A stretch of DNA of 64,000 nucleotides from Halorussus salinus. Lineage in GTDB: Archaea > Halobacteriota > Halobacteria > Halobacteriales > Haladaptataceae. The notes below the pieces were generated by a model. The model was given only the letters and a program-made list of their open reading frames with translations. It was not told where the DNA came from and ran no database searches. Position numbers and translations under genes: made by a program. The stretch covers positions 186,001-250,000 of the forward strand of contig NZ_SBIS02000011.1 in the NCBI RefSeq assembly GCF_004765815.2, written 5' to 3'. Shown here piece after piece: positions 1 to 64,000 of this stretch. The stretch's first letter is position 1; each line of letters opens with the position of its first letter.

Positions 1-148
1 CCCGTTCTTGCTCCGCGAGTATCTCCTCGGCGTCGCTCTCGGCTTCGGAGATAATCTCTGCTGCGCGCTCGTCGCCCTCGGAACGAATGTCCTTCGCGCG
101 CTCGCGGGCTTCGTTTCGAATATCCTCAACTACCGTGTCCAAACTCAT
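1..148 (-). CDS. atpE: A-type ATP synthase subunit E, N-terminal part (cut by window edge)
   Basis: The 49 visible residues start MSLDTVVEDI and continue as a highly charged Glu/Arg/Ala helix, which is the N-terminal coiled-coil half of the peripheral-stalk subunit E. In the A-type ATP synthase this subunit pairs with subunit H to form the stator that links the catalytic head to membrane subunit I. The gene lies 24 bases downstream of atpK on the same strand, in the order H-I-K-E usual for haloarchaea. The C-terminal globular part lies outside the window, so the family call rests on this short segment plus the operon. Confidence 0.9.
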   Translation of the reverse strand, partial: MSLDTVVEDIRNEARERAKDIRSEGDERAAEIISEAESDAEEILAEQER

Positions 149-172
149 TGATGAAGAGGGAAAGGGGTGCGT

Positions 173-442
173 TTAACCGACGAAGAACGTGACCAGCGCC
201 AGAATGACGAGCGTCTCGGGCAGGACCGTCATGATGAGGCCCGTACCGAAGAGGCTCTCGTCCTCGGCGATGGCACCGATGGCGGCGCTACCGATACCGC
301 GCTCGGCGTATCCCGCACCGATAGCCGCGAGACCGACCGCGAGGGCGGCCATACCGTTCTTAGTGATGGTCGGACCGGTGGCGGCACCGGTGTCCTGTGC
401 GAGCGTTACCGCGTCGACGAATGCAGGTGCAAGTTCGAGCAT
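173..442 (-). CDS. atpK: A-type ATP synthase subunit K (c-ring proteolipid)
   Basis: Encodes 89 residues with two hydrophobic hairpin helices. The first contains the Gly/Ala-rich stretch AALAVGLAAIGAGYAERGIG. The second contains LIMTVLPETLVILALVTFF, in which the Glu of PET is the expected ion-binding carboxylate of the rotor ring. The start at 442 (MLELAPAFVDAV) is preferred over an upstream in-frame start at 535, because the 31 extra residues are non-hydrophobic and absent from normal proteolipids. It lies between atpI and atpE. The roughly 190-base space upstream could carry its own promoter, which would fit the high copy number needed for a c-ring. Confidence 0.95.
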   Translation of the reverse strand: MLELAPAFVDAVTLAQDTGAATGPTITKNGMAALAVGLAAIGAGYAERGIGSAAIGAIAEDESLFGTGLIMTVLPETLVILALVTFFVG

Positions 443-633
443 GGTTTCTGGTTCTTCTGTGGCTCTCGTAACCGGACAGTCGTATTTCCCGCTACTGTAG
501 TCATAAAGCTTCCCAAAAGAGTTCGGCAGCGACACCGTTCTGGACGGCTCAATCCGGTGTTTATGATACCAATTACCAAAGCGTATCGCGCGAAAACGAC
601 CGATTCCTGTAAATCGAGAGAAAAGAAACGAGG

Positions 634-2823
634 TCAGTCCTGCGTGGTGTACGTCCGGTCGTGACCGAACGGTTCGTACTCCTCGCCGCCGCCCTCGTAG
701 AACTTGCCGAAGAACTCGACGTATTCGAGACGGACCGCCTGTAGACCGGCGCTCGTGATACCGAGCGCCAGCACGAGGAGGTGCCCGAACACGAGGACGA
801 GCAGGCCGATGAGCAGGCCGCCGATGCCCGAGTGGAACAGGCCGCCGAACATGTGGCTCGTCACTTCATGGCCGTGGTACATCGTCCCGACCTCGGGCAT
901 GTGGTTGATGCCGAAGTGCCACTCGGCGTGGCTCCCCTCGCCCGTGACGAAGACGCCGAAGAACAGGAGATTGACCACGAAGGCCATCCCCGCCTTGGCG
1001 AGCAGGACCGCGGCGATTCGGGTGTACGAGAGCGCGTCCGACAGGACGCTCAGACTCTCCAGCAGGCCGATGAGCAGGCCGGGGCCGCCGAGGTGCTTGA
1101 CCTCGCCCGCGACGTAGAGGACCAGTCCGAGTCCGCCGATTGCGAGACCGAGCGTCCCGATCTGCGACGAGAAGCCGCTGAAGCCGAACGCGAAGGGCTC
1201 ACCGGCGAAGATGTCGAACAGGAAGCCGGGCTTCGCCCCGCTGGCCTGCGTGCTAAATATCCACGTCCAGACGCCCGCGAACAGCAGGACCCACGAACCG
1301 CTTTCGAGGACTGCATCGACGGGGTCGTGGCTCAGCTCCTCGACGAAGCCGAACAGGTAGCCGACCGTCATGTGGAACAGACCCACGAGTATCGAGACGA
1401 CCAACCACGTCAGGGCGTAGTCGGCGTTGACCGGCTGGAGACCCTTCTTCATCGGCGGTTCGCCGCCCCAGACGATGCTTCCGAGCTGGTGCAGGCCGAA
1501 GACTTCGCCGTACAGCACGCCGAACAGCGCCGTGAAGCCGCCAGCCCACAGCGCGATGCCGCCGAGGCTCTTGAACGCCTCGTTGTCGAAGCTACTGTAG
1601 AGCCAGTAGCCGACGCCCATGTACAGGAGTCCGTAGCCGAGGTCGCCGATCATGAACCCGAAGAACGCCGGGAACGTCAGGAACAGGACGACCGTCGGGT
1701 CGAACTCGAAGTACTTGGGGCGGTTGATGGTGTTGACCAGCAACTCGAATGGCTTGACCGTGCCGGGGTTGTCCTGCACGACCGGCGGCTGGTCACCGTC
1801 CATCGTGGTGCCGCCGTCGGCGGCGACTTCGCCGCCGGTGGCCTCATCCTGTGCGGCGGGTTCTTCGTGACCCATCGCGTCGCGGGCGTCGTACGAAGCG
1901 CGTTCGAGTTCGTCTACTTCGACGCGGTCGCCGACCGCTTGGCCGAGCGCGCTAGTGAGTTCGGTGTAGCGCTCGGTCGGAATCCAGCCCTCGGCGACGA
2001 ACGCGTTCTCGGTCGTCGCGAAGTTAAGCGGCGCTTCGGACTTCTGAACGTCGATGGTCAGCTTCTCCTCGGCCGCCAGCAGGAAGCCAGCAGTGTCGAG
2101 TTTGACGTTCTCGATCTCGTTCTCGACGCTGTCGAGCTTTGACTGGAGCTTCTGGTGTTCGTGTTCGAGTTCTTCGACGTACTCGGCGGGACTACCCTCC
2201 GCGTCGGGCACGTCCAGCGAGGCGAAGTCCACGCCCACGAGGAGTTCGTCCAGCACGTCGTCGTCGGCGCTCTCCTCGGGGTAAGCGAAGACGGCGACGG
2301 TGTTCTCGCCGGAGAACGTGCCGAACTCGGCGATAGAGTCGGCGTCGGCGAGCGCGCTCCGGACCTCGCTCTCGTCGGCTTCGCCGACCGCGACCTGTAG
2401 GGTCTCGTAGCCAGACAGCAGGTCGAGGTCGATACCGAGGTCCGCGAACGGCTTGACGGAGTCGAGTCGGTCCTCCACGTCGCGGAGGTCATCCTCTAGT
2501 TCGCTCCGGCGGTCGTCCAAGTCGTTGACCTCCTCGCGGACCGACTGGAGTTCGTCTTCGAGCGCCTCGTCGGTGACGATGCGGCTCGGTCCGGCGTCCT
2601 CGTCGTCGATGTCGAGGATGCTTTCGAGCGACCGGACGGTGACGAGTTTCTCGGAGGCGTCGTCGGCACCCTCGACGGGGTCGCCCGGCTCGAAGCCGTC
2701 CCACGAGCCGTCGTAGTTCGAGAGGTGGACTAGATTCAGCTCGTGGACGGTCTCGATGACATCGTCCATGACGGCGCGCGAGCCGGTCACGGACACCTTA
2801 CTCATTCGTTCAGGTCTGAGCAT
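634..2823 (-). CDS. atpI: A-type ATP synthase subunit I (membrane stator / a-subunit)
   Basis: This 729-residue protein has the two-part architecture of V/A-type subunit I. The N-terminal half (about 1-350) is soluble, very acidic and coiled-coil. The C-terminal half has about seven or eight membrane helices, including the stretch LSDALSYTRIAAVLLAKAGM, which carries the conserved Arg of the proton half-channels. It couples proton flow to c-ring rotation. The start MLRPERMSKV overlaps the end of atpH by 14 bases; a start six residues later (MSKV) is also possible. An Asp/Gly/Glu-rich insert sits near residues 305-350, just before the first helix. Confidence 0.96.
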   Translation of the reverse strand: MLRPERMSKVSVTGSRAVMDDVIETVHELNLVHLSNYDGSWDGFEPGDPVEGADDASEKLVTVRSLESILDIDDEDAGPSRIVTDEALEDELQSVREEVNDLDDRRSELEDDLRDVEDRLDSVKPFADLGIDLDLLSGYETLQVAVGEADESEVRSALADADSIAEFGTFSGENTVAVFAYPEESADDDVLDELLVGVDFASLDVPDAEGSPAEYVEELEHEHQKLQSKLDSVENEIENVKLDTAGFLLAAEEKLTIDVQKSEAPLNFATTENAFVAEGWIPTERYTELTSALGQAVGDRVEVDELERASYDARDAMGHEEPAAQDEATGGEVAADGGTTMDGDQPPVVQDNPGTVKPFELLVNTINRPKYFEFDPTVVLFLTFPAFFGFMIGDLGYGLLYMGVGYWLYSSFDNEAFKSLGGIALWAGGFTALFGVLYGEVFGLHQLGSIVWGGEPPMKKGLQPVNADYALTWLVVSILVGLFHMTVGYLFGFVEELSHDPVDAVLESGSWVLLFAGVWTWIFSTQASGAKPGFLFDIFAGEPFAFGFSGFSSQIGTLGLAIGGLGLVLYVAGEVKHLGGPGLLIGLLESLSVLSDALSYTRIAAVLLAKAGMAFVVNLLFFGVFVTGEGSHAEWHFGINHMPEVGTMYHGHEVTSHMFGGLFHSGIGGLLIGLLVLVFGHLLVLALGITSAGLQAVRLEYVEFFGKFYEGGGEEYEPFGHDRTYTTQD

Positions 2824-3142
2824 GCACCGCCTCCTCGAACAGGTCTACCACGTAGTCGGTTACTTCCTCCTCGTTCCCGCGCGCCCGCGATTCGAGTTTC
2901 TCACGCTCGTCCTCGCCGGAGGCGAGGACCTCTTCGCGCTCGGCCTCGATTTCCTCGCGGGCCTCGGCGAGACGCTCGTCGTGGAGTTCGGACGCCTCGT
3001 CGTCGGCTTCGCGCCGAATTTCTTCGGCCTCTTCGCGAGCCTCGGAGATGCGCTGGTCGCGCTCCTCCTCGGCCTCGGCGACGATATCGTCGGCCTCCTG
3101 TTCGGCCTCCTTGATTCGTTCGAGAACCTCTGGCCTCGGCAT
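2810..3142 (-). CDS. atpH: A-type ATP synthase subunit H (peripheral stalk)
   Basis: The 110-residue protein is almost entirely one charged coiled coil: it begins MPRPEVLERIKEAEQ, followed by heptads rich in Glu, Arg and Ala. It forms the stator heterodimer with subunit E. The start at 3142 is chosen because the upstream in-frame extension (from a TTG at 3226) crosses the promoter and is not coiled-coil. A TATA-like element lies about 30 bases upstream of this start. The gene is the first of the ATP synthase operon visible here and overlaps atpI. Confidence 0.9.
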   Translation of the reverse strand: MPRPEVLERIKEAEQEADDIVAEAEEERDQRISEAREEAEEIRREADDEASELHDERLAEAREEIEAEREEVLASGEDEREKLESRARGNEEEVTDYVVDLFEEAVHAQT

Positions 3143-3169
3143 ACTAATCACGCGAAAGTTGCAGAAGCG

Positions 3170-3180
3170 CGTATATACTA
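3170..3180 (-). promoter_or_regulatory. TATA box for the ATP synthase operon
   Basis: On the minus strand the sequence reads AGTATATACGC, centred about 33 bases upstream of the atpH start codon. That spacing predicts a transcript with a leader of only a few bases, as is common in haloarchaea. It drives the H-I-K-E operon and lies back-to-back with the promoter of the methyltransferase gene. Confidence 0.6.
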
Positions 3181-3270
3181 CTTGCGAACTTTTCCCCGGT
3201 TGCGGTGACATGGTAGCTGTTTCCAAACCACAATGAGATGCCGGGAACGACGCGCAGACCGAATAGCAGG

Positions 3271-3278
3271 ATTATTTG
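3271..3278 (+). promoter_or_regulatory. TATA-like box for the methyltransferase gene
   Basis: The AT-rich element ATTATTTG is centred about 29 bases before the ATG at 3303. This is the spacing expected for a leaderless haloarchaeal transcript. No Shine-Dalgarno sequence precedes the ATG, which fits. Confidence 0.5.
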
Positions 3279-3302
3279 GCCAGCGGTCCTAACTGTTAGC
3301 CA

Positions 3303-3929
3303 ATGGGTATCCTCGAAGACAAGAGTCGGGCGCGACTCTTCTACAAGTACCTCTCGAAGGTGTACGATACCGTCAACCCGTTCATCTGGAACGAGGAGAT
3401 GCGCGACCAAGCCCTAGAGATGCTCGACATCTCCGAGGACGACCGGGTGCTGGACGTGGGGTGTGGGACCGGGTTCGCCACCGAGGGCCTCCTCGAACAC
3501 ACCGAGAACGTCCACGGACTCGACCAGAGCGTCCACCAGATGGAGAAAGCGTGGGAGAAACTCGGCAAGCGCGACCCCGTGAGCTTCTACCGCGGCGACG
3601 CCGAGCGCCTGCCGTTCAAGGACGACACCTTCGACGTGGTGTGGTCCTCGGGGTCCATCGAGTACTGGCCGAACCCGGTCGTCGCCCTGCGGGACATGCG
3701 CCGCGTCGTCAAGCCCGGCGGGCAGGTACTGGTCGTCGGCCCGAACTACCCCAAGTCGTCGGTGATGCAGAAGGTCGCCGACGCCATCATGCTGTTCTAC
3801 GACGCCGAGGAGGCCGACCGGATGTTCCGCGAGGCTGGGTACACGGACATCCACCACTACGAGATGGGACCGAGCTACGACCCGGACATCGCACTCACGA
3901 CCATCGCGCGCGACCCCGAAGACGAGTAG
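3303..3929 (+). CDS. Class I SAM-dependent methyltransferase (quinone methyltransferase-like)
   Basis: The 208-residue protein has the full Rossmann methyltransferase signature. Motif I is VLDVGCGTGFATEGL (about residues 47-61), followed by GLDQS, the GDAERLPFKDDTFDVVWS motif II region, and the RVVKPGGQVLVVGPN motif III region. The YDTVNPFIWNEEM N-terminus and overall layout resemble the MPBQ/MSBQ and UbiE/MenG quinone methyltransferases, so a role in menaquinone modification is plausible but not proven. The end of the protein (SYDPDIALTTIARDPEDE) lacks a membrane helix. It is transcribed divergently from the ATP synthase operon. Confidence 0.85.
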   Translation: MGILEDKSRARLFYKYLSKVYDTVNPFIWNEEMRDQALEMLDISEDDRVLDVGCGTGFATEGLLEHTENVHGLDQSVHQMEKAWEKLGKRDPVSFYRGDAERLPFKDDTFDVVWSSGSIEYWPNPVVALRDMRRVVKPGGQVLVVGPNYPKSSVMQKVADAIMLFYDAEEADRMFREAGYTDIHHYEMGPSYDPDIALTTIARDPEDE

Positions 3930-3960
3930 TTGCCGACAGGACTCCTCGAACGCCGTCGGC

Positions 3961-4458
3961 TCACGCTACCTCCTCCAACTCCGCGAGAACGGCCGAATCC
4001 GTCGAGACCACCACCGTCACGGTCGCGCCCGAGGACATCGCGGGGTCGTTCGTCCCCGCGACCGCGAAGCTCGCCGTCTCGCCAGCCGTCCACCGCTGGT
4101 CGGCCGCGCTGTTGAACGGTCCGGTCGGTCCCGGCCGGAACCCCTCCGCCGAGAAGAACGGGACCGGCGGCTGTGCGTCGAGCGCGGTTCCGTCGATTCG
4201 GACCCGCACCGAGAGCGCGGTCACGTCGAGGGCGTCGCCGCCGCGGTGGACCAGCGTGACGCGGTTCTCCTCGGCGTCGAGTCGCAGGTCGATGGCGGCG
4301 CGGGGCGAGTCGGTCGGCATCGGCGTACCGAGTGCGACGGTCCCGACGGCCCCCGCGAGAACCGCGGTCACGACGAGGAGCAAGACGACGCCGAGGACCG
4401 GCGACACCGCGCGGTCGGATAGCGACACCGCGCTATCGGATAGCAACTCCGTGGACAC
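3961..4458 (-). CDS. Archaeal type IV pilin-like protein
   Basis: The 165-residue protein has a short charged N-terminus, then RAVSPVLGVVLLLVVTAVLAG, the class III signal and hydrophobic helix of archaeal pilins (DUF1628/PilA family). Prepilin peptidase PibD would be expected to cut just before the SPVLG stretch. The rest is a soluble beta-rich domain. The N-terminus contains a small internal repeat (LSDSAVS, LSDRAVS) encoded by a near-duplicate of about 20 bases. Such proteins form adhesion pili or pseudopili on the cell surface. It lies alone on the minus strand, with no pilus assembly genes beside it. Confidence 0.8.
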   Translation of the reverse strand: MSTELLSDSAVSLSDRAVSPVLGVVLLLVVTAVLAGAVGTVALGTPMPTDSPRAAIDLRLDAEENRVTLVHRGGDALDVTALSVRVRIDGTALDAQPPVPFFSAEGFRPGPTGPFNSAADQRWTAGETASFAVAGTNDPAMSSGATVTVVVSTDSAVLAELEEVA

Positions 4459-4571
4459 GGACGGGGTTCGTCCCGGCTTCGCTTTTCAACCTTCGGCCGT
4501 GACGCGCGAGTTCTGAGGCGACTTCTGAGAATAGCGTCGTCCGCGAGCGAAATCGAGAGGACCGACGCGTG

Positions 4572-5834
4572 CTACGACTGGACCGGCGTCGCCGTCAGGT
4601 TGACCGTCCGGAAGTCGTACGAGGCGCGAACCTCGAACCGGTCGGCGGGCGAGAGCGTCCAGAGGAAGCCCTCCGCGTTCGTCCGGCCGACGAGTTCGCC
4701 GTCGATTCGGACCTCGCCGCTCACGGGCGCGCCGGTCTCGTTCGTGAGTTCGACGCGGAGCGGACCACCAGCGTAGGTGCGGTTGACCGTAACGGTGAGG
4801 TTTTCGGAGGTATTGGTCGCGCTCGGTCCCGTCGGGAGCGGGGTGTCGCCGGTGAGCCGTTTGTACTGTATCTCTCGGAACACAGATTCCGTACCACCGT
4901 CGTAGTAGGCGACGAGTTCCCCGTGCGTGTGTTTTATCCACATTCGATAGATATTGTTGGTACCGTACTGCTGGTTCGTCCCGGTACTTCGCCGGTTGTC
5001 GAACGCCCAGCGGTACCGCTCGATGATGCTGTCGCGCGCGCTTCCGATAGTCGATTTATCCGAGAGTGCCGGGTTCCGTCTGTCTTTGCGAACGATTTCA
5101 CGGACGTACTGTCCGTTGAGTATCGACGCGAGGACTACGCCGTCCTCGTTGGTCGCTACGTAGGTTCGAGTCGAGGACTTTTGACCTTGTACCGTAGCTG
5201 AGAGCCGGTCACGGACCGGTCCTTCGAGCATCACTAGTTTTCCGTTTAGCGAGTACGACTCCGTGTCCATCGTAACCCGAGGAATCGAGTCGGCACGTGA
5301 CCGCAGCGTATCAACCAGCGTGCGAATTTCGCCCGCTTTCGCATCGATGTGACCCAGTGTTCGCAGATACTCGCTCGCTGAAATCGTCCCGTTCGTAAAC
5401 GCTTGGGTCGCCTGTCGTTCTCGGGCTTTGAGCGAGATGATGTGGTTCTCGATTTGGTACCGGTACCGGTTCAAAATCTGCTTTTTCTTCTCGATGGTCT
5501 CGGCGGATCGCAGCTGCCGGTCGAGTACGTTCCTGTTTAGTTTCGTCTCGAACTCGTCCCGGTTGATAGTGAGCGAACTTCCGAGAGAAATCGACGGCGT
5601 ATCGAACGCTGTTCGAGCCGGTTCGGACCCGAGCGTAGTCACGTTCGTCGTGTTTCCGTCCACTGACAGCCGAATCGTGCCGCCGTCTGTCTGAGCGAGC
5701 GAGTCGTTCATCGAAACGGGGGTGAGCGAGGCGTTTCGGGCGGGCGCTGGCGCGGTCGGTGCCGAGGCCTGCACCGCGACTGCTCCGGGGGAGAGGGCGA
5801 GCAGTAATGCCAGCATAACGGGGGTGAGGCGCAT
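4572..5834 (-). CDS. Secreted protein of unknown function, haloarchaeal type
   Basis: A 420-residue protein with a Sec-type signal peptide (MRLTPVMLALLLALSPGAVAVQA), several N-glycosylation-type NxT/NxS sites, a helical middle region rich in Arg/Glu (about 95-200) and a C-terminal beta domain resembling an Ig-like or peptidase-regulatory fold (PVSGEVRIDGELVGRTNAEG). The start at 5834 is preferred over 5861 because a TATA element (5861-5870) lies about 30 bases upstream of 5834 but would overlap the earlier start. No catalytic motif is evident. A surface or cell-envelope role is inferred from the signal peptide only. Confidence 0.7.
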   Translation of the reverse strand: MRLTPVMLALLLALSPGAVAVQASAPTAPAPARNASLTPVSMNDSLAQTDGGTIRLSVDGNTTNVTTLGSEPARTAFDTPSISLGSSLTINRDEFETKLNRNVLDRQLRSAETIEKKKQILNRYRYQIENHIISLKARERQATQAFTNGTISASEYLRTLGHIDAKAGEIRTLVDTLRSRADSIPRVTMDTESYSLNGKLVMLEGPVRDRLSATVQGQKSSTRTYVATNEDGVVLASILNGQYVREIVRKDRRNPALSDKSTIGSARDSIIERYRWAFDNRRSTGTNQQYGTNNIYRMWIKHTHGELVAYYDGGTESVFREIQYKRLTGDTPLPTGPSATNTSENLTVTVNRTYAGGPLRVELTNETGAPVSGEVRIDGELVGRTNAEGFLWTLSPADRFEVRASYDFRTVNLTATPVQS

Positions 5835-5988
5835 ACGTGCGCCTACTCGGGGACCCATCATTAAAATATTCCCGGAAGTATGAAACCCGACGAGAACCGA
5901 CGAGAGTACCCGAGACGTTTTACGGACGCCGCTGACGTTTTATTTGTAGATAGAAAGTATTTTCTTGTCGGCGCATTCACGCGATGGT

Positions 5989-7200
5989 ATGCGGTTACTC
6001 GCCGCCCTCCTCGTCGTCCTCCTCCTCGTCGGCTCCGGCGGAGCCGGGGCGAGCCACTCGGCCGCCGACCGAGCCGACGCCTCCCAGCGCACGCAGGCGC
6101 AAGCGGTTCCGGTCGCCGACACCGAGACCGTCGCGAACGCCACGAACTCGACAGGAGCCAACGTGACGGTACGCGAGGAGACCCTCATGGACATCACGCT
6201 CCGCGAGAACGGCGACGCCCGGTGGAACGTCACCGCGCGATATCTCCTCGGTGACGACAACGAGACCGAAGCCTTCCGCGAACTCGCCGCGGAGTACGAA
6301 GACGGCCGCGCCGATTTCGGACTCACTTCGGGACCGTTCGAGCGCATCGTCGAGCGCGTGAACGACAGCGTCGAACGCTCGATGGAGATTCGAGAGGTCG
6401 GTCGGTCGGCGCAACTCCGACGCAACGGCACCGTCGGCGTCCTCTCGCTGTCGTTCACGTGGACGAACTTCACGGAGATTAGCGACAATCAGATCGTTCT
6501 CGGCGACGCGTTCTGGCTCGGGTCCGATACGTGGCTCCCGACGCTCGGCGACGAGCAGACGCTGACGATATCGGTCCCGAACTCCTACTACCTGTCGAGC
6601 GGGAGTCCGTCCGGCGGGAAAATCGTGAACGGCACGGTCCTGCGCTACGAGGGACCCCAACAGTTCGAGCGGGGGGACTTCGATATGACCTACTCGCCGA
6701 AGAACACCGAGACGCCCACGACGACCCCGAAGGAAGGATTCTTGCCCGGCGGGTCGGGCCTCTGGGGTGCCGTCGTCGTCTTCCTCCTGCTGACGGGGAG
6801 TTTCGGCGCGTACGCGTTGGCCCAGCGGCGCGGCGTGGACCCGACCCCCGCCGCCGAACCCTCGTCGGCGGACGCGCCCGACGACGACGACGCGGGAGCG
6901 TCGGCCGCCGAACCGCGGGCGAACGACGACGGTAACGCCCTCGCCGACGAGCGAGCGTCGGAGGACGAATCCGAACCCGAACCGGAACTGCTGAGCGACG
7001 AGGAGCGCGTCCTTCGACTCCTCAGGGACAACGACGGGCGGATGAAGCAGGGCCAGATCGTCAAGGAGACCAACTGGTCGAACGCCAAGGTCTCCCAACT
7101 CCTGTCGAAGATGGACGACAACGACGACGTGGACAAACTCCGCATCGGTCGGGAGAACCTCATCACGTTGCCCGACGAAGACGTGACCGAGATGGGTTGA
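5989..7200 (+). CDS. Membrane-anchored protein with extracytoplasmic domain and C-terminal winged-helix domain
   Basis: The product (403 residues from 5989) has an N-terminal signal or anchor (MRLLAALLVVLLLVGSGGAGA), an external domain rich in NxT/NxS sites, a membrane helix near GLWGAVVVFLLLTGSFGAYAL, an acidic linker and a C-terminal winged helix with the MarR-like motif GQIVKETNWSNAKVSQLLSK. The topology puts the sensor-like domain outside and the DNA-binding domain inside, so it looks like a one-component transmembrane regulator. The ATG at 5989 is preferred over a TTG at 5965 because it gives a compact signal peptide. Targets are unknown. Haloarchaeal relatives of this layout are common. 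Confidence 0.75.
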   Translation: MRLLAALLVVLLLVGSGGAGASHSAADRADASQRTQAQAVPVADTETVANATNSTGANVTVREETLMDITLRENGDARWNVTARYLLGDDNETEAFRELAAEYEDGRADFGLTSGPFERIVERVNDSVERSMEIREVGRSAQLRRNGTVGVLSLSFTWTNFTEISDNQIVLGDAFWLGSDTWLPTLGDEQTLTISVPNSYYLSSGSPSGGKIVNGTVLRYEGPQQFERGDFDMTYSPKNTETPTTTPKEGFLPGGSGLWGAVVVFLLLTGSFGAYALAQRRGVDPTPAAEPSSADAPDDDDAGASAAEPRANDDGNALADERASEDESEPEPELLSDEERVLRLLRDNDGRMKQGQIVKETNWSNAKVSQLLSKMDDNDDVDKLRIGRENLITLPDEDVTEMG

Positions 7201-7278
7201 AAACCCGCGTCAACCCGTCGAGCGTTTCGCGTCGCGCGTTTCGAAACCGTTTACCCCCAAGACGGAGACGTACCGGGT

Positions 7279-8070
7279 ATGAAGGTCCTGGTGACTGTGA
7301 AGGAGGTCGCCGAAGTCGCCGACGACTTCGAGATAGCGGGGACCGAGGTAGACGAGCGCTACCTCGAATACGATTTGAACGAGTGGGACGACTACGCCGT
7401 CGAGGAGGCCGTCCAGTTGAAGGAGGACGGCCCGGCCGACGAGGTCGTGACCGTCACTATCGGTCCCGAGCGGTCCGAGGAGACCATCCGGATGGCGCTG
7501 GCGAAGGGCGCGGACCGGGCGGTCCGGGTCTGGGACGACGCGCTGGAGGACGTGGACTTGCTGGACGTGGAGACGAAGACGAGCCTCCTCGAAGCGGTCG
7601 TCGAGGAAGAGGACCCCGACCTCGTGTTGTCGGGCGTGCAGGCGGGCGACGACGCCTTCGGTGCGACCGGCGTCTCGCTGGCCGACGAAATCGGCTTCCA
7701 GTGGGGTGCGGTCGTCAACGCGCTCGACTACGACGACGACGGGAACGTCGCGCACGTCCACCGCGAACTGGAGGGCGGCGTCGAGGAGCTAACCGACATC
7801 GACCTGCCCGCGGTCCTCACGATTCAGACCGGTATCAACGAGCCGCGATACGCCAGCCTCCGGGGCATCCGACAGGCCCAGAGCAAGGAAATCGCACCCA
7901 AGAGCCTCGACGACCTCGGCCTCGACGCGGGGGCCGTCGAGAGCGACCTCGATTTGACTTCGATGTACGAACCCGAGAGCGAGAGCGACGTGGAGATGTT
8001 CGAGGGTGACGCCAGCGAGACGGCCGGGCGACTTGCGGAGGTCCTCCGCGAGAAGGGGGTGGCAGAATGA
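7279..8070 (+). CDS. etfB: Electron transfer flavoprotein beta subunit
   Basis: The 263-residue protein begins MKVLVTVKEVAEVAD and carries the EtfB motifs GVQAGDDAFGATGVSLADEIG and LPAVLTIQTGINEPRYASLRGI. EtfAB accepts electrons from acyl-CoA and related dehydrogenases and passes them to a quinone oxidoreductase. The stop overlaps the start of etfA in an ATGA junction, so the two are translationally coupled. No FixC/FixX or acyl-CoA dehydrogenase is adjacent, so the electron donor cannot be read from context. Confidence 0.95.
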   Translation: MKVLVTVKEVAEVADDFEIAGTEVDERYLEYDLNEWDDYAVEEAVQLKEDGPADEVVTVTIGPERSEETIRMALAKGADRAVRVWDDALEDVDLLDVETKTSLLEAVVEEEDPDLVLSGVQAGDDAFGATGVSLADEIGFQWGAVVNALDYDDDGNVAHVHRELEGGVEELTDIDLPAVLTIQTGINEPRYASLRGIRQAQSKEIAPKSLDDLGLDAGAVESDLDLTSMYEPESESDVEMFEGDASETAGRLAEVLREKGVAE

Positions 8071-9017
8071 GCGACGTGCTTGCCGTCACCGAACACCGCC
8101 GCGGCGAACTGCGCGACGTGAGCTTCGAGGTCATCACCGCCGGACGCGACCTCGCCGACGAGACCGGCGGCGACCTCCACCTCGCCGTGGTCGGCGGCGA
8201 CACCGAGTCGTTCGCCGACACCCTGAACCGCGAAGGCGTGGACGCCATCCACACCGTCTCGGAGGGCGAGGAGTTCGACCACGACGTGTACACGCAGGCT
8301 ATCGAGGCGCTCCACGCCGAGGTGGACCCCGGAGTTCTCCTGATGCCCAACAGCGTCAACGGCCTCGACTACGCGCCCGCCGTCGCCAACAGCCTCGACC
8401 TCCCGCTGGCGACCGACGCCGTGGGCATCGAGTACGACGACGGCCTGACCGTCACCCGAGAGATGTACGGCTCGAAGGTCGAGACGACCGTCGAGGTCGC
8501 GGGCGACCAGCAGGCAGTCACCATCCGGAGCGCCGAGTGGCCCGCCGCCGAGGGCGTCGGCGACGCCGACATCTCGGAGTTCGACGTGGACATCGACGCC
8601 GACCGCGGCGCGACCGTCACCGGCTTCGAGGAGGTCGGCAGCGGCGACGTGGACATCAGCGAGGCCGACTTCATCGTCTCCATCGGCCGCGGTATCGAGG
8701 AGGAGGACAACCTCCCGCTCATCGAAGACCTCGTGGAGGCGACCGACGCGACGCTAGCCTCGTCGCGACCCATCGTGGACAACGGCTGGCTCCCGAAGAA
8801 CCGGCAGGTCGGCCAGTCCGGCAAGGTCGTGACGCCGACGGTGTACCTCGCCATCGGCATCTCCGGCGCGGTCCAGCACGTCGCCGGGATGAAGGGCGCG
8901 GACAACATCATCGCGGTCAACACCGACCCGAACGCGCCCATCTTCGACATCGCCGACTACGGTATCGTCGGCGACCTCTTCGACGTGGTTCCGGAACTCA
9001 TCGAGCAGTTCGAGTAG
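8067..9017 (+). CDS. etfA: Electron transfer flavoprotein alpha subunit
   Basis: The 316-residue protein has the EtfA N-terminal domain and the C-terminal FAD-binding domain with SRPIVDNGWLPKNRQVGQSG, followed by PTVYLAIGISGAVQHVAGM and INVxTDPNAPIFDIADYGIVGDL-like sequence. These are the hallmarks of ETF alpha that bind FAD. It forms the heterodimer with EtfB, whose gene overlaps it by four bases. Confidence 0.96.
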   Translation: MSDVLAVTEHRRGELRDVSFEVITAGRDLADETGGDLHLAVVGGDTESFADTLNREGVDAIHTVSEGEEFDHDVYTQAIEALHAEVDPGVLLMPNSVNGLDYAPAVANSLDLPLATDAVGIEYDDGLTVTREMYGSKVETTVEVAGDQQAVTIRSAEWPAAEGVGDADISEFDVDIDADRGATVTGFEEVGSGDVDISEADFIVSIGRGIEEEDNLPLIEDLVEATDATLASSRPIVDNGWLPKNRQVGQSGKVVTPTVYLAIGISGAVQHVAGMKGADNIIAVNTDPNAPIFDIADYGIVGDLFDVVPELIEQFE

Positions 9018-9056
9018 ACTTTCGGTCTCCGTTCGGGTCAGTTACGGTCGCGCGGT

Positions 9057-9662
9057 TCAGTCGAGTATCTGCCCGAATATTTTCCCCATCGCGGTATAGA
9101 GGTGCTGAGTCACCGTCGAGGGCGACAGGTCGAGTTCAGTCGCCAAATCGCTGACCGATGCTCGGCGGGGTTGTTCGAAGTAGCCGTGCCGGTACGCCAC
9201 CCGAAGAATCTCGGACTGTCGCTCCGTGAGGTCGGCCATATCGACGGTCGAGATGGTTGTCGGGTCCGATCCCGCATCGCTATCGACTAGTTGCCGCACC
9301 GAGACCGCCTCGGCACGCTCCCGGAGTTTCTCGACCGCCCGCTGGAGTTGGTCAGTGTCCTCAACGTGGAAGGTGAGCCAGAGTCGGCCCTCCTCGAATC
9401 GGCTCTCGGACACCGGGACGCCGACCGCTTCGAGTCGGTCGCAGGCGCACTCGTCCGGTCGGGCGAACCGGAAGACGCCACCGTCGTCGTAGCGGAAGAT
9501 GCGGGAGAAGGAGTCGAAATCCGGATTCGAGGGAGTCTCGGACAGAACTACCTCCTCTACGTCGTTACCGCGGGACACGACCTCGACGGTTTCGTCGTCG
9601 GAGTCGGCGAGGTCGGTGACGGGACAAGCCTCAGGGCTCTTCACGACGACTTTCGCGCGCAT
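9057..9662 (-). CDS. HTH_10 (Bat-type) transcriptional regulator
   Basis: A 201-residue protein. Residues 1-140 form a haloarchaeal sensor-like domain, and the C-terminal 60 residues form the HTH_10 helix-turn-helix: LTERQSEILRVAYRHGYFEQPRR followed by SVSDLATELDLSPSTVTQHL. This family includes the bacterio-opsin activator Bat. The gene is divergent from the precursor peptide and SPASM cluster, sharing an upstream region of about 100 bases, so it is the natural candidate regulator of that cluster. That link is inference from position. Confidence 0.85.
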   Translation of the reverse strand: MRAKVVVKSPEACPVTDLADSDDETVEVVSRGNDVEEVVLSETPSNPDFDSFSRIFRYDDGGVFRFARPDECACDRLEAVGVPVSESRFEEGRLWLTFHVEDTDQLQRAVEKLRERAEAVSVRQLVDSDAGSDPTTISTVDMADLTERQSEILRVAYRHGYFEQPRRASVSDLATELDLSPSTVTQHLYTAMGKIFGQILD

Positions 9663-9725
9663 ATTTTCAATATTATCGCTATATGTACTAAACTCTTACC
9701 GGGGTACGTCGCACCGGCGACGACC

Positions 9726-9733
9726 GTTTAAAA
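9726..9733 (+). promoter_or_regulatory. TATA box of the SPASM peptide cluster
   Basis: The element GTTTAAAA is centred about 30 bases before the ATG at 9760 and so predicts a leaderless transcript starting there. It partly overlaps the earlier possible start at 9733, which argues against that start. Confidence 0.5.
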
Positions 9734-9759
9734 TGCCGCCATCTTTCGACACAACCCAC

Positions 9760-9963
9760 ATGCTCGTCGTAGGTCTACGTGAAGATGCGGTGATGCCAAT
9801 GGCAGTAGCCCAAGATTCCACCCCCGAGCGGAAGGACGAACAGGACGACGATGTGAAAATCGTGGCCGACATCTCGACCTTAGACGAGTGTCGAGACGAC
9901 GTGGACGCCACGAGCATGAACGTCGTCGGAACCGGCGCACACAGCCACTCCATCGTCGATTAA
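9760..9963 (+). CDS. Candidate RiPP / peptide-cofactor precursor
   Basis: A 67-residue peptide (from 9760) with a short hydrophobic start, a very acidic middle (DEQDDDVK) and a C-terminus reading TSMNVVGTGAHSHSIVD. It lies 23 bases before a radical SAM/SPASM gene and heads a same-strand run with a second SPASM protein, a PqqD-like protein and an MFS transporter. Its size, position and leader/core-like organisation fit a precursor peptide with the C-terminal Gly/His/Ser-rich stretch as core. The start is uncertain: ATGs at 9733, 9760, 9793 and 9799 are in frame. The TATA box favours 9760. Only one Cys is present (DEC), so Cys-based crosslinks are limited. It matches no family I recognise. Confidence 0.65.
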   Translation: MLVVGLREDAVMPMAVAQDSTPERKDEQDDDVKIVADISTLDECRDDVDATSMNVVGTGAHSHSIVD

Positions 9964-9986
9964 TAGACCAGTTTCCCATTTTTATC

Positions 9987-11126
9987 ATGCCCGAACTATC
10001 CCCGGAGGAGCGCGAGGCACTGCGAGCGCAGAGTGCCACCCCGAACAGGTGGTTCTGTGAATACCTCACCGAACTGTTCGTGGAACTCGACTACGTTCCA
10101 TCGTTCCCCGTTAAGGTCCTTTGGGAAGTCGAGAGCCGGTGCCATCTCGACTGCGAACACTGTTGGGCCGACACGACCGACGAGATAGACGGTCCGTCGC
10201 TGGAAACAAAACTGGAAACCGCCGACGAAATTGCCGAGGAGGGCGCGGAAGTCGTCTCGTTCTCGGGAGGCGAGCCGCTTCTCGCACCGGATTTAGAGCC
10301 GGTCGTCGAGCGCCTCAAAGACGGCGACGTACGGGTTGAGCTACTCACAAACGGGGAACTCGTTCCGAAGAACATCGACTGGTTAGCGAACAATCTCGAC
10401 GACACCGACGAAGTGCAGGTCAGCATCGACGGTCCACCGGCGGTCCACGAACGACAGCGCCCCGGAAGTTCGTTCGAGCGACTCCGACGCGGAGTAGGGC
10501 TACTGCGCGAGGAGGGCATCTCCGTGCGCGCGAACTTCACCGCGACTCCCATCAACGTCGAGACACTCTCGGAAGTCATCGGGATTTGCGCCGAGGAGGG
10601 TGTCGAACCACTGAGCGTCCTCCCGGTGTATCCGATGGGTGACGGCATCGAACTCTGGGAGCGGTTCTCCGCCGAGACGTTCCTCGAAACGGTCGCCGCG
10701 GCCGCGGTGGATTGTCCGATAGAACTGGACATCTACCTCCCGATAGAGGCCTTCGAGTTACTCAACTGTCTGAAAATCGAGGAACCGACCCCTGCTGCCG
10801 ACGGCGGCGAACTCAGGGTGCCGCTCCCCGAGGCCCGCACGCACGTCCAGATTCAGGCCGACGGCGGCATCTATCCGGGGAGCGAACTCACCGACCCCGC
10901 GTACCGGAACGGGAGCATCGCCGACCGTACGCTGAAAGCCGCGTGGGAAGACGATACGTGGGACAACCTCCGGGAGGGTCGCCGCCTGACCGAGAGCAAG
11001 TGCGTCGATTGCCCGTACCGGTCGCGCTGTGGTGGAGGAAATACGGCGCGCGTCCTCCAGTTCTACGGCGACATCCACCACGCCGACCCGTTTTGTGACT
11101 ACGTTCCGGAGTCCGAGAGTATTTAA
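9987..11126 (+). CDS. Radical SAM/SPASM peptide maturase, first of pair
   Basis: The 379-residue protein has the radical SAM CX3CX2C cluster motif CHLDCEHC (Cys52, 56, 59), the SAM-binding SFSGGEPLL motif, and a C-terminal SPASM region ending CVDCPYRSRCGGG...PFC that would hold auxiliary Fe-S clusters. SPASM enzymes usually modify peptides (PqqE, sactipeptide and mycofactocin enzymes) or act in heme synthesis (AhbC/AhbD). Here the upstream small peptide and downstream PqqD-like gene point to peptide modification. The start at 9987 (MPELSPEERE) follows directly after the precursor gene. The N-terminal 40 residues, before the barrel, do not resemble a PqqD domain. Confidence 0.85.
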   Translation: MPELSPEEREALRAQSATPNRWFCEYLTELFVELDYVPSFPVKVLWEVESRCHLDCEHCWADTTDEIDGPSLETKLETADEIAEEGAEVVSFSGGEPLLAPDLEPVVERLKDGDVRVELLTNGELVPKNIDWLANNLDDTDEVQVSIDGPPAVHERQRPGSSFERLRRGVGLLREEGISVRANFTATPINVETLSEVIGICAEEGVEPLSVLPVYPMGDGIELWERFSAETFLETVAAAAVDCPIELDIYLPIEAFELLNCLKIEEPTPAADGGELRVPLPEARTHVQIQADGGIYPGSELTDPAYRNGSIADRTLKAAWEDDTWDNLREGRRLTESKCVDCPYRSRCGGGNTARVLQFYGDIHHADPFCDYVPESESI

Positions 11127-11190
11127 AATACCGAGGATATTGCAGGTTTCATTCACACTGCTGGGCCACGAACTTCGAGTAGGTGGTTAG

Positions 11191-12378
11191 ATGGCCGAGT
11201 ACGAACACGACGAGCCCGGAGCGATGTCCGAGACGGAGGCCGTACAGACCATTCTCTCGACGGACACGCGGCCACCCGAAGGAATACAGGGCAAGTACAA
11301 CGACGCGACGATGATGCTGAACAAACTGGCGTTCCGTGAGGAGGACCAGACCGAGTTTCCTGCGATAATCGGCATCGACATCATCAAAGCCTGCAATCTC
11401 GCGTGTGACCACTGCTTCCTCCAGTCACAGTCGGTTCCCGACGCGTACCCGACGTTTGAGCAGCTCGAACTGCTCCGCGACCAGTTGGACGAGGCCCGAC
11501 CCGTCAAGGTATACCTGACGGGCGGCGAACCGACCCTTCACCCGTCGTTTTACGACGTGTTCGAGTTGTTCGCCGACGGTCCCTACGATCTCACGGTGTT
11601 CACGAACGGCGTCCTAGTTGACGACGAGATGGTCGCCGAACTCGCGCCCTACGCGGGGGAAGTGAGCTTTCAGGTCAGTTTCGACGGTCTCGGTGAGGTT
11701 CACCGGCGAATCCGGGGGATAGAGGCTGAACCGGTCTTGGACGGTATCGAACGTCTAAGCGACGCGGGATTTGACGTTCACTTGCGGACCACCGTCCAGC
11801 CCGGAAACGTCGAACAGATTCCCGATATCTACGAAAAGAGCGCAGAACTGGGTGTGAACTACGTCGAGTTCGCGCCCATACTCCCGACGTTCGGGTGGGA
11901 CCACCTCACCGACGAACCGTATCCGGAGTTCCGCGAGCGGTCGCTGGTCGCCTACGCGGAGTTTCTCCGGAGCCGAGAGACCTTCCCGGTACCCATCGGT
12001 CGGGACCCCGTACCCGTCCCCTGCGGTTACGACGTGAGCGACGAGGCTGCGCTCGACGGATACATCTGCCCCGCAGCCAGTACCGCGCTCGAAATCAGCG
12101 CCGAGGGCGAGGTGTATCCCTGTCCGTACCTCCACCACGAAGAGTTTAGCGCCGGGAACGTCTACGAGGGGGACGCCAGCCTTCAGGAGATATGGGAACG
12201 CTCGATGGAAAACCCGGCGTGGGCTTGTATGGTAGCGTACACCAACGTCGGCGGCGACGACTGCAAGGAGTGTCCTCACGCCGACGCGTGCAAGGGCGCG
12301 TGTCCGGCCGCGGGGTTCGCCGACACAGGCAAAGTATCGAATCCCGACTACCGCTGTCCCCGAGTCACGGGTGATTGA
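11191..12378 (+). CDS. Radical SAM/SPASM peptide maturase, second of pair
   Basis: A 395-residue protein with CNLACDHC (Cys68, 72, 75), the TGGEPTLHP SAM-binding motif and a classical SPASM tail with CKECPHADACKGACPAAG and a final RCP cysteine. It is clearly distinct from the first SPASM protein, not a recent duplicate, so the two probably carry out different steps. The start could be 11191 or the ATG at 11224 (MSETEAVQ). The stop is followed by the ATG of the PqqD-like gene after one base, so translation is coupled. Confidence 0.85.
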   Translation: MAEYEHDEPGAMSETEAVQTILSTDTRPPEGIQGKYNDATMMLNKLAFREEDQTEFPAIIGIDIIKACNLACDHCFLQSQSVPDAYPTFEQLELLRDQLDEARPVKVYLTGGEPTLHPSFYDVFELFADGPYDLTVFTNGVLVDDEMVAELAPYAGEVSFQVSFDGLGEVHRRIRGIEAEPVLDGIERLSDAGFDVHLRTTVQPGNVEQIPDIYEKSAELGVNYVEFAPILPTFGWDHLTDEPYPEFRERSLVAYAEFLRSRETFPVPIGRDPVPVPCGYDVSDEAALDGYICPAASTALEISAEGEVYPCPYLHHEEFSAGNVYEGDASLQEIWERSMENPAWACMVAYTNVGGDDCKECPHADACKGACPAAGFADTGKVSNPDYRCPRVTGD

Positions 12379-12379
12379 G

Positions 12380-12685
12380 ATGTACGAGCTACGCGAACAC
12401 GTCCAGCGACGATTCGAGCCGAACCTCGAAGACGGGCTGTTCCTGATATACGACGCCAAGAACGACGAGTTCCGGACCGGCGGCGAAGTCGTTCGCGACA
12501 TCGTGGACGGCATCGCGGAGGGTAAGTCACTCGACGAGATAGAGCAGCAACTCGTGGTCGAACGCGACATCGAGCGCAGGAACGCCGAAGCCACTGTTCG
12601 GGAAGTTTGTGATCGATTCGAGTCGGCGGGATTCCTCCGGCGACTCGACCCCGACGGCCGAGCGACGCCGAACGATGCACGATAA
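12380..12685 (+). CDS. PqqD-like RiPP recognition element protein
   Basis: The 101-residue protein has the PqqD fold signature: FEPNLEDGLFLIYDAKNDEF, then GGEVVRDIVDGIAEGKSLDEI, and a C-terminal winged-helix-like segment VREVCDRFESAGFLRRL. PqqD-type proteins bind the leader of a precursor peptide and deliver it to a radical SAM enzyme, as PqqA is delivered to PqqE. The gene starts one base after the second SPASM gene. Its presence is the strongest sign that the cluster works on a ribosomal peptide rather than on a small molecule. Confidence 0.85.
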   Translation: MYELREHVQRRFEPNLEDGLFLIYDAKNDEFRTGGEVVRDIVDGIAEGKSLDEIEQQLVVERDIERRNAEATVREVCDRFESAGFLRRLDPDGRATPNDAR

Positions 12686-12727
12686 TATCGAAAGAAGGAC
12701 ATATAGTTGCGACGGAGATGCCGACAG

Positions 12728-13945
12728 ATGAGTACCACGAATAGACTGGGTGAGTACGTCGCACAGGTCACCGACGGCGTTCTCCGAAACGACAAGCTCC
12801 GCGCGCTGTTTCCGGCATTCGTGGGCATCTTCCTTGTCGGCGAACTCTACAAACAGGCGCTCCCGCTGTACTTCGAGGCGGTCGGCATCCCGCTGGCGGT
12901 CCTCGGGGTCGTGAAGAGCGCGGCCAACGCCGTCGAAATCGGCGTCTCGCCGGTCGCGGGCGTCCTCGCCGACCGGACCGACCGGATGGGGCTGGCCGCC
13001 GTCGCCGCCGTCGCCGCGAGCGTCGTCCTCGCGGCGTTCGCGCTCCGACCCGGACGGGCCGTCGTGACGGGACTCGTGGTGCTGACGGCCGTCGCGTTGC
13101 TGTTGCTGAACAACGCCATCACGCCCGCGGTCAACGCGGCGCTCGAGGAGGGCGTCGAGGGAATCGGCTGGGGCGTCCGCGACGTTGGGATGTACCTCGG
13201 GAGCGGAGTCGGACTCGCCGCGGCCGGGGCACTCGTCTCGCGGACCGAGCGCGTCGAGGTCATCTTTCTGGTGGCGGTGCCGGTCCTCCTCGGCGTCGGC
13301 GCTGTCGCGTGGCGACGGCGCTCCGGCGGGGCGCTCCGGGCGGCGCTGTCCGACATCGAACTCGATGACCTGTTCGCCATCGGCGTCCGCGAGCAGGTCC
13401 GTTCGGTGTCGAACCGACGACTGCTGTACGCGTTCTGCCTCGTGGAACTGGCCACGACCGCCGGGATGGGAATGACGATGTTCCTCCTGCCCGCGCTGGC
13501 GACCGACCTCGGGTTGGCGGCGTCGGGCTACCTGTTCGTCTACTCGGCCTCGCGGCTGGTCGGCGCGCCAGCGAGTCTCGTCGGCGGGGTCGCGGCCGAC
13601 CACCTGCCCAAGAAGTGGCTGTTCGTCGCCAACTACGCCGTCGAGGGCGCGATGTTGGTCGCGTTCGGACTCGCGGACGGTCCCGCGCTCTTCCTCGTCG
13701 GAATGGCCCTGTTCGTCGTCCAGACGACCTTCGAGCCCGGCGTCGTGGCCTACTTCTTCGACAACTTCGACGACGAGGAGGGCGGCACCATCTGGGGAAT
13801 CAAGGGGAGCGTCCACAAGGTCGCCAACGTCGCCGCGCCGGTCGTCGGCGGCGGTCTGTACGCCATCGACCCGCACCTGTCGTTTCTCGCCGGGGGCGGG
13901 TTGATGCTCGTCGGGTCGGGAATCGCGACGACGCTCCCGCGGTGA
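12728..13945 (+). CDS. MFS transporter, probable exporter of the SPASM cluster
   Basis: A 405-residue protein with about twelve membrane helices and MFS features: GILADRTDRMGLAA-like loop sequence between helices 2 and 3, and a pseudo-symmetrical second half with AADHLPKKWLF. The start at 12728 (MSTTNRLGEYV) lies 42 bases after the PqqD-like gene. Position makes it the likely exporter of the cluster product or an immunity pump. MFS sequence alone does not define substrate or direction. Confidence 0.75.
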   Translation: MSTTNRLGEYVAQVTDGVLRNDKLRALFPAFVGIFLVGELYKQALPLYFEAVGIPLAVLGVVKSAANAVEIGVSPVAGVLADRTDRMGLAAVAAVAASVVLAAFALRPGRAVVTGLVVLTAVALLLLNNAITPAVNAALEEGVEGIGWGVRDVGMYLGSGVGLAAAGALVSRTERVEVIFLVAVPVLLGVGAVAWRRRSGGALRAALSDIELDDLFAIGVREQVRSVSNRRLLYAFCLVELATTAGMGMTMFLLPALATDLGLAASGYLFVYSASRLVGAPASLVGGVAADHLPKKWLFVANYAVEGAMLVAFGLADGPALFLVGMALFVVQTTFEPGVVAYFFDNFDDEEGGTIWGIKGSVHKVANVAAPVVGGGLYAIDPHLSFLAGGGLMLVGSGIATTLPR

Positions 13946-14016
13946 GTGACGCCGGGCCGACCGTCGAAGTCGGCGTTTCGTCACGTATTTGATTCGTCGG
14001 TCGCCAGTCCCGTGCG

Positions 14017-15318
14017 ATGGACTCCCCTGCAGTCCGGCGGACGCTGACCGTGGTCGTCCTCGGCGTCCTCGTCCTCGCCGGAAGCCTCGGCCTCCTCGGA
14101 CTCTCGCTGTCGGCGGATGCCGGGCAGTCGGCGGACGCCGGTCGGTCGGCAGACCCGACAGCGGGTCGCGGCGTCGGGCCGCCCGTCTCGACGCTCCACG
14201 ACGAGGGCGCGACGGGCGAGAACGTGACCGTCGGCGTCGTAGACGTGACCGGATTCGACACCGAATCGCGCGCGCTCGCCGGTCGAGTCACCGAGGCCCG
14301 AGCGTTCGGCGAGGCGTCGGTCTTCGGCGACGACGCCAGCCACGGCACCGCGGCGGCCGAGACCGTGGCGCGAATCGCGCCCGACGCCGACCTCTCGCTG
14401 GCGACGGTGGACTCCCCGACGAGCTACCGGCGCGCGGTCGAGTGGCTCGTCGCCCAGAAGGTGGATATCGTCGTCGCTCCGGTGTCGTTCTACGGGATGC
14501 CCGGCGACGGAACCTCCCCCGTCGCCGAGGTCGCGGAGCGCGCGACCGAGGAGGGAGTCGTCTTCGTCTCGCCGACCGGGAACCTCGCGCGGAGCCACTG
14601 GGCGGGCCGGTATCGCAACGTCGAGAACGAAAGCGTCAGGTTCGGCGAGAGTACGCGAAACTACATCAGAGGAGACGGGCGGGACGTGACCGTGTGGCTG
14701 TCGTGGGACCGGGACCACCGCGGGCAGGACTACACCGCGAAGCTCTACTGGACCGACGGCAAGCGGAGTCGGCTGGTCGCGCGTTCGTCGCCGTACCCCG
14801 GCGACGGAGTGCCCAACGAGCGCATCGTCGCTCGCGTTCAGTCGGGAACCTACTACCTCACGGTCGAGGGACCCGCGAACGCAACAGGTGCCCGTCTCGA
14901 ACTCTCGTCGCCGACCCACGACTTCCAGCACGTCCGGGCCGAGGAGAGCCTCGTCGCGCCCGCGAGCGCCCGGTCGGTCCTGACGGTGGGCGCGTACGAC
15001 ACCGACGGCGGCCGGGTCGAACCGTTCGGTTCCCGCGGGCCGACGTTCGACGGCCGAAACGGGGTGGACCTCGTCGCTCCGAGCCGTCCGACCGCGGCCA
15101 ACACTGAGGGGTTCGCGGGCTCGTCGGCCGCCGCGGCGTACGCTGGCGGTATCGCAACGCTCCTTCTCGACGAGCGACCGGGTCTCTCCCCGAGAGCCGT
15201 CGAGCGACGGCTGGAGACCACCGCACTCGACACGGGCCAACCGGGAATCGACCCCGTGTCGGGGCACGGCCGACTCCGACCGGTTCGAGCGGTCGGGTTG
15301 GGCAACGCGACCGAGTGA
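14017..15318 (+). CDS. S8 (subtilisin-like) serine protease, membrane-anchored or secreted
   Basis: A 433-residue protein with an N-terminal membrane helix (TLTVVVLGVLVLAGSLGLLGL) and a subtilase domain. The candidate Asp lies in VGVVDVTGF, with one residue more than the usual D-T-G before the Gly. The His is in DASHGTAAAE, the oxyanion Asn in SPTGNLA and the Ser in FAGSSAAAAYAGGIATLL. An insert of about 120 residues (240-330) with a beta-rich pre-peptidase-like sequence interrupts the core before the Ser. No clear propeptide is visible. Substrate unknown. It lies downstream of the RiPP-like cluster on the same strand, so a role as processing protease is possible but speculative. Confidence 0.8.
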   Translation: MDSPAVRRTLTVVVLGVLVLAGSLGLLGLSLSADAGQSADAGRSADPTAGRGVGPPVSTLHDEGATGENVTVGVVDVTGFDTESRALAGRVTEARAFGEASVFGDDASHGTAAAETVARIAPDADLSLATVDSPTSYRRAVEWLVAQKVDIVVAPVSFYGMPGDGTSPVAEVAERATEEGVVFVSPTGNLARSHWAGRYRNVENESVRFGESTRNYIRGDGRDVTVWLSWDRDHRGQDYTAKLYWTDGKRSRLVARSSPYPGDGVPNERIVARVQSGTYYLTVEGPANATGARLELSSPTHDFQHVRAEESLVAPASARSVLTVGAYDTDGGRVEPFGSRGPTFDGRNGVDLVAPSRPTAANTEGFAGSSAAAAYAGGIATLLLDERPGLSPRAVERRLETTALDTGQPGIDPVSGHGRLRPVRAVGLGNATE

Positions 15319-15333
15319 GCCACGACGCGACCG

Positions 15334-15351
15334 CTTAAATCGGTCTTTAAG
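15334..15351. promoter_or_regulatory. Inverted repeat upstream of ArsR-like gene
   Basis: CTTAAA, a 6-base spacer and TTTAAG form a perfect inverted repeat about 52 bases before the ATG of the ArsR-like regulator. It overlaps TATA-like sequence. The arrangement would suit an autoregulatory operator bound by a dimeric winged-helix protein. Confidence 0.35.
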
Positions 15352-15402
15352 TTATGAACAACGTTTAGTGCCCGCTTTGGGAAGATTCGACAACGAGACG
15401 CC

Positions 15403-16017
15403 ATGTCGGGACTCATCGAACGACTCCAAGACCGGACCGCGAGTGGCGACGAGCAGTTGCGCGTCCTCGACGTGGAGGGCGACGAGACCGACGACGTTCT
15501 CGACGCGCTCGGTCCCGACACGCGCCGGGAGGTCTACCGTACCCTGTTCGAGTCGCCCGGAACGCCCTCCGAACTCGCCGAGCGCGTGGACACGTCGGTC
15601 CAGAACCTCCACTACCACCTCTCGACGCTGGAGGAGGCCGGACTCATCGCGCAGGTCGATACGCGATACTCCGAGAAGGGCAACGAGATGGCGGTGTACG
15701 CGCCCGCGACCGACCCGCTCGTGCTGGTCGGCGACGGCGACATCCGCCCGCAGGTCCGCCACTCGCTGGCGGATGTGGTCGGCGGACTCGGGGTGCTGGC
15801 GGCCGCCAGCCTGCTGGTCCAGCGGGGCGTCGAACGACTCGCCAGCCCCGCAATCGGCCGCGGGACCGTGGTCGGCCCGGCCAGTCCGACGGCCGACCCG
15901 ACGACGGCCCGCGAGACCGTCGCGTGGTTCGTCTTCGACCTCGCGGAGCCGGGCGTCGTCTTCTTCGTCGGGTGTCTCGTCGTCGTCGCCGTCGCCGCGC
16001 TCGTGATGGACCGGTAG
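15403..16017 (+). CDS. ArsR-like winged-helix regulator with membrane helices
   Basis: The 204-residue protein carries an ArsR-type winged helix at about residues 35-90 (DVLDALGPDTRREVYRTLFE, then VQNLHYHLSTLEEAGLI). Two hydrophobic segments follow (VVGGLGVLAAASLLV and VVFFVGCLVVVAVAALVM), so the DNA-binding domain is tethered to the inner face of the membrane. No metal-binding Cys pair is seen near the recognition helix. A palindrome sits upstream. Ligand and targets are unknown. Confidence 0.8.
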   Translation: MSGLIERLQDRTASGDEQLRVLDVEGDETDDVLDALGPDTRREVYRTLFESPGTPSELAERVDTSVQNLHYHLSTLEEAGLIAQVDTRYSEKGNEMAVYAPATDPLVLVGDGDIRPQVRHSLADVVGGLGVLAAASLLVQRGVERLASPAIGRGTVVGPASPTADPTTARETVAWFVFDLAEPGVVFFVGCLVVVAVAALVMDR

Positions 16018-16062
16018 CGCGAAGAGAGAAAAGTTGACGCGAGCGGAGCGTCGCAAGAACTC

Positions 16063-17085
16063 TCAGTTGCGGAACAGACCGAGAACGACGCCGATTCCGA
16101 CTACTGCGAGGAGGCCGCCCGCCGCTAGCAGGCCGACGCTTCCGAGGAGTCGGTCGCCAGAGTCGTCGGCGGTCGAACCGTTCGCGTCTCCGTCAGCCGA
16201 GACGGTGCCGACTGCCGTCGCGGTGGCGGTCGGCGGCGCGTCGTCGCCCGAATCGCTGGCGTCGGTGAAGACGACGACTCGCCCTCTGGCCTCCAGTTCG
16301 CCGTCGGTCGTCGGCCCGGCGTACAGGCGCACGTCGTAGGAGGCGGGCGCGAGCGGCGAGTCGAGCGACGTTTCGGCGGTCTCCTCGACCACGCGGGTAC
16401 TCCCGTTGTCCACGACGCCGAGCGTGGGCGCGTCGGTTCCAGCGCGGTCGGTGTGGAAGAGGATGGTCGCGCTCCCGTCGCCGTCACGGTCGCGGACGGT
16501 CCCGTTGACGACGTAGTTGACGCTCGGGCCGCCGACGGAGACCGAGACGGTCTCGGCCTGCCCGAACAGCACTTTGATCGACGCGGTCCGGTTCTGGGTG
16601 ACTTCCGTGACGGCTTGGACCGCAGGGCTATCGACGGATTGGGCAGTCTCGTCGGTCGTGGTCGTCTCCGTCGCGCAGTCGCTCGAACAGACGACCCGTC
16701 CGTCGGCTTCCGCCAGCACGGTCTCGTTTCGGTAGACTCGAATTTCGAACTCCTGCTCGGGTAAGCCGCTCATGTCGTAGCTCGCACCGAACGTCCGGTT
16801 GTCGGAGACGCGGACCGTGTTCGTCTTCAGGAACATCTCTCCTTTGACGTTGACACTCAGGTTCGTTCCGGGTTCCAGCGTCGTCTTCCCGCGAATCGTC
16901 TGGTTCGGCGCTGGGTCGAGGAGTAACTCCTCGCCGTCAGTGAAGATGGTCGCGTCGGCTCCGTCGGCCGTCGCGGCCGCCACTTCCGGAACGGTCACCG
17001 GCACCGCGATGCCGGAAGTCACCGCGAGGAGGGCGAGGAGGGCCGCGGACAGCGGTACGTCGGTCGGTCGTTCGCTCGGGGACAT
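16063..17085 (-). CDS. Membrane-anchored surface protein (BGTF-type domain)
   Basis: A 340-residue protein with an N-terminal signal sequence, a beta-rich ectodomain rich in NxT/NxS sites (NQTIRGKTTLEPGTNLSV, characteristic of the haloarchaeal BGTF surface domain), a Thr/Asp-rich stalk and a C-terminal helix (LLAAGGLLAVVGIGVVLGLF) ending in RN. Two cysteines in VCSSDC may form a disulfide. It probably forms part of the cell envelope. It does not end in a recognisable PGF-CTERM motif. Confidence 0.7.
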   Translation of the reverse strand: MSPSERPTDVPLSAALLALLAVTSGIAVPVTVPEVAAATADGADATIFTDGEELLLDPAPNQTIRGKTTLEPGTNLSVNVKGEMFLKTNTVRVSDNRTFGASYDMSGLPEQEFEIRVYRNETVLAEADGRVVCSSDCATETTTTDETAQSVDSPAVQAVTEVTQNRTASIKVLFGQAETVSVSVGGPSVNYVVNGTVRDRDGDGSATILFHTDRAGTDAPTLGVVDNGSTRVVEETAETSLDSPLAPASYDVRLYAGPTTDGELEARGRVVVFTDASDSGDDAPPTATATAVGTVSADGDANGSTADDSGDRLLGSVGLLAAGGLLAVVGIGVVLGLFRN

Positions 17086-17201
17086 ACGCGTCGATAGACG
17101 AAGGGACGGGAAAAATGTGTCACGTTACATTAACCTGTGATTTAAGCTACGGCTACCGGTCGAGACCCCACGACGACGAGACACCACGTATCGTCACGTA
17201 C

Positions 17202-17210
17202 TTGTTTTAT
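17202..17210 (+). promoter_or_regulatory. TATA box of the polyprenyl synthase gene
   Basis: TTGTTTTAT is centred about 24 bases before the ATG at 17230, giving a leaderless or nearly leaderless transcript. Confidence 0.4.
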
Positions 17211-17229
17211 CGGTCCTGAGTCCCGGCCA

Positions 17230-18072
17230 ATGGATTATCCCGAGTCCCGGAGGGCGATGGTCGAGGAGCGCCTCGAAGCCGTCCTCGACCGCGTCGAACC
17301 GACGGAACTCGCCGACGAGGTTCGGCACGTCGCGCTGTCGGGGGGCAAGCGCGTCAGGCCGACCGTCACCGTTCTGTCCTGCGAATCGGCCGGAGGCGAG
17401 GCGGAGGCGGCCGTCGATTTCGCGGTCGGCGTCGAACTCGTTCACGACGCCTCGCTGGTGGTGGACGACATCATCGACCGGTCGGACACCCGCCGGGGGA
17501 GCGCGAGCGCGTGGGCCGAGTACGGCTACTCGCCCGCCATCGTGGCCAGCGACGGACTCATCGGCGAAGCCTTCGAGTTGTTCTCGCCGGACCCGCGAGC
17601 GATGGAGGCGGTCGCCGACGCGATGGTCGAACTCGGCGAGGGCGAGGCGACCGAACTCGTCGCCCGGCCGACCAACCGCGAGGAGTACATGGAGTTGGCC
17701 CGCCGGAAGACCGGGGCGCTGTTCCGGGCCGCCGCGGAGTTGGGCGCGATAGCCGCCGACGCCGACCCCGCGACCGTCGAGGCGTTCGGCGAGTACGCCG
17801 AGAAGGTCGGCGTCGCCTTCCAGATTCGAGACGACGTGCTGGACGCGACCGCGGACGAAGACGAGTTGGGCAAGCCCACCGGCCACGACGCCGAGATGGG
17901 CCGCCCGTCGATAGTCCGCGTGACCGACTTGGACGCCGAGGAGGCCGACGCCTTGGCCCACGAGCAGAGCGAGGCGGCGCTAGCCGCGCTCGACCGCGCC
18001 GAGACCCCGGACCTGACCGCGACCGACTACCTCCGGGACTTGGCGGCGTTCGTCGTGACGCGGGAACACTGA
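17230..18072 (+). CDS. Polyprenyl diphosphate synthase family protein
   Basis: The 280-residue protein has both aspartate-rich motifs of trans-isoprenyl diphosphate synthases: VVDDIIDRSDTRRGS near residue 80 and FQIRDDVLDATAD near residue 198, plus GGKRVRPTVT near the N-terminus. Such enzymes condense IPP with allylic diphosphates to give geranylgeranyl or longer chains for lipids, carotenoids or menaquinone. The first motif has the short DDxxD form, as in archaeal GGPP synthases. It is somewhat shorter than the main haloarchaeal GGPP synthase, so it could be a paralogue with a different chain length. Confidence 0.88.
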   Translation: MDYPESRRAMVEERLEAVLDRVEPTELADEVRHVALSGGKRVRPTVTVLSCESAGGEAEAAVDFAVGVELVHDASLVVDDIIDRSDTRRGSASAWAEYGYSPAIVASDGLIGEAFELFSPDPRAMEAVADAMVELGEGEATELVARPTNREEYMELARRKTGALFRAAAELGAIAADADPATVEAFGEYAEKVGVAFQIRDDVLDATADEDELGKPTGHDAEMGRPSIVRVTDLDAEEADALAHEQSEAALAALDRAETPDLTATDYLRDLAAFVVTREH

Positions 18073-18087
18073 CGCCCTTTTCCGTAC

Positions 18088-19191
18088 TCAACTCGGTTCG
18101 GCCCGGCGGGACCGCCGGGATTCGGCGATGGCGAACGCGAGCGTACTCGTGAGTCCCAATACTGTCCCGACCGTGAGCATCACCGCGAGGTAGGTGAGCC
18201 GTGGGAGTTCCAGCGGCACCCGGTGGAGGAAGTACGCGCTGATGGCGTGGAGGACGAGCGCGATGGAGAGGACGTAGAACGGCGCGTTGAGGTAGCGCCA
18301 CTGGAAGCGGTCGGCCAGATACTCGTCGGTAATCTGGCCGAGGCTGGTGGTGACGCCCGCCGCGGTGAACCACGTCACCGCGCCGTGGACCAGCGCCGCC
18401 AGCACTTCGAGCGGTCCCACCGGTCCGCCCGCCGATGCCTCGACGGACTCCAACGTCTCGACGCCGCGGACCCCGCCGACGACCAGCAGGGCAGCCGCGA
18501 CGACGTAGGTGATGAGCGTAACTCGGCCCGCGTAGAGGCTGTTTCTGGCCTTCTCGGCCGCGCGGTCGAGGAGTCGTTCGACGCCCAGTCCCCTGCCGAG
18601 GACGTAGAGACCGAGGAGGCCCGAGGTCACGCCGAAGACGGCCGCGCCGGGGAGGCCCAGCGAGTCCGAGATGATGGCCAGCGGGTAGATGAGGAGCAAG
18701 ATGCCGAGCGGCACGAGGATGGTCCCGCGGGTCTCGGGGTCGTCCAACACCTGCTTGATGGTGTAGTACATGGATTCGAGGTCTTGGGCCTGCCGGACGA
18801 CGACCCGGCGCACGCCGTCGATGGGCACCCGCGAGCGGATGACCGGGATGACGCTCTCGTCTTGGGCACCGTCGGTGACGATGACCGCTTGGACCTCCTC
18901 GCGGGTCGAGAGGCTGGCCAGCACCTCGTCTACCTCGTCGCCGACCGCCCGGTTCGCCGCGATGTCGCCGCCGTCGGTGCCCGTGACGACCGCGACCTCG
19001 ACGGTCTCGTCCTCGATGCGGTCCGCGAGGTGGACCCCCTCGAACATGACGTTCACGTCGCTGTCCTCGGGGTCAGCGGTGGCTAACGCGACCGCGGCGG
19101 CTTCGACGTTGTCGCGGCCGACGACGGGGGTGTCGAAGTCGGTCTTGCGACCGAGGTCGTCGTCGAGGTCCACGCAGAGGACCAACAGCAT
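18088..19191 (-). CDS. DUF373 family membrane protein
   Basis: The 367-residue protein begins MLLVLCVDLDDDLGRKT and has the soluble N-terminal DUF373 domain (VGRDNVEAAAVALATADPEDSD, GTDGGDIAANR), followed by about six membrane helices from residue 155 on. DUF373 is widespread in archaea and has no established function that I know of. It converges with the polyprenyl synthase gene. Confidence 0.88.
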   Translation of the reverse strand: MLLVLCVDLDDDLGRKTDFDTPVVGRDNVEAAAVALATADPEDSDVNVMFEGVHLADRIEDETVEVAVVTGTDGGDIAANRAVGDEVDEVLASLSTREEVQAVIVTDGAQDESVIPVIRSRVPIDGVRRVVVRQAQDLESMYYTIKQVLDDPETRGTILVPLGILLLIYPLAIISDSLGLPGAAVFGVTSGLLGLYVLGRGLGVERLLDRAAEKARNSLYAGRVTLITYVVAAALLVVGGVRGVETLESVEASAGGPVGPLEVLAALVHGAVTWFTAAGVTTSLGQITDEYLADRFQWRYLNAPFYVLSIALVLHAISAYFLHRVPLELPRLTYLAVMLTVGTVLGLTSTLAFAIAESRRSRRAEPS

Positions 19192-19343
19192 TACTCGGGG
19201 GTATGCGTCCGGGGTTTAACTTCTTTCGGGACGCCTGACAGCGGTCGGAATCGGGAACGTCTTCCCTCGACGGAGAACGTGGACGCTGTCGGGTGCTTCT
19301 TCTCGAACGACTCCGAACCTCAATGCGCACGCTTTTTCAGCGT

Positions 19344-19361
19344 TGGACGAATATACGTCCA
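19344..19361. promoter_or_regulatory. Inverted repeat directly upstream of COG2108 radical SAM gene
   Basis: TGGACG, the spacer AATATA and CGTCCA form a perfect 6-6-6 inverted repeat ending 8 bases before the ATG at 19369. It could be an operator or a hairpin masking the start. Confidence 0.35.
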
Positions 19362-19368
19362 GTAACGA

Positions 19369-20361
19369 ATGATATCGAAGGGTTGCGAACAGTGCGCCGA
19401 AGGGGGCAAGATGGTACTCTTCGTCTACGGCTACTGCGACCAGCGCGATTGTTTCTACTGTCCCCTCGGCGAGAACCGCAAGAACGTGACCGACGTGTAC
19501 GCCAACGAGCGGAAGGTCGAATCCGACGAGGACGTACTCGCCGAGGCCAAGCGCATGGACGCGCTGGGGACCTCCATCACGGGCGGCGAACCCCAAGAGG
19601 CGATGGAGAAGACCTGTCGGTACCTCCGACTCCTCAAAGACGAGTTCGGCGAGGACCACCACACGCACCTCTACACCGGCATCACCGGCGGCCGCGAGAA
19701 CATGCGTCGCCTCTCGGAAGCGGGCTTGGACGAGATTCGGTTCCACCCGCCCCTCGATTTGTGGGGCGAGATGCACGGCACCGAGTGGGAGGAGATTCTC
19801 TACATCGCCCGCGAGGAGGGCCTGACCCCCGCGTTCGAGATTCCGGGCATCCGCGCCGAGGAGGAGTTCCTCGAATTCTTGGACGAGGGCGCGGCCGACT
19901 TCTGCAACGTCAACGAGTTCGAGATGTCCGACGGGAACTTCCGCCGGATGCAGGAGGAGGGCTACGAACTACAGGACGGCCACATGAGCGCGGTCGAAGG
20001 CTCGAAAGAAATCCTCGACAAGATGGGCGACCACGAGCGCGTCTACTTCTGTACCTCCGTGTTCAAGGATTCGGCCCAGCACCGCAACCGGATGAAGCGC
20101 ATGGCCCGCAATATCCGGCGGGAGTTCGACGAGGTGACCGACGACGGAACCTTGGTCTACGGCAAGACGTGGGAACCCGAGCGCCGCCTCCGCGAACTGG
20201 GCGTGCCCGACGAGTTCTACACCGCGAAGTCCGACCACGTGGAGTTGGCGTGGTGGTTGCTCGAAGAGATGATAGAAGAGGGCGACGTGGAGAAGGGTGA
20301 AATCGTCGAGCAGTACCCGACCGTGGACGGGCAGGTCGTCGAGCGGACGCCGCTGGCGTGA
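19369..20361 (+). CDS. Radical SAM protein of the archaeal COG2108 type
   Basis: A 330-residue protein with the cluster motif CDQRDCFYC (CX4CX2C rather than CX3CX2C), followed by TSITGGEPQEAM. An extra N-terminal pair of cysteines (CEQCAEGG) precedes the barrel and may bind a metal. C-terminal residues 300-330 resemble a small beta tail. The family is conserved in archaea without a firmly known reaction. The gene stands alone between DUF373 and a Nudix gene, so context does not help. Confidence 0.8.
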   Translation: MISKGCEQCAEGGKMVLFVYGYCDQRDCFYCPLGENRKNVTDVYANERKVESDEDVLAEAKRMDALGTSITGGEPQEAMEKTCRYLRLLKDEFGEDHHTHLYTGITGGRENMRRLSEAGLDEIRFHPPLDLWGEMHGTEWEEILYIAREEGLTPAFEIPGIRAEEEFLEFLDEGAADFCNVNEFEMSDGNFRRMQEEGYELQDGHMSAVEGSKEILDKMGDHERVYFCTSVFKDSAQHRNRMKRMARNIRREFDEVTDDGTLVYGKTWEPERRLRELGVPDEFYTAKSDHVELAWWLLEEMIEEGDVEKGEIVEQYPTVDGQVVERTPLA

Positions 20362-20538
20362 CCGACTGCGGCAATTCTACAGATTGTTCCTCACGGTAAG
20401 TACGTCGCTTTGAGCGATCGCTATCGTTGTCTGAGGTCGCTTACCGCGGTCGAGAGAGCGCACGCCAACGAGAACGCCGACCGTTCGCGGAGAGGCCGAC
20501 CAGCGGGAATTTTACGACAGCGCGCCGGAACGGCGCAC

Positions 20539-21123
20539 ATGGTTAGTCACCACCGCACCGAAATCGGGCGCGAGGTCCGAGCGCGCGCCGAGGAGGTCTT
20601 CGCGGGCGTCGAATCGAGGTGGGACGACGTACCCCGATTGAACCCCCTGACCGTCGAACCGCTCCCGGACGACGACGCGACCTTCCCCGACAGCGCCGCG
20701 GCGTTCTTCGATCGGTTCTACCCCTACGCCGCCGGGGCCGCGGTCACGGACGACGAGGGGCGACTCCTCTGCGTCTACAGTCCGGTCCGCGACGAGTGGG
20801 AGACGCCCGGCGGTGCTGGGGAGTCCGGCGAGCGCCCCGAGGAGACCGCCCGCCGGGAGGCCCGCGAGGAGACCGGTGTCGAGTGCGAACTGACGGGCGT
20901 CCTCCAGACGCGACTGATGGAACTCGACCTCGGAGAACCCGAACTGCTGGCGATTCCGGTCGTGGAGTTCACCGGGCGCGTCGTCGGCGGGGAGGCACTT
21001 TCGGGAGGCGAAATCGAGGACCACGGCGAGATTTCGGACCTCGACTGGTTCGGTCCCGACGAGCTACCGAGCCACGTCCGAGAGTACGAGCAGAAGGTCG
21101 CGCACCTACGGTCGCTGGACTGA
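20539..21123 (+). CDS. Nudix hydrolase
   Basis: The 194-residue protein has an intact Nudix box beginning GAGESGERPEETARREAREETG, with the conserved G, E and REUxEE residues that bind the metal. The start at 20539 (MVSHHRTEIG) is chosen because the upstream extension from 20410 is basic and not protein-like. The N-terminal 70 residues are not of a recognised type. Substrate unknown. Confidence 0.8.
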   Translation: MVSHHRTEIGREVRARAEEVFAGVESRWDDVPRLNPLTVEPLPDDDATFPDSAAAFFDRFYPYAAGAAVTDDEGRLLCVYSPVRDEWETPGGAGESGERPEETARREAREETGVECELTGVLQTRLMELDLGEPELLAIPVVEFTGRVVGGEALSGGEIEDHGEISDLDWFGPDELPSHVREYEQKVAHLRSLD

Positions 21124-21146
21124 CGCAGGACGCGAAGACAGAGAGT

Positions 21147-22388
21147 TTACACGCCGGTCGAGTACCGCAGAATCCCGGCGACGCCGCCGAACGCCGACTG
21201 CAACTGCTCGCCCTTCTCGAAGTCGGTCGAGATAAACTTCGTCTCGGTGCCCCGCTGGTCGGCGATGTTCATCAGGAACTCGATGGCGTCCTCGCGCTCG
21301 TCGGCTTCGACCTCCGACCCGTCCTCGCAGGTGTGAGTGGGCGTGTCTTGGCGCTGGTCGACGAACTCGTACTCCTCTTTGTCGCCGCAGTCGTAGACCA
21401 CCACGTCCTTCCGGAGGTCCTCGCTGAGGAGCAGTCGGTCTACCGACCCCATGACGAGGTTCTGGCGAGTCGGCTCGAAGCCGTAGGTCGCCTTGTTGCC
21501 GTCGTGGAGCTGTTTGAAGAACTCCTCCATCTCGTTCTTGTCCTTCATCACCTCGGCGTCGGCCAGCGCGTCTTCGGCGTTGTCCACGAGGTCGTAGAGA
21601 CCAGACTCGTCGGTGTAGGCCACGTCGAACTTGCCCAGCACTTGGTCCTGAAGCTCGTGGTGGAGGTAGTCGCCGTCCAAGAACTCGTCTTTGGTCGGCG
21701 AGGGACCGCCGACGAGGACGCCGTCGAGTTCTCCTCGCTTCGGGACGAACAGGTCGTTGGCCATCTCGGCGACCTCCTGATAGAAGTTGTCGATGGCTTC
21801 GAGTCGCAGGCGGGCGAAACGCTGGGCGGACTGACCACCTTTGCGCTGTTTGCCCGGCACCAGCGACGAGGCCGATTTGACTGGTTCGACCCGCTTGCCC
21901 TTCAGCCACCCGACGTTGGCCTCGCGCCGGTCCAAAACGATGAGTCCGTACAGGCCCTTGTCGGCCAGCATGCCCTCCAGCGGTTCGGTGAGGAACGCCG
22001 AGTCGCAGTGGTAGCGGAACGACTGGACGGGGTCCGGCGGGTTTTCGAGGACCTTCGTGACCATCTCGGTCCGGCCGCCGCCCGAGTCGATGGCACCGCT
22101 GAAGATGACGATGCCGTTGTCCGGCGGGTAGGTGTCGTAGTAGCGCAGGCGGTCCTTGATGGACGTGAGCGCGTCTTGGACGTTCGTCCGGGTCTGCTTG
22201 GACTTGATGTTGCTCGCTTCGCTATGCTCCTGAGTGACGTGGGCGACCACGTCGCTAATTTGCTTGTCCGGCGGGATGTAGATAGTGACGAGCTGAGTCC
22301 CGGAACCCTCGTAGTCTCGGAGGTCCTCGATGACCTTCTGGAACTCGTACTTTTTCCTGTCGGACTGCTCGCCTTCCTGCTCGCTCAT
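21147..22388 (-). CDS. prf1: Peptide chain release factor aRF1
   Basis: A 413-residue protein with the codon-recognition NIKS motif (SNIKSKQ, about residue 60) and the GGQ loop (KQRKGGQSAQRF) that drives peptidyl-tRNA hydrolysis. It ends with the standard eRF1 domain 3. It recognises all three stop codons in archaea. It converges with the Nudix gene and is divergent from nothing nearby; it is a single gene unit. Confidence 0.97.
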   Translation of the reverse strand: MSEQEGEQSDRKKYEFQKVIEDLRDYEGSGTQLVTIYIPPDKQISDVVAHVTQEHSEASNIKSKQTRTNVQDALTSIKDRLRYYDTYPPDNGIVIFSGAIDSGGGRTEMVTKVLENPPDPVQSFRYHCDSAFLTEPLEGMLADKGLYGLIVLDRREANVGWLKGKRVEPVKSASSLVPGKQRKGGQSAQRFARLRLEAIDNFYQEVAEMANDLFVPKRGELDGVLVGGPSPTKDEFLDGDYLHHELQDQVLGKFDVAYTDESGLYDLVDNAEDALADAEVMKDKNEMEEFFKQLHDGNKATYGFEPTRQNLVMGSVDRLLLSEDLRKDVVVYDCGDKEEYEFVDQRQDTPTHTCEDGSEVEADEREDAIEFLMNIADQRGTETKFISTDFEKGEQLQSAFGGVAGILRYSTGV

Positions 22389-22518
22389 TAGGACGTTCTA
22401 GGCTAGCCAGAGGGTAAGTAACCTTTGCATACAATCGTCGTGTATCGAACGTGGATTCCCGGACGACGCCGGTTAGCCGCTCTACGGCCGACGATCGCGT
22501 TCCCGTCGGGGACCGACC

Positions 22519-23577
22519 TCAGTCGTCGGAGTCGGCGGTCGTCGCCAGTTCCCGCTCCTGTTCCTGCGAGGAGGTCGTGAACGGCGTAATCGCCGCGGTG
22601 CGCTGGGCGACGACCGAGATGCGCAACACGAACGCGAACAGGATGGCCAGCGGTGCCGCCGCGAGCGTGATGGCGACCGGCACGACCACCGCGAGCGTCG
22701 TCGGCGCGAGAATCGGTTGCGTCGAGGCCGCGAACACGAGCAACATCGTCAGCGCCGTCAGTTCCGCCGGGATGCCGACGTAGAGCAACATCCGCGAGAG
22801 GTACGCGAGTTCGTCCTGCAGGTACAGCGTCTTGAAGTACTGGCGAGCCACGTCCAACTGCTGGATGCGGACGATCAGTTCCTCGAGGAGGTCGTCTAGC
22901 TCGTCGGAGAGCGCGTCGCCGTACGTCGTCTGGATGTCCCGAATCCGGTAGATCTCTTGGGAGTAGTTGGTCTTCAGCGTGACCGACAGCGCGTTGAACA
23001 GGCCCACGTCGGACCGCTCCAAGACGCGTCTGGCGTGCCCGATGTTGCGCTCGGTGTCGTCCAGAAACGCCGAGAGCTGTTCGGCCGCCTCGTCGTCGAC
23101 CACCTCGTCGGACTTCTCGTCGGCCGACTCGACGCTCTGCTGGGCGCTGTCGAGAAGCATCTCCAAGAAGTCCGAGGGCGTCACCGGAGCCACCCCCTCG
23201 GTCAGGGTCTCCTCGACGGCTTCCCGGTACTCGTTGACGCCCTGTATCTCCTCGCGGAGGCCGCCCGGCGAGTTGAGGTGCTGGGAGATGACCAGTTGGT
23301 TGATGGAGAGGACGATGGTAATGAGCGTGAGGTTCCCGCCGATGAGCGCGCTGAAGATGTAGAACAGCGGGACCATCTGTTCGTGTGTCATCCCGAGGAG
23401 CAGTTCGAGCGAGAGGAAGAAGACGAGGAACCCCGAGAGCAACGCTCCGGCGATGACCGTCCGCTTCTCCAACAGGAAGAACCACTCGAAGGGGTTCTCC
23501 AGCACCGAGCCGAGACCGTTGCTGAGTTGCGGAAACGTGTACTCGTCGGCCGAACCGTCGTCGCTCGCCTCCGCCAT
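22519..23577 (-). CDS. Polytopic membrane protein of unknown function
   Basis: The product (352 residues from the ATG at 23577) has two membrane helices near the N-terminus (RTVIAGALLSGFLVFFLSLEL and FYIFSALIGGNLTLITIVLS), a long charged helical region of about 180 residues, then two more helices near the C-terminus. It has no catalytic motif. The pattern of paired helices around a cytoplasmic coiled-coil domain suggests a scaffold or channel-like protein. It is divergent from the MinD-like gene. I do not recognise the family. Confidence 0.65.
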   Translation of the reverse strand: MAEASDDGSADEYTFPQLSNGLGSVLENPFEWFFLLEKRTVIAGALLSGFLVFFLSLELLLGMTHEQMVPLFYIFSALIGGNLTLITIVLSINQLVISQHLNSPGGLREEIQGVNEYREAVEETLTEGVAPVTPSDFLEMLLDSAQQSVESADEKSDEVVDDEAAEQLSAFLDDTERNIGHARRVLERSDVGLFNALSVTLKTNYSQEIYRIRDIQTTYGDALSDELDDLLEELIVRIQQLDVARQYFKTLYLQDELAYLSRMLLYVGIPAELTALTMLLVFAASTQPILAPTTLAVVVPVAITLAAAPLAILFAFVLRISVVAQRTAAITPFTTSSQEQERELATTADSDD

Positions 23578-23664
23578 CCTTGTCGCTCCTCGGGTCGGAA
23601 CGCGGTTGAATACTTCGGCCACCCGACGCGACCGGGCCGAAAGTGTCGTCGCTCACGGACTAAC

Positions 23665-23672
23665 TTTATATG
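23665..23672 (+). promoter_or_regulatory. TATA box of the MinD-like gene
   Basis: TTTATATG is centred about 36 bases before the ATG at 23705, so a short leader of about ten bases is expected. Confidence 0.5.
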
Positions 23673-23704
23673 CGTGTCATGGTTCGATTGGGACAACGAG
23701 TATC

Positions 23705-25567
23705 ATGTCCGACACGGTATACGCGATAGCGAGCGGCAAAGGAGGTGTCGGGAAGACGACGACCGCCATCAACCTCGGGGCGATGCTGGCCGACCGCGGT
23801 CACTCGGTCGTCGTCGTTGACACCGACCTCGGGATGGCGAACCTCGCAGACTTCCTCGACTTCGAGATAGAGACGCCGACGCTCCACGAAGTGCTGGCGG
23901 ACGAGACCGACTTCGAGGAGGCCGTCTATCGAGCGCCGGGCGACATCGACGTGCTGCCGAGCGCGACCGACATCGAGGCGTTCGTCAAGTCCGACCCCGC
24001 GAACTTGCAGGGGGTCGTCGAATCGCTCCGCGACGAGTACGACTACGTCCTGCTGGACACGGGCGCTGGCGTCAGCTACGATACCCTCGTGCCGCTGGCG
24101 CTGGCCGACGCCGTCTTGCTGGTGGCGACGCCGGACGTTGCCTCGGTCCGGGACACCGCCAAGACCGGCGAGTTGGCCGAGCGCGTCGAGACCGCGGTCC
24201 GGGGCGCGGTCCTGACCCAGCGCAGTAGCGACATCCTGAACGCCGACGACGTAGAGGAGACCCTCGGTGCGGAAGTCCTCGCGGTCGTCCCGCAGGACGA
24301 GGCGGTCCCGATGGGCATCGACGCCGGGCGACCGCTCGCCGCGTTCGCGCCCAACGCGCCCGCCGGGCAGGCCTACCGGGACCTCGCCGCGATTCTGACC
24401 GGCGTGGCCGACCCCGACCCGGAACTGGAGGCGAACGCCGACGTGGAACTCGACCCGGACGCCGAAGTCGAACCGGACGCCGACCCCGACGAGACCGAGG
24501 CCGAACCGTTCGAGATGGCGGCGACCGACGCCGCCGCTGACGCCGCATCGGTGGACACCACTTCCTCGGACGCCGACCTCACCGCGTCGGACTCGCCGGA
24601 CACAGACCGTACCGAACCCGATTCGCCGGACACCGACCGTACTGCGTCCGACTCACCGGACGCGAGCGGCCCCGAAGACCCGCTCAGCGCCGACGCCGCC
24701 CAGAACGTCCGGGACGCGCTCGGCGACGAGTCGGGCGGCGACGCGGACGCCCTGTTCGGGAGTGAGTCCGAAAGCGGCTCCGGGAGTGAGTCTGAGGGAG
24801 GGTCCGGAAGCGAGTCGGGAGGAGAGTCGCCAGTCGCCACCGACTCGCGGGACGCCGACGGGTCGCCGGACGACGCGACCGGTGACTCGTCGGACACCGG
24901 CGAGGCCCGGAGCGTGGACGACCTCATCAGCGAACACATCAGCGACGAGCGACTCGGCGCGGGCGGTGACGACCCGCTGGCCGCGAGCGACGACGCGTCC
25001 GAGGGCGGTGACGACCCGGACGAGAGCGCGGCGAGCGAAGGCGCGGGCGACGAGGAGAGCGTTCCCTTCGGGAGCGACGGCCCGCTGGCTGGCGGTAACG
25101 AGGACTCGGCCGAGAGCGCCGAGAGCGACCCGCTCGCCACCGACGACTCACTGGCCGACGACCCGCTGGAAGACGACGGCCCGCTGGCCGCCGGAGCGGA
25201 CGCCGAGTCCGTCGTGGCGGCCGACTCCGAGAGCGACCGAGGAGACGGGTCGGACGACGCGACCGGGAAGTCCCCCGGTGGAGCGTCGGCCGACGGGAAG
25301 TCGGCCGGACGGAGAGCGACCGAGGAGAAGTCGGCCAGCGAGGAGTCGGTCGGCGACGAGGAGGGCATCCCCTTCGAGACGCGCGGTCGGGACGGCGAGA
25401 ACCCGCAGAACCCGCTCGCGGACGAGGCGCGGGGCAACAGTGCGTCGGCGGAGAGTCCCCGAGACGCCGACGACGCCGACGGTTCGGACGACGACGCCGA
25501 CGGTTTGGATGACGAGTCCGACCGGAGCGGCGGCGTGTTGGGTCGCATCGGCTCGCTGTTCAAATGA
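23705..25567 (+). CDS. MinD/ParA-type ATPase with long acidic low-complexity tail
   Basis: The 620-residue protein has a standard MinD domain in residues 1-235: deviant Walker A GKGGVGKTT (residues 11-19), switch I-like DTDLGMANLADFL and Walker B region DYVLLDTGAG. The remaining 385 residues are an Asp/Ser/Glu/Gly-rich, probably disordered tail ending in a short ordered segment GGVLGRIGSLFK that could be an amphipathic membrane-binding helix. MinD paralogues with long C-terminal extensions position polar structures such as archaella in haloarchaea (MinD4). This could be such a protein, but no motility genes are near. The start at 23705 follows a TATA box. Confidence 0.88.
   Translation: MSDTVYAIASGKGGVGKTTTAINLGAMLADRGHSVVVVDTDLGMANLADFLDFEIETPTLHEVLADETDFEEAVYRAPGDIDVLPSATDIEAFVKSDPANLQGVVESLRDEYDYVLLDTGAGVSYDTLVPLALADAVLLVATPDVASVRDTAKTGELAERVETAVRGAVLTQRSSDILNADDVEETLGAEVLAVVPQDEAVPMGIDAGRPLAAFAPNAPAGQAYRDLAAILTGVADPDPELEANADVELDPDAEVEPDADPDETEAEPFEMAATDAAADAASVDTTSSDADLTASDSPDTDRTEPDSPDTDRTASDSPDASGPEDPLSADAAQNVRDALGDESGGDADALFGSESESGSGSESEGGSGSESGGESPVATDSRDADGSPDDATGDSSDTGEARSVDDLISEHISDERLGAGGDDPLAASDDASEGGDDPDESAASEGAGDEESVPFGSDGPLAGGNEDSAESAESDPLATDDSLADDPLEDDGPLAAGADAESVVAADSESDRGDGSDDATGKSPGGASADGKSAGRRATEEKSASEESVGDEEGIPFETRGRDGENPQNPLADEARGNSASAESPRDADDADGSDDDADGLDDESDRSGGVLGRIGSLFK
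24590..24664 (+). repeat. 30-bp coding tandem repeat in MinD-like tail
   Basis: Two and a half copies of a 30-base unit encode the ten-residue motif DSPDTDRT followed by EP or AS. It lies early in the acidic tail, at about residues 296-320. It is an in-frame repeat that can vary in number without disturbing the ATPase domain. Confidence 0.7.
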
Positions 25568-25609
25568 CGGCGCGAACTCATAAGGTGCTTCGCGGTGGAA
25601 CGTATCAGT

Positions 25610-25765
25610 ATGGCAGACGATACCGCGGTTCCGTTCTGGTGGATACTGCTCTTCGTGTTACTGGCGCTCGGAGCGGGCGCGGGAGCGGTTCTGTTCGTCG
25701 GCGGACAGTTGGTATCGGTCGCGGTCGGAATCGGCGCGAGCGCGGGAGTCGCGCCCCCGACGTGA
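25610..25765 (+). CDS. Small membrane protein, 51 residues
   Basis: An ATG 42 bases after the MinD-like gene opens a 51-residue protein with two hydrophobic stretches (FWWILLFVLLALGAGAGAV and QLVSVAVGIGASAGV). GC-rich third positions match the neighbours. It ends one base before the argS stop on the opposite strand. It may be co-transcribed with the MinD-like gene and could act with it at the membrane; this is inference from position only. Confidence 0.6.
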   Translation: MADDTAVPFWWILLFVLLALGAGAGAVLFVGGQLVSVAVGIGASAGVAPPT

Positions 25766-27526
25766 CTACATCGACCGCGGCGCGGCGACGCCCAGCACTT
25801 GCAGGGCGTTGCCGACCGCGTGCTTCGACGCCGCGACCAGCGCGAGGCGGGCGTCCCGCAGGTCGTCGTCAACGTCGTCGGAGAGGACCTGACACTCCCG
25901 GTAGAAGGTGTTGAACGTCTCGGCGATGTCGCGCGTGTAGGTCGCCACGACGTGAGGTTCGAGGTCCTCGGCGGCCTCCTCGATGACGGCGGGGAACCGC
26001 GCGACGACCTCCAGCAGTTCGCGCTCGGCCTCGGTCTCCAGCAGGGAGGCGTCGAACGAGTCGGGCGCGGTCCGGAGTCCGGCCTCGTCTAAGATGCCGC
26101 AACAGCGCGCGTGGACGTACTGGACGTAGGGCGCGCTCTGGGCCTCGAAGTCGAGCGCGCGGTCCCACTCGAAGGTGATGGCCTTGGTGGGTTGCTTGGA
26201 CACGATGTCGTAGCGGACCGCGCCGATGCCGACCTGCTCGGCGATGCGCTCCACGTCTTCCTCGGTCAGGTCGTCGTCGCGGATGCGGTCGTCCAGTCTG
26301 GTCTCGACCTCGTCGCGGGCGCGGTCGATGGCCTCGTCCAGCAGGTCGTCCAAGTCGATGCCGGTGCCCGCGCGGGTGGACATCTTCCCCTCCGGGAGGT
26401 TGACGTAGGAGTAGATGACCTGCCGCAACTGGTCAGTGTCGTTGCCCAGCAGGTCGAGCGTGGCGTTCATCTGGCGGGCCTGTAGCTTGTGGTCCTCGCC
26501 GAGGACGGTGACGGCCCGGTCGTAGTTGTCGAACTTCCACTCGTGGTGGGCCAAGTCGCGGGTCGCGTAGAGGGTCGTGTCGTCGGAACGCAGGAACACG
26601 AAGTTCTTCTCGATGCCGAACTCGTCCAGTTCGAGTTGCCACGCGTCCTCCTCGTAGACGGCCTCGTCCAGTTCCTTCAGGCGAGCGACTACGTCGTCGG
26701 CCGCGCCGTTGCGGAGGAAGCGCGTCTCCTTGACGAACTCGTCGAACTCGGCGGGCAGGCGGTCCAGACTCTCGCGCATCCCGCCGAGGACGGTATCGAC
26801 CACTTCTCGGACGCGCTCGTAGGTCTCGTCGTCGCCCGCTTCGAGACCTTGCATGATGGCCTGAATCTCGTCCTCGGCTTCTTCGACCTCGTCGGGGTCG
26901 GCGTCTTCGAGGAAGCGGTTACCCTTCCGGTAGTAGCGCACGAGGTCGTAGTCGGCCTTGTCGCGCTCGGGGTCCGAATCGAGGTCTGCCTCGTCGAAGG
27001 TCTCGTAGGCCCACGTAAAGACGGCCATCTGGCGGCCCGCGTCGTTGACGTAGTAGTGGCGGTCAACGTCGTGGCCCGCGAACGAGAGGACCCGCGCCAC
27101 GGCGTCGCCGACGATGGGGTTGCGCGCCCGGCCGACGTGGACCGGCCCGGTCGGGTTCGCGGAGGTGTGTTCGACCACGACCCGCTGGCCGGTGGGTTCG
27201 AGGTGCCCGAAGTCCTCGCGCTGGGCCTCCTCGACGGTGCCCTCGTAGTAGGCGTCGCTCGGTACGAAGTTGACGTACGGTCCCTGCGCCGACGCCTCCT
27301 CGATGAGGTCGTACTCGCTCGCGTCGATTTCGCCCGCTATCTTCCCCGCGACCTGCGGCGGCGGTGCGCCCTCCTCGCCAGCGAGGCGGAACGCCGCGCT
27401 ACTGGCGAGGACGGCCTCGACGCCCTCCGGCGGGTCTTCGACGCCGAGGTCGTCGGTCGGGAGGTCGAGCGCTTCGAGTGCGGAGACGAGCGCGTCCTCC
27501 ACGTCGTCCCGGAACTGGAGATACAT
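25766..27526 (-). CDS. argS: Arginyl-tRNA synthetase
   Basis: A 586-residue class I aminoacyl-tRNA synthetase. It has the N-terminal ArgRS additional domain, the HIGH-type motif [20 protein letters not shown] (about residues 117-136), the KMSKS-type motif as [12 protein letters not shown] (about 374-385) and the C-terminal DALR anticodon-binding domain (ending [11 protein letters not shown]). It charges tRNA-Arg in the cytoplasm. It is acidic, as expected for a halophile. Confidence 0.97.
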
Positions 27527-27604
27527 GTTACTCTGTGGTTTTCGACCGGGGGGTAAATGGGTTTCTGAACCGTGTTACTCCGTCCACGCGGACACGTTTC
27601 GCCG

Positions 27605-29668
27605 TCACCGCCGTCCGGGGCGGGCGGTCTCCCGGACGGCCCACCGGAGCGCGTCGGCGAGTTCGAGCGCCGAGTCCCGCCCGTCCAGTAGGTCCCCCGA
27701 ATCGTCGGTCAGCACGTCGTCGGGCAGTAGTTCGGCGGCGATTCCGACGAGGAGTCCGATGTCGGACTCCTCGCCCGGCCCGTCCTCCCCGAACGCGCCG
27801 GACTCCTCGCGGCACGCCGCCGCCAGTCCCCATCCGCCGACCCGGACCTCGCCGTCGGCGAGAAAGACCGTCTCGGCCGAGAGCGCGCCGTGGACGACGC
27901 CAGCGCGGTGGGCGCGGTGGACCGCCTCGGCCGCGTCCGCGAGCGCGTGGGCGAGGTCGGCGGTCGGGAGGTCGGCGGCGCGGTCCGCGAGCGTCGCGTC
28001 CACCGGGTCGGTGGCGACCCACGGCACCGGGTCGCCGTCCCACGCCCGAACGCCGAGGAGGCCCCGGCAGTCGAGGTCCGCCCACGTCTCGACGGCCGCT
28101 TCGAAGGCGTCTGCCGAGAGCGCGTCCGGGTCGAAACTGGCGAGCGCGACGCGTTCGCCCGTCGGACTGCGCGCCTCGTGGACCGTGGCGCGCTCGAAGT
28201 CGGCGAGGAGGTCGCCGAAGTCGTAATCCGCGAGCGAGGAGTCGGCGGTCTCGTCGGTCAGGTCCTCTTCGTCGCGGGCGGGGCGCTCGCGGCGACGGCG
28301 GTACGCCGCGGCCGACAGCGCAGTGGCGAACAAGCCGCCGACGCCGAGACCGAGCGGCGACGAGACCGTCCGATAAGCGTCGTAGACGGGCGTCGAGTCG
28401 GGGGCCGAGAGCGCGTAGAGGGTGCCCTCCTCGGTGGCGAGGTAGACCGCATCGTCGGCGACCTGCGGCAACCACCGCGGGTGGCCGGAGTAGCCGAAGC
28501 GCCACCGGAGGCGACCGCGTTCGGCGTCGAGTCCGTAGACGGCGTCTCCTCTGCTGTCGGCGACGACCGTCCCGTCCGCGACGCCAGCGACGTAGACCGG
28601 GGCGTCAGCGCCGGTCGAGAACGTCCACCGGCGGGTCCCGTCGGCGGTGGAAACGGCGTGGACGCCGCCGACCGTACCGACGTACCCCGTCGAGTCGGCG
28701 AACTGCGGCCACCCGACGACGTTCTCGCCCGCGGCGTATCGCCAGCGTTCGGTGCCGTCGTCGGTCGAAATCGCGCGGAGGGTCCGTCTGTCCCCGAGAT
28801 ACGCCGTGCGTTCCAGCACGGTTCCGGGGAACCCCGTCGCGTCCGTCTCGGGGTCGAAGCGCCACCCGAGCGCCCCGTCGGCGCGGTCGAAACCGTACAG
28901 TTCTCCCTCCTCGGCGTCCCACGCGAGGACTCTTTCGTCGGTCACGCCAGCGACCGAGAAGTGGCGGGCACCGTCGGCCGACCGGTCGGCGCGCCAGCGC
29001 AAACTCCCGTCGGCGGCGTCGAGCGCGTAGACGAGACCCCGAATCGTCCCGGCGAAGACGGTGCCACCGTCGAAGCGCGGCCGGAACCAGAGCGGGTCGT
29101 CCGGTTCGAATCGCCAGCGTTCCTCGCCGTCGGCCGCCGCGAGCGCAGTGAGGCCCTCCTCGCGGACGAGGACCGCTTCGGGCGTCACGAGCGACACGTC
29201 CACGTGGCCCGCCACGACGCCGGTGTCGCCGAAGTAGCGCCACCGCGTGTCGCCGTCGGCGGCGTCGAGCGCGCGCAGACCGGTTTCGCCCTCGACGTAG
29301 ACCGCGCCGTCGCCGGGGTAGACCTCGACCGGCACGTCCGACTCGACGCTGGCTATCGAGCGCCGCCAGCGTTCGGTGCCGTCCGGCGAGAACCCGGAGA
29401 CGCCCGTCGGCGTCCCGAGGTAGAGCGTCTCGTCGGCCGCCGACCACTTCGCGAGCGGGCGCTCGCTTTCGGTCTCGACGGCCCACCCGACCTCGGGGGT
29501 CGGCGCGAGCGGGTGGTCGGGCACGGCGTCGGTCGCGTTCCCGAGCGCGCCGTCGCCGAGGCCCGCGAGACGTGCCGAGTCGGCCGACGCGGCGCGTCCC
29601 GAACTCGCGGCCGCGACGAGTCCGCCCGCGGCCCCGAGGAGCGTCCGTCTGGTCGGCGAGTCGTCCAT
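27605..29668 (-). CDS. Tat-exported PQQ-type beta-propeller, membrane helix and degenerate kinase domain
   Basis: A 687-residue protein. Residues 1-30 form a Tat signal (TRRTLLGAAGGLVAAASS). Residues 45-425 hold about eight propeller blades with the repeated pattern LDAADG-x-RWR, typical of PQQ/BamB-like propellers. One helix spans about 437-456 and is followed by RRRRERP. Residues 475-687 resemble a protein kinase lobe but lack catalysis: the VAIK Lys is replaced (VALASF), the HRDLKPEN motif reads HGALSAET, and DFG reads GWG. So the propeller is outside and a pseudokinase is inside. A regulatory or signalling role is inferred. An AT-rich promoter region lies at about 29790-29850. Confidence 0.8.
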   Translation of the reverse strand: MDDSPTRRTLLGAAGGLVAAASSGRAASADSARLAGLGDGALGNATDAVPDHPLAPTPEVGWAVETESERPLAKWSAADETLYLGTPTGVSGFSPDGTERWRRSIASVESDVPVEVYPGDGAVYVEGETGLRALDAADGDTRWRYFGDTGVVAGHVDVSLVTPEAVLVREEGLTALAAADGEERWRFEPDDPLWFRPRFDGGTVFAGTIRGLVYALDAADGSLRWRADRSADGARHFSVAGVTDERVLAWDAEEGELYGFDRADGALGWRFDPETDATGFPGTVLERTAYLGDRRTLRAISTDDGTERWRYAAGENVVGWPQFADSTGYVGTVGGVHAVSTADGTRRWTFSTGADAPVYVAGVADGTVVADSRGDAVYGLDAERGRLRWRFGYSGHPRWLPQVADDAVYLATEEGTLYALSAPDSTPVYDAYRTVSSPLGLGVGGLFATALSAAAYRRRRERPARDEEDLTDETADSSLADYDFGDLLADFERATVHEARSPTGERVALASFDPDALSADAFEAAVETWADLDCRGLLGVRAWDGDPVPWVATDPVDATLADRAADLPTADLAHALADAAEAVHRAHRAGVVHGALSAETVFLADGEVRVGGWGLAAACREESGAFGEDGPGEESDIGLLVGIAAELLPDDVLTDDSGDLLDGRDSALELADALRWAVRETARPGRR

Positions 29669-29868
29669 CGTCCCGGTCGTCTCGGCGATTCTACATCTAT
29701 TTTACTGTCGCACCCGCGGATAGAAAGCCGACCGGCGGGGCGCGGCGAGTGCGGTCGGCGTCGGTCGAGAGGAGGTCGCCCGCAAGTCGAGATAGCAGGA
29801 AGAGTGTTTAAAATACTTCTACTTATCTATAACACTTGTATAGATTGTTTAAAAGTTGGATAAGATTG
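29669..29868 (-). promoter_or_regulatory. AT-rich promoter region of the propeller/pseudokinase gene
   Basis: This 200-base gap contains two GTTTAAAA-type elements (near 29808 and 29848) within an AT-rich block, about 140-180 bases before the start at 29668. On the minus strand one reads TATTTTAAAC. It also follows the creatininase gene end, so it may act as its terminator region. No ORF is seen in it. Confidence 0.35.
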
Positions 29869-30624
29869 CTACGACGGCTCGTCCATATCCGATTCGATCG
29901 CGTCGAGGATGCGCTCGGTCGCGTCGGCGACCACCTCCTCGACGAACTCGGGGTCGGCGTTCGTCGGGTCGCCCCACCCGCCCTGCTCGGTGAGGTCGTC
30001 GAAGTACGCGAACTGACGCGCCTCGTACTTCGCTTTTCTGGTCTGTGGCTCTTTTTTCTCCTCGCGCACGAGGTCCGGGTGGAACAACTCCACGACGCTG
30101 ATCTCGTGGTCGCCCGCGTGGCCCCACTCGTCGCCGAACTCCTCCTCTAGCTGGTCGCGGGCGTAGTCGGTCCAGTGGACCGGATAGACCTCGACGCCGT
30201 GGTCGCGCTGGATGCGGTCGGCCGCGAGTTTCATCGGCGACCGGTTGCCGCCGTGGCAGTTGACGAACACCAGTCGGTCGGCACCGTGGGCCGCCATCGA
30301 CTCGCCGATCTCCTCCAGCACCGACTGGTACGTGTCGGCCATCAGCGTCACCGTCCCCGGATAGTTCATGTGGTGTTCGGAGTAGCCGTAGGGGAGCGTC
30401 GGCAGGCGGACCATCGAGCAGTCGCGGTCGGCGGCGGCTTCGACCAGTTCCCGCGAGAGGTTCTCCGCCCGGAGCGTGTCCACCGTCACCGGGAGGTGCA
30501 GCGAGTGCTGCTCGACGCTCCCGAGCGGGACGACCGCGAAGTCGGCCTCCTCGATGGCGGTTTCGGCGTCCTCCCACGTCATGCTTCCGAGGTCGTACTC
30601 GTCGTAGTCGAGCGAGACAGTCAT
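29869..30624 (-). CDS. Creatininase-family metal-dependent amidohydrolase
   Basis: A 251-residue protein with creatininase-family metal ligands: PLGSVEQHSLHLPVTVDT near the N-terminus, VNCHGGNRSPMKLA in the middle, and GHAGDHEISVVELFHPDLV near residue 170. Relatives include creatininase and the archaeal FAPy deformylase ArfB of riboflavin/F420 synthesis. Which amide it hydrolyses cannot be read from the sequence. The start MTVSLDYDEY is well placed. Confidence 0.85.
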   Translation of the reverse strand: MTVSLDYDEYDLGSMTWEDAETAIEEADFAVVPLGSVEQHSLHLPVTVDTLRAENLSRELVEAAADRDCSMVRLPTLPYGYSEHHMNYPGTVTLMADTYQSVLEEIGESMAAHGADRLVFVNCHGGNRSPMKLAADRIQRDHGVEVYPVHWTDYARDQLEEEFGDEWGHAGDHEISVVELFHPDLVREEKKEPQTRKAKYEARQFAYFDDLTEQGGWGDPTNADPEFVEEVVADATERILDAIESDMDEPS

Positions 30625-30724
30625 CGCGTCGCCCCGGTCTGGCCGCCGACGAGTGTCGTGCGCAGTGCTATCATAGTAGTGAACGCATCAACCGACGAGG
30701 ACGATTCACATCAGGATTCCGGTG

Positions 30725-30830
30725 GGTCGAATCGACGGGAGCGTCGCGCCCGTCGTTCCGACTCGTTCTGCCGCACCTGTCGTTCCGACTCGTTGTGTCG
30801 CGCCCGTGACCCGACACGTTCGGTTGCACG
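30725..30830. repeat. Degenerate 27-bp tandem repeats in a long intergenic gap
   Basis: A 16-base exact repeat (GTCGTTCCGACTCGTT at 30752 and 30779) marks a 27-base period. A further partial unit lies on each side. The gap between creatininase and the surface protein runs from 30625 to 31062. Apart from these repeats and a TATA element (ATTTTATTA, near 31031) upstream of the surface gene, I see nothing in it. Confidence 0.45.
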
Positions 30831-31062
30831 CTACTGTTTGGCTCGCCGCCGTGAGACCGTGGCACGAGGAGTGAGAGGCCGTCGTCGCCGCGGCGGAGTC
30901 GGTCCTGCCGACGACCGCCGAGTCGGCGTGAACACGACGCCGGAGCGGGCATCGGTCGAACCGCGGTGGTCCCGGCGACCGAGGGCGGAGCCGCGAGGGT
31001 CCGGGGTTGTATCCGCCGCTTCGGGACGGGATTTTATTAGCCGGGGGCGAACACACCCATTC

Positions 31063-32709
31063 GTGTTTCGGCAGTTCGACCGGTTCTTCCCCGCGCTCGC
31101 GGTCTGGTTCGTCTGCTCCCTCCTCGCGGTCGGCGGCGGCGTCGCCGTCGCGAGCGGCACCGAAGGCGGACCGCCGAGCGACGCCGCGCCCACCCGCGTC
31201 GCACCGACCGACCTCGCGTCTTGGGAGGACTCGACAACCCACGACGAGGAGGCGACCGGCGCGGCCAGCGCCGTCGCCGCCCGGACCAGCAACGCCACGA
31301 CGACCGAGAACGGGACGACCGACGGTACCTCGACGACCGACGACACGACCGGCGGGACCCCGACGACCGACAGCACCCCGACAGCCGACGGCGGCACGAC
31401 CACCGACGCCACGACGACCGAGAGCGGGACGACCGACACCGCTCCGACGACCGACGACACGACTGCCGCGAGCGAGACCGAGACGACCGCGACAGCGCGC
31501 CAGAACGGGCGTTCGACGCTGGTCGTCGCCGGTCTCGACGCCCCCGAGCGCGTCCGCCGAGGAGCGACGTTCGCGGTGACCGCGACCGTCACCAACCGGG
31601 GCGAGGGCGCGGGGACCGACCCCGTCGGCTACGCCTTCGGCGGCGAGACGGTCTCCTCGCGGGACGTGTCGCTGGCGGCGGGCGCGTCGCAGAACGTGAC
31701 CTTCGAGCTTTCGACCGACGACCTCGGGACCGGCAACGAGTCGGCCGCCGTCGGGACGTACGTCCACGGCGTTCGAAACGAGTCCGGGGCGGGCGTCGCC
31801 CGGCGGATTCGGGTGAGTCCCGACGTGGACCTCCGCGTCGAGGAGTTCGACGCGCCGGTCGAAATCTCGCGCGGCGGGTCGTTCGTCGTCCTCGCCACCG
31901 TCTCGAACCCCGCGGACATCTCGGTGACGCGCCGGGTCGCCTACCGGTTCGAGGGCGAGACGGTCGCCGACAAGACGCTCACGGTCGCGGGCGGCGAGCG
32001 CGAGCAGGTCGCGTTCGCGGTCGATACCGCGGCGATAGCGGCCGCGGGCGTGGAACTAGGAAACGGGACGACCTACGACCACGCCGTCGTCGCGGACGGC
32101 GGCGAGCGCGACGGCGACGCGGCCCGCATCGTCGCCGGACCGAGCGGGGACGCCTCGGCGCTGGCGGTCGAGGAGTTCCGAGCCGCCGACGACCTGCGCG
32201 AGGAGGGGCGAGTCTACGCGAACATCACGGTTCGAAACGTCGATACCGTCCCGTTCGAGGGGCAACTCGCCTATCGACTCGACGGCTCGGTCGTGACGAC
32301 CGACCGGGTTGAGGTGCCGGTCGGCGAGCGCCGGACGGTGCGTTTCGTCGCGGACTACGCGGCGGTCGAGCGCGCCGCCGTCCCGGTGTCGAGTCGGAAC
32401 ACCGACCACGGCGTCTGGGTCGGCAACGACTCGCTCGCCCGGCGACCGCTCACCGTCGAGGCTCCGGTCTCGACGCCCGCGACGACGGCCGCGGCTACCC
32501 CGGCGTTCACGGCGACGACGACCGCGACGACCGAGGCGGTCACGACCAGCGAACGGACGGGGACCGTCTCGACCACGACGCCGACGACCTGCGAGCGCGG
32601 GTTCTTCGCGCGCTGTGGCGGAACGGTGTTCGGACAGACGACGCTGACGCTGATCGGCATCCTCACGTCGGCGTTCGGAATCGTCTACGAGATGCTACAG
32701 GGGAGCTAA
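31063..32709 (+). CDS. Thr-rich surface protein with three tandem Ig-like (CARDB-type) domains
   Basis: A 548-residue protein beginning at a GTG with a signal anchor (FPALAVWFVCSLLAVGGGVAVA). An 80-residue Thr/Asp-rich linker follows, with NGTTDGTSTTDDTT-like repeats. Then come three similar beta domains of about 110 residues each with RRGATFAVTATVTNRGEGAG and SRGGSFVVLATVSNPADISV patterns, a second Thr-rich stalk and a C-terminal helix (LTLIGILTSAFGIVYEML). It likely sits on the cell surface; the Thr-rich stretches would be O-glycosylated. It is followed two bases later by the PH-domain gene. Confidence 0.7.
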   Translation: MFRQFDRFFPALAVWFVCSLLAVGGGVAVASGTEGGPPSDAAPTRVAPTDLASWEDSTTHDEEATGAASAVAARTSNATTTENGTTDGTSTTDDTTGGTPTTDSTPTADGGTTTDATTTESGTTDTAPTTDDTTAASETETTATARQNGRSTLVVAGLDAPERVRRGATFAVTATVTNRGEGAGTDPVGYAFGGETVSSRDVSLAAGASQNVTFELSTDDLGTGNESAAVGTYVHGVRNESGAGVARRIRVSPDVDLRVEEFDAPVEISRGGSFVVLATVSNPADISVTRRVAYRFEGETVADKTLTVAGGEREQVAFAVDTAAIAAAGVELGNGTTYDHAVVADGGERDGDAARIVAGPSGDASALAVEEFRAADDLREEGRVYANITVRNVDTVPFEGQLAYRLDGSVVTTDRVEVPVGERRTVRFVADYAAVERAAVPVSSRNTDHGVWVGNDSLARRPLTVEAPVSTPATTAAATPAFTATTTATTEAVTTSERTGTVSTTTPTTCERGFFARCGGTVFGQTTLTLIGILTSAFGIVYEMLQGS

Positions 32710-32711
32710 CC

Positions 32712-33656
32712 GTGGCGCGAGGTCTCCCCGCCGTCTGGAGCGCGGTGTTCGGCGGTCCGCTAATCGGTGCTGGCGTCTACCTGTTCGGCTTCCAGTCGTC
32801 TCTCCCGATAGTGCAGAACCAGCCTCACGCGCCGCCGCTCGCCGGACTCCTGTTGGCGGCGTTCGGCTGTTTCGTCGTCGGACTCGGCGCGTACGTCCGG
32901 TACGTCGGTGCCCCCGAAGCGCCCCGGATGCGCGAGGCCGAGGAGATACTCGACCAGCGCGACCCCGCCCAGCGAAACGCGCTCGCCGAGACGTTCGTCT
33001 CGATGCCGATTCTCGGCGGCGGCGGCTACCTGCTGTACTTCACCGAGCGACCGCTCGTCTACCCGACGGTGGCGCTCGCGGTCGGGTTCTACCTCTTCTC
33101 GCGGGGCATCCACCGCTACTGGCGCAACACGCTCACGACCTACTACGTCACCAACCAGCGCGTGTTAGAGGAGTACCGGTTCGTCTCGCTGGTCCGCGAC
33201 GAGGTGCCCCTACAGAAGGTGCGGGGCGTCCAAGAGCGCCGGACGGTCTGGGAGTCGCTGTTCGGTCTCGGTCACGTCGCCGTCCGGTCGGGGGCCGCGA
33301 GCGGACTCACCGTCTCGGTGGACGGCATCTACGACCCGACCGAGTTCGCGGACCTCGTGAGAGACGAACTCGCCCCCGAGGTCTCCTCGGACTCGAAGCG
33401 CGCAAGCGAGACCGGCGAAGCGAACGGGAACGGAGACGAGGGCGAGACCGGCGACGAACTCGCGGCCGCGGTCGAACAGACCGCGGCGAGGACGGACCGG
33501 CGAGAACCCCACGCGGGAAGAAACGCCACCCGAGGCGAGGCGACCCGAACCGACCGAGGGCAGGGCCGCACGGAGAGCGTCCGTCGGTCGGTCTCAGACG
33601 GAGCGGAATCGGACGGCGACGGTGACGACGACTCGACCACGGAAACCGCCGAGTAG
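32712..33656 (+). CDS. Membrane protein with bacterial PH (bPH2/DUF304) domain
   Basis: The 314-residue protein opens with a GTG and has four membrane helices in pairs, then a bPH2 domain with TYYVTNQRVLEEYRFVSL and VPLQKVRGVQERRTVWESLFG. The last 90 residues are a highly charged, probably disordered tail. PH-type domains of this class often accompany envelope stress or export functions. It starts two bases after the surface protein and is co-transcribed with it. It is not obviously linked to the lantibiotic-like genes downstream. Confidence 0.75.
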   Translation: MARGLPAVWSAVFGGPLIGAGVYLFGFQSSLPIVQNQPHAPPLAGLLLAAFGCFVVGLGAYVRYVGAPEAPRMREAEEILDQRDPAQRNALAETFVSMPILGGGGYLLYFTERPLVYPTVALAVGFYLFSRGIHRYWRNTLTTYYVTNQRVLEEYRFVSLVRDEVPLQKVRGVQERRTVWESLFGLGHVAVRSGAASGLTVSVDGIYDPTEFADLVRDELAPEVSSDSKRASETGEANGNGDEGETGDELAAAVEQTAARTDRREPHAGRNATRGEATRTDRGQGRTESVRRSVSDGAESDGDGDDDSTTETAE

Positions 33657-33831
33657 TGGGTTTCACGGCGCGGCGAGGACCGGACGACCGAGCGATTGTG
33701 TATCGAACCTACCTCGAAGCCGACTCTACGTCGAGACGACCGCGTTCGGCGGCGTTGTCTACCGGTCTGTGTTCCTATCTTCAGTCCTGAACCATTCTTT
33801 CTTCTCTTATAAATAAATTCTATAGTGGGGG

Positions 33832-33840
33832 AAATTTTTA
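33832..33840 (+). promoter_or_regulatory. TATA box of the lanthipeptide precursor
   Basis: TTTTTAATA lies about 34 bases before the ATG at 33870, inside an unusually AT-rich 80-base stretch (33780-33860). A GAGG at 33861 could act as a weak Shine-Dalgarno. The gap upstream (33657-33869) holds no other feature. Confidence 0.5.
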
Positions 33841-33869
33841 ATACAGATGGTTTCAACTATGAGGTTGCA

Positions 33870-34016
33870 ATGTCCGTTGCAATTCAATCGAACGACGACG
33901 AATCGCTGCGCACCGAAGTCGAAGCCGAGTACAAGCACGCCGACCACGACGTGCCGGACGAGAGCAAAGCTGGCCTCCCGTCCGCCTCGATGTACAGCTT
34001 CGAACACTGTTGCTGA
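33870..34016 (+). CDS. Class II lanthipeptide precursor peptide (LanA-like)
   Basis: A 48-residue peptide with an acidic leader (SNDDESLRTEVEAEY and DHDVPDESK) and a C-terminal stretch GLPSASMYSFEHCC. Three Ser and two Cys in the last 14 residues suit dehydration to dehydroalanine and up to two thioether rings. It lies 292 bases before a LanM. No double-Gly cleavage site is present; cleavage near SKAG is conceivable. It has no Thr in the core, so only lanthionine, not methyllanthionine, would form. The start at 33870 is set by the TATA box and by the absence of protein-like sequence upstream. Confidence 0.75.
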   Translation: MSVAIQSNDDESLRTEVEAEYKHADHDVPDESKAGLPSASMYSFEHCC

Positions 34017-34022
34017 CGACGC

Positions 34023-34036
34023 GGGGGACCGCCCCC
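34023..34036. terminator. Short GC hairpin after the lanthipeptide precursor gene
   Basis: GGGGG, loop ACCG and CCCCC form a 5-bp hairpin directly after the precursor stop. It may act as partial terminator or RNA-stabilising element, allowing more precursor than enzyme. There is no T run after it. Confidence 0.3.
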
Positions 34037-34100
34037 TAATTCGGACCGAACTTCGTCGGGGACAGGTACGCCGACGCGAGACGTACCGTTCTCCGTCCCC

Positions 34101-34322
34101 GTGACGCGGTCGGCCGAGCGTGCGGTCCGCCAGACGGTGCGCGCTCGGTCGCTCGTTCCGCGAGACGACGACAACTGCCGATGGTACTTCCTCTCGAAAT
34201 GGTACGACGCTACTGCGTCCGAGGTCGCCGAGACCGGGGCGCTCGAATCGCTACGAATCGACCTCGAACACCGACGGTGGCCGCACCGAAGCCCACCTCC
34301 ACTCGGTGGTGTCTCCCGATAG
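34101..34322 (+). CDS. Small hypothetical protein between precursor and LanM
   Basis: A GTG opens a 73-residue protein in the frame before lanM; it overlaps the likely lanM start by 14 bases. The middle, CRWYFLSKWYDATASEVAET, is protein-like with GC-rich third positions, whereas the lanM frame over this stretch is not. It may be a small partner protein or leader-binding element of the cluster, but it is not recognised, and a non-coding reading remains possible. Confidence 0.4.
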   Translation: MTRSAERAVRQTVRARSLVPRDDDNCRWYFLSKWYDATASEVAETGALESLRIDLEHRRWPHRSPPPLGGVSR

Positions 34323-37300
34323 CGGGTCGCCGACAGACGCCGGGCTACCGACGGACGCCGGTCGCCCGCCGACGACCCGAGGAGGCCCGGCCGTGAGCCG
34401 CGGACTATCGGACGACCGGCGGCGGCGAATCGCCGGACGCGCGCGGACGCTCCGGGAGCGCGTCGCCGCCCCCGCCGAGGGCGGCCCGCCGGTCGAGAAC
34501 CCCGACGAGTGGGTGGCGGAGTGGCGCGAGCGAGTCGCCGACGGGGACGCCGCGTCGTTCCGGCGTCGCCTCGACCTCCTCGGCGTCTCCGAGGAGGAAG
34601 CGCGGGCGGCGGTGTCGTCCCACGGGTGGCCGGAGGGCGACCCACTGCCCGACTGGGTGGACGAACTGGACGCGATAGTCGCCGACGTGACCGCCGCCGA
34701 CCGGGAGTCGGCCGCGGTGCCCACGCCCGAGAACGTCCCGTTCGTGGACGTGTTGGCTCCGGTCGTCGCCCGCGCCCGCGAGCGAGTCGAGGCGTCGGTC
34801 GCACCCGCGGAGGTGCCGTCGGTCGCCGACGCGATGGTTCCGTGGCTCTACGAGCGACTGGCGCAGTTGTCGGCCCACTCGCTGTTCGTGGAGTTCAAAA
34901 CCTACGTCGCCCACCACGACCGGGAACTGGCGCTGGCCGAGGACCCCGACCCGCCCGAGGACGACCGCCGCCACTACCGCGGGTTCGTGGACGCGATGCT
35001 CGGCGACGGGTTCGTGCGATTCGTCGAGGAGTACGCCCTACTCGCGCGGTTGCTCGTGACGACGGTCCGCCAGTGGGTCGCAACCGTCGAGGAGTTCGCC
35101 GCGCGACTGGCGGCCGACCGACCGAGCCTGCGGCGTCGGTTGGGCGAGGGCGACCTCGGCCCCGTCGAAGCGGTCGAGGCCGCGGGCGACCGCCACGAGG
35201 ACGGCCGAGCGGTCCTCGCGGTCACGTTCGCGTCGGGCGTCCGCGTCGCCTACAAGCCGCGGGCGCTCGACGTTGAGGCCGCGTTCTACGACCTGCTCGA
35301 CTGGCTCGCCGAGCGGACCGACCTCCCGACTATCGAGCGCCCTGCGGTGCTGGCCCGCGACGAGTACGGCTGGCTGGAGTGGGTCCGGGCCGACTCGTGT
35401 CCCGACCGCGCCGCCGTCGAGCGGTACTACCGCCGGGCGGGCGCGCTACTGGGCGTGCTGTACGCGCTCCGGTTCACCGACGGCCACTTGGAGAACCTCG
35501 TCGCGGCGGGCGAACACCCGGTCGTCGTGGACGTGGAGACCCTCGCGCACCCGGCGTTCTCCGACGACCGACTTCCCCACGACGACACGCCCGCGCTCCG
35601 GGAGTCGGTGCTTCGGACCGGCCTGTTGCCCGTCGACCGCCCCGACTCGGACTTGGCCGACCTCAGCGGCTTCGGCTCCGACGAACTCCACGCCGAGGGC
35701 GAGCGCCGGGAGTTCACCGCGGTCAACACCGACCTGATGGACATGGAGTCGGTCGAGGACGATGTCGAGACGTTCGAGAACCTGCCCCACATCGACGGCG
35801 AGACCGTTCCGGCCGACGAGTGCTTCGGCGAACTCCGGGCGGGCCTCCGGGCGGCCCACGAGGCGCTGGCCGACGAGCGCGAGGCCCTCCTCGCCGACGA
35901 CGGCCCGCTGGCCGCGTTCGACGACGCCGAGGTTCGGGTCATCTACCGAGCGACCCGGACGTACGGGACGGTCCTCTCGTCGCTGACCACGCCCGAGTAC
36001 CTCCAGACGGGGCTGAAGGCTGGCTGTAAGCTGGAGGCGCTCGCGCGCCCGCAGGCGACCGAGACCGTCGATGCGCCGTGGAGCGTCCACGACCACGAGC
36101 GGCGGGCCGTCGAGCGACTCGACGTGCCCCGGCTCACCATGTCAACGACCGGAACAACGCTCCACGGTCCCGCGGAACCGGTCGAGGAGTTCGCGTCGCT
36201 GTCCCCCCGAGCGGCGGTCGAGCGACGACTCCGCGCGCTCGACGCGACCGACCGACGCGAGCAGTGTCGGTACGTGGAGTTGGCGTTCGGCGAGTCGGCC
36301 AGCGACGACGCCGAGGGCGCTGGCCACGCCGACGCCGACGGCCGGGATACCATCGACACCGACCACTCCGCCACTGCCGACGCCGACTCCTCCGGCACTA
36401 CCGACGCCGACTCCTCCGGCACTACCGACGCCGACCACTCCGATACCAACGACAGCGACTACCACGACACCAACGACGCCGATTACCTCGGCGATACGGG
36501 CGCTCGACCGGCCGAGGAGTCCGACCAAATATCGGACGCCGCCGCCGAACGCGTCGCCCGACAGCTGTTCGAGCGGGTCTCGGCCGCGGCGGTCGAGGAC
36601 GACGGCGAGCCAGCGTGGTGCGTCCCGTCGTCTCACGGGAGTCGCGGCGTCCTCGTCCGGTGGATAGACGAGAGCCTCTACCGCGGTCGTCTCGGCGTCG
36701 CGACGTTCGCGGCGGCGGTCGCCGCCACGGCCGACGGAGCGGTCGCCGACGACGCCGCCGCGCTGGCGTCCGACGCGGCGGCGGGCGTCCGGGACGCCGT
36801 GGCCGCCGACGGCGCTCCCGACGACCTCGGCGTCACCGGCGTCGGCGGACTCGTCTACGGATTCTGCGTCCTCGACGACCTCCTCGACGGCGACTACCTC
36901 GCCGACGCCCGGCGCGTGGCCGCGACCGTCACCGACGACCGCGTGGCCGCCACCGACCGCTACGGCGTCATGGACGGCCTCGCCGGTGCGACGCTGGGCC
37001 TCGCGGCGCTCGCCGAGCGAACGGGTGACGACGACCTCCTCGACCGCGCCGCGACCTGCGGCGACCGCCTGCTGGCCGAACGCTCGGGCGGTCGCTGGCC
37101 GCTCGGGATGGACGACCGACCCCTCACCGGGTTCGCCCACGGGGCCGCGGGCGTCGGCTACGCCCTCGCGCGACTCGGCGACGCGACCGGCGAGGACCGC
37201 TTCCGGGAGGCCGTACTGGACGCCGTCGCGTTCGAGGAGACCCACTACGACGCCGCGTCGGGGACGTGGGCCGACCTCCGGATGCACGCCGGGACGACGG

Positions 37301-37689
37301 TCGATGGCTGGTGTACCGGCCGAACCGGCATCGGGCTGGCGCGACTGGGGACGCTGGCGACCGTATCCGACGAGTCCGTCCGCCGGGACGTGGAGCGCGC
37401 GCTGTCGGCCCCGGCCGACCGAGTGCCCCCGTACGACCACGCCTGCTGTGGCACCGCGTCGTGGATGGCACTCCTCGGCCGCGCGGGGCGGCAACTGAAC
37501 GCCCCAGAGTACGAACGTCGGGCCAGACGGGTAGCCGGAACCATCGTCTCCGGCGACGGCGGGCCGACGCTCCGGTCGGGGACGCAGACCCGGCCGGACC
37601 CGTCGCTGTTCCGCGGCCTCGGCGGCGTCGGCTACGCGCTCTTGGAACTCTCGAACCCCGACCTCACGTCGGTACTCCTGTTCGAGTGA
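34309..37689 (+). CDS. lanM: Class II lanthipeptide synthetase LanM
   Basis: A 1126-residue bifunctional enzyme (from GTG at 34309; a later GTG at 34393 is also possible). The DUF4135 dehydratase domain (about 70-655) has VAYKPRALD (Lys316), FTDGHLENL (Asp391, His393, Asn396) and VVDVETLAHP (Asp408), the kinase-like residues that phosphorylate and eliminate Ser/Thr. The LanC-like cyclase domain (about 740-1126) has GFAHGAAGVGYA, DGWCTGRTG (Cys1002) and HACCGTASW (Cys1046, Cys1047), giving a three-cysteine zinc site. The two domains are joined by an Asp/Ser/Thr-rich linker of 8-residue repeats. The precursor gene is just upstream, but no LanT exporter or leader protease is adjacent. Confidence 0.92.
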   Translation: MSPDSGSPTDAGLPTDAGRPPTTRGGPAVSRGLSDDRRRRIAGRARTLRERVAAPAEGGPPVENPDEWVAEWRERVADGDAASFRRRLDLLGVSEEEARAAVSSHGWPEGDPLPDWVDELDAIVADVTAADRESAAVPTPENVPFVDVLAPVVARARERVEASVAPAEVPSVADAMVPWLYERLAQLSAHSLFVEFKTYVAHHDRELALAEDPDPPEDDRRHYRGFVDAMLGDGFVRFVEEYALLARLLVTTVRQWVATVEEFAARLAADRPSLRRRLGEGDLGPVEAVEAAGDRHEDGRAVLAVTFASGVRVAYKPRALDVEAAFYDLLDWLAERTDLPTIERPAVLARDEYGWLEWVRADSCPDRAAVERYYRRAGALLGVLYALRFTDGHLENLVAAGEHPVVVDVETLAHPAFSDDRLPHDDTPALRESVLRTGLLPVDRPDSDLADLSGFGSDELHAEGERREFTAVNTDLMDMESVEDDVETFENLPHIDGETVPADECFGELRAGLRAAHEALADEREALLADDGPLAAFDDAEVRVIYRATRTYGTVLSSLTTPEYLQTGLKAGCKLEALARPQATETVDAPWSVHDHERRAVERLDVPRLTMSTTGTTLHGPAEPVEEFASLSPRAAVERRLRALDATDRREQCRYVELAFGESASDDAEGAGHADADGRDTIDTDHSATADADSSGTTDADSSGTTDADHSDTNDSDYHDTNDADYLGDTGARPAEESDQISDAAAERVARQLFERVSAAAVEDDGEPAWCVPSSHGSRGVLVRWIDESLYRGRLGVATFAAAVAATADGAVADDAAALASDAAAGVRDAVAADGAPDDLGVTGVGGLVYGFCVLDDLLDGDYLADARRVAATVTDDRVAATDRYGVMDGLAGATLGLAALAERTGDDDLLDRAATCGDRLLAERSGGRWPLGMDDRPLTGFAHGAAGVGYALARLGDATGEDRFREAVLDAVAFEETHYDAASGTWADLRMHAGTTVDGWCTGRTGIGLARLGTLATVSDESVRRDVERALSAPADRVPPYDHACCGTASWMALLGRAGRQLNAPEYERRARRVAGTIVSGDGGPTLRSGTQTRPDPSLFRGLGGVGYALLELSNPDLTSVLLFE
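36355..36498 (+). repeat. Six 24-bp coding repeats in the LanM linker
   Basis: Six consecutive units of 24 bases encode eight-residue blocks of the form D-x-D-[SHY]-x-x-T-x. Two central units are identical (DADSSGTT), the outer ones have diverged. They fall between the dehydratase and cyclase domains, at about residues 683-730. Confidence 0.85.
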
Positions 37690-37767
37690 GTCGAGGAGTG
37701 CCGGTCGATACGATTCGGCGTTCCGCCGGTACTTCCTTAGGCGCGTTCGTCGTAGCGTCGCCGAACC

Positions 37768-38196
37768 ATGCCAACGAGAGAGGCCGAGACCACGTGGGAA
37801 GGAGGCAAAGACGGAAGCGGCGACTTCGAGACCGAGAGCGGCCAGATAGCGGGAACGTTCCGATTCCCGACCCGCTTCGAGGACGAACCGGGCACCAACC
37901 CCGAAGAACTCATCGGCGCGGCCCACTCGGGCTGTTTCTCGATGCAACTGACGGCGTTCCTCGAAGAGGAGGGGTACACGGCCGACCGCCTCCACACGCA
38001 GGCGGATGTCCATCTGGAGACGGCCGACGGCGGCGGCTTCGAGATTCCGCGCATCGACCTGACGCTGGAGGCGGCCGTTCCGGAAATCGACGACGAGACC
38101 TTCGACGACCTCGCCGAGCGCGCCAAGGAGAACTGCCCGGTGTCGAAGGCACTGGCCGGACCCGAAATCGCGCTCGACGCGACGCTGGAGAGCTAA
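37768..38196 (+). CDS. OsmC-family peroxiredoxin-like protein
   Basis: A 142-residue protein with the OsmC pattern: TNPEELIGAAHSGCFSMQL with the first catalytic Cys near residue 55, and RAKENCPVSKAL with the second Cys near residue 124. OsmC proteins reduce organic hydroperoxides through this Cys pair. It lies 78 bases after lanM on the same strand, but has its own GC-rich upstream region. A link to the lanthipeptide is not implied. Confidence 0.9.
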   Translation: MPTREAETTWEGGKDGSGDFETESGQIAGTFRFPTRFEDEPGTNPEELIGAAHSGCFSMQLTAFLEEEGYTADRLHTQADVHLETADGGGFEIPRIDLTLEAAVPEIDDETFDDLAERAKENCPVSKALAGPEIALDATLES

Positions 38197-38305
38197 CCGT
38201 CCGCCGTCGTTCCGGGAGACGACCGAGCGGCGACGAGTCGGCCGAGCCGGCGGCGCGGGTTACAGAGGAAAGAAGGTTTTAGCCTCGGTCGTCATTCGTA
38301 CGGTA

Positions 38306-39283
38306 ATGAGCGACGCCGACGGCCCGAAGCAGGTGGACTCGCCGGACTACCACCACGAGAACCACACCGCGGCCCAGACCTGCGGCTGGACCGCCAACGC
38401 CCTGCGCGGAGAGGGGAAGTGTTATAAAAATATCTTCTACGGCATCGAGTCCCACCGGTGCATCCAGATGACGCCGGTCGTCAAGTGCAACGAGCGATGC
38501 GTCTTCTGCTGGCGCGACCACGCGGGCCACGCCTACGAGTTGGGCGACGTGGAGTGGGACGACCCCGAGGCGGTCGTGGACGCCAGCATCGAGTTGCAGA
38601 AGAAACTCCTCTCGGGATTCGGCGGCAACGACGAGGTTCCCCGCGAGCGGTTCGAGGAGTCGATGGAACCGCGCCACGTCGCCATCAGCCTCGACGGCGA
38701 ACCGACGCTCTACCCCTATCTTCCCGAACTCATCGAGGCGTTCCACGACCGCGACATCACCACGTTCCTCGTGAGCAACGGCACGCGGCCCGAAATCATC
38801 CGCGACTGCGACCCGACGCAACTCTACGTCAGCGTGGACGCCCCCGAGCGCCACACCTTCGACGAAGTGGTGAAGGCGATGGAGGACGACGCGTGGGAGA
38901 AGTTGGTCGAGACGATGGACGTGCTGGCCGAAAAGGACGAGACCCGGACGGTCCTCCGGACGACCTTGGTCGGCGGCGAGAACGTCCACCATCCGGAGTG
39001 GTACGCCGGGTTCTACCAGCGCGCGGACCCCGACTTCGTGGAACTCAAATCCTACATGCACGTCGGCGAGTCGCGCGACCGGGTGGCCCGCGAGTCGATG
39101 CTGGACCACGAGGAGGTCGTGGCGTTCTCCGAGGAGATACAACAGCACATGCCCGACCACGAGTACCTGAAGGACGTGCCGGTCTCGCGCGTGGCCCTGC
39201 TGTCGAAGACCGACGACACGTGGGTCCCGAAGCTGAAGAAGGACAGCGAGTTCTGGGCGCGGGACGCGGTTTCCGGGGACTGA
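38306..39283 (+). CDS. taw1: 4-demethylwyosine synthase (radical SAM, tRNA-Phe modification)
   Basis: A 325-residue protein with CNERCVFC (Cys61, 65, 68) and three further N-terminal cysteines (Cys26, 39, 52), which hold the second 4Fe-4S cluster of Taw1/TYW1. SLDGEPTLYPYLPELI is the SAM-binding motif. It condenses pyruvate with N1-methylguanosine-37 of tRNA-Phe to make the tricyclic wyosine base. The start MSDADGPKQV is preceded by AT-rich sequence (GGTTTTAG, near 38275). Confidence 0.95.
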   Translation: MSDADGPKQVDSPDYHHENHTAAQTCGWTANALRGEGKCYKNIFYGIESHRCIQMTPVVKCNERCVFCWRDHAGHAYELGDVEWDDPEAVVDASIELQKKLLSGFGGNDEVPRERFEESMEPRHVAISLDGEPTLYPYLPELIEAFHDRDITTFLVSNGTRPEIIRDCDPTQLYVSVDAPERHTFDEVVKAMEDDAWEKLVETMDVLAEKDETRTVLRTTLVGGENVHHPEWYAGFYQRADPDFVELKSYMHVGESRDRVARESMLDHEEVVAFSEEIQQHMPDHEYLKDVPVSRVALLSKTDDTWVPKLKKDSEFWARDAVSGD

Positions 39284-39760
39284 TTAGGATTCGTCAGTTT
39301 GGGTGACCTCGCTATTCTCTTCGGCCGTCGAAAGTGCGTCCCGAACTGCATCGGGAAGGTCCGGTCGCGGCGCATTCTCGTATCGCTCCACTGCTGGCGA
39401 TTTTTCGGTGTTCTGGTACAGCGCCTGTACGACCGGTACACCGCGAAGGTATCCGAACTCGTAGAGAAGTCCGACGCCGTACTCGGTCGGACCGTAGAAC
39501 TCCGACGGTACCTCCGTCTTCTCTTTCGGTCCTTCCGGAGAGTACCGGCCGAGAATACCGGCTTCTACGAGCGAGTCGAGTTGCGTACGTATTTCTGCCC
39601 GAGACTCGGGAATCGCATACTCTAGTTCCGTCAGCGACGGCAGATGCTGTGGATGGCCGAGGACGAATTGGACGACAAGATGGCGTATTCTGTGTGAAAG
39701 CAAGTCGAACACGCGCCGTTCGTCTTCCGACAGCCGGTTTTGCGACCAGTCGTCGTTCAC
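39284..39760 (-). CDS. Winged-helix DNA-binding protein, haloarchaeal
   Basis: The 158-residue protein has RRVFDLLSHRIRHLVVQFVL, then a winged-helix body (SRAEIRTQLDSLVEAGILGR) and a C-terminal extension. It is a likely transcriptional regulator with no known ligand. Its stop (39284) directly abuts the taw1 stop on the other strand. Confidence 0.7.
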   Translation of the reverse strand: MNDDWSQNRLSEDERRVFDLLSHRIRHLVVQFVLGHPQHLPSLTELEYAIPESRAEIRTQLDSLVEAGILGRYSPEGPKEKTEVPSEFYGPTEYGVGLLYEFGYLRGVPVVQALYQNTEKSPAVERYENAPRPDLPDAVRDALSTAEENSEVTQTDES

Positions 39761-39824
39761 GAAGCCGACTTATCTTCGAGAGATATAGTCTATTTCGACT
39801 CGGTTTCGTCTATCGTCATAGGCG

Positions 39825-40223
39825 TCACACTCGCTCTAACTCGTCTTCGGTCTCCTCGCTCTCGACGTTTCCCGTATTCTTCGTCTCGGTCGGCTCGAAC
39901 AGCAACACCTCCGCTTCGCCCCACTCCGCGACCGGGCGGTGTTCGACGCCCGCCGGAACGACCAGCATCTCGCCCTCCTCCAAGGTCACGTCGTCACTCG
40001 GTGCCGCGTCTTCGTCGGTCTCCTCGTCCCGAAATTCGACACGGAGTCGCCCCTCGCGGACGAGAAATAGCTCGTCGGCGTCGTCGTGGTGGTGCCAGAC
40101 GAACTCGCCTTCGAGTTTGGCGAGTTTGACGGCCTGTTCGTTGAGTTCCGCGGCGAGGCGCGGCGACCACTGCTCCTCGAAGGAGTCGAACGCCGAATCG
40201 AGGTTCACTTTCTGCACATCCAT
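39825..40223 (-). CDS. Cupin-domain protein
   Basis: A 132-residue single-domain cupin: EFVWHHHDDADELFLVREG gives the first metal-binding motif (two or three His, Glu) and GEMLVVPAGVEHRPV the second (His). The C-terminal 20 residues are acidic. Small cupins of this type are often metal-dependent isomerases or sugar-binding proteins. The substrate is unknown. Confidence 0.85.
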   Translation of the reverse strand: MDVQKVNLDSAFDSFEEQWSPRLAAELNEQAVKLAKLEGEFVWHHHDDADELFLVREGRLRVEFRDEETDEDAAPSDDVTLEEGEMLVVPAGVEHRPVAEWGEAEVLLFEPTETKNTGNVESEETEDELERV

Positions 40224-40261
40224 GTGTCCTCGATACCGTTCGACGGAGAAAGGTCTGGTCG

Positions 40262-40675
40262 TCAGTCCGGACGCGGGACCGCTTCGGCGGCTTGTACGTC
40301 CTCGGGTTTCTCGACGCGGGCGTACACCGGTCGCCAGACAGCAGGGTCGAACATGCCGACCTCGTGGAACAGGTCGCGGGCGCGGTCGGTGAACCGGTAG
40401 AACGTCCGGACGTTCGAGTCGGCCTCGTCGGGTTGTTCGCCGGGGTCGTAACGCAGTTCTTCGAGGACCCCCGAGTCCACGAGGTCGCCCAGTCGTCGGC
40501 CGACGGTTCGCCGGGACACGTCGGGGTTCGCCCAGTTCAGTTCCTTCTCGCTCGGTGCGCCTTCGGGGTGGCCAGCGATGTCGACGAGGAGTTGGTGGGC
40601 TACCTCCTCGGTGGCGACGTGGAGGAGTCTCCTGTGCGTCTCAGATGCGTTTCGTTTTCGAGCGTCTTTTCTCAT
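40262..40675 (-). CDS. Winged-helix transcriptional regulator
   Basis: A 137-residue protein with [20 protein letters not shown], then [20 protein letters not shown] (recognition region) and a wing [15 protein letters not shown]. It sits next to another winged-helix gene on the same strand, with a cupin between them. It probably regulates neighbouring genes. Confidence 0.7.
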
Positions 40676-40865
40676 CGACTCGTCTCGTGCCCGCTACTCG
40701 TTTCAGACGGAATATTCTTGTGCAAATTCCGCACATGCTGACTAAGGACGACTCCGGAAGAAACAGGTGGAGGAAATCCGACGGTCGAAACACAACCGCC
40801 GTTCGTCGCTCGGAACTCGGCATTCCACCCCATTCCATTTCTGAGAACCGTACCGCATCCGTTAT

Positions 40866-40873
40866 CCTTAAAC
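40866..40873 (+). promoter_or_regulatory. TATA box of rbkR-ribB
   Basis: CCTTAAAC is centred about 28 bases before the ATG at 40897, predicting a leaderless transcript for the riboflavin operon. Confidence 0.5.
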
Positions 40874-40896
40874 CGAGCGCGGCCGGAGTATCGAGT

Positions 40897-41604
40897 ATGT
40901 CAGCGACACGGCCGCGCGCAGTCGGGTACGACGAACTCGCGGCGCTCAAACTCCTCGCGCTCGACGGCGGACTGGAGGGCGAGGTCAAGGTCTCCTGTTC
41001 GGGCCTCGCCGAACGCCTCGACGCCTCGAATCAGACCGCCTCGCGGCGACTCCAGCGACTGGACGACGCCGGACTCGTGGAGCGCGAGATGGTCAGCGAC
41101 GGTCAGTGGGTCGCCATCACGGAGGACGGCGAGTGGTCGCTCAAGCGCGAGTACGAGGACTACCGGCGCATCTTCGAGACGCCCGCCGGAGTGGACCTGA
41201 CCGGCACCGTCACCAGCGGGATGGGTGAGGGCCGCCACTACATCTCCCTGCCGGGCTACATGGAGCAGTTCGAGGACCGACTCGGGTACGAACCGTTCCT
41301 CGGCACGCTGAACGTCGAGTTGACCGACGAGAGCCTGCGCGCGCGGTCGGCGATGGAGGCGCTGGACCCCGTGCCGATAGACGGCTGGGAGGACGACGAC
41401 CGGACCTACGGTCCCGCGGTCTGCTACCCCGCGGTGGTCGAAACGCAGGACGGCGAGGTGTACGACGAGGCCCACACCATCGCGCCCGAGCGCACCCACC
41501 ACGACGACGACCAGTTGGAGGTCATCGCGCCCGAGAAGTTGCGCGAGAAGCTGGGACTCGAAGACGGCGACCACGTGACCGTCCACGTCGAGGAGGACGC
41601 ATGA
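40897..41604 (+). CDS. rbkR: CTP-dependent riboflavin kinase fused to HTH regulator (RbkR)
   Basis: A 235-residue protein. The N-terminal winged helix ([30 protein letters not shown]) is followed by the DUF120 riboflavin kinase domain with [20 protein letters not shown] and [12 protein letters not shown]. Archaeal RbkR makes FMN using CTP and also represses or activates riboflavin genes. It overlaps ribB by four bases (ATGA), so product and regulator are made together. Confidence 0.93.
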
Positions 41605-42257
41605 GTCAGGCCGCCGCGGGCGTCGAGGCCGCCATCGAGGCGTTCCGCGAGGGGTCGGCGCTCCTCGTCCACGACGCCGCCGACCGTGAGGGCGAGACCG
41701 ACCTCATCTATCCGGCGGGCGCGGTCACGCCCGAGGACGTGTCTCGGATGCGCAACGACGCCGGAGGGCTGGTCTGCGTGGCGCTCTCGGACGCGGTGGC
41801 CGACGCTTTCGGCCTCCCGTTCTTGGAGGAGACGCTTGACCATCCCGCGAGCGCGGCCCACGAGTTGGGCTACGACGAGCGCTCCTCGTTCTCGCTCCCG
41901 GTGAACCACCGGGACACCTACACCGGCATCACCGACGAGGACCGCGCGACGACGATTACCGAGTTGGCGGACGCGGCCGCGAGTCCCGACGAGACCGACT
42001 TCGCCGACGAGTTCCGCGCGCCGGGCCACGTCCACGTCCTCCGGGCCGCCCCGGACCTGCTGGCCGACCGCGAGGGCCACACCGAGTTGGGCATCGCGCT
42101 GGCCGAGGCCGCAGGTAGAGAGCCTGCAGTCGTCGTCTGCGAGATGCTGGACGACGTGACCGGCGAGGCGCTCTCGCCCGAGGACGCCCGAGCCTACGCC
42201 GAGCGCCACGGCTTCCCGTATCTGGAAGGCTCGGAAGTTATCGAGCGACTGGCATAG
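41601..42257 (+). CDS. ribB: 3,4-dihydroxy-2-butanone 4-phosphate synthase
   Basis: A 218-residue protein with the RibB motif [18 protein letters not shown] near residue 24 (acidic metal site), [11 protein letters not shown] and GHVHVLRA...[14 protein letters not shown]. It converts ribulose 5-phosphate to the four-carbon unit of riboflavin. It forms an operon with rbkR. Confidence 0.95.
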
Positions 42258-42523
42258 AATTTGACCACTGTATGCTATTTTTACCCCTCATTTAAATCCC
42301 ATCGCCACCGCATCAATGAAATAGAAATATTCATCCATATTATACCAGATTTCTCCCCCATTAATGCACAGTAGATATAAAAACTGAGATTATCCAAGGA
42401 TTTCCCCAAATATTTTCTAATAGTGGAGATGTTGCACTTTCGCAACACCCGCCAGTAAAGAAGAATTTGGATATAGTGGCCTTGAGAATGTTGAAAACCG
42501 CTTTTTTCTAACCATCGTAACTT
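42258..42523. other. AT-rich gap after ribB
   Basis: This 266-base gap is much richer in A+T than its neighbours. It contains a small hairpin (GTTGC, loop ACTTTC, GCAAC at about 42431-42446). I see no convincing ORF, transposase or RNA gene. It leads into the small ORFs at 42.5-43.0 kb. Confidence 0.4.
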
Positions 42524-42691
42524 TTAGGGACTAAAAGAGAGTAGAACAGGATGGACTAGGTATGTCATCACCACCGAGTCCATGATCAACGTCAATCCAC
42601 TGGAATAATTGATCCCAGCCGCCTCACTATCGGCTGACCAGCCAGTGGCGGTCGCCTTACCAACGACCGCGATGACGTTGGAAACCATCAT
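42524..42691 (-). CDS. Small hypothetical peptide, MVSNV family member 1
   Basis: A 55-residue peptide starting MMVSNVIAVVGKATATGW and ending in a short hydrophobic tail (MTYLVHPVLLSF). Its start context (GAAGATGATGGTTTCCAACG on the minus strand) is nearly identical to that of the next small gene upstream. The composition is less GC-rich than the neighbours. Function unknown; the shared leader suggests a common origin with the 68-residue protein. Confidence 0.4.
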   Translation of the reverse strand: MMVSNVIAVVGKATATGWSADSEAAGINYSSGLTLIMDSVVMTYLVHPVLLSFSP

Positions 42692-42796
42692 CTTCCCGAT
42701 TTCTATAGCCGCTGTGGGTACTAATCTGGATGAGGGTATTCAAAAGAGTTGTAAGTTCGTGGAGTGAGGTTAGCCGCTTATGAAGGCGGTGCCGTT

Positions 42797-43003
42797 TTAC
42801 CCAGTTCGGTTCTCACCTTTGTCGGGGTTCGGCTTATTTTGGCGGGGCCGCGCTACTGCGTAGCCGAGTACCAGACTCGACCCACAGATAATTACGCCTA
42901 CAGTAGCAACCGGAAGATTACTACTGAGAAGGCCCGTTCTTATCATCTCTGCGCCAGCCAGAACCCCCATACCAAGGGGGCCGAGAGTAACGTTGGAAAC
43001 CAT
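42797..43003 (-). CDS. Small membrane protein, MVSNV family member 2
   Basis: A 68-residue protein with two hydrophobic segments (GPLGMGVLAGAEMI and VATVGVIICGSSLVLGYAVA) and a basic, Pro-rich C-terminus. Its first five residues and the bases around its start match the 55-residue peptide downstream, with 105 bases between the two. Together they form a probable two-gene unit in an AT-rich island between ribB and an aminotransferase. Confidence 0.5.
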   Translation of the reverse strand: MVSNVTLGPLGMGVLAGAEMIRTGLLSSNLPVATVGVIICGSSLVLGYAVARPRQNKPNPDKGENRTG

Positions 43004-43252
43004 CGTCTTCTCGAGTAGACATGAAGGTAACTACCCTCCATGCGCCCTCATTGTTGGAGGACTCGCGTACCGATAACTTCGTCAAACGCCTTTCTCGTCG
43101 AAGAGACGTACCAAGAATTCGTCTCATAAACGCTAACACTAAATTCCGTTTTGAAGGTTAAAAGTGTTCGTCAATCTAACCACACCGGGGTTATAGCATG
43201 TACTCGGAAACAGTTGAGTCTCCCTCAAATCTATGTTAACATAACTTCGTTT

Positions 43253-44689
43253 TTACAATTCCATTAGAACTTCGTCGGCGTCGGCGAGGTACTCGTCAAG
43301 ATTCTTCTCGTCGTGGGCCAGCGAGAGGTGATGGCGCTTGTAGGGGTTCGGCGTGAAGAAATGCCCCCGGTCGTACATCCCGCGTGCGAATTTCCGGAAT
43401 CGCTCCTCGTCCAGTCCGACGACCTCCTCGTAGGACTCCGGTTCGCCGGTCACGCCGAACTGGACGCTGAAGATGCTCCGGTAGCCGACGACGCGGCCCT
43501 CGATGTCGTGGTCTTCGAGGAGGTCCCGGAGTCCGGCCCGATACCGGCCGCCGAGGTCGGCGAGTCGGGCCGGGACGTTCTCCGAGTCCACGAGGTCCAA
43601 GGTCGCCCTCGCGGCGGCGAGACCGACCGGGTGGCCCGAGTAGGTCCCGCTGATGACGACGCCAGACTCGTGGTCGCCGCCCGCCTGTTCGAGGAGGTCC
43701 CGGCGGCCGCCGACCGCGGCGACCGGGTAGCCGTTGCCCATCGCCTTCGCCACGCAGGTCAGGTCGGGGTCGGCGTCGAGTTCCGACTGCATCCCGCGGG
43801 CCGAGTGGCGGAACGCCGTAATCACCTCGTCGAAGACGAGCGGAACATCACGCTCGCTCGTCTCGGCGTCGAGCGCGTCGAGGAACGGGCCGGTGGGCTT
43901 CAGACAGCCGACCGAGTGGGGCACGGGTTCGAGGAGGACCGCGGCGAGGTCGTCGCCGTGGCGCTCCATCGCGTCCCGAAACGCCTCGGGGTCGTTGAAC
44001 GGCACGACGACCGTGTTTTCGACCGCGCTCCCGAGCATGCCGTCGGACTCGGGGTAGGGGGCGAGTTCCGGCGGCGCGTCGCCGGAACTCGCCGCTCGCT
44101 GGCGTTCTCCATCTCGGTCGCACGCTCCGGCTCGATGGCGCTCGGCGACGTGTGCCTCCGGCGGGTAGACGCTCACGTCCACGTAGTCGTGCCAGCCGTG
44201 GTAACAGCCCTCGAACTTCAGAATCTTCTCGTTGCCCGTGGCGGCTCTGGCGAGTCGAACGGCGTGGTAGGTGGCCTCGCTCCCGCTGTTGCAGAAGTTC
44301 ACCATCTCGACGCTCGGCAGAAGGTCGGTCAGTCGCTCGGCGACCTCGACTTCGAGTTCGGTCGTCCCGGCCCCGTAGAGGACTCCTCGGTCGATGGTTC
44401 GCTTCACCGCGGCGTCCACCTCGGGGTGGCCGTGGCCGAGGAGAACCGGGCCGAACGCGAGGTGGTAGTCGGTCAAGTCGTTCTCCTCGACCGTCGTCAG
44501 CGTCGCGCCGTCGGCGCTCTCGAAGGCCACGTCGCCGAGGTCGTAGGCCTGCGCGCGAAGGCCGGTCTGTGCGCCGCCGGGGACGACCCGCCGGGCGCGC
44601 GAGACGAGTGCTTCGCTGGCCGATTGGCGTTCAGGTGTCGAGTCGGCGTGTCGCGTCGAGTCGGGGTCGTCGGGTGGCTGGTTCGTCAT
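43253..44689 (-). CDS. Class III aminotransferase, glutamate-1-semialdehyde aminomutase-like
   Basis: The 478-residue protein (ATG at 44689) has the class III PLP fold: FCNSGSEATYHAVRLARAATG, the PLP-stacking Asp in LVFDEVITAFR and the Schiff-base Lys in LTCVAKAMGNGYPVAAVGG. The region resembles HemL, but the Lys context differs from true GSA aminomutases, and there is an extra loop of about 45 residues (near residues 180-225). It is therefore probably a paralogue acting on another amino or keto substrate. It is divergent from ilvE. Confidence 0.85.
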   Translation of the reverse strand: MTNQPPDDPDSTRHADSTPERQSASEALVSRARRVVPGGAQTGLRAQAYDLGDVAFESADGATLTTVEENDLTDYHLAFGPVLLGHGHPEVDAAVKRTIDRGVLYGAGTTELEVEVAERLTDLLPSVEMVNFCNSGSEATYHAVRLARAATGNEKILKFEGCYHGWHDYVDVSVYPPEAHVAERHRAGACDRDGERQRAASSGDAPPELAPYPESDGMLGSAVENTVVVPFNDPEAFRDAMERHGDDLAAVLLEPVPHSVGCLKPTGPFLDALDAETSERDVPLVFDEVITAFRHSARGMQSELDADPDLTCVAKAMGNGYPVAAVGGRRDLLEQAGGDHESGVVISGTYSGHPVGLAAARATLDLVDSENVPARLADLGGRYRAGLRDLLEDHDIEGRVVGYRSIFSVQFGVTGEPESYEEVVGLDEERFRKFARGMYDRGHFFTPNPYKRHHLSLAHDEKNLDEYLADADEVLMEL

Positions 44690-44815
44690 GTGTTCTCTAT
44701 TCTTGTTTGGCTCTCGAACCCACACCGACGAGTCGGATAACTGTTTTGCGGCAATGAGTTCCGGAAGTCGGGCGGCGACTCGGGTAATCGACCGTGACGA
44801 ATCTGGAACACTCTT

Positions 44816-44831
44816 AACGGAGGCCTCCGTT
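44816..44831. promoter_or_regulatory. 16-bp perfect palindrome before ilvE
   Basis: AACGGAGGCCTCCGTT is a perfect palindrome ending 11 bases before the ilvE start codon, next to a TATA-like CTTAAC. It is a good candidate operator. Confidence 0.4.
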
Positions 44832-44842
44832 CGTTCGCACGT

Positions 44843-45778
44843 ATGAGCTTCGACGAGATGGACGTGGACACGATCTGGATGGACGGCGAGTTCGTCGATT
44901 GGGACGAGGCGCAAATCCACGTCCTCACGCACGGCCTGCACTACGGGAGCGGCGTGTTCGAGGGCGTTCGAGCCTACGACACCGAGAACGGACCGGCCCT
45001 CTTCCGGTGGGAGGAGCATCTCGAACGACTGTACGACTCCTGCAAGCCCTACGACCTCGAAATCGACCACGACCCCGAGGAGCTAACCGAGGCGACGAAG
45101 ACGCTCATCCGCGAGCAGAACCTCGCCTCGTGTTACGTCCGGCCCATCGCGTTCTACGGCTACGAGAGCCTCGGCGTGAGTCCGGGCGACTGCCCGACCA
45201 AGACCGCCATCGCGGCGTGGCCGTGGGGCGCGTATCTCGGCGACGAGGCGCTGGAGAACGGCGTCGAGGTCATGGTCTCGTCGTGGCGCAAGCACGCCTC
45301 CAGCCAGATTCCGACCAACGCCAAGACCACCGGTCTGTACGTCAACAGCATGCTCGCTGGCGAGGAGGCCCGCCGGAACGGCTTCGCGGAGGCCATCGTC
45401 CTGAACAAGGAGGGCAACGTCGCGGAGGGTCCCGGCGAGAACCTCTTCATGGTCAAGGACGGCGAACTGTTCACCCCCGGCCTCGCCGAGAGCATCCTCG
45501 ACGGCATCACCCGCGACTCGGTCATCACGCTGGCCGAGGAGTTGGGCTACGAGGTCCACGACCAAGCGACCATCTCGCGGGGCGAACTCAACACCGCCGA
45601 CGAACTGTTCTTCACCGGGTCGGCCGCCGAGGTCACGCCAATCCGGCAGGTGGACAACGTGGAAATCGGCGAGGGCGGTCGCGGTCCCGTCACCGAGGAG
45701 ATTCAATCGCGGTTCTTCGACGTGGTGAACCGTCGGACCGACGACTACGAAGAGTGGTTCGAGTACGTCGGCGAGTAG
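44843..45778 (+). CDS. ilvE: Branched-chain amino acid aminotransferase
   Basis: A 311-residue class IV PLP enzyme: TIWMDGEFVDWDEAQIHVLT and GVFEGVRAYDTENGPALFRW at the N-terminus, NAKTTGLYVNSMLAGEEA with the PLP Lys near residue 161, and GPGENLFMV plus GITRDSVITLAEELGY toward the C-terminus. It makes valine, leucine and isoleucine from keto acids. A palindrome lies just upstream. Confidence 0.95.
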   Translation: MSFDEMDVDTIWMDGEFVDWDEAQIHVLTHGLHYGSGVFEGVRAYDTENGPALFRWEEHLERLYDSCKPYDLEIDHDPEELTEATKTLIREQNLASCYVRPIAFYGYESLGVSPGDCPTKTAIAAWPWGAYLGDEALENGVEVMVSSWRKHASSQIPTNAKTTGLYVNSMLAGEEARRNGFAEAIVLNKEGNVAEGPGENLFMVKDGELFTPGLAESILDGITRDSVITLAEELGYEVHDQATISRGELNTADELFFTGSAAEVTPIRQVDNVEIGEGGRGPVTEEIQSRFFDVVNRRTDDYEEWFEYVGE

Positions 45779-45816
45779 CTAGCTGACAATTACGAATTTT
45801 TTCGGCGAGCCGCGCG

Positions 45817-46461
45817 CTACTGAGGTGGCGGCGATTTGGTCTCTTTCTCGTCTTCCACGTCGATGGGGATGCCCGACTCGCTGGTCTCGCCGAACCCGGC
45901 GCTCAGGACTCGGGTCAGCGCGTCCTCGACGCTCTCGTCGGTCTCCTCGAAGTCGCTGGGTTCGACTTCGACCACGAACCCGGTGGTGATGTTCGGCGCG
46001 GTCGGCAGAAAGAGGAGTTCGCGGCCGTCGTCAGTCGTTTTGCCCGTCTTGAACGCGGTCATGCGCATCCCGTCCCAGACCTGCACTTTGACGGGCGCTT
46101 GCAGGTCGGTCGTGTCCGAGAGCGCCGTCTCGGCCGCCATCTTCGAGGCGTTGTAGACGACGCGGAGGCCGGGGACTTGGTTCATCAGGCCGTCGATGGC
46201 GTTCTCCACGAGCGACCCGACCGCGGTCCGCATCATGTAGCCGACGCTGAGGACCAGCATCGAGAACACCAGCAGGACGATGGTGACTCGGAGCGCCGAC
46301 GAGGGAATCACCAATCCACCGCCGAGTCCGTACGGGTCGATTTGTTCGAGGAACGGCAGACCCGCCAACAGCGAGTACAGATACGCGATGATGTACGTCG
46401 TGACTATCAGGGGGGCGAGGACGATGAGACCGCTCGCAACGTCGCGCTTCCACGAGGACAT
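45817..46461 (-). CDS. DUF502 family membrane protein
   Basis: A 214-residue protein with two membrane helices (GLIVLAPLIVTTYIIAYLYS and SALRVTIVLLVFSMLVLSVGY), then a conserved cytoplasmic domain (VPGLRVVYNASKMAAETALS, LFLPTAPNITTGFVVEV) and an acidic tail. DUF502 is widespread in bacteria and archaea and its function is not known to me. Confidence 0.88.
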   Translation of the reverse strand: MSSWKRDVASGLIVLAPLIVTTYIIAYLYSLLAGLPFLEQIDPYGLGGGLVIPSSALRVTIVLLVFSMLVLSVGYMMRTAVGSLVENAIDGLMNQVPGLRVVYNASKMAAETALSDTTDLQAPVKVQVWDGMRMTAFKTGKTTDDGRELLFLPTAPNITTGFVVEVEPSDFEETDESVEDALTRVLSAGFGETSESGIPIDVEDEKETKSPPPQ

Positions 46462-46600
46462 TTGGTCGGAGTATCCGAGCGCAGGTCTATAAACTAGGTG
46501 TTATCGGCCGAACGTCTCCGCGGCGGCCGACTGCGAGACGCTCGTCGCGGGCGACCATCCGCGACGTACTGGGCGCACTATCCGACTGGACTGCGCGGGG

Positions 46601-46669
46601 TCATCCCAAGCAGACCACTTCACCAGCACCGGCGTAGTAGCCGCAACCCCAAGCGAATATTTCGAACAT
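46601..46669 (-). CDS. Tiny 22-residue Cys-containing peptide A
   Basis: A 22-residue ORF with an ideal Shine-Dalgarno (GGAGGTGAA) four bases before its ATG. It contains FAWGCGYY, and ends with EVVCLG. Cys9 and Cys20 are conserved with peptide C, 500 bases upstream in the transcription direction. The leader, including an AT-rich TATA element (about 46707-46716) and the sequence CTGGAGGTGAACAC, is near-identical to that of peptide C. Conserved leader, spacing and residues in two copies, while the surrounding DNA has diverged, argue for real genes. Function unknown: bacteriocin-like, RiPP or signal peptide are all possible. Confidence 0.65.
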   Translation of the reverse strand: MFEIFAWGCGYYAGAGEVVCLG

Positions 46670-46869
46670 GTGTTCACCTCCAGTTGCATGCTATCGTTCG
46701 ACACACTAATATTTTCATGTTTGTCGATAACATACAGTCTTTCGTCCGTCGAATCAGCCGGAGGAAGTAGTCGAACAGCAGAGCGGACAGTGCCCGGTAC
46801 TCGGACTTCGAGGAGTCGCGTCGCGGCCGCCCGCGACGTTGTGAACTCCTCCTACTCGTCGGGATTGAT

Positions 46870-46936
46870 CTACGCGCAGACTACTTCGTGGGAACCGTAG
46901 TGGTACCCACGGCCGAAGGTCTCGAACCGATTACGG
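46870..46936 (-). pseudogene. Decayed copy B of the tiny Cys-containing peptide
   Basis: The minus strand reads GRGYHYGSHEVVCA then a stop, matching the second half of peptide C (GCGYHYGSSQVICLG), with the first Cys changed to Arg. The Shine-Dalgarno region is recognisable (CTGGAGGAGAAC, 46939-46950), but the expected ATG is gone. An in-frame ATG further upstream (46962) would give an unrelated 30-residue product. It is best read as a dead third copy. Confidence 0.55.
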
Positions 46937-47100
46937 GTTCTCCTCCAGAAGGCTCTGCGCATCCGTCACACTACCTGTGCGTTTTGGCTTCGGGACAACT
47001 CGTCGCGGAAACGGTCGGCCGAAGTAATTTCGACGGGAAAGTCGGCGAGAGCGGTGCGTGACCGCGGCTTGTTCGGAGACGATTCGACTGACGGGTGACG

Positions 47101-47169
47101 TTATCCCAAGCAGATCACTTGACTGGAACCGTAGTGGTAGCCACAGCCCCAAGCGAAGAGGTCGACCAT
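47101..47169 (-). CDS. Tiny 22-residue Cys-containing peptide C
   Basis: A 22-residue ORF with the same Shine-Dalgarno and spacing as peptide A, and a sequence with FAWGCGYHYGSSQVICLG as its C-terminal 18 residues. Against A, the W-G-C-G-Y and V-x-C-L-G blocks are kept and the four to five residues between them vary. A TATA-like block (CAAATATATTTT, 47206-47217, on the plus strand) lies about 40 bases upstream. No modifying enzyme is next door; the nearest genes are proline dehydrogenase and DUF502. A disulfide or other link between Cys9 and Cys20 would give a small ring. Confidence 0.65.
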   Translation of the reverse strand: MVDLFAWGCGYHYGSSQVICLG

Positions 47170-47289
47170 GTGTTCACCTCCAGTCCGTTGTTACCATTTA
47201 ACACACAAATATATTTTGGTACTATACGTTTAAAATACAGTATCTCTCTTCGTAGTTCGGACGGTCGGGTCGGCCCGAGGAGCCCCGTC

Positions 47290-48126
47290 CTACCGGCCGA
47301 GGACGGCCCGAGCCGCGAACAGCAGGTTCTCCTTGCGCTCCATCACGCGCCGGTAGAAGTACGACAGCCACTTGTCGCCGTAGGGGACGTACTGCCAGAC
47401 CTCGTACTCGTCGGCGAGGTCGGTCTGGGCCTCCTCGCGGACGCCCATCAGCATCTGAATCTCGAAGTCGGTGCCGTACTCGTCGTGGAGTTCCGTGGCG
47501 CGCTCTATCATCCGGGGGTCGTGGCTCCCGACCGCGATACCACCGTCGAAGTGTTCGAACATGTATTCGAGTTGGCGCTCGTAGGCGGCGTTGACCTCCG
47601 ACTTCTCCTTGTAAGCGACTTCGGCGGGTGGGTCGTAGGCACCCTTGACGAGTCGGACCTTGCCGGGGAGGTCCGCGAGGCGCGCCAAGTCGTCGTCGGT
47701 GCGTTTCAGATTCGCCTGCACGCAGACGCCGACGCCGCCCTCGTGCTTGCGAGCGAGTTTCTCGAAGATGTCGAGGGTCGCGTCGGTCGTGTCGTGGTCC
47801 TCCATGTCTATCCAGACGAACACGCCGCGGTCGGCGGCGTAGTCCGCGATGCGCTCGACGTTCTCGTGGAAGACCTCGGTTCCCACATCGAGACCGACCT
47901 GCGAGGGCTTGACCGAGATGCACGCCTCGGCCGCCGCGCTCTCGATGTCGTCCACGAGTCGGAGGTACGCCTCGGCGTCCTCGTCGGCGGGCGCGCGCTC
48001 GTGGTAGTGTTCCCCGAGCAAGTTCAGGATTCCCTTCACGTTCCGGTCGTTCAAGTCGCGGGTGTGTTCGAGGACCTCGGCCGGTGACTCCCCGGCGACG
48101 AACTTACTCGCGATGGGTGGTATCAT
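47290..48126 (-). CDS. Proline dehydrogenase family protein
   Basis: The 278-residue protein has the proline dehydrogenase barrel features ISVKPSQVGLD, FVWIDMEDHDTTDATLDIF, KVRLVKGAYDPP and a C-terminal YVPYGDKWLSYFYRRVMER, with the substrate-binding Arg pair (YRRVMER). It oxidises proline to pyrroline-5-carboxylate with FAD as cofactor. No P5C dehydrogenase is adjacent. Confidence 0.92.
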   Translation of the reverse strand: MIPPIASKFVAGESPAEVLEHTRDLNDRNVKGILNLLGEHYHERAPADEDAEAYLRLVDDIESAAAEACISVKPSQVGLDVGTEVFHENVERIADYAADRGVFVWIDMEDHDTTDATLDIFEKLARKHEGGVGVCVQANLKRTDDDLARLADLPGKVRLVKGAYDPPAEVAYKEKSEVNAAYERQLEYMFEHFDGGIAVGSHDPRMIERATELHDEYGTDFEIQMLMGVREEAQTDLADEYEVWQYVPYGDKWLSYFYRRVMERKENLLFAARAVLGR

Positions 48127-48318
48127 TAGTCGGGGGTTGTGACCGATGGGTCTTTAACTTAGCCGATTCGCCGCCAGCGATTCCGACACGAACGAACCGG
48201 TCGCCCTCGGAATCGAACGTGTCCGGCTCGAAGACGAGACGACCGAACCGACGACGAGACCACGAGTCGCCTCCCGAGAACCGCCCGCGTTAAGGTCCCC
48301 GCGTTCGCGTGTGGACGT

Positions 48319-48864
48319 ATGGGTGTCTTCGAGACTGTCGTAATCGCGCTGTGGGCGATGTTGCCCGCGTACGTCCCGAACAACGCCGCGGTGCTGGCGG
48401 GCGGGGGTCGGCCCATCGACGGCGGACGGACGTTGAACGGCCGCCGACTCCTCGGCGACGGCAAGACGTGGCGGGGCACCGCGATGGGGATTCTGGTCGG
48501 GGCGCTCCTCGGGGCGCTCCTCAACGCCGTCGAACCGAGTTCCTCGGACCTACTCGGCGTGAGCCTGCCGACGTTCCCGGTCGCGGTCCTGCTGGCGCTC
48601 CCGGCGGGCGCAATGCTCGGCGACATCGCGGCGTCGTTCCTCAAGCGACGGACCGGCCGCCAGCGCGGCGCGGCGTTCCCCGGCGTGGACCAACTCGACT
48701 TCGTGGTGTTCGCGCTCCTGCTGGCGTTTCTCGCCGCGCCGGAGTGGTTCGGCGAGGTGTTCACCCTGCCGGTGCTGGCGGTCGTCGTGGTCGTGACGCC
48801 GCTGTTGCATCTGGCGACGAACGCCATCGCGTACGCGCTGGGACTGAAAGACGAGCCGTGGTAA
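48319..48864 (+). CDS. carS: CDP-archaeol synthase
   Basis: A 181-residue polytopic protein (five helices) with the CarS/DUF46 motifs LPAYVPNNAAVLAGGGRPID, LLGDGKTWRGT and GAMLGDIAASFLKRR, plus FPGVDQLDF. It transfers CMP from CTP to unsaturated archaetidic acid in membrane lipid synthesis. It is followed by a long hairpin. Confidence 0.96.
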   Translation: MGVFETVVIALWAMLPAYVPNNAAVLAGGGRPIDGGRTLNGRRLLGDGKTWRGTAMGILVGALLGALLNAVEPSSSDLLGVSLPTFPVAVLLALPAGAMLGDIAASFLKRRTGRQRGAAFPGVDQLDFVVFALLLAFLAAPEWFGEVFTLPVLAVVVVVTPLLHLATNAIAYALGLKDEPW

Positions 48865-48871
48865 AGGACCA

Positions 48872-48915
48872 TTTTATCGCGTGGGGGGTCGCCGATGGCG
48901 ACCCCCACGATAAAA
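48872..48915 (+). terminator. Long hairpin after carS
   Basis: Two arms of about 20 bases, beginning TTTTATCG and ending CGATAAAA, pair almost perfectly (one extra C and one extra G in the left arm), separated by a short GAT-type loop. It lies 8 bases after the carS stop. The T-rich left edge and A-rich right edge make it a bidirectional-looking terminator or an RNA stability element. Confidence 0.55.
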
Positions 48916-49230
48916 AGCTCCACCAAAAAGCCTGCGTCACCCTCTCTGTCGCGCCTCACTTCGCTCGGCGCGGCGTCGAGGGATTCCTTGGCCCACTCGC
49001 TCGGTCGCTTCGCTCCCTCGCTCGCGGTGAGTCGGTGGCGTGAACCGCAACCGCTCTGCTACTGCAACTACACTGTACCGCCACTGGGATTGCTCCACCT
49101 CACAACGCACTGCCGCCGCATCGCCGACGAGTCGTCACTGTCGTTCGAACAGTTGGTTTCGTCTCGTTACCTACTTCCGAACGGAACCTATTTGTGAGCC
49201 ACCGCGGAACAGAGAAGATAGTTACCACCC
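48916..49230. other. Gap between carS hairpin and HxlR gene
   Basis: About 315 bases with the low-complexity CTCGCTCGGTCGCTTCGCTCC composition often seen between haloarchaeal genes. There is a possible TATA element (CTATTTGTG, near 49189) for the HxlR gene. I see no ORF or RNA gene I can support. Confidence 0.4.
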
Positions 49231-49590
49231 ATGTCCTCGATGCACTCCCAGACCGACGCGACCGAGAGCAAGAACGCCGGGGCCTGCCCGGTCGTAGAGG
49301 CCATCGAGCAGATCGGCTCGCAGTGGCGACTCGTCGTCCTCCACGACCTCCACGGCGACAGCGAGAAGCGGTTCAACGAACTCCAGCGTTCGACCGACGC
49401 GAGTTCCCGGACGCTCTCGCGGGTCCTCGACGACTTGGAGGCCGACGGCCTCGTGAACCGGCGCGTCGAGGAGAAACCCATCGCGACCTACTACAGCCTG
49501 ACCGACAAGAGCCGCCAGCTCTGTCCGGTCTTCTCGGAACTCGAAGACTGGGCCGACGAGTGGGTCGAGCCGTCCGGCGCGGACCGATAG
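49231..49590 (+). CDS. HxlR-family winged-helix regulator
   Basis: A 119-residue protein with the HxlR pattern: ACPVVEAIEQIGSQWRLVVL with the conserved N-terminal Cys, EKRFNELQRSTDASSRTLSR as helix-turn-helix, then the wing RRVEEKPIATYYSLTDKSR. HxlR proteins sense redox or small molecules, often through that Cys. Target genes unknown. Either of two start ATGs three codons apart could be used. Confidence 0.9.
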   Translation: MSSMHSQTDATESKNAGACPVVEAIEQIGSQWRLVVLHDLHGDSEKRFNELQRSTDASSRTLSRVLDDLEADGLVNRRVEEKPIATYYSLTDKSRQLCPVFSELEDWADEWVEPSGADR

Positions 49591-49623
49591 GCGCGGTCGC
49601 TCGCCAGAAACCGAGGAGTTCCG

Positions 49624-49704
49624 CCGCGCGCCCCGAACCGTGAACACCGACCGCGCGCCCCGAACCGTGAACACCGACCGCGCGTCCCGGACCGGGAACG
49701 CCGA
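49624..49704. repeat. Three 27-bp tandem repeats between HxlR gene and pyrE
   Basis: Two identical 27-base units (49624-49650 and 49651-49677) and a third with a few changes (49678-49704) lie head-to-tail in intergenic DNA. Each begins CCGCGCG and ends with GAACxCCGA. Confidence 0.85.
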
Positions 49705-49760
49705 CCGCGCGCCGCGGCAAACGGAACTGCTTTTCACGCCCGCCGCCCCGAGGTTTCTAC

Positions 49761-50282
49761 ATGACGAACGAAGAGCTAATCGCGGCACTCCGAGACGCTG
49801 ACGCGGTTAAATACGGCGAGTTCGAACTCTCCCACGGCGGCACGAGTGACTACTACGTGGACAAGTACCTCTTCGAGACCGACCCCGACTGCCTGCAACT
49901 CATCGCGGAAGCCTTCGCCGAGGAGGTCGGCGACACGAAACTCGCGGGCGTCGCGCTGGGCGGCGTCCCGCTCGTCGCGGTCACGAGCGTCGAGACCGGC
50001 ACGCCCTACGTCATCGCCCGGAAACAGCAGAAAGACTACGGCACGGCCAACCTCGTGGAGGGCCGACTGGACGAGGGCGAGGAGGTCGTCGTCCTCGAAG
50101 ACATCGCCACGACCGGCCAGAGCGCGGCCGACGCCGTGGAGGCCCTGCGCGACGCTGGCGCGACGGTGAACCGCGTCCTCGTGGTCGTGGACCGCGAAGA
50201 GGGCGCGGCCGAGAATCTGGCCGCCCACGACGTGGAGTTGGAGTCGCTGTTGACCGCGAGCGAACTCCTCGACGCCGAATAG
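49761..50282 (+). CDS. pyrE: Orotate phosphoribosyltransferase
   Basis: A 173-residue protein with the PRPP-binding loop [21 protein letters not shown] (about residues 108-128) and the OPRT-specific [31 protein letters not shown] and [16 protein letters not shown]. It makes OMP from orotate in pyrimidine synthesis. Confidence 0.95.
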
Positions 50283-50631
50283 TTCGGCTCTGGATTCCGG
50301 TTTCGGAGTCCGTCCGTACCGTCTAAACGGAAACTAGCAACGAGGTATCGAAAGCCCTCGTGCGGTTCGCGGTCGTTCGGCGGGATATTCTCGCGTCTCG
50401 CGTCGCTCGCCGCGTCGAATACTGGCCGCGCCGAGACGACCACGGGCCGGAGGCCCGCGAACCGCGCTCGCCCTTTCAGTCCGCCGAGGCTGGTAGATGT
50501 GTCACCGAGCGCAGTGGGGGAAGTCGGTCCTCCCGAATACTCCGGGAAACCTCACGATTGCGTAGTTCTGCCGAAATCTTCGCGCTCTCCTATCGGTCTA
50601 TTCAAGTTCGTGGAATACGACCGCACAGAAC
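50283..50631. other. Gap between pyrE and gfcR
   Basis: A 349-base gap without a supported ORF. It contains a 6-bp GC hairpin (CGGGCC, GGA, GGCCCG at 50443-50457) that could terminate pyrE, and less GC-rich sequence near 50520-50630 that probably holds the gfcR promoter. Confidence 0.4.
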
Positions 50632-51348
50632 ATGAATCGCGCAGAGAAGGCGACCTTGCAGTTGCAGGCGGTCGCCGTCCTCCGGATGCTGAAAGAGACC
50701 CGAACGTACGACGAACTCGCCGAGGTGACCGACCTGCCCGCGGGCGACCTGAACCGCTACGTCAACGGTCACGTCCTGCCGAGCGTGGACCGCGCCGAGG
50801 AGATAGTCGGCGGCGTCGGCCGCGACGAACTCGCCGCCGAGTTGGAGGCCCGGATTCGAGTGGACGACGAGGGGTACGTGGACAACTCCGGTGTCGTCTT
50901 CGACCAGTCGTTTCTGGACCTCGTGGCCCCCGTCGCCGCCGAGACGCTGGGCTTCGACCGCCCCGACGTGGTGCTGACCGCGGCGACAGACGGCATTACC
51001 TTGGGTGCCGCGATGGCCCGGAACTTCGACGCCCGCGTCGCCTACGCCAAGAAGTCCAAGGAGACCGCCGTCGAGGAGTTCATCGAATCCCGCCAGCGAC
51101 TCCAGTCGGGAATCGAACTCACGTACTACCTCCCGGCGTCGGCCATCGACGCGGGCGAGACCGTGCTGGTCGTGGACGACCTCATTCGGTCGGGCGAGAC
51201 CCAAGAACTCCTGTTGGACATCGTGGACCGCGCCGACGCCCACGTGGGCGGCGTCTTCGCGCTCATCGCGGCCGGGGACGAGGGACTGGACCGCGCGAAG
51301 GGCCGGACGGAGGCTCCGGTGGGCGCGCTGACGACCTTCGAGGAGTAG
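50632..51348 (+). CDS. gfcR: GfcR-type regulator with phosphoribosyltransferase domain
   Basis: A 238-residue protein. Its N-terminal helix-turn-helix (TYDELAEVTDLPAGDLNRYV) is followed by a phosphoribosyltransferase-like domain with VVLTAATDGITLGAAMARNF and the PRPP loop VLVVDDLIRSGETQELLL. This is the layout of the haloarchaeal GfcR, a regulator of sugar-degrading and gluconeogenic genes formerly called OPRT-like. A purine-salvage role (PurR-like) is an alternative, since a purine permease gene lies next. Confidence 0.88.
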   Translation: MNRAEKATLQLQAVAVLRMLKETRTYDELAEVTDLPAGDLNRYVNGHVLPSVDRAEEIVGGVGRDELAAELEARIRVDDEGYVDNSGVVFDQSFLDLVAPVAAETLGFDRPDVVLTAATDGITLGAAMARNFDARVAYAKKSKETAVEEFIESRQRLQSGIELTYYLPASAIDAGETVLVVDDLIRSGETQELLLDIVDRADAHVGGVFALIAAGDEGLDRAKGRTEAPVGALTTFEE

Positions 51349-51578
51349 CCCGACCGGCGCGGCGAGGCGTCATTCTCCTCGTCGTCCCTCGTCCGCCGCC
51401 CGCCGTCCGGAGATTCCGAACGAGGGGGCGACTCGCCGCCGAGACGTAGGCACGTCCGTGCAGAGTTTTCGATTTTCTCACGGGTTTCGGGCACGAATCC
51501 ATGCAAGTTTGTGTATATCTGTCGAGATTCGATGGGAATCGTTAAGTACGCGTTCGAGAGTATGCTCACTCGTGCAAC

Positions 51579-53000
51579 ATGGGAATCGAAGAAACGAGTG
51601 ATTCGCGCTCCGACTCGGGTGCGACCGGCGCGCTCGCGGAGTACTTCGGCTTCGAAGAACAGGGCACAGACCTTCGGACGGAGGTTCTCGCCGGGCTGAC
51701 CACCTTCCTGACGATGAGCTATATCGTCGTGGTCAACCCCCAAATCCTCGCGCAGGCTATCCAGCTACAGGGGTACTCCACGAGCCAGACTCAGTCGATG
51801 CTCGCCGTCGTGACGCTCATCTCGGCAGCGGTGGCGACGCTGGTGATGGCGTTCTACGCGAACAGACCGTTCGCACAAGCGCCGGGACTCGGCCTGAACG
51901 CCTTCTTCGCGTTCACCGTCGTCCTCGGGATGGGCGTCGCGTGGCAGACCGCGCTGGCGGCTGTAGTGGTTGAGGGCATCGTCTTCATCGCGCTCACCGC
52001 AGTCGGAGCGCGCGAGTACGTCATCCGAATCTTCCCCGAACCCGTGAAGCTCGCGGTCGGCACGGGTATCGGACTCTTCCTCGCAATCATCGGCCTCGAA
52101 GCGATGGGCATCATCACGGGCGACGCCGGGACCATCGTCGCGCTCGCCCAGATCGGCCAGAGTCCAGTCGCCATCGTCTCCATCGTCGGCCTGTTCGTGA
52201 CCTTCGCGCTCTACGCTCGCGGGGTTCCGGGGTCCATCATCCTCGGCATCCTGTTCACGTCCGCACTCGGCTACGGCGCAGAGTGGGCCGGCCTCGTGGC
52301 CAGCGGCACGCTGACTCCCGGTTCGACACAGACGACATACAACATCGCGCCCCTCGCTGGGGCCTTCCTCACAGGCCTCGGCAACATCGAGGCCTTTTCG
52401 TTCGCGCTCATCGTCTTCACGTTCTTCTTTGTGGACTTCTTCGACACCGCGGGGACCCTCACGGGCGTCTCGCAAATCGCTGGCTTCCTCGACGAGAACG
52501 GTAACCTCCCCGATATCGACCGACCGCTGATGGCCGACGCCATCGGGACCACCGTCGGCGGGATGCTCGGCACCTCGACGGTCACAACATACATCGAGTC
52601 GGCTTCGGGGGTCGAGGAGGGCGGTCGGACCGGCATGACCGCGCTGACGGTCGCCATCCTGTTCATCGCGGCGCTGGCGTTTATCCCCATCGCGGCCGCG
52701 GTTCCGATGTACGCCTCCCACATCGCACTGGTGGTCATCGGCGTCGTGATGTTCCAGAACGTCGTCGACATCGACTGGAGCGACATCACCAACGTCGTCC
52801 CCGCGGGCATGACCATTCTGCTGATGCCCTTCGCGTTCTCCATCGCCTACGGCATCGCCGCGGGCATCGTCTCCTACCCCATCGTCAAGGCCGCCGCGGG
52901 CGAACTCGACGACACCCGGCCGGGCCACTGGGCGCTGGCGGCCGCGTTCGTCCTGTACTTCTTCGTCCGGACGAGCGGGATGTTGCAGGGCAACGTCTGA
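51579..53000 (+). CDS. NCS2-family (AzgA-type) nucleobase permease
   Basis: A 473-residue membrane protein with about 13 helices. It has TEVLAGLTTFLTMSYIVVVN near the N-terminus, FAQAPGLGLNAFFAFTVV, and the FFVDFFDTAGTL motif (helix 8 region) typical of AzgA-like adenine/guanine/hypoxanthine permeases. It probably imports purines. A short inverted repeat (GATTC-GATGG-GAATC, 51526-51540) lies 39 bases before the start. Confidence 0.92.
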   Translation: MGIEETSDSRSDSGATGALAEYFGFEEQGTDLRTEVLAGLTTFLTMSYIVVVNPQILAQAIQLQGYSTSQTQSMLAVVTLISAAVATLVMAFYANRPFAQAPGLGLNAFFAFTVVLGMGVAWQTALAAVVVEGIVFIALTAVGAREYVIRIFPEPVKLAVGTGIGLFLAIIGLEAMGIITGDAGTIVALAQIGQSPVAIVSIVGLFVTFALYARGVPGSIILGILFTSALGYGAEWAGLVASGTLTPGSTQTTYNIAPLAGAFLTGLGNIEAFSFALIVFTFFFVDFFDTAGTLTGVSQIAGFLDENGNLPDIDRPLMADAIGTTVGGMLGTSTVTTYIESASGVEEGGRTGMTALTVAILFIAALAFIPIAAAVPMYASHIALVVIGVVMFQNVVDIDWSDITNVVPAGMTILLMPFAFSIAYGIAAGIVSYPIVKAAAGELDDTRPGHWALAAAFVLYFFVRTSGMLQGNV

Positions 53001-53060
53001 AACGCGGCAGTTCCCTTTCCGCAGTCGTTCCCTGCGAGACGTTCTCTCCCTGCGGAAACA

Positions 53061-53070
53061 CTTATATCGT
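53061..53070 (+). promoter_or_regulatory. TATA box of the 97-residue protein gene
   Basis: CTTATATCGT is centred about 30 bases before the ATG at 53095, indicating a leaderless transcript. Confidence 0.5.
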
Positions 53071-53094
53071 TATCTGACGACTTAGACTTCGACA

Positions 53095-53388
53095 ATGAGC
53101 GAATACGACAGTCCGCAGGTCGCCGAGGAGACGATTGCCAAAATCTACTACGCCGACGAGGAGGCCACGCAGGTAGACGCCGCGTTCATCATCGAGGACT
53201 GGGACTGGGTAGTCGGCTTCGACCAAGTGGCGACCGACGAGTACGACTACGTCTCGATTCCCGCCGACAAGGTAATCGGCGTGAAGTCCCCGGAGTACGC
53301 CTCCTTCTCGCGTAACGGGCGGCGCATCGTCGGCTACGGCGTAGACGACGGCGAGTTCGAGAGCTTCGCCGACCGACTCCCGGTCTGA
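53095..53388 (+). CDS. Conserved haloarchaeal protein of unknown function
   Basis: A 97-residue acidic soluble protein starting MSEYDSPQVAEETIAKIYY, with DAAFIIEDWDWVVGFDQVAT in the middle. No cysteines, signal or known motif is seen. Strong codon bias and a good TATA box support it as a gene. Function not recognised. Confidence 0.75.
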   Translation: MSEYDSPQVAEETIAKIYYADEEATQVDAAFIIEDWDWVVGFDQVATDEYDYVSIPADKVIGVKSPEYASFSRNGRRIVGYGVDDGEFESFADRLPV

Positions 53389-53441
53389 GCGGTCGATTCG
53401 TTCGGGACCGGCTAAAGGGACTACCGCACCATCGGCGTCGT

Positions 53442-53831
53442 TCAATCGTCAGCGGCAAGCGGTTCGTTCCGCTCGATATCGACGGCGTCGGTCAAGAAGG
53501 GGTCGAGGCCGTCCGTGTCACGCAGTTCGACGGTTCTCGACTCGGAATTGACCGCGACGACACCCGCGTCTTCGAGTTTGGGAACGTGTACGTGATGGAG
53601 CGCGATTTGTATGCTCCGAACGGTCTCGTCGGTGACGCTCGTAGCGGTGTCACCGGCCTCCCACGTGGCGAGTTCGGAAGCGAGGGTCTCGATTTCTACC
53701 GGGTCGGAACGGTTGACTAAGTAGTACAAGACGTATCGACGCCGTGGATTCGAGAGCAGGTCGAACGTCCGGTTCAGATCCTTGGTATTGAGTCCCCCGG
53801 TCACGATACAATGCAGATGCGCGAATCGCAT
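53442..53831 (-). CDS. Winged-helix regulator of the DUF7344 type
   Basis: A 129-residue protein with NRTFDLLSNPRRRYVLYYLV, then VRSIQIALHHVHVPKLEDAG and VAVNSESRTVELRDT, the winged-helix pattern of many small haloarchaeal regulators. The true start may be 15 codons later, at a Leu codon. The sequence upstream is AT-rich. Confidence 0.75.
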   Translation of the reverse strand: MRFAHLHCIVTGGLNTKDLNRTFDLLSNPRRRYVLYYLVNRSDPVEIETLASELATWEAGDTATSVTDETVRSIQIALHHVHVPKLEDAGVVAVNSESRTVELRDTDGLDPFLTDAVDIERNEPLAADD

Positions 53832-53977
53832 AAGTGTTTTTTATTTGGTATTTGTGAGATTTTGGCTGAGTCAAGTAGTCGGACAGAGCCGCTTTACATT
53901 CCCAAGTTAACGGAGAGAAATTAGCGAGGGGTCGGTAGATAGGTTCAGTATTTCAATTCTGCTACCCCGTAGTCAGG

Positions 53978-54460
53978 CTACTCCTCGTCTTCGGCGACCT
54001 CGATGTGAAAGTGGTCCCACGGTTGGGTCGTATGCTCGGAGATGATGTCGCTTCGATGAATCTGAAGCCCGATACTATCGAGTTCTTCGGTGATTTGTTC
54101 GATACGGTCTGTCGATTCAGCCACGGCTTGAACGTGGATGTTCTCTTCGCCGGAGAGCAACTGTTTCACGTCCACGACACCCAACACGTCACGGGCTTGG
54201 TCGGCAATCGTTTTCCGTTCCGTGACTGGGACGGTACCGACGAACAGGATGACGAGCGGATACCCGGCCTCCTCGTAGTCGATTTCGGGGTGGTAGCCGC
54301 GGATGATGCCTCGGTCTTCGAGGCGTTCGATGCGGTTCGCTACGGTCGTGCCGGTCACGTCCGTCTCCTCGGCGATGTCGGTATCACGCTTGCCTCGTGC
54401 ATCCACCTGCAAGAGGTGGAGGATTCGGCGGTCGATGTGGTTGAGCGGTTCGTCGTCCAT
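53978..54460 (-). CDS. Lrp/AsnC-family transcriptional regulator
   Basis: The product (160 residues from the ATG at 54460) has an AsnC helix-turn-helix (NHIDRRILHLLQVDARGKRD, TVANRIERLEDRGIIRGYHP) and a C-terminal RAM-like domain (VILFVGTVPVTERKTIADQA). An earlier start at 54520 adds residues that do not look like the family. It may sense an amino acid. The nearest gene upstream in the other direction is the arylsulfotransferase-like gene. Confidence 0.9.
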   Translation of the reverse strand: MDDEPLNHIDRRILHLLQVDARGKRDTDIAEETDVTGTTVANRIERLEDRGIIRGYHPEIDYEEAGYPLVILFVGTVPVTERKTIADQARDVLGVVDVKQLLSGEENIHVQAVAESTDRIEQITEELDSIGLQIHRSDIISEHTTQPWDHFHIEVAEDEE

Positions 54461-54650
54461 ACGCTGGACACGCCGCCGAACGAGTTGAAGATTCAGGCTA
54501 GACGTTGCGGGTCCGTACACCAGTCAAATAAGAACACGCTCCACATCGCGCGCCACGAAGCCACCCATCAACGTGCGAGGATTTCGGCGAGGCGGAGCAG
54601 TTCGAGCCGAAGGCCCCAGTTTTAATCCCGCCGCCTTCGTTCACGGTGAC

Positions 54651-56087
54651 ATGAACCTGCCCTCACTCATCCATTCGTTGCGCGCGCTCTCGCGCCGATG
54701 GGTCATCCGCGGCGTCGCGGCCCTGCTGGTCGTCTCGCTGGTCGCGCCCGCGGCCATCTCCGGCGCGACGCATCTCGCCACGACCGAGAACCCGACGAAC
54801 CTGCGGGCGTCGGTGGACGACCCCGCGAACGGCACGACCGTCATCTCGATTCAGGGCTTCCACTTCCAAGGCATGGCCAACGAGGACAAGCCAGCGCGCC
54901 TCGTCGCGGTCGGTCCCCGCGGGAACGTCCAATGGGTCCACGACGGGTCGGGCTTCGACGCCCGCTGGTTCTACGACGTGGACCCGATGGACGACGGGCA
55001 CCTGCTGGTGACGGCGACGACGCCCAACGCCACGCTGGTCTACGAGTTGAACCCCGAAACGCAGGAACGCGTCTGGACCGAGCGACTGGACATCCACGAC
55101 ACCCACGACGTGGACCTCATCAACGGCGACCAGTTGCTCGTCGCCAACATGCGCGCGCCGAACCGCAACGACCGCATCTTCGTCCACGACATGGAGACCG
55201 ACGAGACGGTCTGGGAGTGGGAGTTCGAGGAACACGGCTACCCGGCGTCGGGCGGCGGCGGGAAGGCCGACTGGACCCACGTCAACGACGTGGACAAAAT
55301 CGGCGAGGGCGAGTATCTGGTCTCGCCGCGGAACTTCGACCAAGTCATCGTCGTGAACCGCTCGACGGACGAGGTGACAATGCGACTCGGGAGCGACGGC
55401 GACCACGACACCCTCTACGAACAGCACAATCCGCAGTACCTCGAAAGCGAGAACGGGACTCCGACGATGCTCGTCGCCGACAGCGAGAACGACCGCATCG
55501 TGGAGTACGCCAAGACCGACGCCGACGCACCGGTCGGAAGCGGGTGGACCGAGACGTGGAGCGTCGGCACCCGCGGACTGAACTGGCCCCGCGACGCCGA
55601 CCGACTCCCGAACGGCAACACCTTGGTCGTGGACACGATGCACCACCGCGTCTTCGAGGTGACGCCGAGCGGCGAGGTCGTCTGGGAGTTCCACGCGCCG
55701 TGGGCACCCTACGACGTGGAGCGAATCCCCTACGGCGACGAACCGGGCGGGCCGACGATGCGCGACCTCGGAAAGTCGGGCGACTACAACCTCAGCGGGA
55801 GCGGCCTGAAGGTCTCGGGGAAGGGCACCAAGACGGTCTCGTTCTGGCTGACCGCGACGTTCAAGGAGACCCCGATAGAAGCGCAGGCCGACGAGTTCGC
55901 CCGGACGTGGGCGCACGTCACGCCGTGGATTCGCCCGGTCTGGATGACGAGTTGGGAGTTCCTCGGCGCGATTCTGGCCGGGGGCCTCGCGCTGGCGTGG
56001 GGTCTCGGCGAGGCGGTCTACCAGCGACGCCGGATTCGACGCGGCGTTTCGCGGCTCGTGCGTCGCGTCCGGCGACCGGTGGAGTAG
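54651..56087 (+). CDS. Arylsulfotransferase (ASST)-like membrane protein
   Basis: A 478-residue protein with an N-terminal helix (VIRGVAALLVVSLVAPAAISG), a six-bladed propeller (repeated H-D-V-D/N and HQV-type strands: DTHDVDLINGDQLLVANM, KADWTHVNDVDKIGEGEYLV, LNWPRDADRLPNGNTLVVDT) and a C-terminal helix plus a basic tail. The His residues at blade edges match ASST family catalytic positions, but whether it moves sulfate groups is untested. Confidence 0.8.
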   Translation: MNLPSLIHSLRALSRRWVIRGVAALLVVSLVAPAAISGATHLATTENPTNLRASVDDPANGTTVISIQGFHFQGMANEDKPARLVAVGPRGNVQWVHDGSGFDARWFYDVDPMDDGHLLVTATTPNATLVYELNPETQERVWTERLDIHDTHDVDLINGDQLLVANMRAPNRNDRIFVHDMETDETVWEWEFEEHGYPASGGGGKADWTHVNDVDKIGEGEYLVSPRNFDQVIVVNRSTDEVTMRLGSDGDHDTLYEQHNPQYLESENGTPTMLVADSENDRIVEYAKTDADAPVGSGWTETWSVGTRGLNWPRDADRLPNGNTLVVDTMHHRVFEVTPSGEVVWEFHAPWAPYDVERIPYGDEPGGPTMRDLGKSGDYNLSGSGLKVSGKGTKTVSFWLTATFKETPIEAQADEFARTWAHVTPWIRPVWMTSWEFLGAILAGGLALAWGLGEAVYQRRRIRRGVSRLVRRVRRPVE

Positions 56088-56452
56088 CGATTTCGGACAG
56101 AAGTTTACTCACGCTTGACGACACCCTCGACTCCGGCGCGTGCGACGCGGCGCGTTCGTGCGCCGCGCTATTCCGCGCGAGGGCCGAGCATCGGAGCGAA
56201 GCGAGAAGCGCAGGCGGTTGGGGAGGACGAGGTGCGGTCGCGGTACTGTGCGGTACGATTGGAGTCGGCAACTGCTCGCTTCTCTGCACTGTCGTCTGTC
56301 TCAGATTCGAAATCAGTAGAGGGGGTCCGTCTCTCGGCCGAAACCGGCAATCGCTTGCTCTCCGATATCTCTGCGAGAAAGAACTGTCCGAGATCACGTC
56401 ACGCCCTTCCGGGACCACCACGCTCTTGCCGCTCAAAGCCCCACTAGCGAAC
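56088..56452. other. Gap between ASST-like gene and glutaredoxin gene
   Basis: A 365-base gap of GC-rich, low-complexity sequence. I see no ORF, RNA gene or repeat in it beyond short direct repeats of GCGCG type. Confidence 0.4.
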
Positions 56453-56710
56453 ATGGCGAACCTCGAACTGTACGAACTCGACGGCTGTCCGTACTGCGCG
56501 AAAGTGGTAGACAAACTCAACGAACTCGGACTCGACTACGAGTCCCACATGGTCCCCTCGTCGCACTCGGAACGCACCGAAGTCGAGGAGGTCAGCGGTC
56601 AGACCGGCGTGCCCGTGCTGGTGGACAGGGACAACGGCGTCGAGGGCATGCCCGAGAGCGACGACATCGTGGAGTACCTCGAAGAGACCTACGGCGACGG
56701 CGCGGCCTGA
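56453..56710 (+). CDS. Glutaredoxin-family protein
   Basis: An 85-residue thioredoxin-fold protein with the active site CPYC (LDGCPYCAKVVDKLNE), the cis-Pro TGVPVLVD and DDIVEYLEETYGDG. It reduces disulfides or glutathione-like thiols; haloarchaea lack glutathione, so gamma-glutamylcysteine is the likely partner. The start at 56453 is set by homology to the family. Confidence 0.93.
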   Translation: MANLELYELDGCPYCAKVVDKLNELGLDYESHMVPSSHSERTEVEEVSGQTGVPVLVDRDNGVEGMPESDDIVEYLEETYGDGAA

Positions 56711-56762
56711 CGGCTCGAATCGCTGTTTTCTGCGGAGAGTGAAAGAAACGAGACGAGAGCGA

Positions 56763-57722
56763 TCAGGCCGGTTCCTCGCCGCGCTCCCGAATCAGGTCCC
56801 GCAACTCGTCGGGGTCGTCGATGTCCTCCAACTCCTCGCGCTCGACCAAGCCGGTGCCGTCCACGCTCTCGCGCTTGGCCTCGTCCACGAAGTAGACCGA
56901 GCGCGTCCGGGCGACCTCGCCGATGGAGGACATGATGCGGGCGCGCTTCTCGGCCGCCTTGGTGAACGCCGAGTGGCCGGTCAGCACGTTCTCCTCGCTG
57001 GAGTTGTCCTCGCTGACGGTCTTGAACGGCGCGCGGACGGTCGGATGGACCTCGAAGCCAGCGCGGGTGAGGACCGTGACGATGCGCTCGTCGTCGTCCT
57101 CCGGCTCGGGGTCGTCGGGGGTTGGTTCGCCCTCGCGGACCTCGTCGGCCCCGTCGAGAACGTCCACGGGACTGGTGAGGTCGCCCTCGAACATGTTTTC
57201 GAGTTCGAGCGCCACGTCCACGCTGGCGTTCATGCCGTCCTCGTACTTCGAGACGGTGCGCCGCGAGACGCCCAACTCGGAGGCCAGACGGCCGAGGCTC
57301 CAGTCGCGCTTCTCGCGCTCGTCGCGCAACACGTCGCCGTCGATGTTGACGTACAGGCCGCCGGGCGCGGCGTAGACCAGCGGCGACATGCCCTCGACGA
57401 ACAGTTCCATCGCGGTGTCGGGACTCAACACCGGGACGCCGTGTCGGAAGTAGACGACGCCCGGTTCTAGCTCCTCGTCGCGGGTTCGGAGGCCGACGAC
57501 GACCGGCGTGGCGCTGAGGTACTCGCCGAGTCGTCGCATCTCTAGACCGGTGGTACCGTCGAACGCATCGACGTTCGCCAGCACCTTCAGCAAGAGGAGG
57601 TCGCGTCCGCGTCGGGCGGCCACGTCGAAGCTCTTCGGTCGAATCGCGCACCGGTCGCTGACCGTGAATCCTGCGTCCTCAAGCATCGCGGTCACGTTCC
57701 CGACCAGTGCAGACCGGGACAT
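56763..57722 (-). CDS. Archaeal XRE-type transcriptional regulator
   Basis: A 319-residue protein with an N-terminal domain of about 120 residues ([20 protein letters not shown]), an HTH of the XRE type ([20 protein letters not shown]), then a C-terminal domain with [20 protein letters not shown] and [20 protein letters not shown]. This layout is conserved across archaea as a putative HTH regulatory protein without a known target. Its own TATA box overlaps the divergent tiaS region. Confidence 0.85.
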
Positions 57723-57744
57723 ATCCCCATGTAAGTGATTCCCC

Positions 57745-57753
57745 TATATATGC
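57745..57753 (-). promoter_or_regulatory. TATA box of the XRE-type regulator
   Basis: On the minus strand GCATATATA is centred about 27 bases before the ATG at 57722, predicting a leaderless transcript. Confidence 0.55.
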
Positions 57754-57872
57754 ATTGTGCTGACTGTATCGCCGCTCCTGCTTGCGATTGGCCGGGCGAG
57801 CGGCGGTAGTTTGATAACGATAGACGCGACCGCTCCGAAAGTCGTTAATCCGACACGCACCAACGAGGAGCC

Positions 57873-59216
57873 GTGACTGTCATCGGCGTGGACGACACCG
57901 ACTCCCGCGAGCGAGGGATGTGTACCACCTACCTCGCGGCCGTAATCGCCGACCGCCTGCGCGAGACCGGAGGTGCCGACGGGGACGAGGGCGCGAACGT
58001 CGAGCGGGCACTCCTCGTCCGACTCAACCCCGCGGTCGAACACAAGACCCGCGGGAACGCCGCGCTCGCGGTCCACACCGACGCCGACCCCGAGCGAGCC
58101 TTCGAACTCGCCCGCGAGGAGGTCGCCCGAGTCGCCGAGACCGACGACCGGCGGACCAACCCCGGTCTGGTCGTCGCGCCGGGTAACCCCGGCGACGTGC
58201 CCGAATCGGTCGCCGACTTCGCCCGCCGCGCGGTCCGGGACCGCCTCGCCATCGAGGAGGCCGAGGAGCGAATCGAGACCGCGGGCTACCGCGGCGAGGG
58301 CTGGAAGCTCGGCCGGGGGCGAATCGGGGCCTTGGCGGCGGTCGGCGCGTGGTCGGCGTTCGGCGGAGGAGACGAGGCGAGCGCCGAAACGGGCGCGGAC
58401 TGGACCTACGAGTGCATCTCGTACCGGGACCCCGAGCGCGTCGGGACGCCCCGAGAAGTGGACCCCGAGTCGGTCTTCGACGCCGCGACCGCGGCCTACC
58501 CCGCGGCGTGGGACACCGTGGACCGCGAGACCGGCGAGTTGGTCTGCGTCCCTCACACGCCCGGTCCCATCCTCCACGGGATTCGCGGCGACGATCCCGA
58601 AACCGTCCGGGAGGTCGCCGAGGCCATCGAGAGCGAACCGGTCTCGCGGCGCGCGCTGTTCGTGACGAATCAGGGCACCGACGCCCACCTCCGGGACGCC
58701 GACGGTTTCGATGCGGTCGAAGACGGCCGCGCCTACCGCGTCGAGGGAACGGTCGCCGAGGAGCCCGAGACCCGCCGAGGAGGCCACGTCTTCTTCGCGC
58801 TCGAAGCTCCGGAATCGGCCGACGACGAGAGTCCGACGCTCCGGTGTGCCGCCTTCGAGCCGACGAAACGCTTCCGCGACAGAGTGCGGGACCTCCGGGT
58901 CGGCGACCGCATCGCGGCCTGCGGCGAAGTCTCGAACGGCACCCTCAAACTCGAAAAGTTCGCGGTGCGAGCGTTGGACCGGACCGAACTCGTCACGCCC
59001 GACTGCCCCGAGTGCGGCCGGTCGATGAAGAGCGCCGGGGCCGGGCAGGGGTATCGGTGTCGGGACTGCAAGACGACCGCCGACGGGAAAATCGAGCGCG
59101 AGGTCGAGCGGGAGCTAGAAGAAGGGTGGTACGAAGTCCCCCCGGAAGCCCGCAGGCACATCGCCAAGCCGCTGGTCCGGGGCGGCTTCGACGCGCCGAT
59201 TCACCCAGAGAAGTAG
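57873..59216 (+). CDS. tiaS: tRNA-Ile2 2-agmatinylcytidine synthetase
   Basis: A 447-residue protein starting at a GTG with TVIGVDDTDSRERGMCTTYL, the conserved TiaS N-terminal motif. It continues with the central domain (TNPGLVVAPGN), an OB-fold region (LRVGDRIAACGEVSNGTLKL) and a C-terminal zinc ribbon with two Cys pairs (CPECGRSMKSAGAGQGYRCRDC). It attaches agmatine to cytidine-34 so that tRNA-Ile2 reads AUA. Confidence 0.95.
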   Translation: MTVIGVDDTDSRERGMCTTYLAAVIADRLRETGGADGDEGANVERALLVRLNPAVEHKTRGNAALAVHTDADPERAFELAREEVARVAETDDRRTNPGLVVAPGNPGDVPESVADFARRAVRDRLAIEEAEERIETAGYRGEGWKLGRGRIGALAAVGAWSAFGGGDEASAETGADWTYECISYRDPERVGTPREVDPESVFDAATAAYPAAWDTVDRETGELVCVPHTPGPILHGIRGDDPETVREVAEAIESEPVSRRALFVTNQGTDAHLRDADGFDAVEDGRAYRVEGTVAEEPETRRGGHVFFALEAPESADDESPTLRCAAFEPTKRFRDRVRDLRVGDRIAACGEVSNGTLKLEKFAVRALDRTELVTPDCPECGRSMKSAGAGQGYRCRDCKTTADGKIEREVERELEEGWYEVPPEARRHIAKPLVRGGFDAPIHPEK

Positions 59217-59741
59217 CTACCCGAGACGGTCCCACGCCTTCCGGAATCGCTCGCCGTGGGGCGGCAAGAACGCCTCACCGGTCTCGCCGAACGAGTCGGG
59301 CGTGAACCATCCCACGTCCGTCACCTCCGTCCCCGCGTGCGGTTCGCCGTCGGTCTCCTCGCGCCGAACCGCGAACCCGATGGAGACGACTCGTTTCCCC
59401 TCGAACTGCGTGACCGAGAACGTGTCGAGGAGTCGCAGGTCCTCGGGGTCGGCCCGCAGGCCGGTCTCCTCGCGGAGTTCGCGGGCCGCCGCCTCCTCGG
59501 GGGACTCGTCCAGTTCGAGGTGACCGCCGGGGACGGCCCAGTCGCCGACGCCCGGCTCCACCGCGCGTTCGGTCAACAGGACGCCCTCGTCGCCGACGAC
59601 GGCGACGCCCGCGGTGGGGACGGGGTTTCGCCAGACGACGCGCTCGCAGTCCGGGCAGAACTGCCGGTCGCGCTCCTCGATTTCGCGGGTCGAGAGCGCC
59701 GCTCCGCAGTGCGGACAGAAGTCCGCCGGATAGGTAGTCAC
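59217..59741 (-). CDS. Nudix hydrolase with N-terminal zinc ribbon
   Basis: A 174-residue protein with an N-terminal zinc ribbon (CPHCGAAL and CPDCERV) and a Nudix box starting GGHLELDESPEEAAARELREE. Close to the ADP-ribose/NADH pyrophosphatase-like group in architecture, but the substrate is not evident. It abuts the end of tiaS and shares the strand with thrC. Confidence 0.88.
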   Translation of the reverse strand: MTTYPADFCPHCGAALSTREIEERDRQFCPDCERVVWRNPVPTAGVAVVGDEGVLLTERAVEPGVGDWAVPGGHLELDESPEEAAARELREETGLRADPEDLRLLDTFSVTQFEGKRVVSIGFAVRREETDGEPHAGTEVTDVGWFTPDSFGETGEAFLPPHGERFRKAWDRLG

Positions 59742-59754
59742 GCTTCGTCACCGC

Positions 59755-60927
59755 TCATGATTTCAGTCCGCTCCCGGTCAGGGGCACTACCACATCCTCG
59801 TCGTCGTCCAGCACGCCGCGCTCGCGGAACCGCGCGAGGGCGGCGGGCGCGACCGCGCAGGTCGGTTCGGTGTAGAACCCGCCGCGGTGGAGGCGGTCGA
59901 GCGCGTCCGCTACTGCGTCCGAGTCGAGCGCGATGGCGTCGCCGCCGGTCTCCGCTATGGCGTCGAGAATCTGGTCCTTCCGGGCGGGGTCGAGAATCTG
60001 GATGCCGTCGGCGACCGAGTTGTCGCCCGCGGCGGCCTCCTCGCCGTGGAGTTCCGCGGCGATGGGCGCGTATCCGGCGGCCTGCGCGCCGAGGAGCCGC
60101 GGCATCCGGTCGGTCCAGCCAGCGTCCTTCAAAGCGCGAAAGCCCCGGTAGGCTCCGAGAAAGAGCGTGCCGTGACCCAGCGGCGTGACCACGGCGTCGG
60201 GCACCGCCCAGTCGCGCTGTGCCGCGACCTCGAAGGCGAAGGTCGCCGTGCCCGCGAAGAACGCGGGGTTCCACGCGTGGCTGGCGTACCAGCCCGTTTC
60301 GTCCCCGTCCTCCTCGGGGTCGCCGCCCCCGCTCTTGGACTCGACTGCTTCGATGCAGGCGTCGGTCACGTCCTGCCGGGTGCCTTCGACGCGAATCGGG
60401 GTCGCGCCGACGCGCTCGATGGCCGCGAGTTTCGAGGCCTTGGCGTCGGCCGGGACGTAGATGTCGGCGTCGATGCCCGCCCGCGCGGCGTACTGCGCGA
60501 TGGCCGCGCCCGCGTTGCCCGACGAGTCCTCGACTACCTTCTCGACGCCCAGTTGCGCGGCGCGCGAGAGCGTCGCGGTCGCGCCGCGGTCCTTGAAGCT
60601 TCCCGAGGGAAAGACGTACTCCAGCTTGAACTGGACGTTCTCCCCCCAGTCGGGCGCGTCGGTCGAATCGGTGGCGTCGAGGGCGGTGGAGGCGTCCTGA
60701 AGCGGCGTGAACCCCTCGCCGAGCGTGACCTCGGGCGGGATTGGAAGGAACTCCTCGAAGGCCCAGAGTCCGGCGCGAGTGTCCAACTCGGCGAAGTCGG
60801 GTGCGGGGCGGTCGGGTCGCGGACGGTCGGCGAATTCGAGGGGATGGCCGCAGTCACACCGCCACGGTTCGTCGGGCCCGGCGTCGTAGCTCCGGCCGCA
60901 GTCGGGACAGGCGAGGTCGGTCGGCAT
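59755..60927 (-). CDS. thrC: Threonine synthase
   Basis: A 390-residue PLP enzyme. It has an N-terminal zinc ribbon (CPDCGRSYDAG...WRCDCGHPL), the PLP Lys in FPSGSFKDRGATATLS, VEDSSGNAGAAIAQYAA (phosphate-binding) and PLGHGTLFLGAYRGF. The zinc ribbon plus fold-type II domain is the archaeal ThrC arrangement. It converts O-phosphohomoserine to threonine. A related cysteate-synthase activity cannot be excluded. Confidence 0.9.
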   Translation of the reverse strand: MPTDLACPDCGRSYDAGPDEPWRCDCGHPLEFADRPRPDRPAPDFAELDTRAGLWAFEEFLPIPPEVTLGEGFTPLQDASTALDATDSTDAPDWGENVQFKLEYVFPSGSFKDRGATATLSRAAQLGVEKVVEDSSGNAGAAIAQYAARAGIDADIYVPADAKASKLAAIERVGATPIRVEGTRQDVTDACIEAVESKSGGGDPEEDGDETGWYASHAWNPAFFAGTATFAFEVAAQRDWAVPDAVVTPLGHGTLFLGAYRGFRALKDAGWTDRMPRLLGAQAAGYAPIAAELHGEEAAAGDNSVADGIQILDPARKDQILDAIAETGGDAIALDSDAVADALDRLHRGGFYTEPTCAVAPAALARFRERGVLDDDEDVVVPLTGSGLKS

Positions 60928-61048
60928 ACTCGCTACTGTCGTACTCGGGCATCAATAGTTGTCGGACGAGGACTGCGCTCGTGAGGTTCCGCGCTCGGGA
61001 TGCTCTGCGCTCGGGACGTTTATCCCCCTCACGTGCGTCGGCGAGGAC

Positions 61049-61492
61049 ATGAGCGACGTGGATTGGGACGACGGGTTCGCGGAACGCTACTTCTGGTCGG
61101 GCCACGCAAATTCCCGGAGCGTCTGGACCGCCGTGGCGGCGTTCCCGACGCTGGTGGCGGCGCTCTACCGGCGCGACGGTTCGCTGTTCGCCGCGACGTT
61201 GCTCGTCGTGGTCGGGGTGACGCTGTCGAGTCCGTCGCCGGAGGACGACGAGGCGTGGGCGACCCGCGTCGTCCTCGGCGAGCGCGCGTGGCTGGACGAG
61301 GAGTCCCCGTTCTCCCGAGAAGGACTGTTCGTCGCGTTGAGCGCGCCGGTCGTCCTGTTCACGATTCGGGCGGCAGTTCGACGGCGACTCGTCGGGACAG
61401 TCATCGGGACCGTCGTCTCGATGGTTCTCATGCTCGTGTTCTTCCGACAGATGGTCGCGGTCTACAAGCGGCGAAACGAGCGAGTCGAGTAG
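61049..61492 (+). CDS. Small membrane protein, probably DUF6653
   Basis: A 147-residue protein starting DWDDGFAERYFWSGHANSRS, with three or four membrane helices and a LDEESPFSREGLFVAL loop. Its ATG (61049) follows a GC-rich region. The resemblance to DUF6653 is from memory of the WSRHxNPWS-like motif; function unknown. Confidence 0.7.
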   Translation: MSDVDWDDGFAERYFWSGHANSRSVWTAVAAFPTLVAALYRRDGSLFAATLLVVVGVTLSSPSPEDDEAWATRVVLGERAWLDEESPFSREGLFVALSAPVVLFTIRAAVRRRLVGTVIGTVVSMVLMLVFFRQMVAVYKRRNERVE

Positions 61493-61533
61493 AACGAGCG
61501 CGTCGGGAGTCGGTAACGGGAGCGAGCGGACGT

Positions 61534-62490
61534 TCAGAACTCGTCTACGTCGGTGCCGACCGAACAGACGTACTCGCCGGTCGCCACTTGGGGCAGGCGG
61601 CGCGAGCGCCAGAAGACGCCGCGGTCGTCGGCGGTCACTTCCGCCTTGAGTTGGCCGAAGGGGTCGGTAATTTCGAAGAGGAGGTCGCCGACATCCACCC
61701 GGTCGCCCAACTCCTTCCGGAAGCGGACGAGACCGCCCGAGGGCGACCCGTAGCGGTCGAAGCCCGTCGCGCGGGTCTGGGGCGCGAGGTCCACGTCGCC
61801 GTCGAGGAAGCCGTAGTAGCGCAGGACGTTGAACAGGCCCTCGACGCCGTACTGGATGCTCTCGTCGTCCCAGCCGACACAGCCGCCCAGTTCCGGGTCG
61901 ATGGTCGGGATGCCCTCGTCGGGTCCGGCGCGGGCGAGTTGGCCGTCCGGTCCCTTCTGGTCCAAAATGTGGCCACAACCGAACACCTTGGCGAGTTCGA
62001 GACACTCGTCGTGGAGGCGGTGGCGCTGGCCACAGCGGACGCGGACCTCGTTGAGCATCTGACTGGTCGAGCCTTGGTGCAGGTCCAAAATCAGGTCGGC
62101 CCGCGAGGCGGCCTCGAAGGTGGCGGCCGCGATGCGCTCGCTGGAGGTCCCCGACTCGTCGCCGGGGTAGGTGCGGTTCATCTTCGTGTCGTCGATGGGG
62201 TTGCGGTGTTCGGCGACCTGAAACGCGTGGTAGTTGACGATGCCGACCACGAGAATCGTCCCCGAGAGGTCTCCGGGCGGAATTTGGGGAATCGCCCGCT
62301 GGAGGACGCCGAGACCGTTCAGTTCGTCGCCGTCGCTGACCGCCTGTGCGTACAGCGTCGGGCCGTCGGTCGCGCCGTTGAGTACCGCGACCGGGAGGCC
62401 GAAGTCGCCGCCGTCGCGCGTTTCGCCGACCTGCAACCGCCCGGTGTCCATCTCGCCGGGGGCCGCACTCGCCGTGCCGAGCGTCTTCAT
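61534..62490 (-). CDS. Succinylglutamate desuccinylase/aspartoacylase family protein, odd zinc site
   Basis: A 318-residue protein with the AstE/AspA fold: SDGDELNGLGVLQRAI, NPIDDTKMNRTYPGD and LILDLHQGSTSQM. The usual first zinc motif HGDE reads DGDE here, while the Glu and the later His (DLHQG) are kept. A C-terminal lipoyl-like beta domain follows (KELGDRVDVGDLLFEIT). The ATG at 62490 is preferred. It may be a divergent deacylase or an inactive relative. Confidence 0.8.
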   Translation of the reverse strand: MKTLGTASAAPGEMDTGRLQVGETRDGGDFGLPVAVLNGATDGPTLYAQAVSDGDELNGLGVLQRAIPQIPPGDLSGTILVVGIVNYHAFQVAEHRNPIDDTKMNRTYPGDESGTSSERIAAATFEAASRADLILDLHQGSTSQMLNEVRVRCGQRHRLHDECLELAKVFGCGHILDQKGPDGQLARAGPDEGIPTIDPELGGCVGWDDESIQYGVEGLFNVLRYYGFLDGDVDLAPQTRATGFDRYGSPSGGLVRFRKELGDRVDVGDLLFEITDPFGQLKAEVTADDRGVFWRSRRLPQVATGEYVCSVGTDVDEF

Positions 62491-62537
62491 TATACCATAA
62501 CGGACGCCTACACGCCCTTTAGCGGTTCGGTATCGGC

Positions 62538-62546
62538 TATATAAAA
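62538..62546 (-). promoter_or_regulatory. TATA box of the aspartoacylase-family gene
   Basis: On the minus strand TTTTATATA is centred about 52 bases before the ATG at 62490, implying a leader of about 25 bases. This AT-rich element marks the edge of the low-GC end of the window. Confidence 0.45.
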
Positions 62547-62573
62547 ATGAGTGTATGAATACCGTTACTGGAG

Positions 62574-63356
62574 TTACTTTACTGCGGTGTGGGCGGTGTC
62601 TACATACGCGTCCCATTTTCGAGCACTACCAGTAATGCCGACGTTGAACTCGTTAGCTCCGGGGAGTCCCCAGCTCACACTCCAATTAGACGGTGCGCAG
62701 AAGGGGTCCCAAGTGTGAATGAATTGACCGTAAATGGTAGTATCGGCCCCGTGTTCATCATCTCGCGCGTCCACTTCACATTCAATGAAGCCATTTTCCG
62801 GCGTATACGAAGCGACTTGGGTTCCTGTCCTGAGTTTGGCATAGTAACCGTGTACAGTCGGCTTCTTGTCGGCAATAAGCCCCTTAGAACCGCTCCGGGC
62901 ACCATCAACATTTCGATAAATATCCTCCGAGAATGAGATCGCAGCACCGTCGTAAGGCCCATGACAATCAAGGCCGGTCGCAGATGCGAGATCCCAGTTG
63001 AAAACGAAATGTTGACGACCATCATTATTGTCGTTACCGACGGAGTATGCTCCGAGACTGATAGTTGAGTCAGGATCGTTGTCGGGGTCGGCGAATCGCT
63101 TCTGAGTCGATACGTCGCCGTCAGACATTTTATTGATCGTCTTGGATTTACGGGAGAATTGTGTCGTGTTATAATTGTAGTTGATTCCGTGTTGGTCACA
63201 GAGCTTGTTTGCTTGCTCGGTCTTTCCGTTTTGGAGAAGCCGTTTCAGGACATCATACACGCCCTTTTCGGACGAGGCTGAAACAGTTGACGTGCTAAGA
63301 GCGCTGATTGTGAGTCCGGTACCGCCAATCGATTTTATGAATCTTCTACGATTCAT
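62574..63356 (-). CDS. Tat-signal secreted protein of unknown function, low GC
   Basis: A 260-residue protein with a twin-arginine signal (NRRRFIKSIGGTGLTISAL and a small-residue cleavage region). The mature part has an alpha-helical segment (VYDVLKRLLQNGKTEQANKL) and a beta-rich domain with aromatic and Asn-rich sequence. Few cysteines (three: CDQHG, DCHG and FIEC, plus FCAPS). Codon use is clearly more AT-rich than the housekeeping genes, suggesting recent arrival. The neighbour upstream is a divergent small lipoprotein. No family recognised. Confidence 0.65.
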   Translation of the reverse strand: MNRRRFIKSIGGTGLTISALSTSTVSASSEKGVYDVLKRLLQNGKTEQANKLCDQHGINYNYNTTQFSRKSKTINKMSDGDVSTQKRFADPDNDPDSTISLGAYSVGNDNNDGRQHFVFNWDLASATGLDCHGPYDGAAISFSEDIYRNVDGARSGSKGLIADKKPTVHGYYAKLRTGTQVASYTPENGFIECEVDARDDEHGADTTIYGQFIHTWDPFCAPSNWSVSWGLPGANEFNVGITGSARKWDAYVDTAHTAVK

Positions 63357-63470
63357 ATTACACCAATAACATATTATATGCTTATAACTTTATGAATTTC
63401 AAGTATATAACTATCTTTTCTATTGGAATATTAACAAATCTTTTTATGTTGGTAATTCGTAGAAATTTCT
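63357..63470. promoter_or_regulatory. AT-rich bidirectional promoter region
   Basis: These 114 bases between two divergent genes are very AT-rich (several TATATAA-like elements, for example near 63375 and 63403). They probably hold promoters for both the Tat-signal protein and the small lipoprotein. Confidence 0.45.
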
Positions 63471-63908
63471 ATGGATCGAAGAACAGTCGTTCGTCTATCA
63501 GGAGTCGGAACTATGACGTGTCTCACGGGTTGTAGTTCATTCTTCAAAGATAATAGAGCAGAACCTAAATTAGAGTCAACGTTTACTTGGAGCGGCGCAC
63601 AGTGCGGCGGGAGTGAGCCGAATACACAGGCAGACTGGAGTGGATCCGGCGTGAAGATTACCGGCACTGCCGCACTCCCGAAAGGATGCTATGAGACAGC
63701 CATTGAATCGCACGGACCTAGTGACGAATCTACTGCAACTATAGAGGCCAAATTCGAGCAGAACTCAGAGGGAAAACACTGCGTTGACTGTGACTCAGCA
63801 GTTTCTTATCAAATAGTAATAGATTTTATTAACTCATCTATTTCTTCTATAAATATTATCCATAAGACACCTCTTAAAGAGGAGGTAGTCGCGACCCATT
63901 CGAGATAG
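63471..63908 (+). CDS. Small Tat-type lipoprotein of unknown function
   Basis: A 145-residue protein with a twin-arginine N-terminus (MDRRTVVRLSGVGTMTC) and a lipobox LTGC, so it is probably lipid-anchored on the outer face of the membrane. The mature part has CGGS, KGCYE and CVDCDS cysteines that could pair, and a beta-rich pattern. Codon use is AT-rich, like the divergent neighbour. Function unknown. Confidence 0.65.
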   Translation: MDRRTVVRLSGVGTMTCLTGCSSFFKDNRAEPKLESTFTWSGAQCGGSEPNTQADWSGSGVKITGTAALPKGCYETAIESHGPSDESTATIEAKFEQNSEGKHCVDCDSAVSYQIVIDFINSSISSINIIHKTPLKEEVVATHSR

Positions 63909-64000
63909 CTGTAGTTTTGGTTTAATATTACTGAAATAGCTGAGATTTCGCTGCTTCTTATCAATAGTACAGACATAGTGACCGAGAGGGAACAACTGGA

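Follow-up and report, generated by a model that had tools for sequence, protein, structure and literature searches.

A genus-restricted, dispersed family of cysteine-containing micro-peptide genes in Halorussus

Comparison of the two 22-residue peptides encoded in the window, i.e., the whole 64,000-nucleotide stretch of Halorussus salinus DNA analysed here, with other genomes firmly supports a selected, genus-restricted and dispersed family of micro-peptide genes that contain two or four cysteines and have a common architecture, the restriction to the genus Halorussus holding for the genomes searched. In the preliminary description, the pair had been presented as a duplication of very short genes. 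The duplication itself was borne out by two intact ORFs and a decayed third copy, but the pair is not an isolated duplicate and belongs to a much larger, genus-wide peptide family.

The coordinates and the minus-strand location of the two 69-base ORFs, which lie 500 bases apart on the same strand, were verified (Table 1). The near-identical 5' region and the AT-rich promoters previously ascribed to them were also found, as CTGGAGGTGAACAC immediately precedes both ATGs and AT-rich DNA is located upstream of both; the two ORFs share 78% identity over a 116-nt block. The DNA between them, which had been described as diverged, does contain a diverged spacer, but it also holds the third, decayed copy. 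Searched against one genome, a profile of the peptide copies recovered them with E-values between 1e-12 and 1e-15; these values together with relatives in four other Halorussus genomes rule out a chance origin of the window ORFs. The sequence comparisons confirmed that the two 22-residue peptides are encoded by real genes and showed the same for the family.

Table 1. Positions of the peptide genes, their associated elements and neighbouring genes (window coordinates unless a locus is given).
Feature	Position	Strand	Remark
ORF a, encoding the two-cysteine, 22-residue A-type peptide MFEIFAWGCGYYAGAGEVVCLG	46601..46669	(-)	69 bases; selection on the peptide
ORF c, encoding the two-cysteine, 22-residue A-type peptide MVDLFAWGCGYHYGSSQVICLG	47101..47169	(-)	69 bases; selection on the peptide
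8-nt Shine-Dalgarno site GGAGGTGA of ORF a	46674..46681	(-)	
8-nt Shine-Dalgarno site GGAGGTGA of ORF c	47174..47181	(-)	
Promoter element of ORF a, AT-rich and TATA-like, ~40-50 nt before the ATG	46705..46720	(-)	AT profile over 30 members
Promoter element of ORF c, AT-rich and TATA-like	47205..47222	(-)	AT profile over 30 members
3' hairpin GTCGCGG...CCGCGAC after ORF a	46543..46567	(-)	kept in most copies at the locus
Third, decayed copy RFETFGRGYHYGSHEVVCA, B type	46873..46929	(-)	start codon lost, Cys9 -> Arg
Flanking gene, DUF502 membrane protein	45817..46461	(-)	own TATA ~25 nt before ATG; context, outside the module
Flanking gene, proline dehydrogenase	47290..48126	(-)	context, bounds the conserved gap opposite DUF502
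ABC-2 permease and ABC ATPase, in divergent orientation to a four-Cys peptide of 21 aa; a membrane protein of 128 aa comes after the peptide	L221:5220-8386 (G020)		
ABC-2 permease and ABC ATPase cassette, equivalent of that in G020	L220:7568-10758 (G026)		

The pattern of substitutions shows that selection acts on the peptide, since pooled pairwise comparisons within the window family yielded a pN of 0.23 and a pS of 0.51. Two other lineages gave pS 0.55 vs pN 0.13 and pS 0.79 vs pN 0.18, respectively, and the synonymous rate exceeded the non-synonymous rate in every lineage compared. The sole length difference in the aligned core is one whole codon, and the cysteine codons were kept while the surrounding sequence changed. 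A non-coding RNA with an incidental ORF could account for the 3' hairpin that is conserved in most copies at the window locus and for a TCGTATCG-like 3' motif that recurs weakly, but the excess of synonymous change and the preserved cysteine codons make this explanation barely conceivable. The TCGTATCG-like motif sits ~15-30 nt after the stop; a shared 3' motif is not claimed, as it was present in 8 of 21 lineages compared with 4-7 in shuffles.

A peptide profile search detected eight copies in 5 of the 18 Halorussus genomes, three in the window genome, two in G014, and one each in G017, G018, and G025. The earlier proposal had been made dependent on copies in further genomes, and four other genomes contain them. 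All eight copies occupy one gap, between the genes for proline dehydrogenase and DUF502, which measures 336-833 nt with copies and 55-198 nt without a copy in all genomes of the taxonomic family in which both edges were found, except G022. In the latter, the same gap (L130) carries a different insert of ~1.2 kb, and the gap may therefore be a tolerated insertion site. The carriers are spread over three separate branches of a tree of the flanking proteins, many forks of which are weakly supported, and this distribution suggests either recombination or an ancient insertion that was lost several times. Two peptide types are found at the locus, A (FAWGCGYHYG..V.CLG) and B (FFGCGYHYGSQQVVCA); the B-type copy of G014 (L008:8218) no longer has its stop codon, and its frame continues for eight more residues. 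The search pattern initially recommended, W-G-C-G-Y...V-x-C-L-G, proved too narrow, as it misses the B-type copies and the entire wider family. Outside Halorussus, no relatives were found, either with the profile in the 394 genomes searched from the class or with the peptides in plasmid and phage sequences. Class-wide profile matches with E > 0.02 were set aside because they covered the profile only partially or lay inside longer frames. A pattern scan of 84,980 species returned 24 stretches, two of which were of the Halorussus type, while the remaining 22 (bacterial or MAG) were taken as chance, ~15 being expected by rough estimate.

The wider family was scanned for with the same leader first and then with any hydrophobic residue at the second and fourth positions, a cysteine not being required. 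Members elsewhere in the window genome include, for example, MFGFNPLHVCDPYIDNGC, MFFLFPTEVKCPPSYVTC, MFGISITDYIPPCSVTQFGCQ, MFLFNVSPLDCICNNGVCYCDR, MIDIFPRNPYICIHPCTP, and MISIRPFGCGAFACDPRPW, and orthologs were identified in other Halorussus species (MFGFFPLQVCDGRIDNGC in G018, MFVFNPLIVCDKWNDGC in G023, MFFLFPAENMCKPYRVEC in G026, and MFSFPVSPLDCVCNDEGCYCGD... in G020). A few matches of the last scan turned out to be other things, namely a NuoK-like gene and, in G018 and G024, two short ORFs that contain no cysteine. Among the 394 class genomes, the strict pattern of a Shine-Dalgarno site followed by M-[FI]-[GD]-[FIL]-x-P occurred in Halorussus only, and every match was such a peptide. No such ORF was present in 200-kb control stretches of the peptide-poor Halorussus G013 and of Haladaptatus, 200 kb being a weak control. 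More than 20 peptide lineages exist genus-wide, and the window genome harbours at least 12 solitary mini-genes (nine on contig C1, one on C6, and the window pair) plus the decayed copy. Carriers of such peptides are the window genome (G000), G014, G015, G017, G018, G020, G022, G023, G025, and G026, while G011, G012, G013, G016, G019, G021, G024, and G027 appear to be non-carriers. In G000, the GGAGGTGA-led peptides found were all on contigs C1 and C6, and the other contigs, which make up more than half of the genome, had none. The peptides diverge fast at fixed positions, an example from three species being the site beside the genes for methylmalonyl-CoA epimerase and mutase. The common start, the Shine-Dalgarno site, the size, and the cysteine pairing make common descent of all lineages likely, the tails being too short and too diverged for a homology test between lineages.

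Each member combines an AT-rich promoter with a Shine-Dalgarno site that, with rare exceptions, is perfect over 8 nt, and with 15-24 codons including two or four for cysteine; the copy with the lost stop codon is the exception to the length of 15-24 residues. Over 30 members, the AT fraction reaches its maximum of 0.94 at positions -45 to -40 before the ATG. If this peak is read as an archaeal TATA box, the usual spacing predicts a putative transcript leader of ~15-20 nt that would hold the Shine-Dalgarno site. A T-run begins within 15-100 nt downstream of the stop codon in 18 of the 30 members, compared with 23% of large ORFs.

The association of the Shine-Dalgarno site with these promoters was determined on contig C1 (1.585 Mb, one third of the genome), which was read in stretches with neither a cysteine nor the window sequence being required. 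Ten tiny ORFs (8-60 codons) were located behind G[AG]GGTGA with AT-rich upstream DNA, and eight of them have two or four cysteines, the AT content of the two exceptions being barely over the cutoff, while only 3 of the 19 such ORFs with GC-rich upstream DNA have two or more cysteines. GGAGGTGA is followed by ATG within seven bases at 27 places; where the upstream DNA is AT-rich, all are family peptides (8/8), compared with none of the other 19. Of the 124 large ORFs preceded by AT-rich DNA, none carried the 8-nt site and three carried a 6-nt core. Nine members are located on C1, one of which (602613) uses GGAGGTAA and was found with the looser site. In the third of the genome that was read, perfect promoter-proximal Shine-Dalgarno sites are exclusive to the family. 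In Haloferax volcanii, Shine-Dalgarno motifs are rare in 5' leaders and had no effect on translation (PMC3986360), and the conserved site may accordingly serve something besides translation strength.

The neighbours of the members on C1 are ordinary genes, as checked against families for 6-phosphogluconate dehydrogenase and as read by eye for methylmalonyl-CoA epimerase and mutase, a HisF-like gene, a PurB-like gene, and others; for members first found in the last scan, neighbours were read within 3 kb. A few members lie upstream of the next gene on the same strand (the window copies before DUF502, and C1:32675, 602613, and 795171), an arrangement expected of leader peptides or upstream ORFs that attenuate this gene. 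However, about six of the nine C1 members point towards a converging gene, T-runs follow many of the stops, and the downstream genes have no common function. DUF502 retains its own TATA, ~25 nt before its ATG and after the last copy, in every genome, and the window peptide is thus not a DUF502 leader. Attenuation of the next gene is extremely unlikely and was rejected as largely refuted by orientation.

Among the 30 members, 27 have two cysteines, three have four, and an odd number was never observed. All 21 separate lineages have an even cysteine count, an outcome that random placement produced in none of 20,000 trials; some scans required at least one cysteine, which does not bias towards even over odd counts. 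The spacing between the cysteines varies from 1 to 10 residues, which is more in keeping with disulfides than with a fixed metal site. The ring between Cys9 and Cys20 suggested in the preliminary description gains support from the even-cysteine rule across the family, and these cysteines are probably paired. The C(P)XCG zinc-finger micro-proteins of Haloferax are likewise very small cysteine-containing haloarchaeal proteins, but they depend on a pair of C(P)XCG motifs for zinc (PMC10716476, PMC6562870), whereas 27 of the 30 family peptides have only two cysteines, spaced 2 to 10 residues apart. Membership in this group was rejected, as the two motifs are not present. Apart from the cysteine pair or pairs and the conserved hydrophobic start M-[FIVL]-x-[FIL]-x-[PAF], the sequence changes fast in the tail. 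Most peptides are neutral or mildly acidic, Gly- and Pro-rich, and have a mean hydropathy of -0.2 to 1.6, mostly 0 to 1.

These properties bear on a possible relation to Type I toxin-antitoxin systems, in which small membrane-active toxins are restrained by RNA, as at tandem Ibs/Sib loci. The family resembles Type I toxins (Ibs/Sib, Ldr, Fst) in its tiny ORFs with strong Shine-Dalgarno sites that occur in tandem and dispersed in intergenic gaps, and degenerate copies and patchy presence would also suit such systems. The peptides, however, are not transmembrane helices, which few of the sequences fit given their hydropathy and their Gly and Pro content, and opposite-strand downstream TATA-like motifs, as might mark an antisense promoter, were seen in just 4 of 34 regions. 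As the strict even-cysteine content would have no role in this model either, we consider it very unlikely.

A further possibility is that the peptides are RiPP-like precursors, in which M-[FI]-x-[FIL]-x-P would be a very short leader for one unlinked enzyme that cross-links the cysteines of scattered substrates. The dispersed prochlorosin precursors likewise comprise many scattered substrates per genome with a conserved start and a variable Cys-bearing tail, and such a design does not need an adjacent enzyme. The start of ~6 residues is unusually short in comparison with the long prochlorosin leader, no candidate enzyme was seen for the family, and the neighbours at the locus are housekeeping genes. 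At 3.8% each, Ser and Thr show no enrichment, which makes lanthionines unlikely. Taken together, the probability of RiPP-like precursors appears low.

The even cysteines at variable spacing, the fast divergence, and the patchy presence point to disulfide-looped, fast-diverging peptides with a role as signals or antagonists at the cell or outside it, a reading that we favour tentatively and at somewhat less than an even chance. Each ORF would be a complete mini-gene, with a TATA promoter, a short leader containing a perfect 8-nt Shine-Dalgarno site, 22 codons, and a short 3' end. The cysteines would close a disulfide loop in an oxidising place (the cell surface or outside), the conserved start would provide the recognition element for export or docking, and the variable loop would confer specificity, so that the repertoire may represent strain-level signals or antagonistic, microhalocin-like peptides. 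For the family peptides, we infer the transcription start, translation, disulfide, export, and function from sequence. At least 12 different peptides per genome are many for bacteriocins or pheromones, and this number speaks against signals or antagonists. The same is true of the surroundings: both window copies are complete 22-codon ORFs with no signal sequence, the window locus has no immunity, export, protease, or transporter gene, and most other members have no adjacent signal peptide, protease, exporter, or immunity gene. Next to the window pair are only proline dehydrogenase and DUF502, neither of which is a modifying enzyme, in line with the earlier remark that no enzyme is visible.

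The peptides could instead remain inside the cell as micro-regulators that bind a partner protein or membrane complex, with the cysteine pair as a redox or thiol switch and the copies as stress-tuned modules. The lack of an export signal, the solitary promoters, and the spread among housekeeping genes agree with this proposal, as does the neutral or mildly acidic character of most peptides, which is that of the haloarchaeal cytoplasm. However, the quick divergence of the tails at orthologous positions, with the even-cysteine rule kept, suits outward-facing peptides better, and the presence is patchy inside one genus. An intracellular role is thus rather unlikely.

One lineage has neighbours of a different kind. 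In G020 and G026, the MID[LI]KPQGNC..CTSFCFC peptide is found with a 128-aa membrane protein with three hydrophobic segments and with a divergent ABC ATPase and ABC-2 permease (Table 1), and the cassette has a cysteine-synthase-like gene on one side and a ThiI-like gene on the other; the ATPase and permease of G026 are each broken into different frames. The arrangement of peptide, membrane protein, and ABC-2 exporter is also seen in bacteriocin loci, and the cassette resembles a small locus for peptide export or immunity. The family shares with halocins and microhalocins the small size, the haloarchaeal origin, and a possible action on neighbours, and this one lineage adds an adjacent ABC exporter and small membrane protein. 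Known halocins are cleaved out of long precursors that bear export signals. The family peptides differ from them in having 15-24 residues, no signal, and a dozen scattered copies, mostly with no immunity or export gene.

That no described family has this sequence was upheld by searches of Pfam, NCBIfam, PDB, plasmids, and phages. The Pfam, NCBIfam, and PDB sequences gave no match even at E up to 10, where a 22-residue query has little power, Rfam gave no meaningful match, and no description of such a family was found in the literature (open-licence papers only). In the viral scan, 353 phage records, nearly all staphylococcal, carry a MFGLFLGASFWECFWFGKCK-type 20-aa MFG...C...C ORF, the best matches having no annotation there, and a GAGGTGA site precedes the ORF where viral contigs were read (L275, L283, L289, and others). 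These ORFs resemble the family in the Shine-Dalgarno site, the MFG start, and the two cysteines near the end, but they belong to bacterial phages and have another sequence, with no evidence of common descent. The viral-scan matches were consequently regarded as bacterial-phage look-alikes, not relatives. To our knowledge, no comparable peptide system is known in archaea.

Genes of 15-24 codons are below every annotation cutoff, and a coherent, selected family has therefore been missed. Haloarchaea retain the anti-Shine-Dalgarno sequence. Its retention despite rare leader sites is a standing puzzle on which the family bears, and the rarity and null effect of these sites in Haloferax volcanii (PMC3986360) make their concentration in the family notable. 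It is conceivable, though doubtful, that the family constitutes a Halorussus genus-specific peptide language or arsenal, in which at least a dozen unlinked, stand-alone two-cysteine micro-peptides per genome, with a common start and a near-exclusive promoter-proximal Shine-Dalgarno site, could be switched by a single trans-acting regulator or ribosome state. Archaeal peptide signalling and most peptide antagonism are barely known, and the question becomes testable with a defined set of peptides whose orthologs occur in named species such as Halorussus litoreus HD8-51.
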